From Dichotomocladium elegans (Eukaryota > Mucoromycota > Mucoromycetes > Mucorales > Lichtheimiaceae), in the NCBI GenBank assembly GCA_025716815.1, contig JAIXMN010000018.1:62001-126000 (forward strand): a DNA stretch of 64,000 nt. Reading direction: 5' to 3'. The number at the start of each line of letters is the position of its first letter. Positions within the stretch are counted from its first letter, which is position 1. Below the pieces are notes generated by a model that had not been told where the DNA came from, did no database searches, and saw nothing but the letters and a program-made list of their open reading frames with translations. The translations under genes were made by a program, and so were the position numbers. Below are positions 1 to 64,000 of this stretch, piece by piece.

Positions 1-931
1 GACAATCATTTTGATTATAGCCCATGCCAGGAGGGCCGCATGCTGCTACAGGAACACAGATATTCGGATCATAGTCTGTACTGTTGGAGTTGCACGTCGC
101 TCGATGGTTATAGCGCTTCTTATTGTCGCTGTTCGCATCTTCGGGATCGTACATTGTCCTATTCATGCTCATTGCTTCCGAAATTCGCTGCTGTGATGAC
201 ATTGACTCGCTTACCGCAGTTGGTCCCATGCCATTTGGCCATGGCTGCGTATTTGCGGGTCGTGGGAGGGGCTTTGCCTTGTTTGTTGTCATGTTCGCAG
301 TGGATGATCCAGTCACTTGCTGTTGTTTTGGCTTGTCCCAGAATGGCTCTGATATGAGGGTACCCTGAGACCAGGCGTTGTTTTGCTTTGCTGCGAGACG
401 CGACGGTCTAGACGGGTTTTGGTCCGTCAGCGGGCTGTTGCCATTCGTGAAAGCCGCAGAACTGGAGCGAGCTGGCGCGTGACCAAGTTGCTGTGTTGCC
501 TTTGCTGGTGTCTCTGGAGATTCTGAGGTATTGCGACGTGAGAACGAAGGGGTAAGCGATGGTGTGGATATGGCCTTGGTGTACTGCAAGTTCGATCGTT
601 GACTGGAAGTAGCCTTTGGCTGTTGCATATATTTGGAATTAGCCTTGTGGTGCGCATTGCGATTTGTAGTATTGGCGTCCTTTGCATTAGGCTTATTTTG
701 CTGTTTCTTTGCAGGATTGGGAAGCTTATAGCGCTGTCGTAAGATCGCTTCCTCGTCTACTGGTTTAAAGTTGGTGCCAGCGCGATGTAGATTCCCGGAT
801 CCAAGGCCGTCATTCCGATCTTTGAAGTTGTGATCTATCAGGGTATGCCAAGCACCCACTGCCAATTCTCCACAGACATCACCGCTCGTGTCCGCATTGC
901 AATCGTCATTATTTTCAGTATCCCAAGTCAT
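1..931 (-). CDS. Partial gene, N-terminal part of a disordered low-complexity protein
   Basis: An open frame runs on the minus strand from an ATG at 931 to the left edge without a stop, giving about 310 codons; the C-terminus lies outside the window. The first 80 residues are acidic to neutral (MTWDTENNDDCN start, then a segment ending in LRQRYKLPNPAKK). The rest is rich in Ser, Thr, Asn, Gln and Pro and looks disordered, with repeated short S/T-P and NK-rich stretches and no catalytic motif. It is not recognised as a family member; disordered N-termini of this kind are frequent in RNA-binding or regulatory proteins, but that is only an analogy. The start sits 160 bp from the divergent RQC2 start, so the two genes probably share a promoter. 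The absence of stops over 930 bases and the amino-acid bias support coding; exon boundaries further left are unknown. Confidence 0.6.
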   Translation of the reverse strand, partial: MTWDTENNDDCNADTSGDVCGELAVGAWHTLIDHNFKDRNDGLGSGNLHRAGTNFKPVDEEAILRQRYKLPNPAKKQQNKPNAKDANTTNRNAHHKANSKYMQQPKATSSQRSNLQYTKAISTPSLTPSFSRRNTSESPETPAKATQQLGHAPARSSSAAFTNGNSPLTDQNPSRPSRLAAKQNNAWSQGTLISEPFWDKPKQQQVTGSSTANMTTNKAKPLPRPANTQPWPNGMGPTAVSESMSSQQRISEAMSMNRTMYDPEDANSDNKKRYNHRATCNSNSTDYDPNICVPVAACGPPGMGYNQNDC

Positions 932-1091
932 GTTGAGGAAAAAGCACGCGCACAATGAAAGGGGCTTCCACTCAAAGTTCGTGTATGTGCCAAGGCAGAA
1001 AACAGCGGGAATTTCGTGATCTGAAATATCTCGTCTTTTTCTGGAGTAGCAACGGCCTTGCTTCCCCTCTTTGGATTCAGTTTTGGGAATT

Positions 1092-4000
1092 ATGAAGCAA
1101 CGATTCAATGCCCTTGACATTCGTGCTACTGTCATCAATTTTCGGGAGCGGTAATGATACTGTCGTCGTACGCTTTCAGCAAGCTGCGTATAACTAATTA
1201 GACAACCTAGGCTCATTGGTCTTCGGCTCCAAAACATCTACGATGTCGACTCAAAAACATTCCTCCTCAAGTTTGCAAAGGTCAGCCTGTCTTCGATCTT
1301 TCAGATCGTGTATTTTTCCCCGAGCATTGGTTGGCTTTGACTGACACAGTGAATACAGCCGGATGACAAGGAACTTGTTCTAATCGAGTCGGGTACACGT
1401 CTGCACAGCACTCAGTTTAGTCGAGAGAAGCAGATAACCCCTTCGATGTTCTGCGCAAAGGCATGTATTCCACCCAGGTTTGAGCAGCATCGAGAAACTT
1501 TCACTAACCTACTAATGTCTCTCTATTAGCTTCGAAAATATTTTCGCACACGACGGCTTACGAACGTCCGACAGGTGGGCGTTGACCGCATTGTCGACTT
1601 TGAATTTGCTGCAGGCGACAAGAGTTTCGAGTATCATATCATTGCAGAGTTTTACGCACAGGTTAAGTCTCGAACCTTGCTATTGCAGCCTCTTCGGGGT
1701 GTACGCATGGCTGCATGGGTGACTTAATTTGGATGTGTAGGGTAACATTATCTTAACCGACGAGAGCTACAAGATCCTGGCAATTCTCCGAGTTGTCAAT
1801 TCGGATGACGTTAAGATGGCCGTAGGCGAAACCTATAAAATCGAGAATGCGCTTCCTGACTTCCAGAAGCTGGACGCAGAGAAATTGCAAGCCGCATTGC
1901 GCAAGGCAGGGCCAAAAGATACTCTAAAAAAGGTCCTTAATATGGCCTCAGGTTAGTCTGGAGCACAGAAACAAGATATAGATTCCGAGAACTGGGAGAA
2001 AGAAACATGCACTAATCAAAATATTTATGCAAAAGAGTATGGACCAGCTATGGTGGAGCATGTCATCTTGCAAGCTAAACTCAATCCAAACCTGAAAGTG
2101 GCATCCGAGTTTGATTCGTCTGATGGTAAATTGAAAGGACATCGACTCAAAGATTTCATTGCTTATCTGTATGCTAGACTCTCCATCCCTGAAGGCGCTT
2201 ATTGAAGCTTTCAAGGAGGCTGATTCCATGGTCGAATCTACAAAGAGCAATGTGCCGAAGGTAGAGCTGCAGATGCGGTGCTTTCTCGAAAGTCAAGATT
2301 GACTGATAGACACTTTATAGGGCTATATTATCTTACTAGAGAAAGAGAAGAGGGGTGATGCTCAACAAGAAGAGATTGAAATGTAAGCCATCCTGAGGGA
2401 TTCCAGTGGTCCGATTATGTTGCTGATTGAGCTGTCTAGCTATGACGAGTATCATCCGTACCTGTACAAGCAGCACGAAGCGAGAAAGCACAAAGAGTTT
2501 AGTACTTTTGATGCAGCAGTAGATGAGTTCTACTCAGCAATCGAGGCTCAGAAGATTGAATTGAAGGCAATGCAGCAGGTAAGATATACACATGACAGAT
2601 ATTTCAAAACGACAGCGGTTCACACTAGGGTCTCAGGAACAAACTGCTATGAAAAAACTAGAAGCGGTGCGAAAGGAACAAGAGAGCCGTATTCAGGGAC
2701 TTTTAAGCCAGCAGGTGACAAATGTTCGAAAAGCGCAACTCATTGAATTCAACCTGGACATGGTGGATGCCGCGATCACAATCATCAGAAATGCGATAGC
2801 TAGTCAGATGGACTGGGTGGATCTGAAAGAACTCGTCCTCCAAGAAAAGAACCGGGGCAACCCCATCGCGCAAATGATCGATGATCTCAAACTAGCAACT
2901 AGTCAGATCACCTTATTGCTCTCGTATGTATTCTACAGATGCATGCGGCACACAAAACGTCGCGTAGAATAACATGACATATCGATAGTGCTCCAGAGGA
3001 TTCCGATGAAGGTTCGGATGAAGAGAGCGACGAGTCGGATGACAATCGCGAATCAGCGCCTCAGCAAATTAAGGTTGATATCGATATTGGATTAACTGCC
3101 TATGCGAATGCACGAAAATACTATGATCAAAAGCGTAGCACAGCCCAGAAGCACGAAAAAACCATTGCTGCATCCTCCAAGGCACGTTTCAAATTACAAA
3201 TGGTGTCTGTGCTATGCTCTAGATTCGTGTTAATATTTGAAGTTTTAGGCTTTGAAATCTGCCGAACGCAAAATTAAGAAAGATCTGAAGGAGACGAAAA
3301 TCACCACAACCATCAACAAGATTCGCAAGCCTTTCTGGTTTGAGAAGTTCCTCTGGTTCATCTCTACCGAAAATTTCCTAGTGATAGCCGGTCGTGATAT
3401 GCAGCAGAACGAGATGTTAGTCAAGCGATATCTTCGCAAAGGCGAGTTTTACTTCTTCGATAATCTAAACGTATCCTAACCTTTGCATCTCTTTCTCTGA
3501 CAACACATCAGGCGATGCGTATATTCACGCAGATTTACATGGTGCAGCTACCGTGATTGTCAAGAATAAGCCGGAAAACGAAGGAAATCCGATTCCACCC
3601 AGTACACTGTTCCAGGCAGGCATCATGTCTGTCTGCCAAAGTAAAGCATGGGACGCAAAGATTGTGACCAGTGCGTACTGGGTTCATGCCGACCAGGTAA
3701 TCCTCGTGAAACCATTATGGCTCCGCAAGCATTAAAGGGATTAATACCCGATGAATAATTAAGGTTTCCAAATCTGCTCCGACGGGTGAATACCTGACCA
3801 CCGGCAGCTTTATGATCCGAGGCAAAAAGAACTTCTTGCCTCCGGTTCAGCTCGTTTATGGTTTTGGCTATCTTTTCAAGCTCGATGAGTCGTCTATCGG
3901 AAACCATGTGAAGCGCAATGCTGAAGAAAATGAGCAGGATAATGATAATATCGCGGCTGTGGCGACAAAAGGTGCAAGCACTGCTCCGAGCGCGGCAACA

Positions 4001-5499
4001 AGTGAAAACGGTATCAACAACACCAATAGCGATGGGTCGCATGTTACTTCTATGAGCGACAACGAAGAGGATAAGGATGATGGGGATGACCAAGGTAAGT
4101 CGATGGCACGAAGACATTGGCATAACGCTAAGAAATGAAATGCTTAGCCGATTCACCGAAGGATGATGCAAATGATGACTTCTCAGATAGCAGCAGCAGC
4201 AGCAGCAGCGAAGACGAGTTCCCGGATACCCAGCTCGCACCCACACCTTCTCGCCACGAAATGGATGGACAGCAAGCACAGAACCAGTCTTCCTTGGAGG
4301 AAAAGCGGGATGACGCTGAGTGGTCGAAATACAACTTGGAGGAACATGGCGTCAACGATGATGCGGATGTATTGCCGGCTTTTGCTCAGTCCGCAAACGT
4401 GGGGCAGAAACAGGCAAGATGGTGTTTAAAATACCAGGGATTCTGAATCCATCCACTTATATGACCTCCCTTCTTAGTCCAAACAAGCTATCAGCGCAAA
4501 AGAGCGCCGCCGGCAGAAGAAAGCCAAGAAAGCTGAAGATGGCGGAGAAACAACCGGCAAAGGAAAGGTGTCAGTGGGAAAATCGAATGAAACAGAGAGA
4601 GTGTCACAAACAGCAGCACCAAAAGTACGGGGACAGAGAGGCAAATCCAAGAAAATCAAGGAAAAATATGCTGATCAAGATGAAGAGGAGCGACGATTGC
4701 GGATGGAATTGCTCGGAGTAGGTTATTATTATACGTAATTGTTTGTTTCGTGTGCTGATTCGGGACATAGTCAAATAAGGGCCCACAGCCAAAGGGCAAA
4801 AAAGCGAAAAAAGAAGCGCAGCTGAAGGCAGAGAAGCTTGCAAGAGCCAAAGAACAAGAAGAACGAAAAGCTGCCAAGGAAAAAACACAGCAGAAGGATG
4901 ATGCTGAACAGCCCCCTGCCCAGGTCAGAGGACGTTGACGCATGAGGAACTGACATGCAGCTCCGGTTAACAGTGTTTGTAGATCGAGGAAGGAGAAGAC
5001 AAAGAACAGATCCGACAGATGCTTAAGGAAGAGAACATCATCATGCTAGAGGCCGAAGAAGCAGTAGGTATCGCGTTTATGGAAGAAAGCGCTCTTTTTA
5101 GCTGACAGGTCAACTTGACTATTAGGCAAACCTTTCTGTGGTGGACTCATTGACACCTAATCCTACTGCGGATGATATTATCCACTTCGCGGTTCCTGTG
5201 TGTGCTCCGTACACCGCTCTCCAAAAGTACAAGTATAAAGTGAAGCTGACGCCTGGCTCGTTGAAGCGAGGCAAAGGTATGCAGTGAGGGCAAAATACAC
5301 ATGCAGAAATTTAATGGTTGGGCGTACAGCGTACAAACAGGCACAGTCCGTGTTTCTCAATTTGGCTGAGGCGACTGCACGCGAAAAGGAGCTGATGAAG
5401 AGTGTTCCTGAAATGGAAGCCATCAATACCATGATGGGCAAAGTCAAGGTGTCTGCTCCCAATCTCGAGGCCAGCAAGCGGAAAAAGTCAAAGGCATGA
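1092..5499 (+). CDS. RQC2: Rqc2/NEMF (Tae2) ribosome-associated quality control factor
   Basis: About 20 exons encode a protein that can be followed end to end against the NEMF/Rqc2/Tae2 family. This factor binds the 60S subunit carrying a stalled peptidyl-tRNA, helps recruit the Ltn1 ligase, and adds C-terminal Ala/Thr (CAT) tails. The order is an NFACT-N domain ([12 protein letters not shown] start; the conserved VDRIVDF Asp-Arg pair is intact), a helical/coiled-coil middle, the NFACT-R domain ([46 protein letters not shown]), an acidic Ser-rich stretch with a Ser run, the basic [14 protein letters not shown] segment, and the C-terminal domain ending in [11 protein letters not shown]. The start is the first ATG of the conserved N-terminus. 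Four of the 19 introns must use a GC donor (1461-1529, 3182-3248, 3442-3511, 4414-4477) to stay in frame. No missing domain was seen. Confidence 0.95.
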
Positions 5500-6153
5500 A
5501 ACAGTGCCTTGGGCGGAGTCAGGGTCCTTTGCGAGAACAATGTGGGGTTGACATGATGAAGATGATCACCGCACTTTAGAAGAGAACACTCAATAAAACT
5601 AGGACAGAGGCCTTCCCCTATCCTCATCCCCCGTATATGCGGACGTTGACATATCGATAGGACGATGCAGATACACATAAAAGCAGGGGTGTGCATCGTT
5701 TTGGGAAAATGTTAAGCCGCGGACCTTCGGAACATGTGTAATTTTTTCATGGCCCTTTTGCATGGCCCTGTTACGCCTATAACACAACCCAATCCCGGCC
5801 CGTCCAAATATGACAAACAGGCGTGAGGTCATACACGAATGCTTGACATAAAATGGCACGCTGTCAAGATAAGGCCAAGAAAAAGACATCCACATCACAG
5901 ACGATGTGTGCGTGGCCCCCTCTCAGTCGACTTGTTCCATAACGCATTACCAGCTTTGCGTTTTCGTTGTGTGACGTGGTCTTTAAAGCCCGCTGGATTG
6001 GATCACGCACGCATATATTATCCTGGGGGGTACCAGACGCCTTTCTCTTTTCTTCTTTCTTTCTCACCCTTCAACCCTTTAAACAAAACCCCCCTCCTCT
6101 CTATAACCTTCGCGGGTCTTTGTCTATTTGGCAGAGCGTTCCATTTCACAACC
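5500..6153. other. Intergenic region upstream of aconitase
   Basis: Nothing protein-like is recognised here. The last 150 bases before the aconitase ATG are pyrimidine-rich (CTTT/CCT runs), as is common in promoters and 5' leaders of highly expressed fungal genes. The region must hold the 3' end of RQC2 and the aconitase promoter. Confidence 0.5.
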
Positions 6154-8943
6154 ATGATGTCTTCTTCCACTTTTATGCGGGCCGCTAAGGTAAGCGAGTG
6201 GCCAATTACTGCCGCCGCCCATTTGCATATATTTGTGCTTATCCTTTTGCACACGCACACATGAAGGTTGTTGCCCCTGCTATTCGCTCTATTCCTTCGC
6301 GAACATATTCCCAGGCCGCTGGTACCTGGGCGAACCAAAAGGTGGCCATGTCGAATCTTGAAAAGGACAAGTATATCAACTACCAGAGAATTGAGGATAA
6401 CCTTGCTATTGTTCGCAAAAGGTAAGTGACACGACTTCATTTGTGAAGGGCATATGCAGCGGCGAAAGATCGAGTGGCAAAAATTCTGATGACAAAAAAA
6501 AAATAAACGATAGATTGAATCGTCCCTTGACTCTCTCTGAGAAGGTTGTCTACGGTCATTTAGACGATGCTCACAACCAGGACATTGTGCGCGGGAAGTC
6601 CTATCTCAAGCTCCGACCCGACCGTGTTGCATGCCAGGATGCCACCGCCCAGATGGCTATACTCCAGTTTATGTCAGCCGGTCTTCCTACTGTTGCCGTC
6701 CCCACCACTGTGCACTGCGACCATTTGATCCAGGCCCAGGTCGGCGGTCCCCAGGATTTGGCCCGTGCAATCGATATCAACAAGGAAGTCTATGACTTTT
6801 TGGCCACCGCCTCTGCCAAATACGGCATTGGTTTCTGGAAGCCAGGCTCTGGTATCATTCACCAGATCATTTTGGAGAACTATGCCTTCCCTGGCGGTCT
6901 CATGATCGGTACTGACTCCCACACTCCCAACGCTGGTGGTCTTGGCATGGTGGCTATTGGTGTCGGCGGTGCTGATGCTGTCGATGTCATGGCCGGCATT
7001 CCCTGGGAACTCAAGTGCCCCAAGGTCATTGGTGTGAACCTTCACGGTGAGCTCAGCGGCTGGACTTCAGCGAAGGATGTCATCCTGAAGGTCGCCGGAA
7101 TCTTGACTGTCAAGGGCGGTACTGGTGCTATTGTCGAGTATCTCGGTGATGGTGTCAACTCCCTGTCATGCACTGGTATGGGTACCATCTGGTAAGTTAA
7201 TTCATCTTGTTTGTATCAATTAAAAGCGCGGCTCATATCCATGCGTTTGATTTCACCTGCTACCCCATCACACCCCTTATTCTTATTATAGTAACATGGG
7301 TGCTGAGGTAAGAAGAGAACAAGGAAATCGTGATATCATCGGCTTTTACTAAAGGTGACTGTTTATGTTTTAGATTGGTGCCACGACTTCCATGTTCCCT
7401 TACAACCAACGCATGCATGACTACCTCCGCGCAACCAACCGTGCGGATATAGCAAAGTACGCAGATGCATTCAGCCACAACTTGCGCGCAGATGAAGGCG
7501 CCAAGTACGACGAGATGATCGATATTGATTTGAGCAAGCTTGAGCCTCACATCAACGGTCCCTTCACCCCCGATCTTGCCACGCCTATCTCCAAGTTCAA
7601 GGAGACTGCTATTAAGAACGACTGGCCCCGAGAGCTGAAAGTTGGTTTGATCGGCTCCTGCACCAACTCGTCCTACGAAGACATGGCCCGCTCTGCCTCG
7701 CTTTGCCAGCAGGCTATCGACCACGGCTTGAAGGCGAAGTCTATTTTCACTATCACTCCAGGTTCCGAGCAGATTCGTGCTACCATTGAACGCGATGGCA
7801 TCATGGACACCCTGACCAAGGCTGGTGGTGTTGTCCTTGCTAACGCTTGCGGTCCCTGCATTGGCCAGTGGGATCGTCGTGACATTAAGAAAGGTGACAA
7901 GAACTCTATCATCACCTCCTACAACCGTAACTTCACGGGTCGTAACGATGCCAACCCTGCCACCCATGCTTTCGTTGCTTCGCCTGAGATCGTCACTGCT
8001 TTGGCAATTGCTGGTGACATGACCTTTAACCCGCTTACTGATTCCCTGACCGACGCGAATGGCAAGCCTTTTAAGCTTCAGCCACCCAAAGGCGACGATT
8101 TGCCCTCCAAGGGGTATGACGCTGGTGAGAATACTTATCAGGCTCCTCCCGCGGACCGCAGCAATGTCTCTGTTGCCGTCTCGCCGACCTCCAACCGTCT
8201 TCAGCTCTTGAAGCCTTTTGAGAAATGGGATGGCAAGGATATTAAGGATATCCCTATTCTGATCAAGGTTAAGGGCAAGTGTACGACCGATCACATCTCT
8301 ATGGCCGGTCCCTGGCTAAAGTACCGTGGCCATCTGGACAACATCTCCAACAATATGTTGATTGGTGCTATCAACATTGTGAACGGTAAACATGGAATGG
8401 AATGGAATGGTGATATCCTGACGGAACAAAACAAAACTGACCAAAACAAAAAAAAATGCGGGGTGGGGTGCATATCTAGGTGAGGCAAACAAGGTCGAGA
8501 ACGTTTTTACCCATGAGTTTGGCGGTGTTCCTGATGTGGCCCGCGACTATAAGGCTCGTGGTGTGAAGTGGGTTGTCATCGGTGACGAAAACTATGGCGA
8601 GGGCTCTTCTCGTGAACACGCTGCGCTCGAGCCCCGCTTCCTGAACGGAGCTGCCATCATCACAAAGTCGTTTGCTCGTATCCACGAGACCAACCTGAAG
8701 AAGCAAGGCATGCTTCCTCTCACCTTTGCAAACCCAGCTGATTATGACCGCGTCCAGCCCGACGACCGCGTCGACATTGTGGGTTTGACTGAATTCAAGG
8801 AAGGCAAACCCTTGACGCTCCGTCTCCATCATAAGGACGGCAAGACAGAGGACATTACTCTCAATCACACTTTTAACGCTGGCCAGATTGCCTGGTTCAA
8901 GGCTGGTTCTGCTCTCAACCTCATGCGCGAGCAGTCCGCTTAG
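6154..8943 (+). CDS. ACO1: Mitochondrial aconitate hydratase
   Basis: Six exons encode an aconitase of the mitochondrial class, which isomerises citrate to isocitrate in the TCA cycle with a [4Fe-4S] cluster. The start [12 protein letters not shown] is followed by a basic, Ser-rich presequence (SIPSRTYSQ), a typical matrix-targeting signal. Cluster-ligand motifs are intact: one Cys in the [10 protein letters not shown] motif and two in ACGPCIG. The substrate-binding [11 protein letters not shown] and the C-terminal swivel-domain [14 protein letters not shown] are present. One exon is only 16 nt (7292-7307), joining the TI|CNMGAE|IG coding sequence. All donors are GT. The 344-codon open frame on the opposite strand is a codon-bias shadow. 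Strong codon bias suggests high expression. Confidence 0.97.
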
Positions 8944-9893
8944 GTGTCTTTTTAACAAACACCTCGTATAAAAAAAAAAGCAAAACTCATCTTCCTAGCT
9001 ACGCATTCTTTCACACTCTTTCCATGTAAAAATAAAAAAAAAAGTTGTAATTAGCTTGTGTCATATACGTGCACACAGAAACACGCACACACATGCTGTC
9101 TGTCTGTCTCTCTCTCTCGCGCGCGCAAGCGATGCTGTGTTTGACTGGTGCTACTACCTTTCAATGTTTGTGAAGTACTTGTGATGTTATTTAGGTGTTT
9201 CAATAGCTCCTTTTCTTTTAAAATAGTTTATAGTATTTAGTTACGAGTTTAGATTGCTGATGAAATAATTGAACAAATATGCGATGCTTGCCTAGAGATA
9301 AAACGTAAAGTATGATCTAACTCACCCAATATGGTCGATAATTGAGTAGTCATGATGCCGATGTTAGGGCTCGGATGATGTGGAATACTGTATCGCAAAA
9401 AGACAAGGTGTCTGTATGACACAATAGTTATTTACAATGGCTAAAGTTGTATGGCAATTGCGAGAAGCTTAGGCGGCTTGGAAACCCCACTACCGAATTC
9501 CGGATCAACCACCGTGCATGCGAGGTGGGAAACGTCTTCTGAAGACCTGTATGAAGACTGGTGAGTCGAGATCTCCTACTGGATTAGCTCATCTTCACCT
9601 TCCAACATTGCACCGAACAATCTAAAGTACCCAAGGTGAACAGTCCAAGGAAAAAAAGACAAACAAAGGTCAATCAAGGTTCACAAAGGTAAACAGCCCA
9701 GAAGTACTGTCAGGGGGTCAGTTTACTGCTCGCTATGTATATCGCTAGAGCAGAGAAATACTGGTAACCGATTTGCCGGTGGCATTTGACTCTGCTAGAG
9801 TCCACCGGCAAATCGAGCGTTGACTACATATGCTTGGCACAACATAATCTGGTAAGGAAACCAACATCGTTCGCTGTCAAATGAGGGAAGACT
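8944..9893. other. Intergenic region between convergent aconitase and ARFRP1 genes
   Basis: This 950-bp convergent intergenic region is longer than others in the gene-dense part. It contains a (CA)/(TCTG)/(TC)/(CG) microsatellite cluster near 9077-9127, A-runs just after the aconitase stop, and the stem-loop at 9769-9815. No coding exon was recognised. Confidence 0.5.
9769..9815. repeat. Perfect 14-bp inverted repeat (stem-loop)
   Basis: The arms CGATTTGCCGGTGG (9769-9782) and CCACCGGCAAATCG (9802-9815) are exact reverse complements separated by 19 bases. Inside the loop a second short stem, ACTCT/AGAGT (9789-9793 with 9797-9801), can form. It lies in the 3'-3' intergenic space of two convergent genes. 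It could be part of a small non-coding RNA, a transcription-end structure or the remnant of a small inverted-repeat element; the sequence alone does not decide. Confidence 0.6.
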
Positions 9894-10801
9894 TTAGCGG
9901 TAGATGGGCGGTCTATTGAACTTATTACGTTGCAAACGCAATATTAACCAGTCTACAGCTTCTCGTACGCCCTCGCTACGATGATACAGAGCCATGATAC
10001 ATCAAACAATATGTTCAATCCTTTTGCATGTGTTCTCATCTCTCTTACCCCTTCAATGCACTGACGGGAAGCACCCTTGAATCCCGAGCACCAAGCTTGA
10101 CTGCAATCTGATTAAACACTTCCTTGATCTCCTCAACGCGCAAAGCACCCTCCACGTCTTGTTTGTTAGCCAGCATGAGTATCGGCACGCCCTCCACGCG
10201 GTCATTTGTGATAATTTTCTCTGGGATGTGTCGAACAGCGATTTTTTGTCAGCAACTCTACTTCCCCCCATGTGTCTATATAAACCCATCCTCTTTCTTC
10301 GCGAATTTTTTTTTCTTTTTTACCAAAGGTTTCTCGACATTCATCCAGTCGTTTGTGTTCGGTCGAGTCCACAACAAACACGATTCCATGACATTCTGGG
10401 TAATAGCGTTCCCAAAGCGATCGCAAATCCCGCTGACCACCAAGATCCCAAAAGTTGATGCGAGATGACTTGATGTCTACCCTGCCGACTATGGAACTAT
10501 GCGTTGGTTGCTGTTTGATCCGCGACCGTATGTGGAAAGCCAAGGAAAAGGAACTCAACTATTTAAACCCACGGTCGGGGCAATGCGTTCGGGCGCAAGT
10601 CCAGGGACGCCCAAGAAGATGGATTTTATGCGTTCCAAAAGCGTCTAAATGAGCATGCGATGAGCATCGGCTTTCTTTTTTCAAGTTTCTTTTTCCAGCG
10701 GTATTTACCGTTTTGCCGGCATTTTCGAGTCCAATGATGAGGACGTAATACTCTTCTTTACGAGTTATATAATGGTAGAATCCGCTCAATAACGTATACA
10801 T
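9894..10801 (-). CDS. ARFRP1: ARFRP1/Arl3-type Golgi small GTPase
   Basis: Five exons encode an Arf-like GTPase of the ARFRP1 (yeast Arl3) group. The N-terminus MYTLLSGFYHY matches the ARFRP1 pattern and lacks the myristoylated Gly2 of Arf; in the family this Met-aromatic start is N-acetylated and docks on Sys1 at the trans-Golgi. G motifs are GLENAGKT (P-loop, split by an intron before TLLERIKS), APTVGLN (switch I Thr), FWDLGGQ (switch II), ANKQD and VSALKG. The C-terminal helix reads EGVREAVDWLILRLQR. Together with Sys1 and Arl1 it recruits golgins and supports endosome-to-Golgi traffic. Length and motif order are normal. The gene is convergent with aconitase and divergent from ASCC3. Confidence 0.93.
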
Positions 10802-10938
10802 CGTGCAGGAAATGAGCGAAATAGAAAGAGGGGGTTTTGTGCGGGGAGAAATGGGAATCGGGCGGGTATTAATTCTGGGAACGTGAGCGTCCATGTGAAT
10901 ACAATAAAAAAGGTCTCTGACGATACCACCATCTCTCA

Positions 10939-10983
10939 AACGCACACACACACACACATATATATATATATTGATTGATTGAT
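10939..10983. repeat. Compound microsatellite (CA)n(TA)n(TTGA)n
   Basis: Dinucleotide runs of CA then TA are followed by three TTGA units, in the divergent promoter region between ARFRP1 and ASCC3. Confidence 0.9.
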
Positions 10984-11046
10984 TGGATTCCTCTCTTTGA
11001 CGAAGAATAGGTATCCTGGAGTCATGGCAGAAATCTACTCAAGTGG

Positions 11047-11067
11047 TATATATATATATATATATAT
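11047..11067. repeat. (TA)n microsatellite
   Basis: About ten uninterrupted TA units lie in the same divergent promoter region. Confidence 0.9.
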
Positions 11068-11407
11068 CAATAGCCACCAGGGCGTTGATAGAGCGATCCG
11101 TTGATATGACGCTTGCAACGGTCTCGAGAGTCTTCTCGACATTGAGAGACGTGAAGTACGAAATTGCACGGTAGCGTATTTTCATCAGCTGCGCCATAGA
11201 ACAATAACCGATTCTATGTTATAAAAGAGGTGGACCTGGTTAATCATACTATCTTAGAAATATGACGTGCGCTGCGGCAGAAAAGGCCATATTCTTATGC
11301 GGACATCCAAAAATGGAGGTTGGTTGCTGCGGCTGCTGGTGGATATAATACGCCCAAACACCTCTTGGACTGGGAAGGAAAAAAAAAAAGAGTAGCTGTT
11401 AACGTGA

Positions 11408-14400
11408 ATGGCAATGATGGAATTCAGCACTGTCCTGCACGAGCTCGTCAAGGGTATACATCCCGAAGGACGATCCAAAGGGAAGGGAAAAGCAATGCGT
11501 TCTGTGTCCGCCGGCCTTCTTACCATGTCAGCCGAAACTGCACACACCACCATGGACCATTCCGAGTTGCGTTTCCCCATGGAGCAGTTCCGCCAACTTG
11601 TGGAAAACTATAAAAATGGTCTTAGAGGGAACACACGTAAGAAAACCAATCCAAAGAGGTGGTTGAGGTGGCCAGTAGTAAAAAAAAAAAATAAAGGAAA
11701 AGGCTAACTGACGTCGTGTATCGTCTTTTCCTTCAATAGCGGACAGGTTGTCCTTTGGTGCTGACATCGAATTCCACCCACCTGATTCAACGTTGTTGAC
11801 TTCAGACGATGAATTTGAGGATGAAGACGTGTTCGAGGACGAAGACGAGAAGAAAGATGCATCTGCAAGTTGCATATATGACCGGGAATGGCTACTACAG
11901 TGAGTAATCTTAAAGTGTCACAGATCAACCAATGCCAAACAAATCAACTTTTTTTTTTGCGCCAGAAAATGCCGAAATTATGTTGCCGCGCATGGCGCTG
12001 TAACGGGAATCGATGAGCAGCAGCTTTGTATTGATCTGTTTACGATCCTTCGGTCGGACGAAAATGGTAAGTCGAGAAAGGGAGCATATTATGAGCTATT
12101 CGGCTTATTAAAGAAAAAACATTAGACGACAGTATCCAGAACACGTTGGTTGATATCCTTGGATTCGAGTCACTCGACTTGGTATCGACGCTTATCGTCA
12201 ATCGACACAGCATTGTAGATACCATCACAAAAATGGCAAGTATCAAGAGAAGTGCAGATATCCGTTGGGACGCGAGTGGACTCATCCCTAACCCCTTTTG
12301 CAGTCATCCTATACACCGCCGTCCGCTCAAACCAAGGCGTATGAACCTAAACAGATGACCCCTGGGCCCCAATTCACAGTCCAGTCAGAAGCGGATCGGA
12401 AGGCGTTGAAGCAGGCTCGGAAGGAGCAGCGAAAGGCGCTGAAATCTGCACCAAAATCTCAAGGTAAGGAAGCCAAGGCAAAATAATAATTATAAAAAGC
12501 TATTGCGCCAAAGACTGACTGATAGAGGGGGCCTGTTAGACGAGAGCTCTGTTTCTATGAGTATATTGGGTTTTGATGGTACAGATTTAAGGCAGGCGCG
12601 TGAAAAAGCACTTGTCTCTGCAAGTATGGCTCCCTTGGCGAGCACAGGTCGTTTTGTGAGTATGAACTCAATGTAGGTCGACAGGCTAGACTAACTTTAC
12701 ATGGGCCTCTCTGCAGGCACAAAAACAAAGTGAATATCCGAATGTCTATACATCACGCAAGGGCGGTGGTGCTCTTTCGATGTTTGGATCAACGTTTGCT
12801 TTGCCTGCAGGAACAGAGCGGGATGAATTCAAGGATTATGAGGAAATCACGATTCCTGTCCCAGAAACAGCTCCTGTGCGATCTCACGAAAGACGTGTCG
12901 GCATCAATGAGCTTGATAATCTGGCACGGAACGCTTTCAAGGTGCGTTAGATTGGTTCTTAGAGGAAAATCAAATGCTGACGATATAATGTGCTGTGTAG
13001 GCTTATGAGAGCCTTAATCGTATCCAATCCATTGTGTACCCTGTTGCTTACGAGACCAATGAGAACATGCTTGTCTGTGCTCCTACGGGTGCGGTATGTA
13101 TTGCATAAAGATGCAAGATCCGTTGATTAATACCATCGCACAGGGTAAAACCGACGTTGCTATGTTGACTGTACTGCGTTGCTTGTCACAATACTGTCAC
13201 CCGCCCCCTGTTAAAGGAACAACCGATATCAACTTCACGATTGCTAAGGACGACTTCAAGATCGTTTACGTGGCTCCCATGAAGGCGCTTGCTGCTGAAG
13301 TTGTGGAAAAGATGGGAAAGCGTCTCAGCTTTCTCGGTATTAATGTTCGAGAGTTGACAGGTAATATGCATCATGTGTACTAGTCAAACAACTACTCATT
13401 TTTATTCCTTCTAGGTGACATGCAACTGACAAAATCCGAAATCACGGCCACCCAATTTATTGTTACGACACCCGAGAAGTGGGATGTGGTTACACGAAAG
13501 GGCACCGGTGACACTGAATTAGCTCAGGTAAAAAAAAAAAAGGAACGTTATCATATCACTGCTGCGAATATTTTGCTAAGGAAGAGATAAACCTTAGAAA
13601 GTGCGTCTTTTGATCATTGATGAAGTCCATCTTCTGCACGAAGACCGTGGTGCAGTCATTGAAAGTATTATTGCCCGAACATTGCGCCAGGTAAAACCGA
13701 ATGTTTTCGGATTAGTAGGCCATGACTCTCATAGTCAATACTAGGTCGAGTCAAGCCAATCGTTGATTCGTATTGTCGGCCTGTCTGCGACACTGCCTAA
13801 TTATGTTGACGTTGCCTCCTTCTTGAGGTGTGCTTATGCTATGACAAAGACAAAGACAATTCAAGTTTCTAACGCACATGAACACATAGAGTCAATCCTT
13901 ACCAAGGCCTCTTTTTCTTTGACAGCGGATTCCGACCAGTGCCTCTAGAGCAACATTTTCTTGGCATCAAAGGAAAAGCGAACTCGACTGCATCTAAAGA
14001 GCGCATGGACAGGGCATGCTTTGAGAAAGTATCCGAACTGGTGAAGCAAGGCCACCAAGTCATGGTTTTCGTTCACGCTCGGAAAGAGACGGTGAAAACC
14101 GCACAGAATTTGAAAGAACAAATGATGGATGATGGACTATCAGGTAAAAAAAAATAGAGAACAATGCTCGCCCTATTATCCAAGAACATCGCTAACTGAC
14201 TTACTTCGAGCAGACTATTTCGACTGTTCGCATGAGCCCAAGTACGGTCAATTTAAGAAAGGGGTTGAGAAGTCGAAGAATAAAGAACTCCGTGAGCTCT
14301 TCAAGTACGGGTTTGGAATTCATCATGCAGGCATGCTGCGCTCCGATCGTACTCTGACCGAGCAGATGTTTGGCGCTGGTTTACTGAAGGTAATTGCCTA

Positions 14401-17400
14401 TGATTCAGTTATTAATATGAGCAAGTGATTGATACCTCTTTTCTTTTTTCTTTTCTTTTTTTTTCTTTTTTTTTTTTTTTTAAAAAAAAACATAGGTTCT
14501 ATGCTGTACTGCAACCTTGGCTTGGGGTGTCAATTTGCCCGCTTATGCGGTTGTGATCAAAGGAACGCAGGTGTATGATTCTCAAAAGGGTAGCTTTGTG
14601 GATCTTTCCATCCTTGACGTACTCCAGATTTTTGGTCGCGCAGGTCGTCCGCAAGTAAGGAAAAGCGTTCATCTTCATGATGGTTTAGATACTGACAGAT
14701 GGATGTATGCAGTACGAATCTCAAGGCGTGGGCTACATCTTGACGACGCAAGACCGACTGTCACATTATGTATCAGCGATCACTCAGCAGCACCCAATCG
14801 AATCAAAGTAAGTAACTACAGAGAAGTGATGTTGCTAGTTTCCTGGGACTGAGAGATAACGTTTAGGTTTATTGAACATATTGCGGATAATTTGAATGCC
14901 GAAATTGCACTTGGTACTGTGACGAACGTTGACGAGGCAGTGACCTGGTTAAGCTACACGTACCTGTATGTACGCATGAGGAAAAACCCGATGGTATATG
15001 GCATGGATCACTCTGAGCCGGTAGAAGATCCTCTGCTGGGCCGAAAGCGCCACGAGATCATCGTGCTGGCAGCGCGTCGGTTAGCAAAATGCCAAATGAT
15101 CATCTTTGATGAGAGCACAGGCTATCTGACTCCAAAGGACCTCGGTCGAATCGCCTCGAACTTCTATATTCGGCACACGAGTATCGAGATTTTCAATGAT
15201 TTCATGAAGCCACGCATGACCGAGGCAGACGTGCTGTCGATGATGAGTTTAAGTTCCGAGTTTGACAATATCAAGTCGCGCGATACGGAACATAAGGAGC
15301 TGAAGGGGCTCTTGGATAACGCGTGTGCGTGTGATATCCGGGTAGGTCTTTGAACAAATACAATATCTGCAATCCTGAACACAATGGGTGATTCTAGGGC
15401 GGGCCAGATTCGACGCACGGCAAGGTGAATATCCTTCTGCAAGCCTACATATCTTCGGCACGCATCGACGACTTTGCGCTCATCTCAGACTGTGCATACG
15501 TTGCACAGAATGCGGGTCGCATTGCCCGTGCGCTCTTTGAGATTGCGCTCAATCGGAACTGGGGACCTACGGCCTACATCCTGCTCTCTGTCAACAAGGC
15601 TATTGAAAAGCGGATGTGGACATTCCAGCACCCTCTGCATCAGATGGGTCTCCCCCGCGAAATTTTGGATAAGCTCGAGTCGCGCACACACGAGGTTTCG
15701 ATTGAGGAGATGCGGGATATGGAACCTGCAGAGCTCGGGGAGCTGGTGCACCACGTCCGTATGGGCAACACCCTGGCGAAATGCGTGGATCAGTTCCCGA
15801 TGCTTCAACTCGACGTTCGTATTGCGCCTATTACGCGGAACGTGCTCAATGTAGAGTTGACAATCACGCCCGATTTTATCTGGAACGACCGAATCCACGG
15901 TTCGGTTGAACCTTGGTGGATTTGGGCCGAAGACTCGGAAAACGTCGAGATTTACTACTCCGAGTACCTCTTGTTCAACAAGAAACAATTTGGAGAGAGT
16001 CTGAAGATCATGTTCACTGTTCCGATAGTTGAACCATTGCCTGCGCAGATCTACATTCGCGCTGTGTCGGATCGATGGTTGGGCGCCGAGACCATCTTGC
16101 CAGTATCATTCCAGCACTTGATCTTACCACAACTGAATCCGCCTCACACCGATCTTCTGGACCTTCAGCCCCTGCCCATAACTGCCCTGCATGACGAGGT
16201 ACTCGAGGCCATCTGCGCAAAACGCTTTACGCACTTCAACCCTGTCCAGACCCAGATTTTCCACACATTGTACAATTCAGATCATAATGCACTTGTGGGA
16301 GCACCGACCGGCTCGGGTAAGACTGTGGCAGCTGAACTCGTTTTATGGTAATGTTACATCTATAGATATATATTATACGGGTAATCTGGGAGGCTCACAT
16401 AAAAAAACGCGCATGAACATATGTATTGTCAACAGGCGTGCGTTTAGGCAGTACCCCAGTAGCAAGGTGGTTTATATTGCGCCAATGAAGGCGTTGGTCA
16501 AGGAACGAGTGTCTGACTGGACCAAGCGATTAACGGGTCCGATGAACAAGAAGCTGGTGGAATTGACAGGTGACGTGACACCGGATCTGAAGACGATTGA
16601 GTCCGCGGATATTATCATCACCACGCCGGAGAAATGGGACGGCATCAGTCGTAGCTGGCAGACTCGGTCGTACGTGCGCGAGGTGTCGTGCGTAATCATT
16701 GACGAAATCCACTTGCTCGGCGGTGACCGTGGCCCGATTCTGGAGGTGATTGTATCACGCATGAATTATATCGGCTCCCAGCTCGAGCGCAAGGTTCGGA
16801 TTGTGGGACTTTCTACTGCGCTGGCCAATGCGAATGATCTAGCAGATTGGTTGGGCATCAAGAAGGTCGGCTTGTTCAACTTTCGGCACTCGGTTCGCCC
16901 TGTTCCTCTGGAGATCTATATCGATGGTTTCCCCGGAAAGCATTATTGTCCTCGCATGGCGACCATGAATAAGCCGACGTACGCGGCCATCAAGACGCAT
17001 TCACCAACACAGCCTGTGATTGTCTTTGTATCATCACGTCGCCAGACGCGCCTGACAGCCCAAGATCTGATTGCGTATTGTGGTATGGAGGATAATCCGC
17101 GTCAATGGCTGCATATGGACGATGCGGAACTGGAGATGTTGTTGGAAAGCGTCCACGATGAATCGCTCAAGATGTCTCTCGCATTTGGTATCGGGCTTCA
17201 CCATGCCGGCCTGACCGAAGACGACCGGCGGATTGTGGAGGATCTTTATCTGAGACTGAAGATCCAGATTCTCATTGCGACGAGCACGCTTGCATGGGGC
17301 GTCAATCTTCCGGCCCATCTGGTGGTTCTGAAGGGCACAGAGTTTTACAACTACAAGGTAGGACGGTACGTCGATTACCCGATCACGGATGTTCTGCAGA

Positions 17401-19027
17401 TGATGGGCCGAGCGGGTAGACCCCAGTTCGACAATACGGGCATTGCACGTGTGTTTGTACAAGACAGCAAGAAGAACTTCTTCAAGAAGTTCCTGCACGA
17501 GCCATTCCCGGTCGAGTCGAGTCTGCATAAATTCATGGACGACCATATTAATGCGGAGATTGTGGGCGGGACGATTAAAACAAAACAGGACGCAATCGAC
17601 TATCTGACCTGGACGTACTTCTACCGCCGTCTGCAGCAGAACCCGACTTATTACGGCCTGGACGACATGACCCAGCGTGGACTCGACACGTATCTGTCCA
17701 ACATGATCAATGATGTGACGGACCGGCTGGCCAAGTCTGGGTGTGTTGAAGTCGAGGAAGGGTTTGAGCTTTTCCCGACGATTTTGGGGCGTATCGCGTC
17801 GTACTATTATCTACGCCATCAGTCCGTGCGCCATTTCAAGGAGCGTATTGACCAGGATGCCGGGATGGATCAACTCCTCGATGTGATGGCCCACGCGCCC
17901 GAGTATGAGGAGCTCCCAGCGCGCTGTAACGAGGATCTACTGAACCAGGAGATTGAGAAGCACATTCCTTATAAAGTCAAGGGAGCGCGCGATTTCAAGA
18001 CGCCGTATGTCAAGGCATACGTGCTGACTCAGGCTCATATCAGCCGGCTTGAGCTGCCGATCTCTGATTATATTACGGACCAAATCACCGTGCTCGATTC
18101 GTCGATTCGTTTTTGCCAGGTAAAGAAAAAAAAAGACGCTAGCGTGTGGACCTTTTTTTTCAGCAGCTGAATGGATCGACTTGAAACAATATTAGGCCAT
18201 GATTGATGTGGCAGCCGATTCAGGCTACTTGACCACTACGCTCAATATTATGACGATGCTTCAGGCGATCAAACAAGCGCACTGGCCCGAAGAATCGACG
18301 CTCCTGACACTTCCACACATCAAGCCACGGATGCTGCATGCGATCAAACACAAGGTAGCATATATATATATCCCTTTTCGATGATGGTGTGCTCTAACCA
18401 CGGGGCGGCCGTTTGGCCTCTTTAGAACAAGCGCATCGAATGCTTGGCCGAATTGTTAGGTTTGACGGACAGCCAAACCAAGACCATCTTCAACAAGGTT
18501 CCTGGCCTGGGACCGACACAGATCAGCGAGGTAAACGCAAAAAAAAGGGGGGGGGAGTTTGTGTGTATGTGTATCTATTGATCGATAGGTACTGAAACGC
18601 GTTATAGATCCAACGGGTGGTTAGCCGGCTTCCGCTGATCCATATGAAGGCAAAGATTGAAACGAGCAAGCCATACCTGATTCCCGAAACGACGTACAAG
18701 GTCCAGATTCAGCTGATCCGCGTCGGCCAACAAAAGAACCATGATGGGCGTGTGTACTGCCCGAAGTTCCCAAAACCCCAGTATGAGTCGTGGTGGCTTA
18801 TGATGGGCGATGCCGAGACGGACGAGCTTCTTGCACTGAAACGCGTGAGCATGCGGAATGGGCCGAATGAGACGCTGACAGACAAGTCGACGAGTGTCAT
18901 TTCGTTTGATACACCAGCCCACCTCGGAAAGCACACGTACACACTTTATCTCATCAGCGATGGCTATCTTGGACTCGATCAGCAACTGGATCTAGAATTT
19001 GAAACACGTGTTGATCTAGAATCGTAG
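11408..19027 (+). CDS. ASCC3: ASCC3/Slh1 tandem Ski2-like helicase (RQT complex)
   Basis: About 22 exons encode a two-cassette Ski2-like RNA/DNA helicase colinear with human ASCC3 and yeast Slh1 from N- to C-terminus. It is the ATPase of the RQT/ASC-1 complex that splits collided ribosomes; in animals it also serves AlkB-dependent DNA repair. Cassette 1 has [40 protein letters not shown] and [10 protein letters not shown]. Cassette 2 has [30 protein letters not shown] and [12 protein letters not shown]. Each is followed by a winged-helix and Sec63 domain ([11 protein letters not shown]; ...[10 protein letters not shown] at the end). DEAD-box-type DEVH and DEIH boxes are both intact, so both cassettes look active. 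The N-terminus is acidic ([15 protein letters not shown]). The ATG at 11408 follows an in-frame TGA; ATGs at 11414/11417 are alternatives. Intron 12236-12303 uses a GC donor. Confidence 0.96.
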
Positions 19028-19529
19028 ACCCCCAACAGAAATATATATAAAAAAAAAAGCTGATTTAATATGGGACATAATATAAAGTTACACGCTGGTT
19101 TCGACTAGAGTAAAGAAACGGGGGGATTAAACTAGGAGAGAGAGAGAGATAGATAGAGATAGATGTGCATATACAAAAGTGTTCATAGTATAAAGGTTTG
19201 AACAAGAGGGGTTTTTGGGCATGATAGACAAGTATAGCATGTGCTATACTACATAGGATGGATTTCCTTCCTGATGAAAAATGGTCATACTAACAGGCTT
19301 TCCGGCAGTGTGTGTGTGTGAGTGTGCGGAAAGCGGAGGATGGAGGCGAGTGAAGAAATGCGGGAAGAGGGGAAGAGGAGGATGACGGATAAGGTGAAGG
19401 TTAGAGAGGGAGAGAGATAGGATCGAGAAAGAGAGAATGGAGAAATGGTACAAAGAAGGATGATGGTTTTTTTTCAAGTGGGCTTTTTTTTTGTGGTGGT
19501 TTGTGTGGTTGTATGTGAGAAATGATTAC
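19028..19529. other. Convergent intergenic region, ASCC3-GAPDH
   Basis: A purine-rich 500-bp stretch with GA/GATA-type simple repeats (near 19137-19165), a short (TG)n tract near 19309-19324 and G-rich runs. No gene is recognised. Confidence 0.5.
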
Positions 19530-20884
<1,355 letters not shown>

Positions 20885-21136
20885 TCAAAAGAGGTTCAGT
20901 AAATGAAGAGGTAGAGGGAGAAATTTTTGGAAGAAGTTTTCGTAAAGGGGGATTTTCGTAAAGGTGAGTTCTTGTTTTGAAGAATTCGTTAAAAGAGGAA
21001 AAGTCCTAGGACTATATTCGTAAGAGCTTTGTTGAGTTCGCTTTGTGGGGGTTGTTTTTGAATACTAAAAAGTAATCAAAAACAGATGGGGAGATCTGGT
21101 TATGAGGAAAAAAACCTTTGCCCCGAGGTCGGTTCG

Positions 21137-21144
21137 TATTTATA
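21137..21144 (-). promoter_or_regulatory. Candidate TATA box of GAPDH
   Basis: On the minus strand the bases read TATAAATA within GAGTATAAATACGAACC. It lies about 260 bp upstream of the GAPDH ATG, so a long 5' leader (or a leader intron) would be needed. Glycolytic genes in fungi commonly have a TATA box. Confidence 0.45.
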
Positions 21145-22066
21145 CTCGCCAGCCCATGTTCTTCCCCCCCCCCTAACCCCCGGCCAGCGAGAAGAGATGA
21201 GTGAGAAAAGGAATGGTTTGGGTTACCATCTTGTGTCACTCTTCATTGAAGGGCGTAAAAAAGTCATACGGTTTCGTGCGCTGCGTTAACGTTCATCCCC
21301 CTCTTTTTTTTTTGGGGGGGAGGCGCGCCACTTTCTCCTTTGTGATTGCGTTGCATCCTTTCTCTTCACCTGCCTGAGTTTCCAACGAAAAGCATCAGAA
21401 ACAACAATAGGAAACCAAACGTTCCACTTCGCTCTGTAAACTCGAAAAGGGAATTGAGCTTCCATGATTTTCCCCGTCTAATCCCACCACAACCATTATA
21501 GCTTGGTGTCAGAACACAATGGTATGACAAGTGTAAAAATAATACCACTGAACGAAAACCCAGAGGGGGAGGTGAAAAAACCACTGCTAACCATCCGAGA
21601 ACGATGGCTCTACGTCTCAGTGCCTTTGTGTCGTATGTCTTTAAGAGCTGCAGAGCCCTTGACTGTTTCCAAAGGTGGATGCTGAAGGAGAGAGAGAGGG
21701 GAAAAAGAGATCCATCTCGCAGCAATCGTCCCTTGTCACGCGATTGCATCCTTCTCGAGATCGATAAGCAAAACATGATTTGTCATATCGTCTCCGCCCA
21801 TCCAACCTGTCTCGCTTCTTCATTCCATCCATCATCAGTTGATATTTCTCTCCCATCCAAAACCGCGCCTTTCTTTCTTTTCTCTATCGTGCGCGTGCGG
21901 CCGAAATCAGTCAGGAAAATTGTTCTTCTGCGGGCTTTGTCCCCCAAATCATTCGCCAACATTTGTTTTATGTAACAATGCCGAACTTCCCTTTTCTTTT
22001 TTCGTTTTTTCCCCTTTTTTTTTTCTTGGTGCGACGCTGCACAATCTGTTTGTATTTTAAATAACC

Positions 22067-22094
22067 GCGCATATGCGCACATGCGCATAACGCG
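22067..22094. repeat. GCGCAT palindrome cluster
   Basis: GCGCATATGCGC (22067-22078) is a perfect 12-bp palindrome, followed by a further ATGCGCAT copy and an ACGCG. Three GCGCAT-type units within 28 bases could be a regulator-binding site for GAPDH, about 1.2 kb away, or a terminator-proximal element. No known fungal regulator is assigned. Confidence 0.4.
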
Positions 22095-22445
22095 TGGCTA
22101 AACATACACTCGTCCCGACTCTTGTATTGTTTGTACGGACGAAGGATAACTCCGTGTGCCTGGCTGAGCTGAAATGTCGTGTTACACTGACCCTTGACTT
22201 CTTTTTTTTTTTTTTCCTCCATTGATACCACCACGTTCGACGTATTTTTAATATGATGCTTAGCAATTCATATCTTTTTTTTTTCTTTGTCTGCCATGGA
22301 CACAAAAAAAATAATGGCCATGTGCAAGTTTTGGCGTCTATCTCCTTGTATCTGTCTGGATTGCAAAAGAAACGAGAAAAGCGGAAAAGAAAGAACACAC
22401 CCGTATACATACAAATACATATACACGTCCTCCCCCCACTTCTTT

Positions 22446-24300
22446 CTATCTTTGGTACGCCTTTCTCGTTTGGTCAGTACTACGCCCAGAAGAAGGTCGG
22501 GGGCTGAGGACAGGTTCGCTTCCTCGGGTGGACTTGGTCGATAAACTGGAGACGTCGCCAAGGATGACCAGGTTGCCCCGGGACATTGACTCCTGGGTGG
22601 AAGGCTTCACCATCAGGTGGTGAACATGACCGTCCGCGCCGATCTTTTCAGGCGTACATACGGGAATACTCGAAACCCATTTGTCTGCGAGGATATCGTC
22701 TACCAGGTACCGGAGTGCAGGGTCCGGCTCAAGGATGTGTCCAAGGATGGGCCGGGTCGCTCTGGGTAAGAGACTCAAAAGTCTCGCCGCGCCTCGGGAC
22801 ATGGGTGACAGAAAGCTTCTGAACGACGGATCTCTGGGCTGTGCAATGCGCCATGGAAACCTCCGGATGGTCATGCATATGAAAATCACACCACATGACC
22901 ACACATCCGCCTTTCGCGCGTCGTAGTGCTTTTGTTCGAATTGTTCTGGGGCAATGTAGGGATCCGACCCACTGATACCTTTTGCGTACCACCCCGTAAG
23001 TTTGATACATTTTACTTCAAAGGCTCAACCCCCCCCCCACCCTCCATTATATAACTCTTCTGTTTTCGGTTCTGCCCCTTTATATATATATGTATATATT
23101 ACCTTTGCTTAGGTGGATATTCCGGTCATAAGGATATTTGAACACTGTTGCGCAGCCAAAATCAATGAGCTTCAGCGTCCCGCGTTCATCCAGCACAATA
23201 TTGTCCAGCTTGAGATCGCGATGAGCAATGCCCATGGAATGTAAGTACGCCACGCCATGAATCATTTGGACCCAGCAGCAGGCGATCTCGTTGTCGGACA
23301 TTTCACCGCTCATGACGATGTTGAACAGGTCATTTGGAGCATATTCCATGATTTGGTAGAACATCGCGCCTTCCCGCACCATATCGAGTGTTTCGATCAC
23401 ATTGCAATGATGCAGGGTCGATCCAATGCAAAACTCGGCTGTCACCTTCTTGATATACTCCTTCTCATTCTCGTGATGCCCCCGCTTTCGAAACTGCTTG
23501 ACCGCGAATGTCTTGCCGTCCGTATGCCGCCGAATCAAGCGCACTGTGCCACCCGCGCCGCGACCCACAAACCGACCTAACAAGACGCTTTCTTTGTTGA
23601 GTACTTTTTTTTTTTTCCAGACAAAAAGCATCGGGGTGGGTGTTTTGTTATGGTACTATTTTGGTTCTTGTTTACCCCATTTTCCATAACGCTTTTCAAG
23701 ATCTGTATTGAAGTCGTTCCCAAACGAGAGGTGGGAGGATCGGGTGGCGGTATTATCCATCGTCGGGTATGTTTCGACAGGCTCATGGGTGGTGGCAGCA
23801 GCAGTACTAGTAGTAGGTATTTTGTCGGGCTTTTTGAGAAAACGTCTGAGCTCAGCAAACAATGTGTCCTTCTTCTTGCTGGAGCTGGTGATGGAGCTGG
23901 AGCTGGAGTTGTGATGGTGAAAATGCGTCCGGAGATATTGACTGTTGTAGTGCGGCCGGTCAAAGACAAACTGGGACGGCGTGGAAGGCGGTGAGGGTGA
24001 GGACGACGAGGAGACGGGCGAGACGGTCTTGTTGCTACTGTGATGCGAAAGGGTGTGCGGCGTCGAGAACGGGTCCGTGCGATGCTCGTTGACGGGCGTG
24101 CCGGGCACCGATACGTCCGGTGTAACGTTTTCAAATTGGTGTAACCTATTCTTTCGGCAAAAGATCTTTGCAGGCTCTTCAAAGTTGACAGCCCGGATGC
24201 GTTCGGTCAGTTGCTGGATACGGTCGTTGCCTTCTGCAGCGACAGAAGTGTGGGATGATGGCATTTCATGGGATAAAACGGAATGCGATTCATGGTTCAT
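22446..24300 (-). CDS. HAL4/SAT4-type (Npr1 family) serine/threonine kinase
   Basis: Three exons encode a fungal-type kinase with a long disordered N-terminus (about 200 residues rich in S, P, H, T) and a complete C-terminal kinase domain, as in the Hal4/Sat4, Hal5 and Npr1 group that controls stability of plasma-membrane ion and nutrient transporters. The glycine loop is [14 protein letters not shown], the catalytic Lys is in FAVKQF, the catalytic loop is HRDLKLDN, the Mg loop is DFGCA, and the activation segment ends [10 protein letters not shown]. The tail after the kinase domain is Ser/Pro-rich. Start: ATG at 24300; an in-frame ATG at 24357 would add 19 residues. Introns fall before SVLLGRF and inside SK|GISGSD. 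The exact subfamily is inferred from architecture. Confidence 0.88.
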
Positions 24301-25153
24301 CTTGTTTTTGACAGAAATTAGTGTTACTTGAACGGAAAAAAGAGCGTGTATACACACTCACGCTTACACTCACATTCACGCTCGCTTACACACGCACACT
24401 CAGTCAGAGAGGATGAAAAGAGAGTAAACGCCCAAACAAATTTTTCTCCCTCCCCTCCCCCACTCACCCAAATGACTTGGGTAAGTAGGAGCCCTCAAAT
24501 AAAAACAATTTAAAACCCTTCCATCCAGTGGAATAGTCGGATATTTTGGCCAGTAAACACACCCTAACACACACACATATATATATATACATATATATAT
24601 ACAAAGATGTGATGGAGCTCTTGTATCCGCGGAAATCCCCATGGTATAGAAACATTGGTAGTGCAGCGAGATTTTCTTTTGGGATCCATGTCTTCAATCA
24701 GCATGTTTCTTCCGGTAGCGATGAATACGCCTTGTGCGTCATCTGCCTTTTCCATCTCGTTCAGCCTGACAGATTATTAGGACGAGCAATCTTTTTGATA
24801 CAAACAAGCCAAGCCGTCAGCATGTTTGGCGCGTGAAAATCAATTTGGAGTGATGCGAAAACCTTTGATGATTGAACGCGGCCAGCGCAAGGGTCATATA
24901 ACGCATGTTTCCCACGAAGGAAAAAAGTGTTGATAAGCATAACGGGTGTTCACATGTCTACGCAGTGCTTTGGGTAACTCAAGCAAACAATGAGAAATGG
25001 GGGGGCAGAGTTGGGCATGTGTTTTGACCCACAAACAGTCGGAATTTAGAGTCGCACATGGTTCCTACACCCCAACCCCCAGTCATGATATCATTTTTTT
25101 TTTTGAAGCATAAGGCATTGAGGAGATGGAGCATGTCTTTGTTCGCCTTGTGA
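24301..25153. other. Intergenic region between the kinase and F-box/WD40 genes
   Basis: About 850 bp upstream of the kinase, containing a compound (CA)n(TA)n microsatellite at about 24568-24602 and CACT/ACTC-rich repeats at about 24352-24405. No gene is recognised. Confidence 0.5.
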
Positions 25154-26612
25154 TCACTTTGAAAGATCCGAGGAGAGGCCATGTCCAAAATTGAGAACCA
25201 TAATGCGTTTGTCGTATCCTGCACTGATGACGGTGGTGCGGCCCATGAGCACGCAAAAGATTCTTCCTTCGTGTCCGCTTTGGAAATTGACAGCGCATCT
25301 GCCTGTCTGCGTATCCCATATCTTGATTACCTTGTCATATCCAACCGTGACAACTCGGTCCTACAACCCCTCCAATTGGTCAATGACGATATGTATTTCC
25401 CCCCCCCATCTCCCCGGCTTGAATGTTTTCCTTTGTTACCTCGATCGCATCCAGGCAACGCATCAAGTCTGTATGGCCTGAAGGAGTGGTCATTGTTCGG
25501 ACATCTCCATCCGATGACCATATCTGGATACGATGATGTATTATCCCACCTGCCCAAATCGTGCGCTCGCGTTCGTCTACCACCACTTGCAGGCAGGAGA
25601 TCCCGCCAATCTGGCTTTCCAGCGTCTGCAGGCAGCTCCCTGTAGCAGTACACCAGATCCGTACCGTTCCATCCGCAGACCCGGAGACAACCCGATCGTC
25701 GCTGCCAAGTACCTTGACGACGTTCACCGCGCCAGTATGGCCACGTAAAACATGCAACGTATCGCCCCTCAACACATTCCAAATACATAAGGTGGCATCT
25801 CGCGAGCCTGTCACCACAACGTCATTGTGGATGAACACGACCGACATGACGCTTTGATCGTGATGCTTTGTGTATCTTTGCAGTTCGTTGCAGCTTTTGT
25901 TCGATTGAACAGACCATACGATGCACGATCTGTCAGATGATCCCGTCACGGCATATTTTCCGGAGGGTGCTATTGCTACACAGAGAATGCTACCTTGATG
26001 GGATGAGGTGTATGTGGCAAGACATTGGCGGGTGAATATATCCCATATTTTGATCGTCCGGTCACGACTGGTGCTGAGAATGGTCCGATGGTCCAGCCAG
26101 GCAAGCGAATAAATGCAACCTTGATGACCGTCCTTGTCGTCAAGATAATGCACCCGTGCATGCCCCTCCTTCCAGCGCCGACCAAGCGCTTTCCGGTCTT
26201 GGTATAAACGCTCATAATCGGCTGATCGTTGAAACATGTGGAAATCCTCGTAGAGTAGGCTTGACCAAACATGGTTGCTATGACACAATGCATAGAGCGC
26301 GCGAGAGGTCTGTCCGAGACGCAAGATACTGCCAGCGTCAAGAGACAGGAGGATCTTGTGGATGATTTCAAAGGGTAGAGTCTCGAGGGGTAAGCATCGT
26401 TTGTTGTGCTTGTCTATTGCATAACAGTTTTGAAGAAAGACATCTTGAGCACGCATGAATATAGCCTAATGTGCCTGTTGTATTTCTCCCTCTTCTGTAC
26501 CCTTTGTCAGCGATAGCGTCCCATGCATATCGGATAATGACGCTGGTGTCTGTGCAAGTTCTTCAGGGCGCCTTGACCAGAACGTCAATGATTTGGCTTT
26601 TTTGGGGAGCAT
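25154..26612 (-). CDS. F-box / WD40 repeat protein (SCF substrate receptor)
   Basis: Three exons encode an F-box protein with a WD40 propeller, the architecture of substrate receptors of SCF ubiquitin ligases. The F-box is ETLPFEIIHKILLSLDAGSI...VWSSLLYEDF. At least six WD repeats follow, with blades such as TSRDRTIKIWD, GSSDRSCIVWS, GSRDATLCIWN, GSADGTVRIWC and the last GYDKVIKIWD on the final exon. The first exon (26612-26501, start MLPKKAKSLTFW) is joined to KHNKRCLPLETLP by an 87-nt intron (26500-26414, GTACAG donor). This avoids the single in-frame TAG at 26466, and a start at 26456 is the alternative. The last intron is within DAIE|DRVV. Substrate is unknown; it is not assignable to Met30 or Cdc4 from sequence reading. 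Confidence 0.85.
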
Positions 26613-29600
26613 TGCCCATGTAAGTTTGGGGAATGGAAGAGGGCTATTATTGCTGCTATGATTAAAGGCGCGTTTGTGCCCTCTTGCTTGTGCACGCGCG
26701 CCAATGGCATTTGGGTTCAGACACTTTGTCCTGACCGGACTGTTTCTTTTGGAGATGATGGCAATATAAACGGTTTGTCTGCCTTGGTCCTTCCTATCCG
26801 GATGGTGAACAAGCGACTGCGTCAAAGAAGAGTGGTAAGGCGCCAAGAAGGGGGCAGACATTTTTTTTTGGGAGAAAAGAAAGCCGTGTGACATTGGCAT
26901 TTATCCATTCTGCACGGATTTTCTTCAAGGTTGGTTGGGATGTTTACCGCCTCCAACCCTCACCCCACCCCCAAACTTTTCCCCCCTCCCCCTCATTGCT
27001 CCCAGGCTTCCCACCCTATTAACGTCATTTCCCCCCACCACCTCCCCCCGCCCCGCCTTGCTTGAAAAATCCGGGGTTTTACCCCGCAAGGCCCGAGAAT
27101 TTGGCGGAGAAGAACAGTCATCGTCTCCCTTTTATAGAAACAGGAACAGGGCCTCCATCCCGGACCCGTACACGCAATTAAAGAAAGAAAGAGGCAAACA
27201 AACCTAAGATGAGTGGGTAAATGGCCTAGCTCGGGGAAAAGAACCCTCCATGTCACGACACCGCGGAGAAAAAAACCCCCGATTGGTCGGGAAAGCCTGT
27301 TAGGCTCCAGTGGGATCGACTGCACCCGTCACCCCCAAAGTGTGTGCTCTTACACCATTCGGCAAACAACAAAGGGCCAATAAGAGCAATCGACGTTAAT
27401 CGGCACCTTACCCATCGATACGGGCACGATGAGAAAGGAGGTATTCGAGTCTACCTGATAGCGCAAGGTTAAAATAATAATACAAAAGTTAGAGGTATAC
27501 AAGTGGCGGTGTTTTAAATCCCAGGAAGAAAGCTGCTGTGTTAGCACCAGACTGGGCAGCGCGTTAAGCACAAGAAATTCGCACGTGAATCGTTCAATGA
27601 CACGTCGGTCATATTTCATAAACATCAGCTGATCTGGTACGCAAGATTCCAATGACCACGGAGGATTGCATTGTTGGGCGATGTCCGGTAAGGAGAAATG
27701 ACAAATAAACTTTTTTAAGAGATGCGAGAGCCATTGTTTTCAACTTGCTAAGCTCAGGAATAAAAAAGCAATCCACACGCGGTTAGTGCTTTTTTTCCAG
27801 CATATGTATACATAAAGGGAGGCGGCAGACATGTAGCACAAGGTTATTTGAAAGTGTAATTCGGACGGTCTATTTGTAAACCTTTCGAGGGGAAGGCTAT
27901 CCTAGCAGATGGGTCGATCCATCTGATGCTTCCTTTTTTGTCCAATAGCGATAAATGCGACTGTTAAAGCTAACATAAATAGCAGCGTGGAAGATTGGCT
28001 ATCTGTACGTACTTTTGATAGGGCCAGTTTTTTGATAATACTAATAAGTTGCTCCCTTTCAATCACTCCGTGAATCTTTTCTCTATCAGATAGTATAGCA
28101 CTGTGTACTTTTAGGAGCACATGTGGCTCCGATCGGCATCTATTTTTCTTGCGTTGAAAGCATTCATCGACTCCACTCAAAATAGTTTAATTGCGGCATA
28201 GCACAGTGCACAGTACACGGCATGGCATGAAATCTTAGTTTTCCGTAACAAAATTGGATAAATCAGCATAAGGAGAAGAAATAAAGAGCATGGATAGACT
28301 TTATTAAATGAAGAGATGCACCTTGCAGATAAGAAAATTCTCTGGTGGTCTCTGCAGGCGTGGATAGTTAAGGTTGAATGCGCGCTTTCTCATCCTCTCA
28401 ATTATTAAATTGCTATTCCTCTGCTTCATGTTTTTTTTTGGTGTCGAAAAAATGCAGCAGCCTCTCTCTCTCTCTCAATCTCTCACATATTGGATCGACA
28501 AAGGATAATCATAATTGGCATGTTTTTATCACATGGTATGGGTTATCAATAACAGTATCCCATAAGCTATGCTGCGCTGTGGAAGATGCAATGCAGCAAA
28601 CGGGTTTCTGTTGATCAGCATCCCTGGCAAAGGACGGAGTCTAATCCAAACCAGGCCCTTACCGAGCCAGGACGTCGGTAATAACTGACTATTACATCCG
28701 ACTCAGGCTGCAAAATAACCAAAAAAAGATTTTGGGCGCTCCAGAATTGAATGACCTGCGCATGAAGTCCACACGCCTGCATGTTCTTATATACCCTCTC
28801 TCTCTCTCCCCCCTTCTGAAGAATGGGCGCGATATTCAATAGGCAATGAACATGATGGCTATCCCATATAAGGATGCCACCCCGGACTTTTTACCAGCTC
28901 ACGTCGTGCGAATAATATGGATTATCCTGATGGGACAGATCTCGGAGGAGATCCGGTCCACAAGAAAGGCGCATCTCGTAATGCGACCACTTGCTCTTTT
29001 GCTACCCTAAAGACTACGATGTCTGCATAAACACGCACATACGTACAAACACACATACACACGTACATGAAGCTCCCATTCTCCACTCCCATCTCCCATA
29101 TCCACGACCTCGCCTCAGCGATCACTTGTTATGATTTCCGGCATACTCACCTATAGTTAGTGTAACGGACACAACGAAAAATATAAACACAAACGGACTA
29201 CGGATGTTTCCCCCTCTCTCGCAGGTAGCAAAGACTAGATTACGACGCTGGTCCTCGGCATGCTGCTCCGATGCAAGCAAAAAAGAAAAAAGCAGACGGC
29301 ATGACTGGGGGGGGTCATCGCAGAAGACCGTTAGTGTGGGTTCCCTTTTCGCTATTATTACTAATACTGCAACTATTACAGCGAACTACTGGTGGTGATA
29401 TTGCTGGTGCTTCTGACAGGATGGATATGAAAACTTTAATTAATCATCGACAGTCTTAATTGAAAACGTGATCCGGTACACGAGCCTTGCTTTCCAAATT
29501 TTGACTGCCCAAGCTCAGATCCTCACAGACGTTCCAAGGAGCGAGGATGCGTTGGGAGGTTGTCTCCCGCAAGAGAGGAGGTAGAAGAGGAAGGATGTGC

Positions 29601-30134
29601 GGTTCCCATGTGTTGGGACAAATTAAGGAACGGGTATTCCAGGCAAATGAACAAATTGACAGAGCAGCGACAGGGTGAATTAAAGTTTTGAATATTATGC
29701 TCGCTCCTGCTCTGACAGTGGTTGATCCCTTTCCTTCATCATCCAGCATTGCTGGCACTTTTCTACTAACCCTTGTGCAGTTCCGCATTGCAAGAGCCTG
29801 ACAAACTGCAAGCTTCTGTATAAGAATAACCCAACCTCCCGGAACAGGTGAGTCCAATGCGTCACAGCCAACTATTCCCTTTTCCCCATTTTTCTATTTT
29901 TTTTGGCGTCACTCCTCATCTTCCGGTTCGCTCTCTGCTCCTCTCTCTTTCTCTTCTCTTTCCTCTTCTCTTTCTCTGACGCACACACATACACACACAC
30001 AAACACATACATACACGCACACACACGTCCTCTCTCTTTCTTCTCTTTCTCTCCTGCCGTCTTCCTCTTTCTATCCTCTTCCCTTCTTTTCTTCTTGCTC
30101 TTCCCCATTTCCTTCTTCCTGCTGGTTTCTGGTC
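26613..30134. other. 3.5-kb gene-poor region
   Basis: No conserved protein, RNA gene or intact mobile element is recognised. The stretch includes C-rich runs (26940-27060), CA/TC/CT microsatellites (28463-28485, 28796-28815, 29930-30060) and pyrimidine-rich sequence just before UCH37. Open frames of 60-130 codons occur at the rate expected by chance. One minus-strand frame with a membrane segment is listed separately as a weak candidate. Confidence 0.45.
27902..28180 (-). CDS. Weak candidate: C-terminal exon with one membrane segment
   Basis: A 92-codon frame lacks a usable N-terminal ATG, so it could only be a last exon. It shows a charged helical part (REKIHGVIEREQLISIIKKL) and near the C-terminus a hydrophobic stretch (LLFMLALTVAFIAIG) followed by basic residues, resembling a tail anchor. 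No upstream exon with matching phase was identified and no family is recognised. It may be chance. Confidence 0.15.
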   Translation of the reverse strand: MSGVDECFQRKKNRCRSEPHVLLKVHSAILSDREKIHGVIEREQLISIIKKLALSKVRTDSQSSTLLFMLALTVAFIAIGQKRKHQMDRPIC

Positions 30135-32062
30135 ATGGCGCGACGGGAATCTCTTGAGGACGAGCCTTGGCTTCCCATTGAGCCGGATCCGGGTAAATCT
30201 CTTCGCTCATTCGCACACAGTCACGACCTGCCGGCCGAGATCCTCTTGCTGATTGCTTACCTAGGTGCATTCTCGCAACTATGCTCCAGTATGGGAGTAC
30301 AAGGCGTTCAAGTAGAACAAATACACTCACTGAGTCGGGGCGTTTTTCAAACACTCAGGTACACAACTTTTTATTATTATTTCGTGAAAAAAAAAGGAAC
30401 AATCAACAACCGCCGAGACCCGGGTCACTCACCGAACGACTGTGCCCATCTTCTAGACCAGCCCATGGCATCATCCTGCTCGTGCGGCACAAGCCCGAGA
30501 AAAACTTGAGAGATGATGCGTTCGCAACAAACAGCACTAGCCATCCTAACATATACTTTGCGAATCAGGTTGGTACATCCTTTAGTTTTCCTGAATTCAT
30601 GCGACCGCAAATCAAGTAACAACCGGCTTCCACATGTATCTCAGGCTGTTCATGACGCATACGCAATGTATGCGCTACTCAGCATTTTAATGAACTGCGC
30701 CGGATCGATTGATTTGGGTACCGAACTCAATCATATCAAGAACTTCTCTGGAGAATTTCCGCCAACGGTGAGTTCTGCAGCATTTGATAATAGGGTGCTG
30801 GCTACCATCTCCTTGGTTTATGCTGATAACTCTATTTATTATGTGGACCATCGCAACAACAACAACATAAAAGCTCAAAGGACTCAGTTTGACCAACAGT
30901 AAAGTTTTGAAGGATGCACATAATAGCATAGGAAGGTGAAGTAAACAACATCAAACGGATCAGAGGAGGGGAAGACAGAACGGGAGTCCACAGACGATGG
31001 TGATCAAAAGGAAGTTGGCAGAACCACTTACTTCTGCAGGCCTATTAGACGCCGACCACGACGGGTGGTGCACAGGGACGAGATATATCATTACATCACT
31101 TATATACCAATTGGAGGGTATTTATGGGAGTTGGACGGATTCAAAAAGGGACCTGTTCGTCTAGGTAGGGAGTTGGCTAGAAAGAGTCAATATGGCAAAT
31201 AGCTGACAGGTGTACATCATTTAAGCGGCATGTACAGAAACAAATTGGATCGACACGGCCCGCTCCGAACTCCAGCGCAAAATTGACATGTAAGGTGTTC
31301 ATATCCCCAAAGCCCTCTGTTCCTATCTACAAATTTAGCACAGCACTTTCCCAACCCCCCACCTTTCTTTTTCACTAATTCAATGTGACATATACGTCTA
31401 TTAACGGCAGGCTCCAAAAGTATCAAATACCGTTCTCAGTCTGGTCAGTCAACGAAGACCGACGACGTGTCTACAAGAGATTACTCGCAAGAAAGGCGTC
31501 TGTCAAGGACGCGATAGAGAGTCAACTAAACAGTCAGGAACCCAGCTGGCGTGAGGCTATCCAGGCTCAACAATGGGATGATGAATATGGGCACGCAATG
31601 AATGCTGTAAGTACTTCCCAGAAAAGCCTAAAAGGTACATATGAGCTTAACCGAGCCACACAAAGGAAAGATGTAAGCGAGAAACAGGAATAGATCCCAT
31701 CTACACCTACTCTAGGTCAATTGATGAGCTTCCTGAACATGAACGCGCAGAACTCCAAGCGGAGCTAAAATCAAGTGTCCAAGGCCGATCCACTCAGGAA
31801 CTGATGGATCTCTGGCTCCAAGTTCAAGATGACTCATTGAGGATCTACTCGCGTCTTAACGACGAGCTCGAAAAGCATCAGAGATACGAGGTAGATTGTT
31901 AATAGAAGACCATATCGGGCAATGAGATATTGAATTAACCCTGTAACTTTACAGCGCGATATGATGCTTCGCCAGCATGATTACACGCCATTTATCAAGT
32001 CTTATATCAAATGTCTTGTCGCAGGCGGACATCTGCAACGGATTGTTGCAGAATACCTCTAG
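30135..32062 (+). CDS. UCH37: UCH37/UCHL5-family protein with catalytic Cys replaced by Tyr
   Basis: About ten exons encode a protein colinear with UCHL5/UCH37 (fission yeast Uch2), the ubiquitin C-terminal hydrolase of the proteasome lid/Rpn13 and, in animals, of INO80. The N-terminus has WLPIEPDPGAF and GVQGVQVEQIHSL. The active-site segment reads NQAVHDAYAMYALLSILMNC where the family has a Cys (N/S-A-C-A-T-x-A); the Tyr codon is 30660-30662. The oxyanion Gln (NQ), the His (IYHYITYIPI) and the Asp (WELDG) are conserved. After the UCH core comes a coiled region and the C-terminal ULD-like tail (RQHDYTPFIKSYIKCL) used for Rpn13 binding. The whole gene is open and normally spliced, so it is not a decayed pseudogene. 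The splice site near 31610-31680 is uncertain. It is predicted to be a catalytically dead proteasome-associated subunit. Confidence 0.85.
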
Positions 32063-32754
32063 GTCTATGACAATAAGGTTTTGACCTCCCGCCTTTCCCC
32101 TTCCTCTTCTTAATCTGTGCATGCATCATGTCCCCTTCTTCCCTCTCATTTTATATGAAACCTTACTTCTTGCTTTTTTTATATATCTTATCTTATGCAT
32201 CTGGGCCTCTTTGTTTTCTCGTCTCTTAATCTTCATTCCCCGAATTTTCCCCTTTTCTCATAATTTCCCTCCCCCTCGTTGGGCTGAACTACCATAGCGG
32301 TTGTCGCGTTGTCCTATCCAAACTTTATGCTTGTGCATCATCCACCTTATTATTCGTTTACCTCGACCCCCATCTTATTCATGGAATGCATCGTTCATAC
32401 ATTCATCTTTCTATCTATGTGAAGGAAAAAGCATTAAACCATCCCATCCTCCGCGTTCTCGGTACCCTTTCATCTAGCATTTCCTGGCATACACTGTTTT
32501 CCAAAATTGAAGTTCGCAAGAAAAAGGCTCCCCTCTTTATAAATGCTACAATAGTCCATTCTTTTATACCCATTTTGCATTCTGAAAGGAGCACTTTATT
32601 TTTTCATGAAAATGGACAGGGTCATATCGTTGATGAGGAAATCTACGCTCTTCAACGCGGTTGTTCTCACACAAAATATCTGCGTAGCCTACCTTGCAGG
32701 GATAACCCTGATCTTGTGGCTAGCATATCCCCAAGCGAAAGGATATAGCCGCTC
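32063..32754. other. Intergenic region after UCH37
   Basis: T- and C-rich sequence with a 120-codon open frame (32386-32748, +) that resembles nothing known and is probably accidental. The left end of the transposase relic begins near 32755. Confidence 0.4.
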
Positions 32755-33830
32755 AAATGAAGGAAGCAGGCTTTAAACGCGGTTATGCAATATACACAGA
32801 CGAAGATAAACTCAGATTTTTTCAAATAGCAAGTTTGAAAATTTCTCGAGTGCAAAACAGCTCGGAATCCATGTTCAGTTCAGCCCAGTGATGGGCATCG
32901 CACTACGGAAAGGACCCTGACAGCATTTCTAAGATACAGAGAGGTGGAGGTCGTTCACGTATTGTCGACGAAAGCATAAGACTGCTCTCCATGATGGGTT
33001 GCTGAGAACCCGTCAATTGTCCTAGAGTAAGAGATGGAACAATCGGTCCAGGGATTTGAAGGTATTAAAATATCGAAACAAACGCTTCATCCATTTACGA
33101 AAAAAAAAACAACTGCGATTTGTTCATGAAAGAAGGCTTGGTTTTCAGCCTGTAGGCAGTAATAGCGATGCAACGATCTAAGAGCACCTTGACTGGGTGC
33201 GCCGATGGGATACAACTGACATTGACTTTTAGAGAGAAAAAAAAAACTGTGTTTTCCTTGATGAGATCAGATTCCATATTAATATGAATCACAGCGTGGC
33301 AGGTCCAAGTAAGGGACTTACTGCAGTGTTTACAGTGCCCCAAAAAGGGGAGTCAAGATAATTACAATCCTGGAAGCAATTTCGGCATCAATCATCATTC
33401 AATGTAGCTTGAGACTTCCACGATCACCAGTCAAAAAAAAAAAACGGAACAGTCCCCACTTAAAAAGAAAAAGAATTATAAATGGACATTATCTTGGTTT
33501 CCTAAAGACTGCTATGGATAAATTGGACAAGTATGAACATATAAAGGGCTACTATTTGGTAATGGGTAATATGCGTATTCATAAGGCTGAGGATATCGAT
33601 GCGCCTAATCTTCCACTCTATTCGCCGGACTCAATCTTATTGAACAGTGTTGGTCATTCGTGAATACTGTAGAAAAGTAAAACGTAATAGGTTCTTGAAA
33701 AGCGAAGAACTGATGACCCGAATGAGTGAAGCATCCAATAGCTTAAAACTGGGCGATTTCGAAGGATTCGGCTCTCGGTCTTACAGCTGTCTAGTTAACT
33801 GCCATAATGGGGCAAACTATGATACGACTT
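32755..33830 (+). pseudogene. Decayed Tc1/mariner-type (DDE) transposase, near full length
   Basis: Shifting between the three plus frames recovers, in order, recognisable pieces of a fungal Tc1/mariner DDE transposase: YTDEDKLRFF and SAKQLGIHV (helix-turn-helix part), NPSIVLE, FEGIKISKQTL, LDWVRRWDTTDIDF, VFLDEIRFHINM (first Asp), NGHYLGFLKTAMDKLDKY, YLVMGNMRIHKAEDI (second catalytic Asp changed to Gly), LYSPDS...NLIEQCW (acidic third residue), and RFLKSEELMTRMSEASNSL with GDFEGF. At least three in-frame stops and several single-base frameshifts separate them, so no functional protein is possible. Terminal inverted repeats were not found, consistent with age. Confidence 0.8.
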
Positions 33831-34952
33831 GTGATACGTTTTACAGTGATTACCACCGGGTATATATGGATGGAGATATGCTAAAAAAAAAAAAGAGGAG
33901 AAGTGTGAATATGAGAAGATATCAGATCTTAGATTTCTTTGGATATGTTGAAAGGATTGTTGAGATATAAAGAGCATTACTCCTCTATGTAATGATGCAA
34001 TGCTATATTAGGTCAGACCTCGGATAAAACGGAGAAATAGACCCTATAATTATGATGGGTGAATGGTCCACTTGTCTGATTGTATAGACAACTCATCAAC
34101 AAAACATATGATAAAGAGTTTTTGTTTATCATTGATATGAAACAGCAAGCTTGATGTAGTAGTGGTTTCTATCAAACAATGTCACTTTGCCTGTCACATT
34201 CTGATAAATTAGATTACCCCCGATGCAATGGTTTTGCAGCTGAGTCATCCCCTGGGTGTGCCTTGATCATTATGATGACAATATGGAAAAGTGAACTGAT
34301 AAACAAGAAGCACCGTAAAATAGCAGCGATGAGAGTCTTAGATGTAGATCTTCTGAAGGAGGATATATATCTGATATATCACGGTATTCGTTCAGTATTG
34401 TCAATTCTATGGATTGACTGACTTCTCTTAAATAATAGATATTCTGAGCGAACTACTTCCTCTTTATATCAACTTGCTTGTTAATCGAATCTAACATCTC
34501 CCGGTGGGGCCGCGATTTGGCTGTCTTCGGGAAGCGCCCTCTCCTCTTTTTTCTTTTTCCTGTCGTCTTCCTTCTCCCCTCGCTCACCCAATGTAAATTG
34601 CCGCTAGCCCGCCTTTCGCCGGGCTTCGTTCCTGCCGTTGTGCCCCCATTGTTCCCCTGCCATTGCCTCTGGTGTTCGCTGGTGCTTTGTCTCTGCCGTC
34701 TCGCGTCGCCGCTGCTTTGGCATGCTCTTGCCGCTGCTCCTGGCGTACCACTAAACATCCGACATTGTTATCGCATTGTGCGCAACTGGACACGCCTGGT
34801 TTGAGCCGGATTGGCAAGTCAAAGTCTAAAGGAGATATGCCATGTTGATTAACGAAATCTTTTACCTGATGATATGACAATTTCATATATTTTATGAAAT
34901 TTATTTTGAATATAATGGTTCTGCATAAAATATTACCCAGCATTTCCCTTCA
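33831..34952. other. Intergenic region with a GC-rich island
   Basis: An AT-rich stretch (33831-34490) is followed by a sharply bounded GC-rich, CT-skewed segment at about 34495-34805, then AT-rich sequence up to the TMEM230 stop. No gene is recognised. On the minus strand the island reads as an Arg/Gln/Gly-rich frame, which may reflect composition or a mobile-element fragment. Confidence 0.4.
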
Positions 34953-35713
34953 CTAGTCCCAGTCCGGTATCATGGTAAAATCATATCCGGGATACTTGTA
35001 GTAGGCATAGTACGCCAGATAAAGGTGATATGCTCCTAAGGTGTTTTACCGGAGGTAAGTAGCGCAAACAGGATTCTCTGCTCCTTCTTCCTTTCACCGC
35101 CCTTTGTTCAAGAGTTTTTTTTTTTTTTTCGTACCAGGGATAAACATGATAGAGCCAAGTACAAGGAAAGGAATTCCACGAGCCACCCACACCTGTTTTG
35201 TCCGTTCAGTGCTTGTGTTAGTTATACCGTCGTCTCGCCCCGATTTCACAACCCAGTTAAAAATATCGCGTTCGGCATGCTTCTTTCTTTTACCTCGGAT
35301 GTGATGTAGTTTAATTTAATGAGAGCGCCAATTACAATAAGTGTCGAGCCAAGCGCAAATAGCAATGAAGCTAATCCAATTGCTTTCCATGGAACTACCA
35401 ATGGAGTGGAACCATGGGCACAAAGAAATGTTTAACCTGGAAGCCGAAGCATGGACAGGTTGAGTAGATTTGCATTGCGTTGCTTACTCGGAGGATCCGG
35501 TGCGACAAATTGTGCAGGTGAAAAGCCGCGGTCATCCTGCAGCTCGACAAACTGGCGCCGTTTTGACTTTTGTTTCATAGGATTACGCATTCTCATGGGA
35601 GAAGGGTGATTTGGAGAGTTATTTTCCCATGTCTTTCTGTCCAGCATTAAATTTTTCGGTTTTTTTTGTGTGTGGATGAACATTGGTTGCTCACGCTGGG
35701 AACGTCGTCCCAT
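34953..35713 (-). CDS. TMEM230: TMEM230 / DUF872 family membrane protein
   Basis: Four exons give a small two-span membrane protein of the TMEM230/DUF872 family. Exon 1 (from MGRRSQREQ) is a basic, disordered N-terminus ending in FSPAQFVAPDPP. The first membrane segment follows in IPWKAIGLASLLFALG...IVIGALIKL, then a short loop and the second segment (ARGIPFLVLGSIMFIPGAYHL), then the conserved tail YLAYYAYYKYPGYDF...IPDWD. Family members sit on Golgi/endosomal vesicles and affect secretory traffic in animals; fungal roles are little studied. Introns fall at PP|IPWK, TSE|VWVA and PG|AYHL. Each intron is short and all donors are GT. The gene is split so finely that no single exon other than the first looks like a gene. 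Confidence 0.85.
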
Positions 35714-36654
35714 CGCTTAGTTCTTTAATAGTCTTAACATCCATACACGTAATTCTCAACCTGCCTCCTGAATGCGACACATCATGTTAAGGCATCCTTC
35801 CGCAATGTGGCTCTTTTGACGATAGGATTTAAAAAGCCCTATGTGAGGTTTGTCCTGAAACCATATCTGCGGGTTACTGCATTGTTGGCCAATAAAAACT
35901 TAACTTGACAGGAACTTTTCATGCATTCATGCCCCCCACCCAGAAAAGAGAAAAAAAAGACAATAGGCTACCATCAATACTGCAGCATTGCAAGTGACAA
36001 GCTGCATCTCTCCCCTCATATTTACTCTCTATTTTTTTCTTGGTTGCGTTATCACCTCTGAGTAAAAAGCCGTGCGCATCCAGTTTCTGGTTTATTCACA
36101 TAGCAACTCACCCAAAAAAGTAAGATTTGAAGAATCGAATTATCAGGTGCTCAAGAGCTGACCGCTGTCAGCAATTACCCCTCCAACACGATGCTTTGCC
36201 CATCGGGCTATGGCGGCGCTCATCTGCCTTGCGCTCTTGCTTTTGTCACGCCTTTCCACCCGAGCCTACAGTAATCAATCGTTAATATGGAAGAATGCAG
36301 TACCATCTGTCATCCATTTTTGTCTCTTTGGTATAGTAGTTTATATGGAGCCATCTCATAAATGTAATGCTGCCCATCTATCGAAGAGCGAGCGTATGTA
36401 CTCTCTTCTGTCTTCTTGTTCCCACGCAGAATTTTTGCACAGTAGTAGGTGACTCCGTGCGCGTTGTTGCGTTAAGCATCGCATCGTAGAAAAAGGATTG
36501 AAATGAATTAAATGGGTCCTTACATGTAGTTACAGTGCTACCCTGTGCAATGAACATGGCAAGATCAGCGCTTTGGGGTTGACACTTGAGAAGGTTATAA
36601 TAACATCACTCGGAGCAAACACCTAAGAAAGACATATTTGTTTAGCAGAGTGAA
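35714..36654. other. Intergenic region upstream of TMEM230
   Basis: Contains the TMEM230 promoter. Short open frames on both strands (for example a hydrophobic plus-strand frame from 36210) have no recognised family or consistent splice partners. Confidence 0.4.
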
Positions 36655-37010
36655 TGGGATTTGCAGTATGAAATACTCTTGACAGCATTTAGAGTAATGC
36701 AGGCTCAACTACTCCAGACAAGTGAGGGACTAAATGTATCCCAACAATCGCTGACAAGAAAGGCTAGATTCCATCCTACAGACAGGGATAAGTGATACAA
36801 AGACGCAGGTGCGCCTTACCTGGGAGCGTGTGACAGGATGTAGGACTAGACTGACTTTAGAAGGAGATGTCTTTTTATGAATTCCGATTTACTGTATATC
36901 AACATAAACAACAGCATGTAATAATCCCGAAAAAAGAGAAGCAGAATTTCCTTGTAGTGCTGCCAATGTCAAAGACCAGAGCAAGCAAAGAAACGGTACC
37001 TGTGAAATAT
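36655..37010 (+). pseudogene. Fragment of a second Tc1/mariner-type transposase
   Basis: In two plus frames the pieces QLLQTSEGLNVSQQSLTRKARFHPTDR, QVRLTWERVTG, DVFL and FYEFRFTVYQHKQQHVII then VVLPMSKTRASKET follow the same order as the middle of the Tc1-type transposase (…GLxVSxxTL…FHP…RLxWVRxW…VFLDE…VPxTRA…). A stop and a frameshift interrupt it, the first catalytic Asp position reads Tyr, and the N- and C-terminal parts are missing. It is more diverged than the copy at 32.8-33.8 kb. Confidence 0.5.
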
Positions 37011-39875
37011 AATTGTGGCACCGAGTTTATTAAAAATGAAAACCAGTAATCTCAGACATCTAGACCGCATTCATGTATTGTATATCGCGTAGCAGACCGT
37101 ATGTATCCCGATTATTAAGTAGGGCATGTTGACAAATTCAATGGACGTTTGAAGCGTGCTGTTGTGGACGTAATCATAACAATCCGGCTCGGTTGAAGTT
37201 GGGATGAACCCCACTCCACTAACATTATCCCATAGATTATAAACATATAAGGTGGCCAGGCGAGCGCCCTGATACGTTTTGCCCGTAACACGATCTACAT
37301 GTCAAAACCGTGCGCATCAGAATAATGCCAATGTATCTCTCTCTCTAACGATTTATTTCTTGCTTTGTTGTTGTTTTCAGCTGATAGCAAAACATTACTT
37401 CAGTCTTCTCAAGAACACGGGATGAGATGGGATGAACATGAATATAGAAATGCCCATTCATAAAGCAGACTTAGCTCTAAATATGCCTATCTTTCATAAT
37501 ATAGTACAAGAGCCAAATGTTCTATAGAGCCAACGCATACGCACGGTACAGATCAAACTGGGTACAAAGATACAAGGTACACAAATAAGGGGTTCAATAC
37601 TCAGTTCACGATGCAGAGCAAGGACTACCGTACTGTACATTTCTATCTCTGCTATATGTGGATAGCTGTAATAGTACGTACTGTAGATTAGCACAAAGTA
37701 TCAGCTTGCAAAGTTGTTTTCCGTTTTCCTCGTTCGATATTTTTCTCCTGTGGTAGATCCATCTATTTAAAGAAATCGTCATTCAGTACCTACAGGAGTA
37801 GAGATATATGTCAGTTTTTATAAAACTGAAGAAAATGACCTCGGCAGCCTACATATTCCACGTTTACATCCTCAAAACGGAAATGATCTGTGCAAGGATG
37901 TCATTAATTACATTGTTGAACGTCTAATACGTATTACATATCATAATAGATGGTATCTGCTGCAGCATCGTCATTAATTCTCTATTCCACCTTGATTTCT
38001 GTTACGGAGGCTATTCTCCTCTTTTATCTAAAGCTAATAATCCGCGACCTGCAGAGTCATACCGGGTAAAGCCATAAAGGAATACAGCTTCCTATTTTTC
38101 AGATTGACCCATCCGATTCATACCCAAAGATCACGGAACCGTGTATCAAATGTTACAGGGATCCTTGGTGCGAGGAGGAGGGGAATGCGATTTGGTTGCT
38201 CTTGACGAACATATGTCGTTACTTCATTGTGTCGCGGCTGTCGGCTTTCCCATATCCCCGCCGGGGCTACGGTAATTGGCCCTGCAGACGATCGCTTCCG
38301 CCGGCCGCATGCTTAACGCCCTTGCCCATAGACCCCCCTGAGATGGAAACCCAAGTTCCAACTGTACGCGGTAGGGCTTTATCCTCAGCTGAATGACAAG
38401 TCTCACCTAGTTTTATAGACACACATGCTCCTACAGAGACAATAAGGCTAACTATCGCTCTAATAGTAAAGAAGGCGATATATGTTCCACGATCATCTAT
38501 GTAAAGTCTTCAATCTAGGATATCCAGCAATGGCATGATCCGCATATTCGAGGATCAGGCTCGAGACAAAGAGAGGAACACTTATGTACTATGACCGCTG
38601 AGTAAGGTACAATGCCGGAGTGGCGATGCCTTGGGGCATATTACCTTTGATAAATTTGTATGGATTTGATATAGAGTCTCTCAATCATTTGCCCTGAATA
38701 ATGAATAAATGATGGATCTTTACAGCTGCTGGAGTCCAACTTGCGCAACTGAACAGTCATTTTGGTGTTGAGCGTCTATATGACAACATTGGTTCCCTAT
38801 TGTCCAGTCTCGAGATAGTGTTCATCCATTGAAACAGCCGATGAGGACGTACACGACTTCTGGGTTCTATAAAAAGATATCGGGAATCCCGCTGGAGGGG
38901 GAACCTTGATGAAGCATGGAGCAGCTCCGGAGTGTGAGGCTCTAAATGACAAACAAAGTGTCCATCCGATATCTTGAACATACGGGCACAACAATGCCAA
39001 AGACTCTTTTCGTTACAGCCACTGAATTATCATCTTTATAACAACAGAGGATCATAGGTAGTAAAGAACTGACTAGTTCCTGTCAAATATACTGTCAAAT
39101 ATACTGGCGTTAAAGTCGTTACATCCGTACATAACCCAGACACTTGCTTCGTTTGTCACCGAACACATCCCTTCTACGTCGAACTCGAAAGCTAAAATCT
39201 TATGGCTAACCCATGAAAATAATAGCTTTTTTCCCCTTCCCCGCCTTATCCCCTGTCGTTGCCAAATACAGATACGAAACCATATCAATCAAAGTCGACA
39301 AGGTGTTTGCCATAAGCGGAGTTAGGGCCATCGCGAAGCTCACTACCATTTTTTTCGCTGCTGTGTTACGATATCGTTCACAGAGCAATTCCCCCCACTT
39401 GATGATCTGGCAAACAAATCAGGCGGTGTCTGAGATCATTTCAGCGGGAATCCAGACCTAGCACAAAGCGACCTCAAGGCGAACAGTCGCCGGTCCTAGG
39501 TGTAGTAGACCCCACAAAACGCGTGTGTATTGATGTGACGAATATTCCAGAAGTCTTCACGTGTCGCCTGTCCCTTGTATATACTGTGAAATGCTACATG
39601 CACAAGTAAGACGGAAGGCCGGATGCCGCGCTTCTCGCTTTCGCGCTCGGGCAGGTGCACGCTAGGAGGTGTGTTGGAGGCGGTGGAAGAGAAGCCATGC
39701 TTATGCTCCCAACAAGCGTTCAATAGAAAAAAAAAATATAGAGCAAGGAGCTGGTCTTGAAAATCAAGAGCGGGGTTCTATCCGCACTACGTCAACCTTT
39801 TCAGCAACCGCGCCCAGTTTCTTTGACAACCGAGGAGCTCTCTCTACATCATCCCAGAGTCGAATTCAATAACCA
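37011..39875. other. 2.9-kb gene-poor region upstream of 14-3-3
   Basis: No confident gene. Several minus-strand frames (37065-37297, 38757-39000, 39213-39412, 39496-39770) look partly protein-like, some with hydrophobic segments, but no family, start codon or consistent exon chain could be established. They may be remnants of mobile elements or chance. A perfect tandem pair of the 12-mer TGTCAAATATAC lies at 39081-39104. The last few hundred bases hold the 14-3-3 promoter. Confidence 0.4.
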
Positions 39876-41290
39876 ATGTCTTCCGTAAGTCACTAGTCTT
39901 ACATTCTTTAAAATAGCAGCATATTTGCAGCATCTTGTGCGGTGCGATCGGTCTCCACTCGCCTTTGCTCTAGAGAAGTTAGGGTATGCGTCGCCGATTA
40001 ATTCGGATGTGCTCCCTAGCAGTTCATGGGCAACCTGGTTTAATTACCTCTTTGACAAACGTCATGCCCCATGAGACTTGATTTGCCTGCTTTTTTGCTC
40101 AACTGGCTGAACCATCTTTATCATCTGAAGTCGGATGTGCATCATCCTTGCCTTCTCTCACAACCGTGGATGGCGACAATGGCTGACTATTATGTTTTTT
40201 TTTCCGCTTTGCCTCTGTCACAATAGGAGCGAGAGAACAATGTTTACATGGCCAAGTTGGCCGAGCAGGCTGAGCGCTATGATGGCAAGTAGATTCGAAA
40301 AACGCGTATAAAAACTCCTTATTTCCTTCCCTTCTTTTTGGCGACAGCGTCCTCTCGACAAAGAAATGAATGCTAAACTTTGCCTTAATAGAAATGGTTC
40401 AATACACCAAGGATGTCGCCAAGGTTAGTTAACCATGAGGAAAAACGCCACAGAAACATGGCCTCTAACACGTATTGTGTTGTAGATGGGTGTCGACTTG
40501 ACAGTCGAAGAGCGCAACCTCCTTTCTGTTGCTTACAAGAATGTAATTGGTGCCCGCCGCGCATCGTGGAGAATTGTTTCCTCGATTGAGCAAAAGGAGG
40601 AGAGCAAGGGCAACAGCGCTCAGGTTGAGAAGATTAAGGCCTACCGTCAAAAGATCGAAGCCGAGCTCCAGGATGTCTGCTCCGATATTTTGAACGTCCT
40701 CAAGGAAAACTTGATCCCTAATGCCCAGGGTGGTGAATCCAAGGTGTTTTATTACAAGATGTAAGTGTTTTCTTCTTTATTTCTTCTCTCCATAGTATAA
40801 GATTGCAGATCCTCATAAAAAATCCTCATAGGATGGGTGATTACCACCGTTATCTTGCCGAGTTTCTCACTGGTGAGGCCCGCAGGGAGTCCGCTACTCA
40901 GGCACATGAGGCCTACAAGACTGCCACCGAGGTTGCCCAGACTGAGCTTGCTCCTACCCACCCCATCCGCTTGGGTCTTGCTTTGAACTTCTCGGTGTTC
41001 TACTATGAAATTCTCAACTCACCTGACCGCGCCTGCCACTTGGCCAAGCAGGCCTTCGATGATGCTATTGCAGAATTGGATACCCTCTCGGAAGAGTCTT
41101 ACAAGGACTCCACTTTGATCATGCAGCTTCTGAGAGACAACTTGACCCTGTGGACCTCAGACCTTCAGGAAGGTAGATGACGCGTTATTGAGAGGGGAAA
41201 ATGGTCGAATTGTGGTTGCTGAATCCCACTCTTGTAGATGCCGACAAGGGCGATGAGGGCAAGACCGACGCTGCTGAGGAGTCAAAGTAG
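39876..41290 (+). CDS. 14-3-3 protein
   Basis: Six exons encode a complete 14-3-3 phosphoserine-binding adaptor, a cytosolic dimer that regulates signalling, carbon metabolism and cell-cycle proteins. After MSS the conserved [22 protein letters not shown] follows; the signature [20 protein letters not shown] is intact, and the second signature appears as [20 protein letters not shown] near the end. The acidic tail is [17 protein letters not shown]. The invariant ERYDEMV is only obtained if the second intron (40285-40391) uses a GC donor (GAT G|GCAAGT). It is the only 14-3-3 copy in the window, equivalent to yeast BMH1/2. The start is fixed by the short first exon ATG TCT TCC with a GTAAGT donor. 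Confidence 0.97.
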
Positions 41291-41491
41291 AAGAGACTTG
41301 ATCTATAGGCGTTTAATGTTTTTATACAATCACACACATTCACTACAATTTTTGCACTTGTTGTTTGATGATCGCATCTTTTTTCCCTTTTGATAATTTT
41401 CCTCTGTTGTGTTACTCGGAATTAGCAGCTCATAGGCGGGCTGCATAGTTGTTAAAACTCGCTTCGTTTTTACCCCCTTCTCATCTACCAA

Positions 41492-44400
41492 ATGAATCCT
41501 GAAGCTCAAATTTTCAATGAAAAGCTTCATGAACAGTACATGGGAACCGCAGCATCTGAACAAACCGAACGACATCCACTATCGAAAATTACAGCCCAGA
41601 ATGCTTCCTACAGCAAAACCGAAGAGGACGAAAAAATGAACGTCATGGCCAATTGTCGATACGTAATGAGCAGCTTTGAGCTCTATGAGACCAAAACTGT
41701 AAGAAATCTTAGGATTTAGAAACCCGGGGTGTATCTCTATCTTTCTCGGTTCCTTCACGCAAGAAGGGTAGAAAGCCGAAGAGTGACATGCCCCATATGA
41801 TATAGTCTTTATATCCTTATTATCGTGAAGCGATATTACTTGATAGGGACCAACCAGTCGAAGCAGCGCTTCCGTGTCCTTCAGATCCACCGGACGAACC
41901 CAAAAGAGCTAGTGGTGATTGAAGATGCCGCGACTTATAGCGAGCTAGAGAAGACTAGGCTTTTAAAGATGATTGAAGATGGCAATCTTCACGTGGGCGG
42001 CCTTCATTTGGTGAAAATGCGGATCTATGGGATTGTCGGCTTTATCCGTTTCACACAAGGATGGTACATGATTTTTATCACCAAGCGGCGCCAGGTCGCG
42101 CTTCTCGGCGGTCATTATGTATACCATATTGATGAAACGCGTCTTGTCCCGATCGGGCCGCAGATCAAGGTGGACAAGAACTCGGATGAGGCGAGGTAGG
42201 TACACGTTGGAGAGCGGCTGTACGGTGTAGATATATACTGTGCACCATTATGCAAGTGAGAGTTGACATATGCACCAATAAATAGATACATTGCGACCTT
42301 TCAAAATGTGGACATGACAAAGAACTTTTATTTTTCATACACTTATGATATCACGAACACACTGCAGGTCAACATGATGGGAGGATCTTCGGATAACCAT
42401 GACAAACCCACCCCGACGACTACTGACTTTAACGACATGTTTATCTGGAACCATTACTTGTTAAAGTCAGGGTTTGCTAACCTTAATAGTCGATCAGGGT
42501 GGATATTGCCCTTGATCTACGGTTTTGTTGATCAGGCCAGTACGTACAACAAAGCAACATTGTCCTTGGTCATTCTTTTCTTAGAGCACCTTCCTGTAGA
42601 AATATCTGTCTTTGGGCGAAATATCATTATAACGTTAATAGCACGTCGATCACGACATTTTGCAGGCGCTCGTTTTCTTAAACGCGGCGTGAATGATATG
42701 GTAAGAAAGAAACTAGTGATTCTCAATGCAATATGGTTTTTATAATTATGAGTAGGGTTATGTGGCAAACGATGTGGAGACCGAACAGATTGTGGCGGAA
42801 ATGACGACCACATCTTTTCATTCAACGGACAAACTCTTTGGTAATCCAAAATATTCGGCGTACGTTCAACATCGCGGTTCGATACCCCTCATCTGGACTC
42901 AAGACCCGACCAATATGACACCCAAGCCAAAAATTGAACGTAAGTAGGCTGATGTGGTAGCGCGTTATCCAAATCATCTCACGTATCCGCGGGTCTAATG
43001 TTCAGTGAACGTCGTTGATCCATTTTATACGGCGGCTGCACTGCATTTTGAAAACCTGTTCCATAGATATGGAACGCCCTGCATAGTGTTAAACTTGATA
43101 AAGGTAAATATATAGATGGCTCTGGGACACCCACCTCATGATGTGCACCTCATCGCTGTTTCAATCTTTTTTGCATAGCAAAAAGAATCACACAAACGAG
43201 AGTCAATTTTGGGAACAGAGTTTGAGCAGGCGATCCAGTACTTGAATCAATTCCTTCCAGAGGACAAGCGGATAAAATATATCGCATGGGACATGTCAAG
43301 AGCATCAAAAAGGCAAGGAAAGAACCTACGGTATTTAGGGCAGTTTATAATGACGCCGAAGCAGTGCAGATCAGGACGTCATTGCGACTCTTGAGGCCAT
43401 TGCCCAGGAAACTATCGATACCACGGGCTTTTACCATAGCGGACCTGAACCTTATATCAATGCAATGCGACGGCAGAATGGGTATTCTTCTTTCTTTTGT
43501 GAGTTCTTATCGGGGTCTATTAAACCCATATACATATATACATACAGAGCGGATCACGTTCGGCGCGAGCGATCGTTGCAGCACGGTGTGCTACGTACCA
43601 ACTGCATTGATTGCCTGGATCGAACAAACGCTGCCCAGTTCCTAATGGGCAAATGCGCGCTCGGTCATCAACTGTATGCGTTGGGCGTGATTGCATCCCC
43701 AAAAATAGACTTTGACTCGGATGTTGTCAACATCTTCACTGAAATGTATCATGACCACGGCGATACCATCGCTTTACAGTACGGTGGATCGCATCTGGTA
43801 AACACGATGGAGACGTACCGCAAAATCAACCAGTGGACAAGCCATCCGAGAGATATGATCGAAACCATCAGGCGATTCTATGCTAATGCCTTTTCCGGTA
43901 TGTGGTCTCGTTTAAAAGAGAGATATCATTCATGGTTCTGTATTGATTGGTGCTGAGATCCTCTAGACGCCGATAAACAAGATGCAATAAATTTATTTCT
44001 GGGCAATTTTGTCTCAGAGGACGGGCAACCGATGCTATGGGAGTTGAATTCAGACTATCATCTTCACAACCAAGATCCCCGTATACAACCTTTCAGACGA
44101 GAGTAGGTCTAAGGATGACCATGTGATAATCGGATAACACAAAAACATGTCCTTTAGTTATCGGCGGTGGTACACCACCGAAGCTCTTTTACCGAAGTTC
44201 CAAGACATTGACTCATCCATTTTTCACATTCCACGTCAACTCCGGGAACCTGGGTCGGAACCGGACGAGAGCGATCCTTACCGAGGATATTGGGTTGAAT
44301 ACTATGACCCGTCGCATCTTACTTCTCTCGATGACCTGTTCGTCACCAACATGAACGGCACACACAAATACAGAACTACTAATCCATCACTACCTGCAGG

Positions 44401-45244
44401 CGACAGTGACAAAGTGTAAGGCTAAAAGGGCTCCAAGGGATAGTCACCTGCGCGCTTCTTATTTATCGTCTCTCCGGCGGAGTGTGCTAATCTAATGGTG
44501 GATTTATTATAGATTAGATAAAGACATAGCGCACAGCATCAGTCCCTTTACGGTCAGGGCCTTTGCACCAAGTAGGAAACAGCCAAGTGCAGCTGTACCT
44601 CCTGATGAGAAGAAGGGCGCAGAGGAGACGGTAACCATATCTGATAAAGAAGGATGGGTGGTAGAAGAGATGGTGCGACGAAGTCTACATCCTAGCGTTC
44701 GTGATGATGAACAAGAGGAATATACAAGGTGTGTTGTCTATGATCTTGGAAGAGAGGATGGAACAGCGCTCACCCAAAAGTCGCACGTCATAGATACGCA
44801 CAGCAGTTCTGCACTGTTGATCAGCTTGCGACGGTATCGAGTGATCCGTCATCAACTTCATCTCTTGGCGGGGACGGATTGGGTAGCAACAACGCCGCCG
44901 AGACGTTTTCCGAGTACCAGCAGTACTTTGACCGCGTCACATTGGCTGACAATAGTCTTCAGACACATTCAATCGATGAGCAGGTGTATCGTACATATGT
45001 TGACATACCAAGGCGAGTGGCGGCGGTACAGATGAACAAAGAATGGAGCGGTAACGCACGCCGGCGTTACGAAGGTTATGCAGCATACCTTAAGCTCGGA
45101 CGGTATCCTCAACATTCGAGTGCTAGTCAGCAGCACCGCCAGCTGATTGCATCATTGCAGGCGAACGTGCTAGGGGCCACAGCAGCAGCTATTGCGGCGA
45201 TGGTTGGGAATCCGAAGGATGGCACGGGACGACGACAGAAATGA
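41492..45244 (+). CDS. FIG4: FIG4 polyphosphoinositide 5-phosphatase (SAC domain)
   Basis: About 13 exons encode a Fig4-type SAC phosphatase, which dephosphorylates PI(3,5)P2 and is the partner of Fab1/PIKfyve and Vac14 on the vacuole/endosome. The N-terminal [20 protein letters not shown] matches the FIG4 start. The SAC core has [40 protein letters not shown], and the CX5R catalytic loop [14 protein letters not shown] (around 43600-43625) with Cys and Arg intact. The C-terminal half has [13 protein letters not shown] linker and [11 protein letters not shown], as in FIG4 rather than SAC1. The longest frame starts at 41492; ATGs at 41635 or 41668 would give N-termini closer in length to other family members. 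Intron 43313-43364 uses a GC donor. The SAC1 gene starts only 143 bp downstream. Confidence 0.93.
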
Positions 45245-45387
45245 TTGGGCCGGGAAAATGATGTCTATTTTCTGGGTTGGGGGAGGAGAGAGAGAGAGAG
45301 AGAGGGAAAGGCTGAGTGGGGGAGAAAAGAAGAGCATAGAGTGCTTTTTTTCTACCCCGTCTTCGGTCAAACCCAACACATGAACTC

Positions 45388-48022
45388 ATGCTCTTCGAAC
45401 AATTGCGCCTGTAAGATATCGAGACCGGACATGGACTTTATTTTCTGATGCATCTTGGTAATAAATTTGTGGTAATCATGAAAACCATATAGCAATGTTA
45501 CGAAGCAAGCCTATATCTTTACGCCGCTTTTCGAGCCAGCCAAAGGCTGCAGCGGGAGCAATGCACAACCTGCTGAGAGTCTAACGATCTATCGAGAATC
45601 CGGGAGAATGGAGCTTAACGGTACTCTATGCGCTTGGGTCTGCTACGAATGACCTGGAAATGAGGATATGCATATATATATCATAGTGTAGGGCTAAAGC
45701 ATAAACATGTCTGTCTGTGCCACGATTGTAGCACCGGCCATACAGGACGCACCGAAACAGCAAGAGCTTGTTGTCTATGGCATTATGGGCTTTATACAGC
45801 TTCATGCAGGTGCGTGTGCTTGTGGTTAAACATCAGCATAGGAAAGGTGGGAAGGAGATCGCTAGCTATGTCATATTAATAGTTTGTTATTGCAGGGCTA
45901 TACCTCATTGCTATTACGGGACGGGAACGTACTGGAACACTGAAGCACCACGAATTATATCGAGCAACAACATTTCAAATCCTCTCGTTAGCATCCGACT
46001 TGAAGGGTTTGACGAGTGATCAGGTCCAGGACGAGCAGACGTACATCCATCTGTTACAGGACCATTTGCGACAGAATACCTTTTACTTCTCGTATACATA
46101 CGATCTCACGCGGTCTATGCAACGTCAGCGACAGGAGGGATCGGAAGGTCCTTTATGGAAGCAGGTGGGTATGGCAAAGATGCTTCAGAGAGGGGGGGGA
46201 GGTGTAACTCATTGAGAGAAATACATAGGCAGATAATCGATTCTTCTGGAATCGGTACCTCGTGGAGAAGATGACGTGTGCTGATGAGGATGTAAGTTTC
46301 AGCCAACAAAACACCATCTCAGGCGGATAGCGGTTTGGCTTACGGACTTGCTCATTTGTTTCCGTAGCTCAGTGCATTCATTCTACCGGTGATACAAGGA
46401 TGTATGTCTTTTTATCAGGGCGTAACCGGATGGGGAGTCAAGCTCACAATGTTAGTTTTGGATTGTAGTCATCAACATCAGTTCGGTAGTTATCAACAAC
46501 AGACACCTGTCTTTTGGCTTGATCAGTCGCCGTAGTCGAGAACGTGCTGGCACCCGCTACTTTTCGCGCGGCTTAGATACGAATGGACATGCAAGTAATT
46601 TTGTCGAGTCGGAGCAGGTGGTCATATGCGACCATCCCCACACGTCCGGCCAGATCGACCTGTCATTTGTCCAGACACGCGGATCGCTTCCTGCTATCTG
46701 GGGCCAGATTGCCAACACACGCTACACTCCGCAGCTCTGGGCGGATACTGGTCTGGAAAACGACAAAGTATGTATAAAGTGGAAATGGTCATCCCAGGTC
46801 CGCAGTCTATACTGATCGTCACTATTATCAACAAAGGTGCTCAGCGCTTCCAAATCGCATTTCGATGAACAAGTTCGGATCTACGGTCCTCTCGTACTGG
46901 TGAACCTGGTCAACAAGAAAGGATACGAGTATCCAATGGGCCGGCTGTATGAGCACATCATAGAAAAGCTCGCCGATCCTCGCTTGTATTATGCCCACTT
47001 TGATTTCCATCACGAGTGTCGGAACATGCGCTGGAACCGTGTCCAGCTGCTTATTGACAAGCTTGAACCCCAGCTAGTAAAGCAAGGCTACTATTGCCAT
47101 GATCCTCAGGATGCATCGCTAGCTAAACTTCAAACGTCTATTGTGCGCTCCAACTGCATGGACTGCCTCGATCGGACAAATGTTGTGCAAAGTGCCTTGG
47201 CTAAATGGATGCTGAACAGACAACTGCGAGACGTGGGTGTGCTGCAATCCACCGAAGTACTGGAAAATGACGATCAATTTATGGCGGTGTTCAACAGCAG
47301 TATGTACATTGGACGATAATTCAAAGTACATTCCATTACGTTATCTCTGACATTATATATAATCAGCCTGGGCAGACAATGCGGATGTACTAAGTATTGC
47401 GTACTCGGGAACGGGTGCGCTCAAGACGGATTATACCCGGTAAGTGAGCTTCCTTTCGAGGCGTGAGGAGAGTGCCAACCACCCGAAAACCGTATCCAGA
47501 ACAGGAAAACGCACCTATTTGGGTGCCTACAGCGATCTGGTCAATTCACTCATCCGGTATATCAAGAACAACTATATGGACGGATCGAGGCAAGATGGAA
47601 TCGACTTATTCTTGGGAACATATACCGTGGAGGCTGGTCCATACAACACGAGCCCGTTCAAGAAAACCAGCCCCTTATCCGTCCGGCTCATTCCTGCATT
47701 CTTCGTCATGTCGCTCTTTGCTTTTTTCATCATTCTTTTTTGCTCGGATTTGATAGGTATCGAATCCTCCATGACCTATATTATAACGCTCTCCTTTTCA
47801 TTTACGCTGGCTGTATGGTGTTGGCACTATATCCAACTCAACGGGACCCAGTTTGTCGACTGGCCAAGGCTCAAACCAGTTTTCGCACCTCGCCTACCCT
47901 CATCCACCGAGGAAGCTGCGGGGTCATTGCCAACGGCAAGGCTGCCTTTGGGAGAGTACCTGGGAGATCAAATACGATTATCCTCGATGAAGCAGAGCAG
48001 GGTTATGAATTACCCACTTTGA
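45388..48022 (+). CDS. SAC1: SAC1 phosphoinositide phosphatase, ER/Golgi membrane
   Basis: Ten exons encode Sac1, the ER/Golgi PI4P phosphatase. The first exon is only 23 nt (45388-45410); joined by an 82-nt intron it yields MLFEQLRLNVTKQAYIF, matching the Sac1 N-terminus (E-x-L-x-L-x-V/I-T). The SAC core carries [75 protein letters not shown]-like FDFHHECRNMRW, the CX5R loop SNCMDCLDRTNVVQS (around 47150-47180) and GTGALKTDYTRTGKRT. Two C-terminal membrane spans follow (LIPAFFVMSLFAFFIILF and IITLSFSFTLAVWCW) with ...GTQFVDWPRL between them and the tail. Tandem with FIG4 and convergent with DPH6 (82 bp between stops). Confidence 0.95.
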
Positions 48023-48104
48023 AAAAGATAACTTAGATGGTTTCCTTTTCCACCCCCGCCCATCGTCACATTCTTGTTGTAATTATAGGAAAGAAAAGAA
48101 CTAC

Positions 48105-49275
48105 TTAGAGCTCCTTGTCAGCAACAGAGCACCTCTTGAACTTCAAGTATGCGACAGGGGCAAATGCATCATCGGAATGGACAACCGTCTCGGTTTCCTC
48201 GCTAAACAAAACAGAGGGGAGGGGGAAACGAGCAAGTCAGAGTCTTCAGCTTTCCCCCGCTTATAACACCAGAAAAAAAAAAGTACTTACACTACTATCC
48301 GTTTCTTGAAGAGCGGGCAATCGAGAGTAAAGGTCTCATATTCGCCGCCCTCGCCGCAGATATGCGATTGGTATTTCGCATTCTATTCATTCTTAGTTGA
48401 TAGGCGCGATGGGACTGAAATCACACGTTCATACCAGTTCACAGAGGTGAGGATACATCTCGGCAATGGTTTTGCCAAGGTGAGCGGCCTTGAGGCCCAT
48501 GGCCGCTACCTTGATGAGGATCGCATGGACACCGGCATCGGCCATTTCCTTGAGCAACTCCTTTTGGTCTCGCTCCCACAGATAGGCGAGTGATTGAAGA
48601 CCGAGCCGTTCACAACTGGAAAATGGGGGGGTTAACTTTTGAAGGGCGATTGGGAAATGGTCATTCCACTCACACGTGCTCGACACGCACGCGCTGGTAG
48701 TTGGACAGGATGGCACCCACGGAAACACCACCTACGTCCGGGTGTTTTTGCTATAATAATACAGCGGGTTTGTTATATCCCCCCCATTCCAGCTTCGGTA
48801 ACCGGGCGCTCTTCAAATCACTTGCCTTTATTTCCTGGAGGAGCAAAAAGAGATCTTCTGTCTCATCCTTTTCTGTCGCAACATATTGATAGTCTTGATG
48901 TATGGGCGTTCCTTGAATCTCGGCTCGGTATAGAGGAAGGTCCATGCATTCTGCATAATACTGGATGGCATCATGACCAACTGTCTGGTACATATAACTG
49001 TCAAGCTCGTCTTGAGCAAACAATGAGTGTGAGCAGCCCAATGGACCCCGGCAAGCAATACAGCGTACCTTTGCCAGAAGACGTGGGTGGTCTCAAATTA
49101 GCCAGCGCAACGATCTCGTGTCCATGAGCAACACATTGCATCATGTTATAACAGCTATCCTTCCCACCGCTGGTGGCGGAAGAGAGACAAACATTTGCAA
49201 TAATTGGCATTCATAATTTTTTCTTTTTTTTGCTGCAGTGTGCTTTTTTACCTGACAAGTCCTATAACCTTCATT
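48105..49275 (-). CDS. DPH6: Diphthine-ammonia ligase DPH6
   Basis: Seven exons encode Dph6, the ATP-dependent amidase that completes diphthamide on the eEF2 histidine. The first exon gives MKVIGLVSG and the next [24 protein letters not shown], forming the SGGKDSC PP-loop of the N-type ATP pyrophosphatase superfamily. Further family landmarks are [84 protein letters not shown] and [10 protein letters not shown]. The real start lies at 49275, 60 bases upstream of a longer-looking frame that begins within the first intron. Intron 48825-48751 needs a GC donor (AAG|GCAAGT) to keep [12 protein letters not shown] in frame. It is the short form without the RidA-like C-terminal domain found in yeast Dph6. 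Confidence 0.94.
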
Positions 49276-49623
49276 TCTTTCCCTTTTTTTTTGTGTGCGT
49301 GTAAGAAAAGCGAAAAAGATAATAAACTATCTGAGCGCAAAATTTTGGGGGGAGGGGAACAAAAGCACTTGCTTATCAAAAGCTTGTTTTGGACATGGTG
49401 TGTCACCCATTGCCCGTTGGGGGGGATGTGTTGCGCGAACAGGCATCACTCGATTCCCCGTTGTTATGCATAGATAGTTACAGTATTCCTTGATCTTTGA
49501 TGGTTGATTACACCCCTAGTTTTTTTTTTTTTTTTTCTGCAAGTTGGATAACTTGGGACCCAGCTGCAGAAATTTGATTTTGAGCGCGGTTCGAAAGACA
49601 CGTTCTTTCCGAGGAAGAGAGCA
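49276..49623. other. Divergent promoter region, DPH6 and cysteine synthase
   Basis: About 350 bp between two divergent starts with T-runs and a G-run; no gene or specific site recognised. Confidence 0.5.
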
Positions 49624-50994
49624 ATGACAACAAATCTCGATCGCCGATCCCTTATTCTTGGTGTCATTTCAGGTTCTCTCCTAACGCTTATTACGAGTTT
49701 GTATCTGCTTTGCCCCCGGGAACAGATAGCCGAACCGGAGGGATATGCTGATGGCGTCGATGGTCTCATTGGAAACACGCCGCTGATGCGAATCAAGAGT
49801 CTGTCCGAAGCAACGGGATGCACGATTCTGGTACAGAGAGGGAGCGAGCAAGCATGTTAATCTCTTCCGCTGGCTTAATATATTATTTGTTCAACAGGGA
49901 AAAGCCGAGGTAGTAGGATGAACATTGCTTCCATGAGCGCGTGAATTGACAGCTATTTTTGGGTGCAGTTTCTGAATCCTGGTGGAAGCGCAAAGGATCG
50001 TGTTGCGCTGAATATCATCCGGTCCGCCGAAGAGGCTGGGATCCTGAAGCCGCACACAGGCAGCACGGTCTTTGAAGGGACGGTGGGATCAACGGGAATC
50101 TCGATTGCCATGATTGCCCGCGCGCGGGGCCACAAGGCGTGGATCGTGATGCCCGACGATCAGGCCAAGGAGAAATACCAGCTCCTGGAAAAACTCGGTG
50201 CGACGGTCGAAAAGGTACGACCGGTAAGCATTATTGATAAGGGCCAATTTGTCAATCGGGCACGAGCACGGGCGGCCCAGTTTGGCGACGGAGAAGAGGT
50301 CAAGGGCTATTTTGCAGACCAGTTTGAGAACGAAGCGAATTTCAAGGCCCACTACGAAACAACCGGGCCAGAGATCTATCGCCAGATCGGCGACAAATTG
50401 GATGCGCTCGTGCTAGGTGCCGGCACAGGCGGCACGCTCTCGGGCATTGCGCTCTATCTCAAGCCACGTATCAAGAACCTCAAGGTGTTCCTCGCCGATC
50501 CACTCGGGTCAGGCCTCTTTAACAAGGTCAAATATAATGTCATGTATGCTCCGCAGGAGCGAGAAGGCACCCGGAAACGCCACCAGGTCGACACGGTCGT
50601 CGAAGGCATTGGCATTAACCGCCTCACCCGAAATTTTGAAAAGGGCCGTCTGCTCGTAGATGATGCATATAGGGTGACAGACGAAGAGGCCGTCAAAATG
50701 TCGCGTTTCCTCGTGCGCGAAGATGGTCTTTTTGTGGGGAGCAGCTCATCGGTTAACTGCGTTGCAGCAGTGCGTGTTGCGAGAGAACTCGGTCCTGGAC
50801 ATGTTATTGTGACTCTACTGAATGACTCTGGACAGCGGCACCTTACAAAATTCTGGCAAGTGTGATAGTATCTGGGCAGATGGCAGTTCGGCTCATGTAT
50901 GGAATTGTGCATTAGGAGCGACGACTATCTACGAGAGGCTGGGATCCCCCACACGCTAGCTGATGACGAGGGTGTGGATGATTTTATACAGTAA
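49624..50994 (+). CDS. Membrane-anchored cysteine synthase (Mcy1/Cys12-like)
   Basis: Four exons encode a PLP-dependent beta-family enzyme like yeast Mcy1 and fission yeast Cys12, which make cysteine from O-acetylserine and sulfide. The N-terminus has one membrane segment (SLILGVISGSLLTLITSLYLL), so it is probably outer-mitochondrial-membrane anchored. The core has GLIGNTPLMRI, the PLP lysine in NPGGSAKDR, the substrate loop EGTVGSTGIS and the phosphate-binding GAGTGGTLSG; the C-terminal SSSSVNC motif is present. Exon 2 is a 12-nt microexon (49898-49909) coding GKAE. The last intron (50856-50915) uses a GC donor, giving TKFW|SDDYLREAGIP. Convergent with the GH3 gene (75 bp between stops). Confidence 0.92.
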
Positions 50995-51069
50995 ACAATA
51001 CATAGAAACAGGACCCGACTTTGGCTTCATCCATGTTTGATTTTATTCCGGCAAATGCAATGAGAAGCA

Positions 51070-53927
51070 TCACAGATCAAATGAAGCAGTGAGACGAATA
51101 TCCCTACTACTGGCACCAACGAGAAGGGTATATTCGCCTTTTGGAACCACCCATCTGCCCTGGGCTGTATCCCATATACTGAGCTCCTTGCTTCCGAGTA
51201 AGAATCGGACCTCTTTGCATACTTCTGTCGGTAAGAACACTTTCTCAAACCCGCGCAGAAGCTTGGGCGGTTCCTTGGCCTCCTTCGGAAATGATACATA
51301 AGCTTGGACAATCTCCGCGCCATCGACCAACCCTGTATTGCATACGGTGGCAGTGGCAGCGACTTGAACATTCTGCGGTTGGGTATTCAGCATCAGGTGC
51401 TTATATGTGAATTCAGTGTAAGATAGACCGTAGCCAAATTCGTAGAAGGGCTCAATATCCTGAGCGTCGAACCATTTATAACCAACTAAAAGCCTTTCGT
51501 CATAAGTGATCTAAAGAAAAGAAGGAATTAAGCGATGCAGAGGATGACACCGATAGACGCAGACTTACCTGTGTCTTTAGCAGATGCACGTCAGCAGGAT
51601 AGTCACCGAACTTCTTTGCCAATGTATACGGAAGGCGTCCCGAGGGATTGACGTCACCGAATAAGACGTCTGCGAGTGAGTTGCCGGATTCCTGGCCCGG
51701 AAGACCAGCCCAGAGAATCGCCTTGATATTTGGATGGTTTGCCCATGACATATCCACAGGACCCACCGAATGAATAACAACGATAGTGTTAGAGCATGTC
51801 GCTGCGACGGCCCTGATCTAGAAAACACAGACACAATAACAGTGAGGGATCTGTGTGCCTCACGAACAGCCAACATTTACCACAAAAATTGAATCTCCAT
51901 CAAGCGTGACCATGACGCGATCGAATGCTTCCATCGAGAAAGCGCTCCCAAAAACTATGCAAGTATCGTTCTGTCGAAGAGCTGTGATAGGAAGAGTAAG
52001 AATGTCTGAAATGAGGGTCAGATCGTTAAGTGTTGCATCCACTTGAATCCCATCTTTCTTTGCACGCTCTCTAATCCCATAGAGTGGCTGCATAGAGTAA
52101 GGGGCATGAGCATATGAAACGTATATAAAGAAACGGATAGATTCACAACATACCGTGACGAGGTACGGAAATGACGCCGACCCGGAGCCTCCCCCTGTGG
52201 CGACTGTTCCTGTATTGCAGCTATGCACTAGACACGGCGGATTGGGTCCTCTAGCCACGCGGTGAGTATGTTATGTTTTGTTTACTTTATCTTATCCCTT
52301 ACAATAAGCCATTTCCAGCATCAGTGCCTGCAACAATGATCCGTTTATCGCTCAGTTTCTCGGGCTTGATTGGCAAGATGGAGTCTGTGTTTCGCAAGAG
52401 GACCACAGAGGCTGCACCGATCTGTCGAATACCCTTCTTGTGATCGCCTTGAACATCTAGTGCCGGATCAAGAGCTGGGTGGTTTGTATCGACGTTTAAT
52501 GGAGGAAAGTCCTACGAAATGGAATTCATGACTTTAATAACATGTTACCCATTTGTGTATCAATGTTTGCGTTTATATTTACTTACGGTGTCTTGACCCA
52601 TCTAATACGATTGGAAAGATTAGTATGGGGTGCTCGATTGGAAGAGTGTGAGAAGACGGATAAGTTCACTGTACCTTATACCATGATGCAACTATTCTCG
52701 ACGCTGCTTCGTTTAACTGCAATGAGAATGTGCTAGGTCAGAATACGTCCGTGTATGACGGGGACTGCGTCCCGTGTTATGCATGCCTTGGATTCGGGGA
52801 GTGATCCGTCTGCCACGGCTTTTTCGAGATGTGCCCCAAAGTAGCCATCTTTACCGGGCATGGTCATGTCGAGGCCGGCTGCGGCTGCTTGGGTGGTTGA
52901 ATGGGTCGCGTGCCAGTCACTCATGACAAAACCTCGAAACGACATCCTTTCCTTGAGATCACGCGTGAGGAGTTCTTTGTTCTCGCATGCATATGTTCCG
53001 TTCAACTTGTTGTATGAACACATGACTGCGCCAACGCCTGCATCGATGGCTTCCCGGAAGGGCCAGTAGTAAATTTCTTGTAGCGTCCGTTCATCGATCT
53101 TGGAATTTTCCTGTAAGCGATCCATTTGTTGGTGTTAGTCCGATATCTCTCTAGGCTTAGTACGTGGGAGTAGAACGTACGAGAGCTCGGAACGTTTCTT
53201 GATTATTGCCAATGAAGTGCTTTGCAGTGGCGATCTTTTACATATTTATACAAATATGTATATATGAATTATCAGTAAACGACCAACCTTTCCACCCCCC
53301 CTCCCAATGAATATATATTTTCTTACCACTCCTTGTTCTTGGGCTCCTGTAATAGTTTCATATGCGCACACGCCGGCCAAGAAGGGGTCCTTTTGGTGGA
53401 TGGACCAATTCGTCATGGTCAGCATTCATACTGTGTTTACAGGCTTTTTATATATATATCAAAAAGTTGAAATATACTTCTCCGAACGATTCCCAATTTC
53501 TGCCTGCCCTGGGCGCACGCATGATATCCATAGCCGGCCCTAGCCAGATATGAATACCCTTGGATCGAAATTCATGGCCGATATCTGCGCCGCGCTGATA
53601 AATCAGTTCACGATCGAATGATGCCGCGGCATTAATTCCTGCCACGAAAGCGCTCGCCAGCGAGGATCCACGGATGCCGAGTGGCCCGTCATTGAGGCAC
53701 AAGGACGGAAACACTGAGGTGGCGGCCGTATTTCCTCCACAACTGCCGACGAACTCGCCAATGCCTGTTGTGAGAGCAACCTTTTCTTTTGTTGACATTT
53801 GCGAAACGAGTGCCGTTGCGAGATGATACGCTTCGTCCCATGTTCGTGTCGATGCTGCCAAAAGATGCAGTGGGAACACAAACAGAAAGGCCACCAGCAA
53901 ACTCGCAATAGGAAAATGCGAGGCCAT
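51070..53927 (-). CDS. Secreted GH3 beta-glucosidase
   Basis: About 11 exons encode a glycoside hydrolase family 3 beta-glucosidase. A signal peptide is clear (MASHFPIASLLVAFLFVFPLHLLA), so it is secreted or wall-bound and likely releases glucose from cellobiose or short beta-glucans. The (alpha/beta)8 domain has LCLNDGPLGIR, WLGPAMDIMR-type loop, GRNWESFGEDPFLAG, AKHFIGNNQE and the nucleophile Asp in GFVMSDWHATH. The alpha/beta sandwich has VVLLRN, GLPGQESGNSLADVLFGD (acid/base region) and NPSGRLPYT. A fibronectin-III-like domain closes the protein (FYEFGYGLSYTEF ... LRGFEKVFL). Exon coding MGQDT is only 15 nt (52601-52587). Intron 52786-52717 uses a GC donor (ESK|LNEA). Confidence 0.94.
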
Positions 53928-54841
53928 GATGGCTAGTGGAAGGGGTGTGGGGTTGGGGAAAGAGAGAAAAGAAGGGAAGAGAGATGTGATGGAGGCAAAG
54001 GAGTGAGTGGAATTTATATGATTTTTGAACCAACCAAAAGAAAGATATCCTGCTTCGTTTTTGCGGACAAGGAGGGATAATGCCGCTATTTGTTATGGTA
54101 TGCGAGGGTCTTTTAAGGATGCCTATATCAACGTAAATCTTATGATGGGATCAGAGTATCATGGTCAGCTATCGTCTCCATATGGCCCCTCTTGTCACCG
54201 ACCCACTGCCTTCATCTGCTTCAATCTCAAATCCAAAGCAGAACAAGTATGAGAAGCTCATCAATCTAAGCTTCCTGTAGGAGCAAAGCGCTTACTGCAT
54301 TAGTGGATACTACATAATTCCAGGGAAACAAAGCGACACAGAGTATCCCGTTACTCACCCTCTATCGCCCTATTTAAAGTTCACATTTACCCAAAGACAT
54401 CCATGTCAATGCCCGGTCTATCAGCTGGCGAACTTCGTAATCGCCGGGGTGAACTATACCAAGGTCAAGGACGCCCTACCAATGATACGCTGAAGAGCAG
54501 TACGTCCTTCAACTATCAGAAGCTGCTGCTGCAGCCATGGCAATATTTCGCTATATCCGAGTTTGCTATCCTTGAAACTCTGCATACTCTATGTTAGAAA
54601 AGCCCATTATGTCTACAGTGCTACCCGTTTCTGGTAGATACTGAAATTTTTTTGCGTCTCCCTTATGGAAACCCCCTTAAGACAATATTTTACCAAACTA
54701 TTGGCGTAGAGTAATACTCGATACATTGAGAGTGTCCATCGACTGAAACAGCCTAATTGTCGTTGAAGAAAAGAAGAAAAAAACGATACATATCATCCGA
54801 AGGTTTATTACCCCCGCATACATTACCACCCTCCTCTTTTT
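53928..54841. other. Intergenic region upstream of the GH3 gene
   Basis: About 900 bp holding the beta-glucosidase promoter and the SNF1 3' end. Three plus-strand open frames (54025, 54403 and nearby) show no family resemblance and are probably accidental. No repeat stands out. Confidence 0.45.
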
Positions 54842-57528
<2,687 letters not shown>

Positions 57529-57689
57529 TGATAAAAGTTGTTGGGTAGACAAAGTGTTGACTAAAAGTAGATGTACGGACTTTCAAGCAATTCGCAACCC
57601 ATGTGAAGGAAATTCAATTTGGCAAATGTGGTACAAAGGCGTTCGCGCATTTTTTTTTATTGTCACGGCTTCTCTCTGGCTTCCTCATT
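57529..57689. promoter_or_regulatory. Compact divergent promoter, SNF1-SPC24
   Basis: Only 161 bases separate the two start codons, so SNF1 and SPC24 must share this promoter. No TATA box or named regulator site was recognised in it. Confidence 0.6.
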
Positions 57690-58460
57690 ATGCCTACCGA
57701 TAATAGCATGGAGCAATTAACGGAATTGCTAGAAAAAACAAATAATGCTATAAAAAATTCACGATCACGCGAAAATGTTGAGAAAGCCGATCGTCTTCTT
57801 CAATTCTTTCAAGATCAAATCGCCATTTCAAAAGCAAAAGAAGAGCAAGAAGAGCAAGGTACAAGTGTGTAAAGAAAAAAGGAGAGAGATTGACCGTTAC
57901 ACCTCAATCAATATGCCTGTTCATCGTAAGCTCATTGAGCATTCACTCGCCAGAGTTGCAACGCGAGCTTGAAAGTCTGGATCGTAGGCTTGACGACATT
58001 GGCAAACAGTACGATTTAGAAGAAATAGAGCAGCAGAAAGTGCAACTGGAAAAGGACGTTGAAAATGCTTCGATCACCACACACGAGTTGGAAAGAGAGA
58101 TTGAGTCTCTCAAGAAGGAACTGGCAGACCTCGAGGAAAAAGAAGAAAGTCTTTTGGTGAACGACTTTTCAAGGTGAGGTCTGCATGAACGAAGATAGTA
58201 GGACCTTAATTTACGTTGACTTCTTTAGTCTTCTCATTTCCATTTATCGAGGAATCGGCGTTCAAGTAATAAAGGAAGATAAGAGATGCACCAGCAAACT
58301 TCAACTAAGTAAGTACAGATTGTGAATGAAGAATATCCATCTCATATATTGCTCACGATTAGCGTCACCCAACAACCGACATATACAAATATTTGACGTC
58401 AATAGCGGATATACCTCATACTATATTACCAAAAAGATATGGCAATACATCACTCCTTAA
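57690..58460 (+). CDS. SPC24: Kinetochore Ndc80-complex subunit Spc24
   Basis: Four exons encode a small coiled-coil protein with the Spc24 globular end. The N-terminal part is a heptad-rich coil (MEQLTELLEKTNNAIK; LESLDRRLDDIGKQYD; VQLEKDVENASITTHELEREIESLKKEL). The C-terminal domain reads SLLISIYRGIGVQV...NNRHIQIFDVNSGYTSYYITKKIWQYI, matching the Spc24 fold that binds Spc25 and, through it, the inner kinetochore. The Ndc80 complex (Ndc80, Nuf2, Spc24, Spc25) couples chromosomes to spindle microtubules. Splices are at EEQ|ELQRE, SR|SLLI and QL|TSPNN. Identification rests on architecture and the C-terminal motif; such fast-evolving kinetochore proteins show low identity. Confidence 0.82.
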
Positions 58461-58576
58461 TGATCACGCATATTCACCCCTCCAGCATCCTCGCAATGCA
58501 TACATTTCTTCATATATACGGTAGTGCGCCTCTTTTTTCCACTAGTGTTATTTACAATTATCTTCCTTCCCTGTAA

Positions 58577-59489
58577 CTAGAGTGTCCCTTCAGCCCGGTC
58601 ATCCTCATTTCCTTTCCACAAGCCCTCCAGATTGTAGCGTTCACGGACTTCAGGCGTGAATAAATGCACCACACAATGTCCTAAATCAACAAGAATCCAT
58701 CCTGACTGGTCATCAAGTCCTTCTATGCGAATGACCGGCTTTTGTTGCTCGTCGCCGTCGAAATGCTTATTAATTGCCTTCTTAACCTACGCAAGTCAAG
58801 ATATATCAGCTATTCGAACAACGACGTATGTCAAATCCCTTGCATACCGTTTGCTTCAAAATTTCTGCAGTATTGGCTAGTAATCGATCGCCCATCGAAG
58901 ATTCAGCCACAATCATGTAGTTCGTAAAGTCACATTTCCCTCTCACATCGAGTACTTCTACTTTCTCCATGTTGTTCTCTTCGAGGAGACTCTTTAGCAT
59001 ATCCGGCGACATATCGCCGGTTTCAATTAGCTTTTTTGAAACTTGTTCAAGGGCTTGGCGATCTTGAAGCGCATCATCCATGGCACGGCGTTGCCAGAGC
59101 GGAATAAACTCTTCTTCGTCATTGTCAACGAACCACTCGGTGTCTACAACTTGCTCATCGTCGTCCTCGCCACCAGCAAGCTCATCGGCAACCTTCTCGG
59201 ATTCAAAAAGTTCAGGGAATTCCGCAGGATCAAGTGTCTCTAGCTCCTCTTCTTTTTGATCCTCCTGCAAATTCCTGTAAGGAAGCTGTTGTTCGCCCTG
59301 GATCGCAGGTGTCTTTGCTTCTGCCCACCATGGCGTCACGTGGGTGAAACATCGTAAATAGGCATTGTGAGGATGTCGAAAAATCGGGATGCCAGTTGCT
59401 TTACGCGGTACAGAAATACGTGCCGCACCGGCGATAGACGTGGAGAAGGCTATGAGCCGCCTGGAGAAAAGGCCATGCACGCTTTGCAT
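58577..59489 (-). CDS. Mitochondrial ribosome silencing factor (RsfS/Iojap, MALSU1-like)
   Basis: Two exons encode a mitochondrial RsfS/Iojap-domain protein. The N-terminus MQSVHGLFSRRLIAFSTSIAGAARISV is a basic matrix presequence. A long acidic linker follows (EEELETLDPAEFPELF; GGEDDDEQVVDTEWF), then the Iojap domain: VEVLDVRGKCDFTNYMIVAES, a conserved TAEILKQTVKKAINKHF helix (with the intron inside), and GWILVDLGHCVVHLFTPEVRERYNLEGLW. Bacterial RsfS and human MALSU1 bind uL14 on the large subunit and block premature subunit joining or aid its assembly. The ATG at 59489 opens the presequence; an upstream frame to 59600 adds unlikely residues. Convergent with SPC24 (116 bp). Confidence 0.9.
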
Positions 59490-59890
59490 AGTAAAAAAAA
59501 AGAAAGAATAAATAACAAATCTGGCGGGTTGGGGACAAAGGCATAAATTTTCAGCAATCCAACCAATAAAATGATACCTACGCAGACCAGAGCCGATCAT
59601 TTCAAACGGTCATGCCACACAAGATCAGAAACTTACTGGATTTGCCTTTAAGCACTTTTCTGTTTGGCAATCTTATGTTTCTTATTGTGCGGTCTGGTTT
59701 GACATAAGCCTTTGTTTCTATTGCGGTGTACTACAAGCGTGCTCTGCCTTACTAGGTTCCGATTTTATCCTACCATTATTTTCTGGGCTTTCTGTCCCCA
59801 GCTCAGGGGCGCTTCCTCGCCCCTCCCCTTTTTTATTCACCGTAAAAAAAAATAGCTCGCGGGTCAAAGAAGGAATGCTCATTCTTTCTC
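59490..59890. other. Divergent promoter region, RsfS gene and SDR gene
   Basis: About 400 bp between divergent starts, C- and T-rich near the SDR start; no specific site recognised. Confidence 0.5.
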
Positions 59891-60820
59891 ATGTCTCCAA
59901 AAGTCATTCTCATTACCGGTGGCACGAGCGGTCTAGGCCGTAGTGCAGCCCGAAAGTTCTTAACACAGGGTCATACAGTAGTGATCACCGGACGCAATGA
60001 GGAGAAGCTCAAAACAGCTGCAACTTGGATTAATGCCACTAGCAACAACGGAACTCTTCATTGTATCGCAATGGATCTGAGCAATCTTGCATCGATCGAC
60101 AAGGCAGTGGAAACCCTCCAGTTACTCGATATCACCCCCAATGTGCTCATCAACAATGCCGGAGTCGTGCTCTCGCAACTGCAGTACACCGGAGAGACGA
60201 ATGTAGTAGAAGAAACGATCTTTGTAAACGCGATTGCGCCTTGGTATCTTTCGCTGCGGCTCATACCCCTAATGAAGAAATCATACGCCATCAACCTCAA
60301 ACGCGAAGACAGACCGCGTATTTTGTTCGTCTCATCTTCACTTCATGACCCAGCAAATAAGGGTGGGAAGAGAACGGCTGGAGACTCTCTACCAGAGCAG
60401 GTTAACTTTGACAACCTCGACGGAGCTAAATCCTTCAGCGCAATGCAGTTCTATCGGATATCCAAGATCATCCAGCTCTGGCTTACTTTCTTGCTGGCCA
60501 AGTTAAACCCTGAACTGACCATATTTGCCTTTTCTCCCGGCTTCGTGCCATCAACGGGATTGAACCGCCATTCCAATATTTTAATACGGGTCCTCATGTC
60601 ATACGTCTTGATTCATATGAGCTTTGCAACGACCGAAGATGAAGCAGCAAATGATTATGCTTACTACGCTACTTCTGGAAACGTGGAAGGTGCCACAGCA
60701 GAATATTATCAAAAACGAAATATCTCTGAGAGTTCTGAGGAGTCACGGAATCATGAAAAGGCTAAACGCTTTTGGAACATAACCTGCGACATTTGCAACA
60801 TCGCGCAGCGTTTAGACTAG
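59891..60820 (+). CDS. Short-chain dehydrogenase/reductase (RDH/WWOX-like group)
   Basis: A single uninterrupted exon of 309 codons, the only intron-free complete gene in the window. It is a classical-size SDR with the nucleotide-binding TGGTSGLGRSAARKF, a basic residue after the second beta strand (VITGRNEEKLK) suggesting NADP(H), the NNAGV motif, the catalytic Ser in ILFVSSSLHDP and the YRISK (YxxxK) pair. The C-terminal half (SPGFVPSTGLNR ... EDEAANDYAYYATSG) resembles retinol-dehydrogenase-like fungal SDRs. Substrate cannot be predicted. The lack of introns contrasts with the neighbours, where about seven introns per gene is usual; it may reflect an old retrocopy or later arrival, but base composition is not strikingly different. 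Confidence 0.92.
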   Translation: MSPKVILITGGTSGLGRSAARKFLTQGHTVVITGRNEEKLKTAATWINATSNNGTLHCIAMDLSNLASIDKAVETLQLLDITPNVLINNAGVVLSQLQYTGETNVVEETIFVNAIAPWYLSLRLIPLMKKSYAINLKREDRPRILFVSSSLHDPANKGGKRTAGDSLPEQVNFDNLDGAKSFSAMQFYRISKIIQLWLTFLLAKLNPELTIFAFSPGFVPSTGLNRHSNILIRVLMSYVLIHMSFATTEDEAANDYAYYATSGNVEGATAEYYQKRNISESSEESRNHEKAKRFWNITCDICNIAQRLD

Positions 60821-63800
60821 AGCTATCGCTATTAGCCGCTCCTATACTGCAACGTATTCTATTCCTGATAGGTACACTCTTCTTCCTTTATAACATGAAA
60901 GCTATGTAAACTTAACCTTTAAACATACCTTTGGGTCTGATTAACACCCACTGTATCGAAGTTCCCGTTAAACATCTATAAATGAGAAAGGCCCTCTTCG
61001 GAACTACGTGCCTTCCGCCACTGGATCTTTTGCTTCGTTCTTCCTGCATATACATCGACGGAACGCCCTTTTGGACAGGTTGAGGGCATCCGATCTCTCC
61101 AGCAGCTGCCATCATGGGTTGTTCTCAGCCGATTAATGAATAATTTTGTCGTTGAGGCACTCTAAATAGTGCTTTTTCATTCTTCGTTGTGGATACTTGA
61201 GTAATGACCACTGCCTCTACGTTCCTTAACACGTTATCAATGCCCTTTTTTTCAGTGCAGTATCTATCATTGAGCTCCAGATAGCTGTTATGTTGTACCT
61301 GATGCACTCACGTTCTCACGCATCAGGTTGAAAGACATGTCTTTGGCTTGGCCAATATATGCTGTGTAGCTATGCCTGAGCAATGTTTCTTTCATCCAGA
61401 TATCTGTATTGTTTTCTTCGGATATGCGTCCCAAAGAGCTCAGAATTACCTTTGCAAGTTATAAGGCCCAGGTTTTCTGTGCGAAAGCAAACGGTTTGAA
61501 GAGAGTATACTTCCACATCTACGACATAGTCCATAGGCTCAGGGCACCCACATTCATAAACAGTATGGACCCTGTCCGTCATTGTACGTGCGTAAAGAAA
61601 TTATCCATTCATACCAGAATATTAAATGACCATGAGCTACCATATTTTTATAGAGGTGGGTGTATATTACAGTACCTGTGTGATGAACTTGTACCTACAA
61701 CAGCATTGTTGTACAGCCATCAAGTCAACTTACAAGGTAACTACTAGAGACACCTCAGTTTCTGATGTATTCCGAGCAAATGAGGAGACGTCTATAGAAT
61801 AAGTGTTTAGATATATACAGACGTTTCGGAAGTGGAAATATGAACAGTGAACAATATTGCAAATAGTATAATTCAGCATGAAAATGCTGGAGAATGGATA
61901 GCTGTCTGCTTGTTATCAGCACATACACACCCATGTATACATGTACACACGACACACGCGTAAGTACATGATATAGAACCCACGTGGACGTCAAGTTAAG
62001 AAAGGCAACTGAAGTAGTAAGCATATTGATTCATTGCTCGGGAATAATAAAGATTGGCCACGAAGACACCTCAATGCGTTCCCGGATATGAATCCTCATG
62101 GGGCGTATTGGATTAACACCACATGGAGATTCGATATATGAAAGGAACCTAGCTTAGAGCAGAGCTATCACTGCACGAACCTGTTATCACGATCACGTAT
62201 CTAACCTATACCCTGTGGTTCGCGCACCCCCTCCATCCCACCCATTAGGTATAAAGTTACAGATTGATTAATTGCGTTCAGACAACTTTCTCATGAGAAA
62301 GTCAATAAAAGGCCCTACTTCCGGAGAGAAAATGACCTTGCCTCCGACTGATATTCTCCAGCAATAGTTTGATCATGGTTAGCAAAGATGGCATGTTTAT
62401 GGGCATGCAGGCTAGTGCGGACATTGAAGATACAGTGCTAGTGTATAGGACATTCAGATGTCAACGCTTTCAACAAAGTACGCGATGCGTTAGCTCTCTC
62501 CTATTGACCTCGACAATGCGCGCCTGTTTTCTCGTATTGTGCTGCCCCAGATCAAGCAGACGTCTTGCGAAATATGCTATCTCAGAGCGCCTGCAGATCT
62601 AGCTACTGCATTTACGCGCATCCTTTATACCTAGCTCGCTCACATCTTTGGCAAACCAGACAGAACAGATGTGAACACAGCACAAAGTGATCGGAGAAAT
62701 AGGTAAGATGTGTATTTTGAAGCAATCTGATCTACTGAAACAGATGACGGTGCTTCATTCAACAAAGTTTTGTCCACATTATCATCTAGCACTGCGTGTT
62801 CGAGGATGGTTTGGGATGCAATAAAGCATTGATTGTTTATCGAGAGATAGCAGCACAGTTCGTATCTATAAGAAAAGTATATCATGAGGGCTGAGTTGAA
62901 TAGACCACATTTGGACATGGAGGAACGCTGGAGACGAGGATATAAAATCATTGATCTGTCACTTGTTTTTCTTTTAGTATGGCCGAGAATCTCAAATAGA
63001 ACGAGTATATTTCATAGATGATAATTCCTTGTCGCACAGCCCAGACCATCAGCACATTCATCACCGCTGTATAACGTAAATATTGTCCCATAACAGCTGA
63101 GGTGCTGTGAATATATGTATGTAGGTGTGGATACGACAAGCAAGAGCCGCATCGTTCTAGGCGCTTTGAATTTTCGAAGTTGGCTCCTTGACTCAGTTGA
63201 AAAGTTCAGAGCACAGAAGTCAACATGTCGAAGACTGTAGGCCGATCACACAACTTTGTATTCTGCGACGCAGCGCATGTCCTTGTACCCTGATGGGTGG
63301 GATGGTTTCCTACTGTCATCCGTTAATCTGGGAGCTTCAAAAGTAATATTGCTTATCTGCGAATGAAAGAGACTAGGTTTCACCATGAAGGCTTTCTTGG
63401 TCTTGGAACCGTCGTCTCCAATTGTTGTTTCTCAGCCTTTGGTCGGCGGTTCTTGTTCAATAGTATTTTGTCTCATTACTTTTCTGGGGTAATGTGCGTA
63501 TGCAGCTCTCCCCTACTATCCATTGACTTCTGCAAGGTCTTTCTATGTTTTGCCACTCATTGCGCATTCAAACAACGGCATCAACGCTATAGCGGAACAA
63601 GGGTGGGTTATTTTATGGCACACAGCTGGATTATTAGATAATCCGGGAAGCAGACACCCCTCTCTCTATGCATCGTGAGCCATATCATAAGAACGGCACC
63701 GCCATTGCTATTGCTCTAGGAATATATTCAACATAGGCATTTCTGATGCCCGGGTGCAGCAGCAGCAGTCCAAGGTTCAAGAAGCTGTTATAACAGTAGA

Positions 63801-64000
63801 AATATGACTCCCGTGAACCTCCATAGCGCTTCACATACCCTCCCAGAGCCTGATGAAATACTCTCTGTAAGCCGCTGACAACTCCTTTCCCTATCTAATC
63901 TGGTTCGAACGTTGAAAAAAGTCACACCTATAAAGCTCCCATTTTGATTGGACGTTTGAGATGGTTTTGAGCGGAAGGAAGGAGATGGAAATGGAGCGTG
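60821..64000. other. 3.2-kb gene-poor right end
   Basis: No conserved protein, RNA gene or clear mobile element was recognised. Minus-strand frames around 61125-61435 and 62480-62951 can be chained by plausible splice sites but match no known family (see finding). Composition and the random spread of short frames resemble the gene-poor 36-39 kb stretch. Confidence 0.4.

Follow-up and report, generated by a model that had tools for sequence, protein, structure and literature searches.

Gene structure and active site

The window, by which we mean the whole 64,000-nucleotide stretch of DNA from Dichotomocladium elegans (Lichtheimiaceae, Mucorales) analysed here (C33:62001-126000, in a searched genome of 39.4 Mb and 122 contigs), contains a UCH37-like gene of ten exons on the forward strand (30135-32062), modelled from sequence and encoding a predicted protein of 388 aa (Table 1). 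Upstream of it by ~3.7 kb lies a gene for an F-box and WD40 protein (25383-26465, -), and the window also holds two overlapping ORFs with Sec63, DEAD and SNRNP200-type winged-helix domains (15398-18167, +), which we take to be Brr2-like, part of an aconitase (7374-8480, +), a PLP-dependent enzyme (49945-50862, +) and a short-chain dehydrogenase (59846-60817, +).

Table 1 Exons and active-site positions of the UCH37-like gene (window coordinates).
Feature	Position	Strand	Remarks
Exon 1, ATG start	30135..30192	+	In-frame join, GT-AG introns
Exon 2, front ubiquitin-site region	30265..30358	+	Human E34/W36 are Gln/His here
Exon 3	30457..30568	+	Last codon is active-site Gln88 (CAG, 30566-30568)
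Exon 4, active-site helix	30645..30767	+	Includes back-side F117/F121 positions
TAC, Tyr94	30660..30662	+	Position of nucleophile Cys (human C88)
Exon 5	30874..30935	+	End is start of active-site (crossover) loop
Exon 6	31040..31164	+	Remaining basic crossover loop
His167	31089-31091	+	Exon 6
Asp182	31134-31136	+	Exon 6
Exon 7	31226..31289	+	Gene model
Exon 8	31411..31606	+	Clade-specific conserved insert with two invariant Trp (31538-31600)
Exon 9	31666..31890	+	Linker and helical part of tail
Exon 10	31955..32062	+	UCH_C tail motif RQHDYTPF (31970-31993) and stop

The exons join in frame across nine GT-AG introns of 59-121 bases each, in agreement with an original prediction, made from the sequence, of ten open exons with normal splice sites; the start of exon 9 was placed by the ERCKRG of homologues. 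That prediction had further held that Tyr replaces the nucleophile Cys, and a TAC codon indeed encodes Tyr94 within the open fourth exon, aligned without gaps to human C88; bases 30645-30701 of this exon read AVHDAYAMYALLSILMNCA. The active-site string quoted in its support stood as a gap-free alignment, but the leading Gln codon belongs to the preceding exon. Gln88, His167 and Asp182 are all retained, as had been claimed.

A 361-aa first-draft protein, which differs from the final model only after the active-site Asp, matched Peptidase_C12 (E 1.1e-44) and then a UCH_C tail (E 4.3e-9); together with the RQHDYTPF motif, the latter match bears out the earlier view that the C-terminal tail is intact. 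The solved-structure chains that best match the window protein are UCHL5, and a UCH37-like fold was predicted for one homologue (P0001). The protein thus has the Peptidase_C12 domain and subsequent UCH_C/ULD tail of UCH37/UCHL5 without the Cys nucleophile and, given the fold predicted for P0001, would match the description of a pseudo-DUB as a DUB fold lacking a required catalytic residue.

A clade of Tyr-type proteins

Two protein searches, listing 18 and 27 proteins, left 25 homologues once two fragments (P0018 and P0027) had been dropped from this and every other count, and these form with the window protein a Tyr clade of 26 members. The P0018 alignment reads DACAS near the site, which we took as non-homologous since the similarity of this fragment to the query covers 20% of the query and lies in another part; P0027, by our own reading, leaves the frame ahead of the site. 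Organism names accompany 24 of the 25 homologues, and the named genera, all of which we take to be Mucorales, are Zychaea, Lichtheimia, Circinella, Rhizomucor, Apophysomyces, Fennellomyces, Gongronella, Backusella, Syncephalastrum, Halteromyces, Hesseltinella, Absidia, Chlamydoabsidia, Gilbertella, Mucor, Radiomyces, Pilaira and Cunninghamella. The labels 'ubiquitin carboxyl-terminal hydrolase', 'ubiquitinyl hydrolase 1' and 'cysteine proteinase' are probably wrong for some of the Mucorales records that bear them. Among the matches listed, two other UCH proteins of D. elegans appeared and no record of the window gene, which may be unannotated or misannotated in the records of this species.

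A non-Cys codon was looked for in the orthologues, and Tyr occupies the nucleophile site in all 25 Tyr-clade rows that have a letter there. As a control, the best 120 of 4,887 hits, which cover both the canonical and the third type (see below), had Cys, His, Asp and Gln in 120/120 and Tyr in 0/120. These 120 included Cys-type UCH37s of Rhizopus, Phycomyces, Umbelopsis and Mortierella, and no Tyr type from these four genera was among the matches listed by a search that depends on shared exact words. Both types were found, by name and among the matches listed, in at least 14 species including D. elegans. As to whether the two genes might be an old tandem pair, Radiomyces was the only one of the 13 others in which the Tyr and canonical genes lay on contigs of the same size.

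This recurrence bears on whether the Tyr codon reflects an assembly error, an annotation error or a decaying pseudogene. The window gene comes from one assembly and its clade evolves faster than canonical UCH37s, as might be expected of such an artefact or relic, but the shared Tyr, the ten open exons with GT-AG introns and the matching of all five canonical introns make this extremely improbable. Error or decay was rejected on the first two observations, the shared Tyr refuting it for the clade as a whole, and the earlier argument against simple decay holds.

In a tree of 62 rows and 338 columns, which contained no BAP1 rows and from which P0006 (without a letter at the His) and P0026 (without one at the Tyr site) were left out, support was 100/99 for the Tyr clade (24 rows), 100/98 for canonical Mucorales UCH37s (19 rows) and 100/100 for a third group (4 rows). 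Internal branch length amounted to 9.1 changes per column in the Tyr clade versus 3.5 in the canonical Mucorales clade. Since Tyr has stayed unchanged over 9.1 changes per column, a freely varying site is hardly to be expected, and the gene appears, at the protein level, to be maintained by selection rather than to persist as a relic. A branch joining the Tyr clade to the third group had support of 95/96 but may be false, because the long branches of both meet there, as the tree program warned. Holding the Tyr clade together with the Mucorales and Umbelopsis canonical UCH37s was disfavoured (AU p 0.03), and a grouping with all sampled fungal canonical UCH37s was not rejected (AU p 0.146).

UCH-type genes in the D. 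elegans genome

A Peptidase_C12 search of the genome returned seven exon matches at four loci, the window gene included. A second, active-type UCH37 copy, for which the original prediction had suggested looking, was found ~39 kb from the window gene (C33:52742-53398, -), with its Cys, and reads QVINNACATQAIL; its product is 100% identical to a recorded D. elegans protein. A further UCH37-like gene, the third, lies at C68:944.9 kb, also keeps the Cys and reads QIVTNICATLALL, and the fourth locus, on C79, was tentatively read as UCHL3/YUH1-like. Each of the five canonical introns has a counterpart in the window gene at an identical alignment column and phase; the window gene is therefore a duplicate with inherited introns and not a retrocopy. 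Two more introns are common to the window and third genes exactly, and one within a column, all absent from the canonical gene; these speak for the joint branch, though the canonical gene may have lost them.

The model of the third gene (C68:942500-947500, reverse strand 1598-3180) includes one GC-AG intron. The F117/F121 positions are changed in 4/4 rows of its group; the gene also has a longer basic loop and an 'AIGN' that we take to resemble BAP1.

Remodelling of the active site and the question of catalysis

Relative to UCH37/UCHL5, the Tyr clade has changed well beyond C88 (human numbering throughout). The neighbours of the Cys are altered, as had been noted for the window protein: T90 is M, V, I or L and Q91 is H or Y, each in 26/26 rows. 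Q82 and D179 are kept in 25/25 rows each, and catalytic H164 is kept in 21/25 and lost in 4/25 (Arg in two, Gln in two). The median length of the active-site loop (human 142-163) is 16 residues (range 14-20, with 4 in model P0006), compared with 24 (22-26) in 51 Cys-type rows, and the net charge of the loop is positive in 19/26 and negative in 7/26, against -2 to -5 in 51/51 Cys-type rows. The window's own loop, with 20 residues and a net charge of +5, is among the longest in the clade. Tail residues are largely kept (R287 in 25/26, H289 in 23/25, P293 in 25/25). Before the tail, the clade has an insert of its own, with Pro in 25 rows and Trp, Trp and Glu in 26/26, at columns where canonical UCH37 has no letters; it is possible that this two-Trp insert is a new binding surface.

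A moved Cys nucleophile was considered and rejected. Columns with Cys in ten or more clade rows are human positions 22 (20/20 rows), 100 and 191 (25/25; canonical UCH37 shares this Cys), plus a column in the linker (15 rows), none of them shown to be catalytic.

The protein might still be an enzyme, using the Tyr hydroxyl or some other residue, or taking a modifier other than ubiquitin as its substrate. We know of no Tyr nucleophile in a UCH fold. The kept Gln, His and Asp count against a non-catalytic reading, as does the precedent of USP53 and USP54, which were annotated as inactive and have been reported to be active (PMC12037411). The Cys 12 residues past the site (position 100) would likewise suit an enzyme, being present in the window protein and 19/26 Tyr-clade rows versus 8/51 Cys-type rows, but 7/26 lack it, and since human UCHL5 carries this Cys as well as C88, it has no known role as a nucleophile. 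The loss of His to Arg or Gln while Tyr stays also argues against continued catalysis, which we consider very unlikely. The predicted pseudo-deubiquitinase is supported instead by a Tyr found throughout the clade, by the presence of an active-type copy in the genome, by the losses of His and by the remodelled loop, and the sequences strongly suggest that the Tyr protein cannot hydrolyse ubiquitin bonds.

Ubiquitin contact

Residues E34, W36 and I216 form part of the front ubiquitin site of UCH37, and F117, F121 and L181 are on its back side (PMC8635973, PMC9033301). The human triple mutant E34K/W36D/I216D is reported to lose most if not all ubiquitin binding (PMC8635973). In the Tyr clade, E34 is kept in 4/23 rows (Gln in the window protein) and W36 is W, Y or F in 0/23 (His in the window protein), so binding of ubiquitin by the usual front site is unlikely. 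I216 is I in 15, L in 5, V in 3 and M in 1 of 26 rows, two having no letter (window, I), and F218, invariant in canonical rows, is kept in 10/26.

These changes are relevant to a proteasome-docked ubiquitin trap that would hold ubiquitin in its front site, like the C88A laboratory mutant of UCH37. The mutant lacks the nucleophile as the Tyr clade does (PMC8635973, PMC6839854), and C88A proteasomes reportedly retain polyubiquitin and RAD23B (PMC8635973); the mostly I/L/V/M identity of position 216 would also fit. Unlike the mutant, however, the Tyr clade is natural and clade-wide, and its front site has changed as well at E34 and W36, while the bulky Tyr would sit, on steric grounds, at the end point of the ubiquitin tail. 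We therefore regard a trap as improbable.

On the back side, F117 is kept in 24/26 rows and F121 in 25/26 (both Phe in the window protein), and L181 is F in 14, L in 10 and V in 1 of 25 rows (window, Phe). F117 and L181 have been called invariant in UCH37 homologues, and an Ala mutant of L181 is also described as lacking K48 chain binding (PMC9033301); in the Tyr clade the stated invariance nearly holds for F117 and fails for L181. The sequence leaves back-side chain contact by the window protein possible, a reading that the Phe at L181 weakens, and F117/F121 may be kept for folding. Of the ubiquitin-binding role originally proposed, the front-site form is thus unlikely, and contact with chains through the back side could still apply.

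Partner and location

UCH37/UCHL5, of peptidase family C12, is bound by RPN13 and INO80G. The genome contains two RPN13 genes. Both the C28 gene and the C79 gene match Pru and DEUBAD (E for the latter 9.0e-26 and 1.9e-11, respectively), and in exon peptides picked by eye the two are identical at 65/88 Pru positions versus 31/83 DEUBAD positions. The diverged DEUBAD could be the one that partners a diverged UCH37. The retained C-terminal tail of the Tyr protein may well dock on a DEUBAD protein, an RPN13 being the likeliest, and docking on the DEUBAD of RPN13 would place the protein at the proteasome.

A scaffold role in a chromatin complex, INO80-like or PR-DUB-like, was weighed against this. 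Searches of the genome for ASXH (PF13919) and NFRKB gave no match, their controls being equally empty. A profile of the clade scored 238 bits with UCHL5, 192 with BAP1 and 169 with Calypso, and so was no closer to BAP1; compared with BAP1, a 729-residue chain, the 388-aa window protein lacks both the nucleophile and the long middle region. These scores and the presence of two RPN13 genes lead us to consider the chromatin scaffold unlikely and a proteasomal location the better inference.

A probable non-catalytic UCH37 paralogue

The nucleophile is missing in the sequence of every Tyr-clade member that has the site, the window gene is open in frame and an active-type UCH37 stands beside it. Because all members share the Tyr change, the protein has probably been kept for a job other than cutting. 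Our preferred reading, which we hold to be probable, is that the gene encodes an old, conserved, non-catalytic UCH37 (UCHL5) paralogue, docked on RPN13 and seen so far in Mucorales only. Its tail would dock on one of the two RPN13s, whose DEUBADs differ. With the front site changed and the back-side Phe pair kept, the protein might hold a DEUBAD place without hydrolysis and might touch K48 chains by its back side without trimming them, and such contact could conceivably limit or redirect debranching by the active UCH37. The faster evolution of the Tyr clade relative to canonical UCH37 counts against this explanation, as do the partial retention of F218, the window loop at the long end of the range and the negatively charged loops. 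A more specific version, in which the Tyr protein sits on the C79 RPN13, the one with the diverged DEUBAD, as a Mucorales non-catalytic UCH37-RPN13 pair, defining a second kind of proteasome with back-side K48 contact and no debranching, is speculative and on present evidence doubtful.

Known pseudo-DUBs resemble the Tyr clade in that a catalytic residue is lost and the protein kept; PSMD7, for example, is paired with an active DUB within the 19S particle (PMC9139131). The same 2022 review places pseudo-DUBs in the USP, OTU, JAMM and MINDY families, and a 2024 review lists UCH and MJD as families without a pseudoenzyme (PMC10919355), both in passages that probably refer to human DUBs. The Tyr clade, being UCH, differs from these placements. 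A term search of a third review (PMC7863924) yielded nothing on UCH pseudoenzymes, and nothing on the Tyr clade was found in the titles and abstract openings of open-licence papers.

The Tyr clade would offer a test of whether the back-side patch can function when the front site is lost. A natural, clade-wide UCH pseudo-DUB beside an active copy would mean that evolution, and not mutants, could separate what UCH37 does at the proteasome by catalysis from what it does there without it. If the non-catalytic UCH37-RPN13 pair is real, the UCH class would have its first described pseudoenzyme system.
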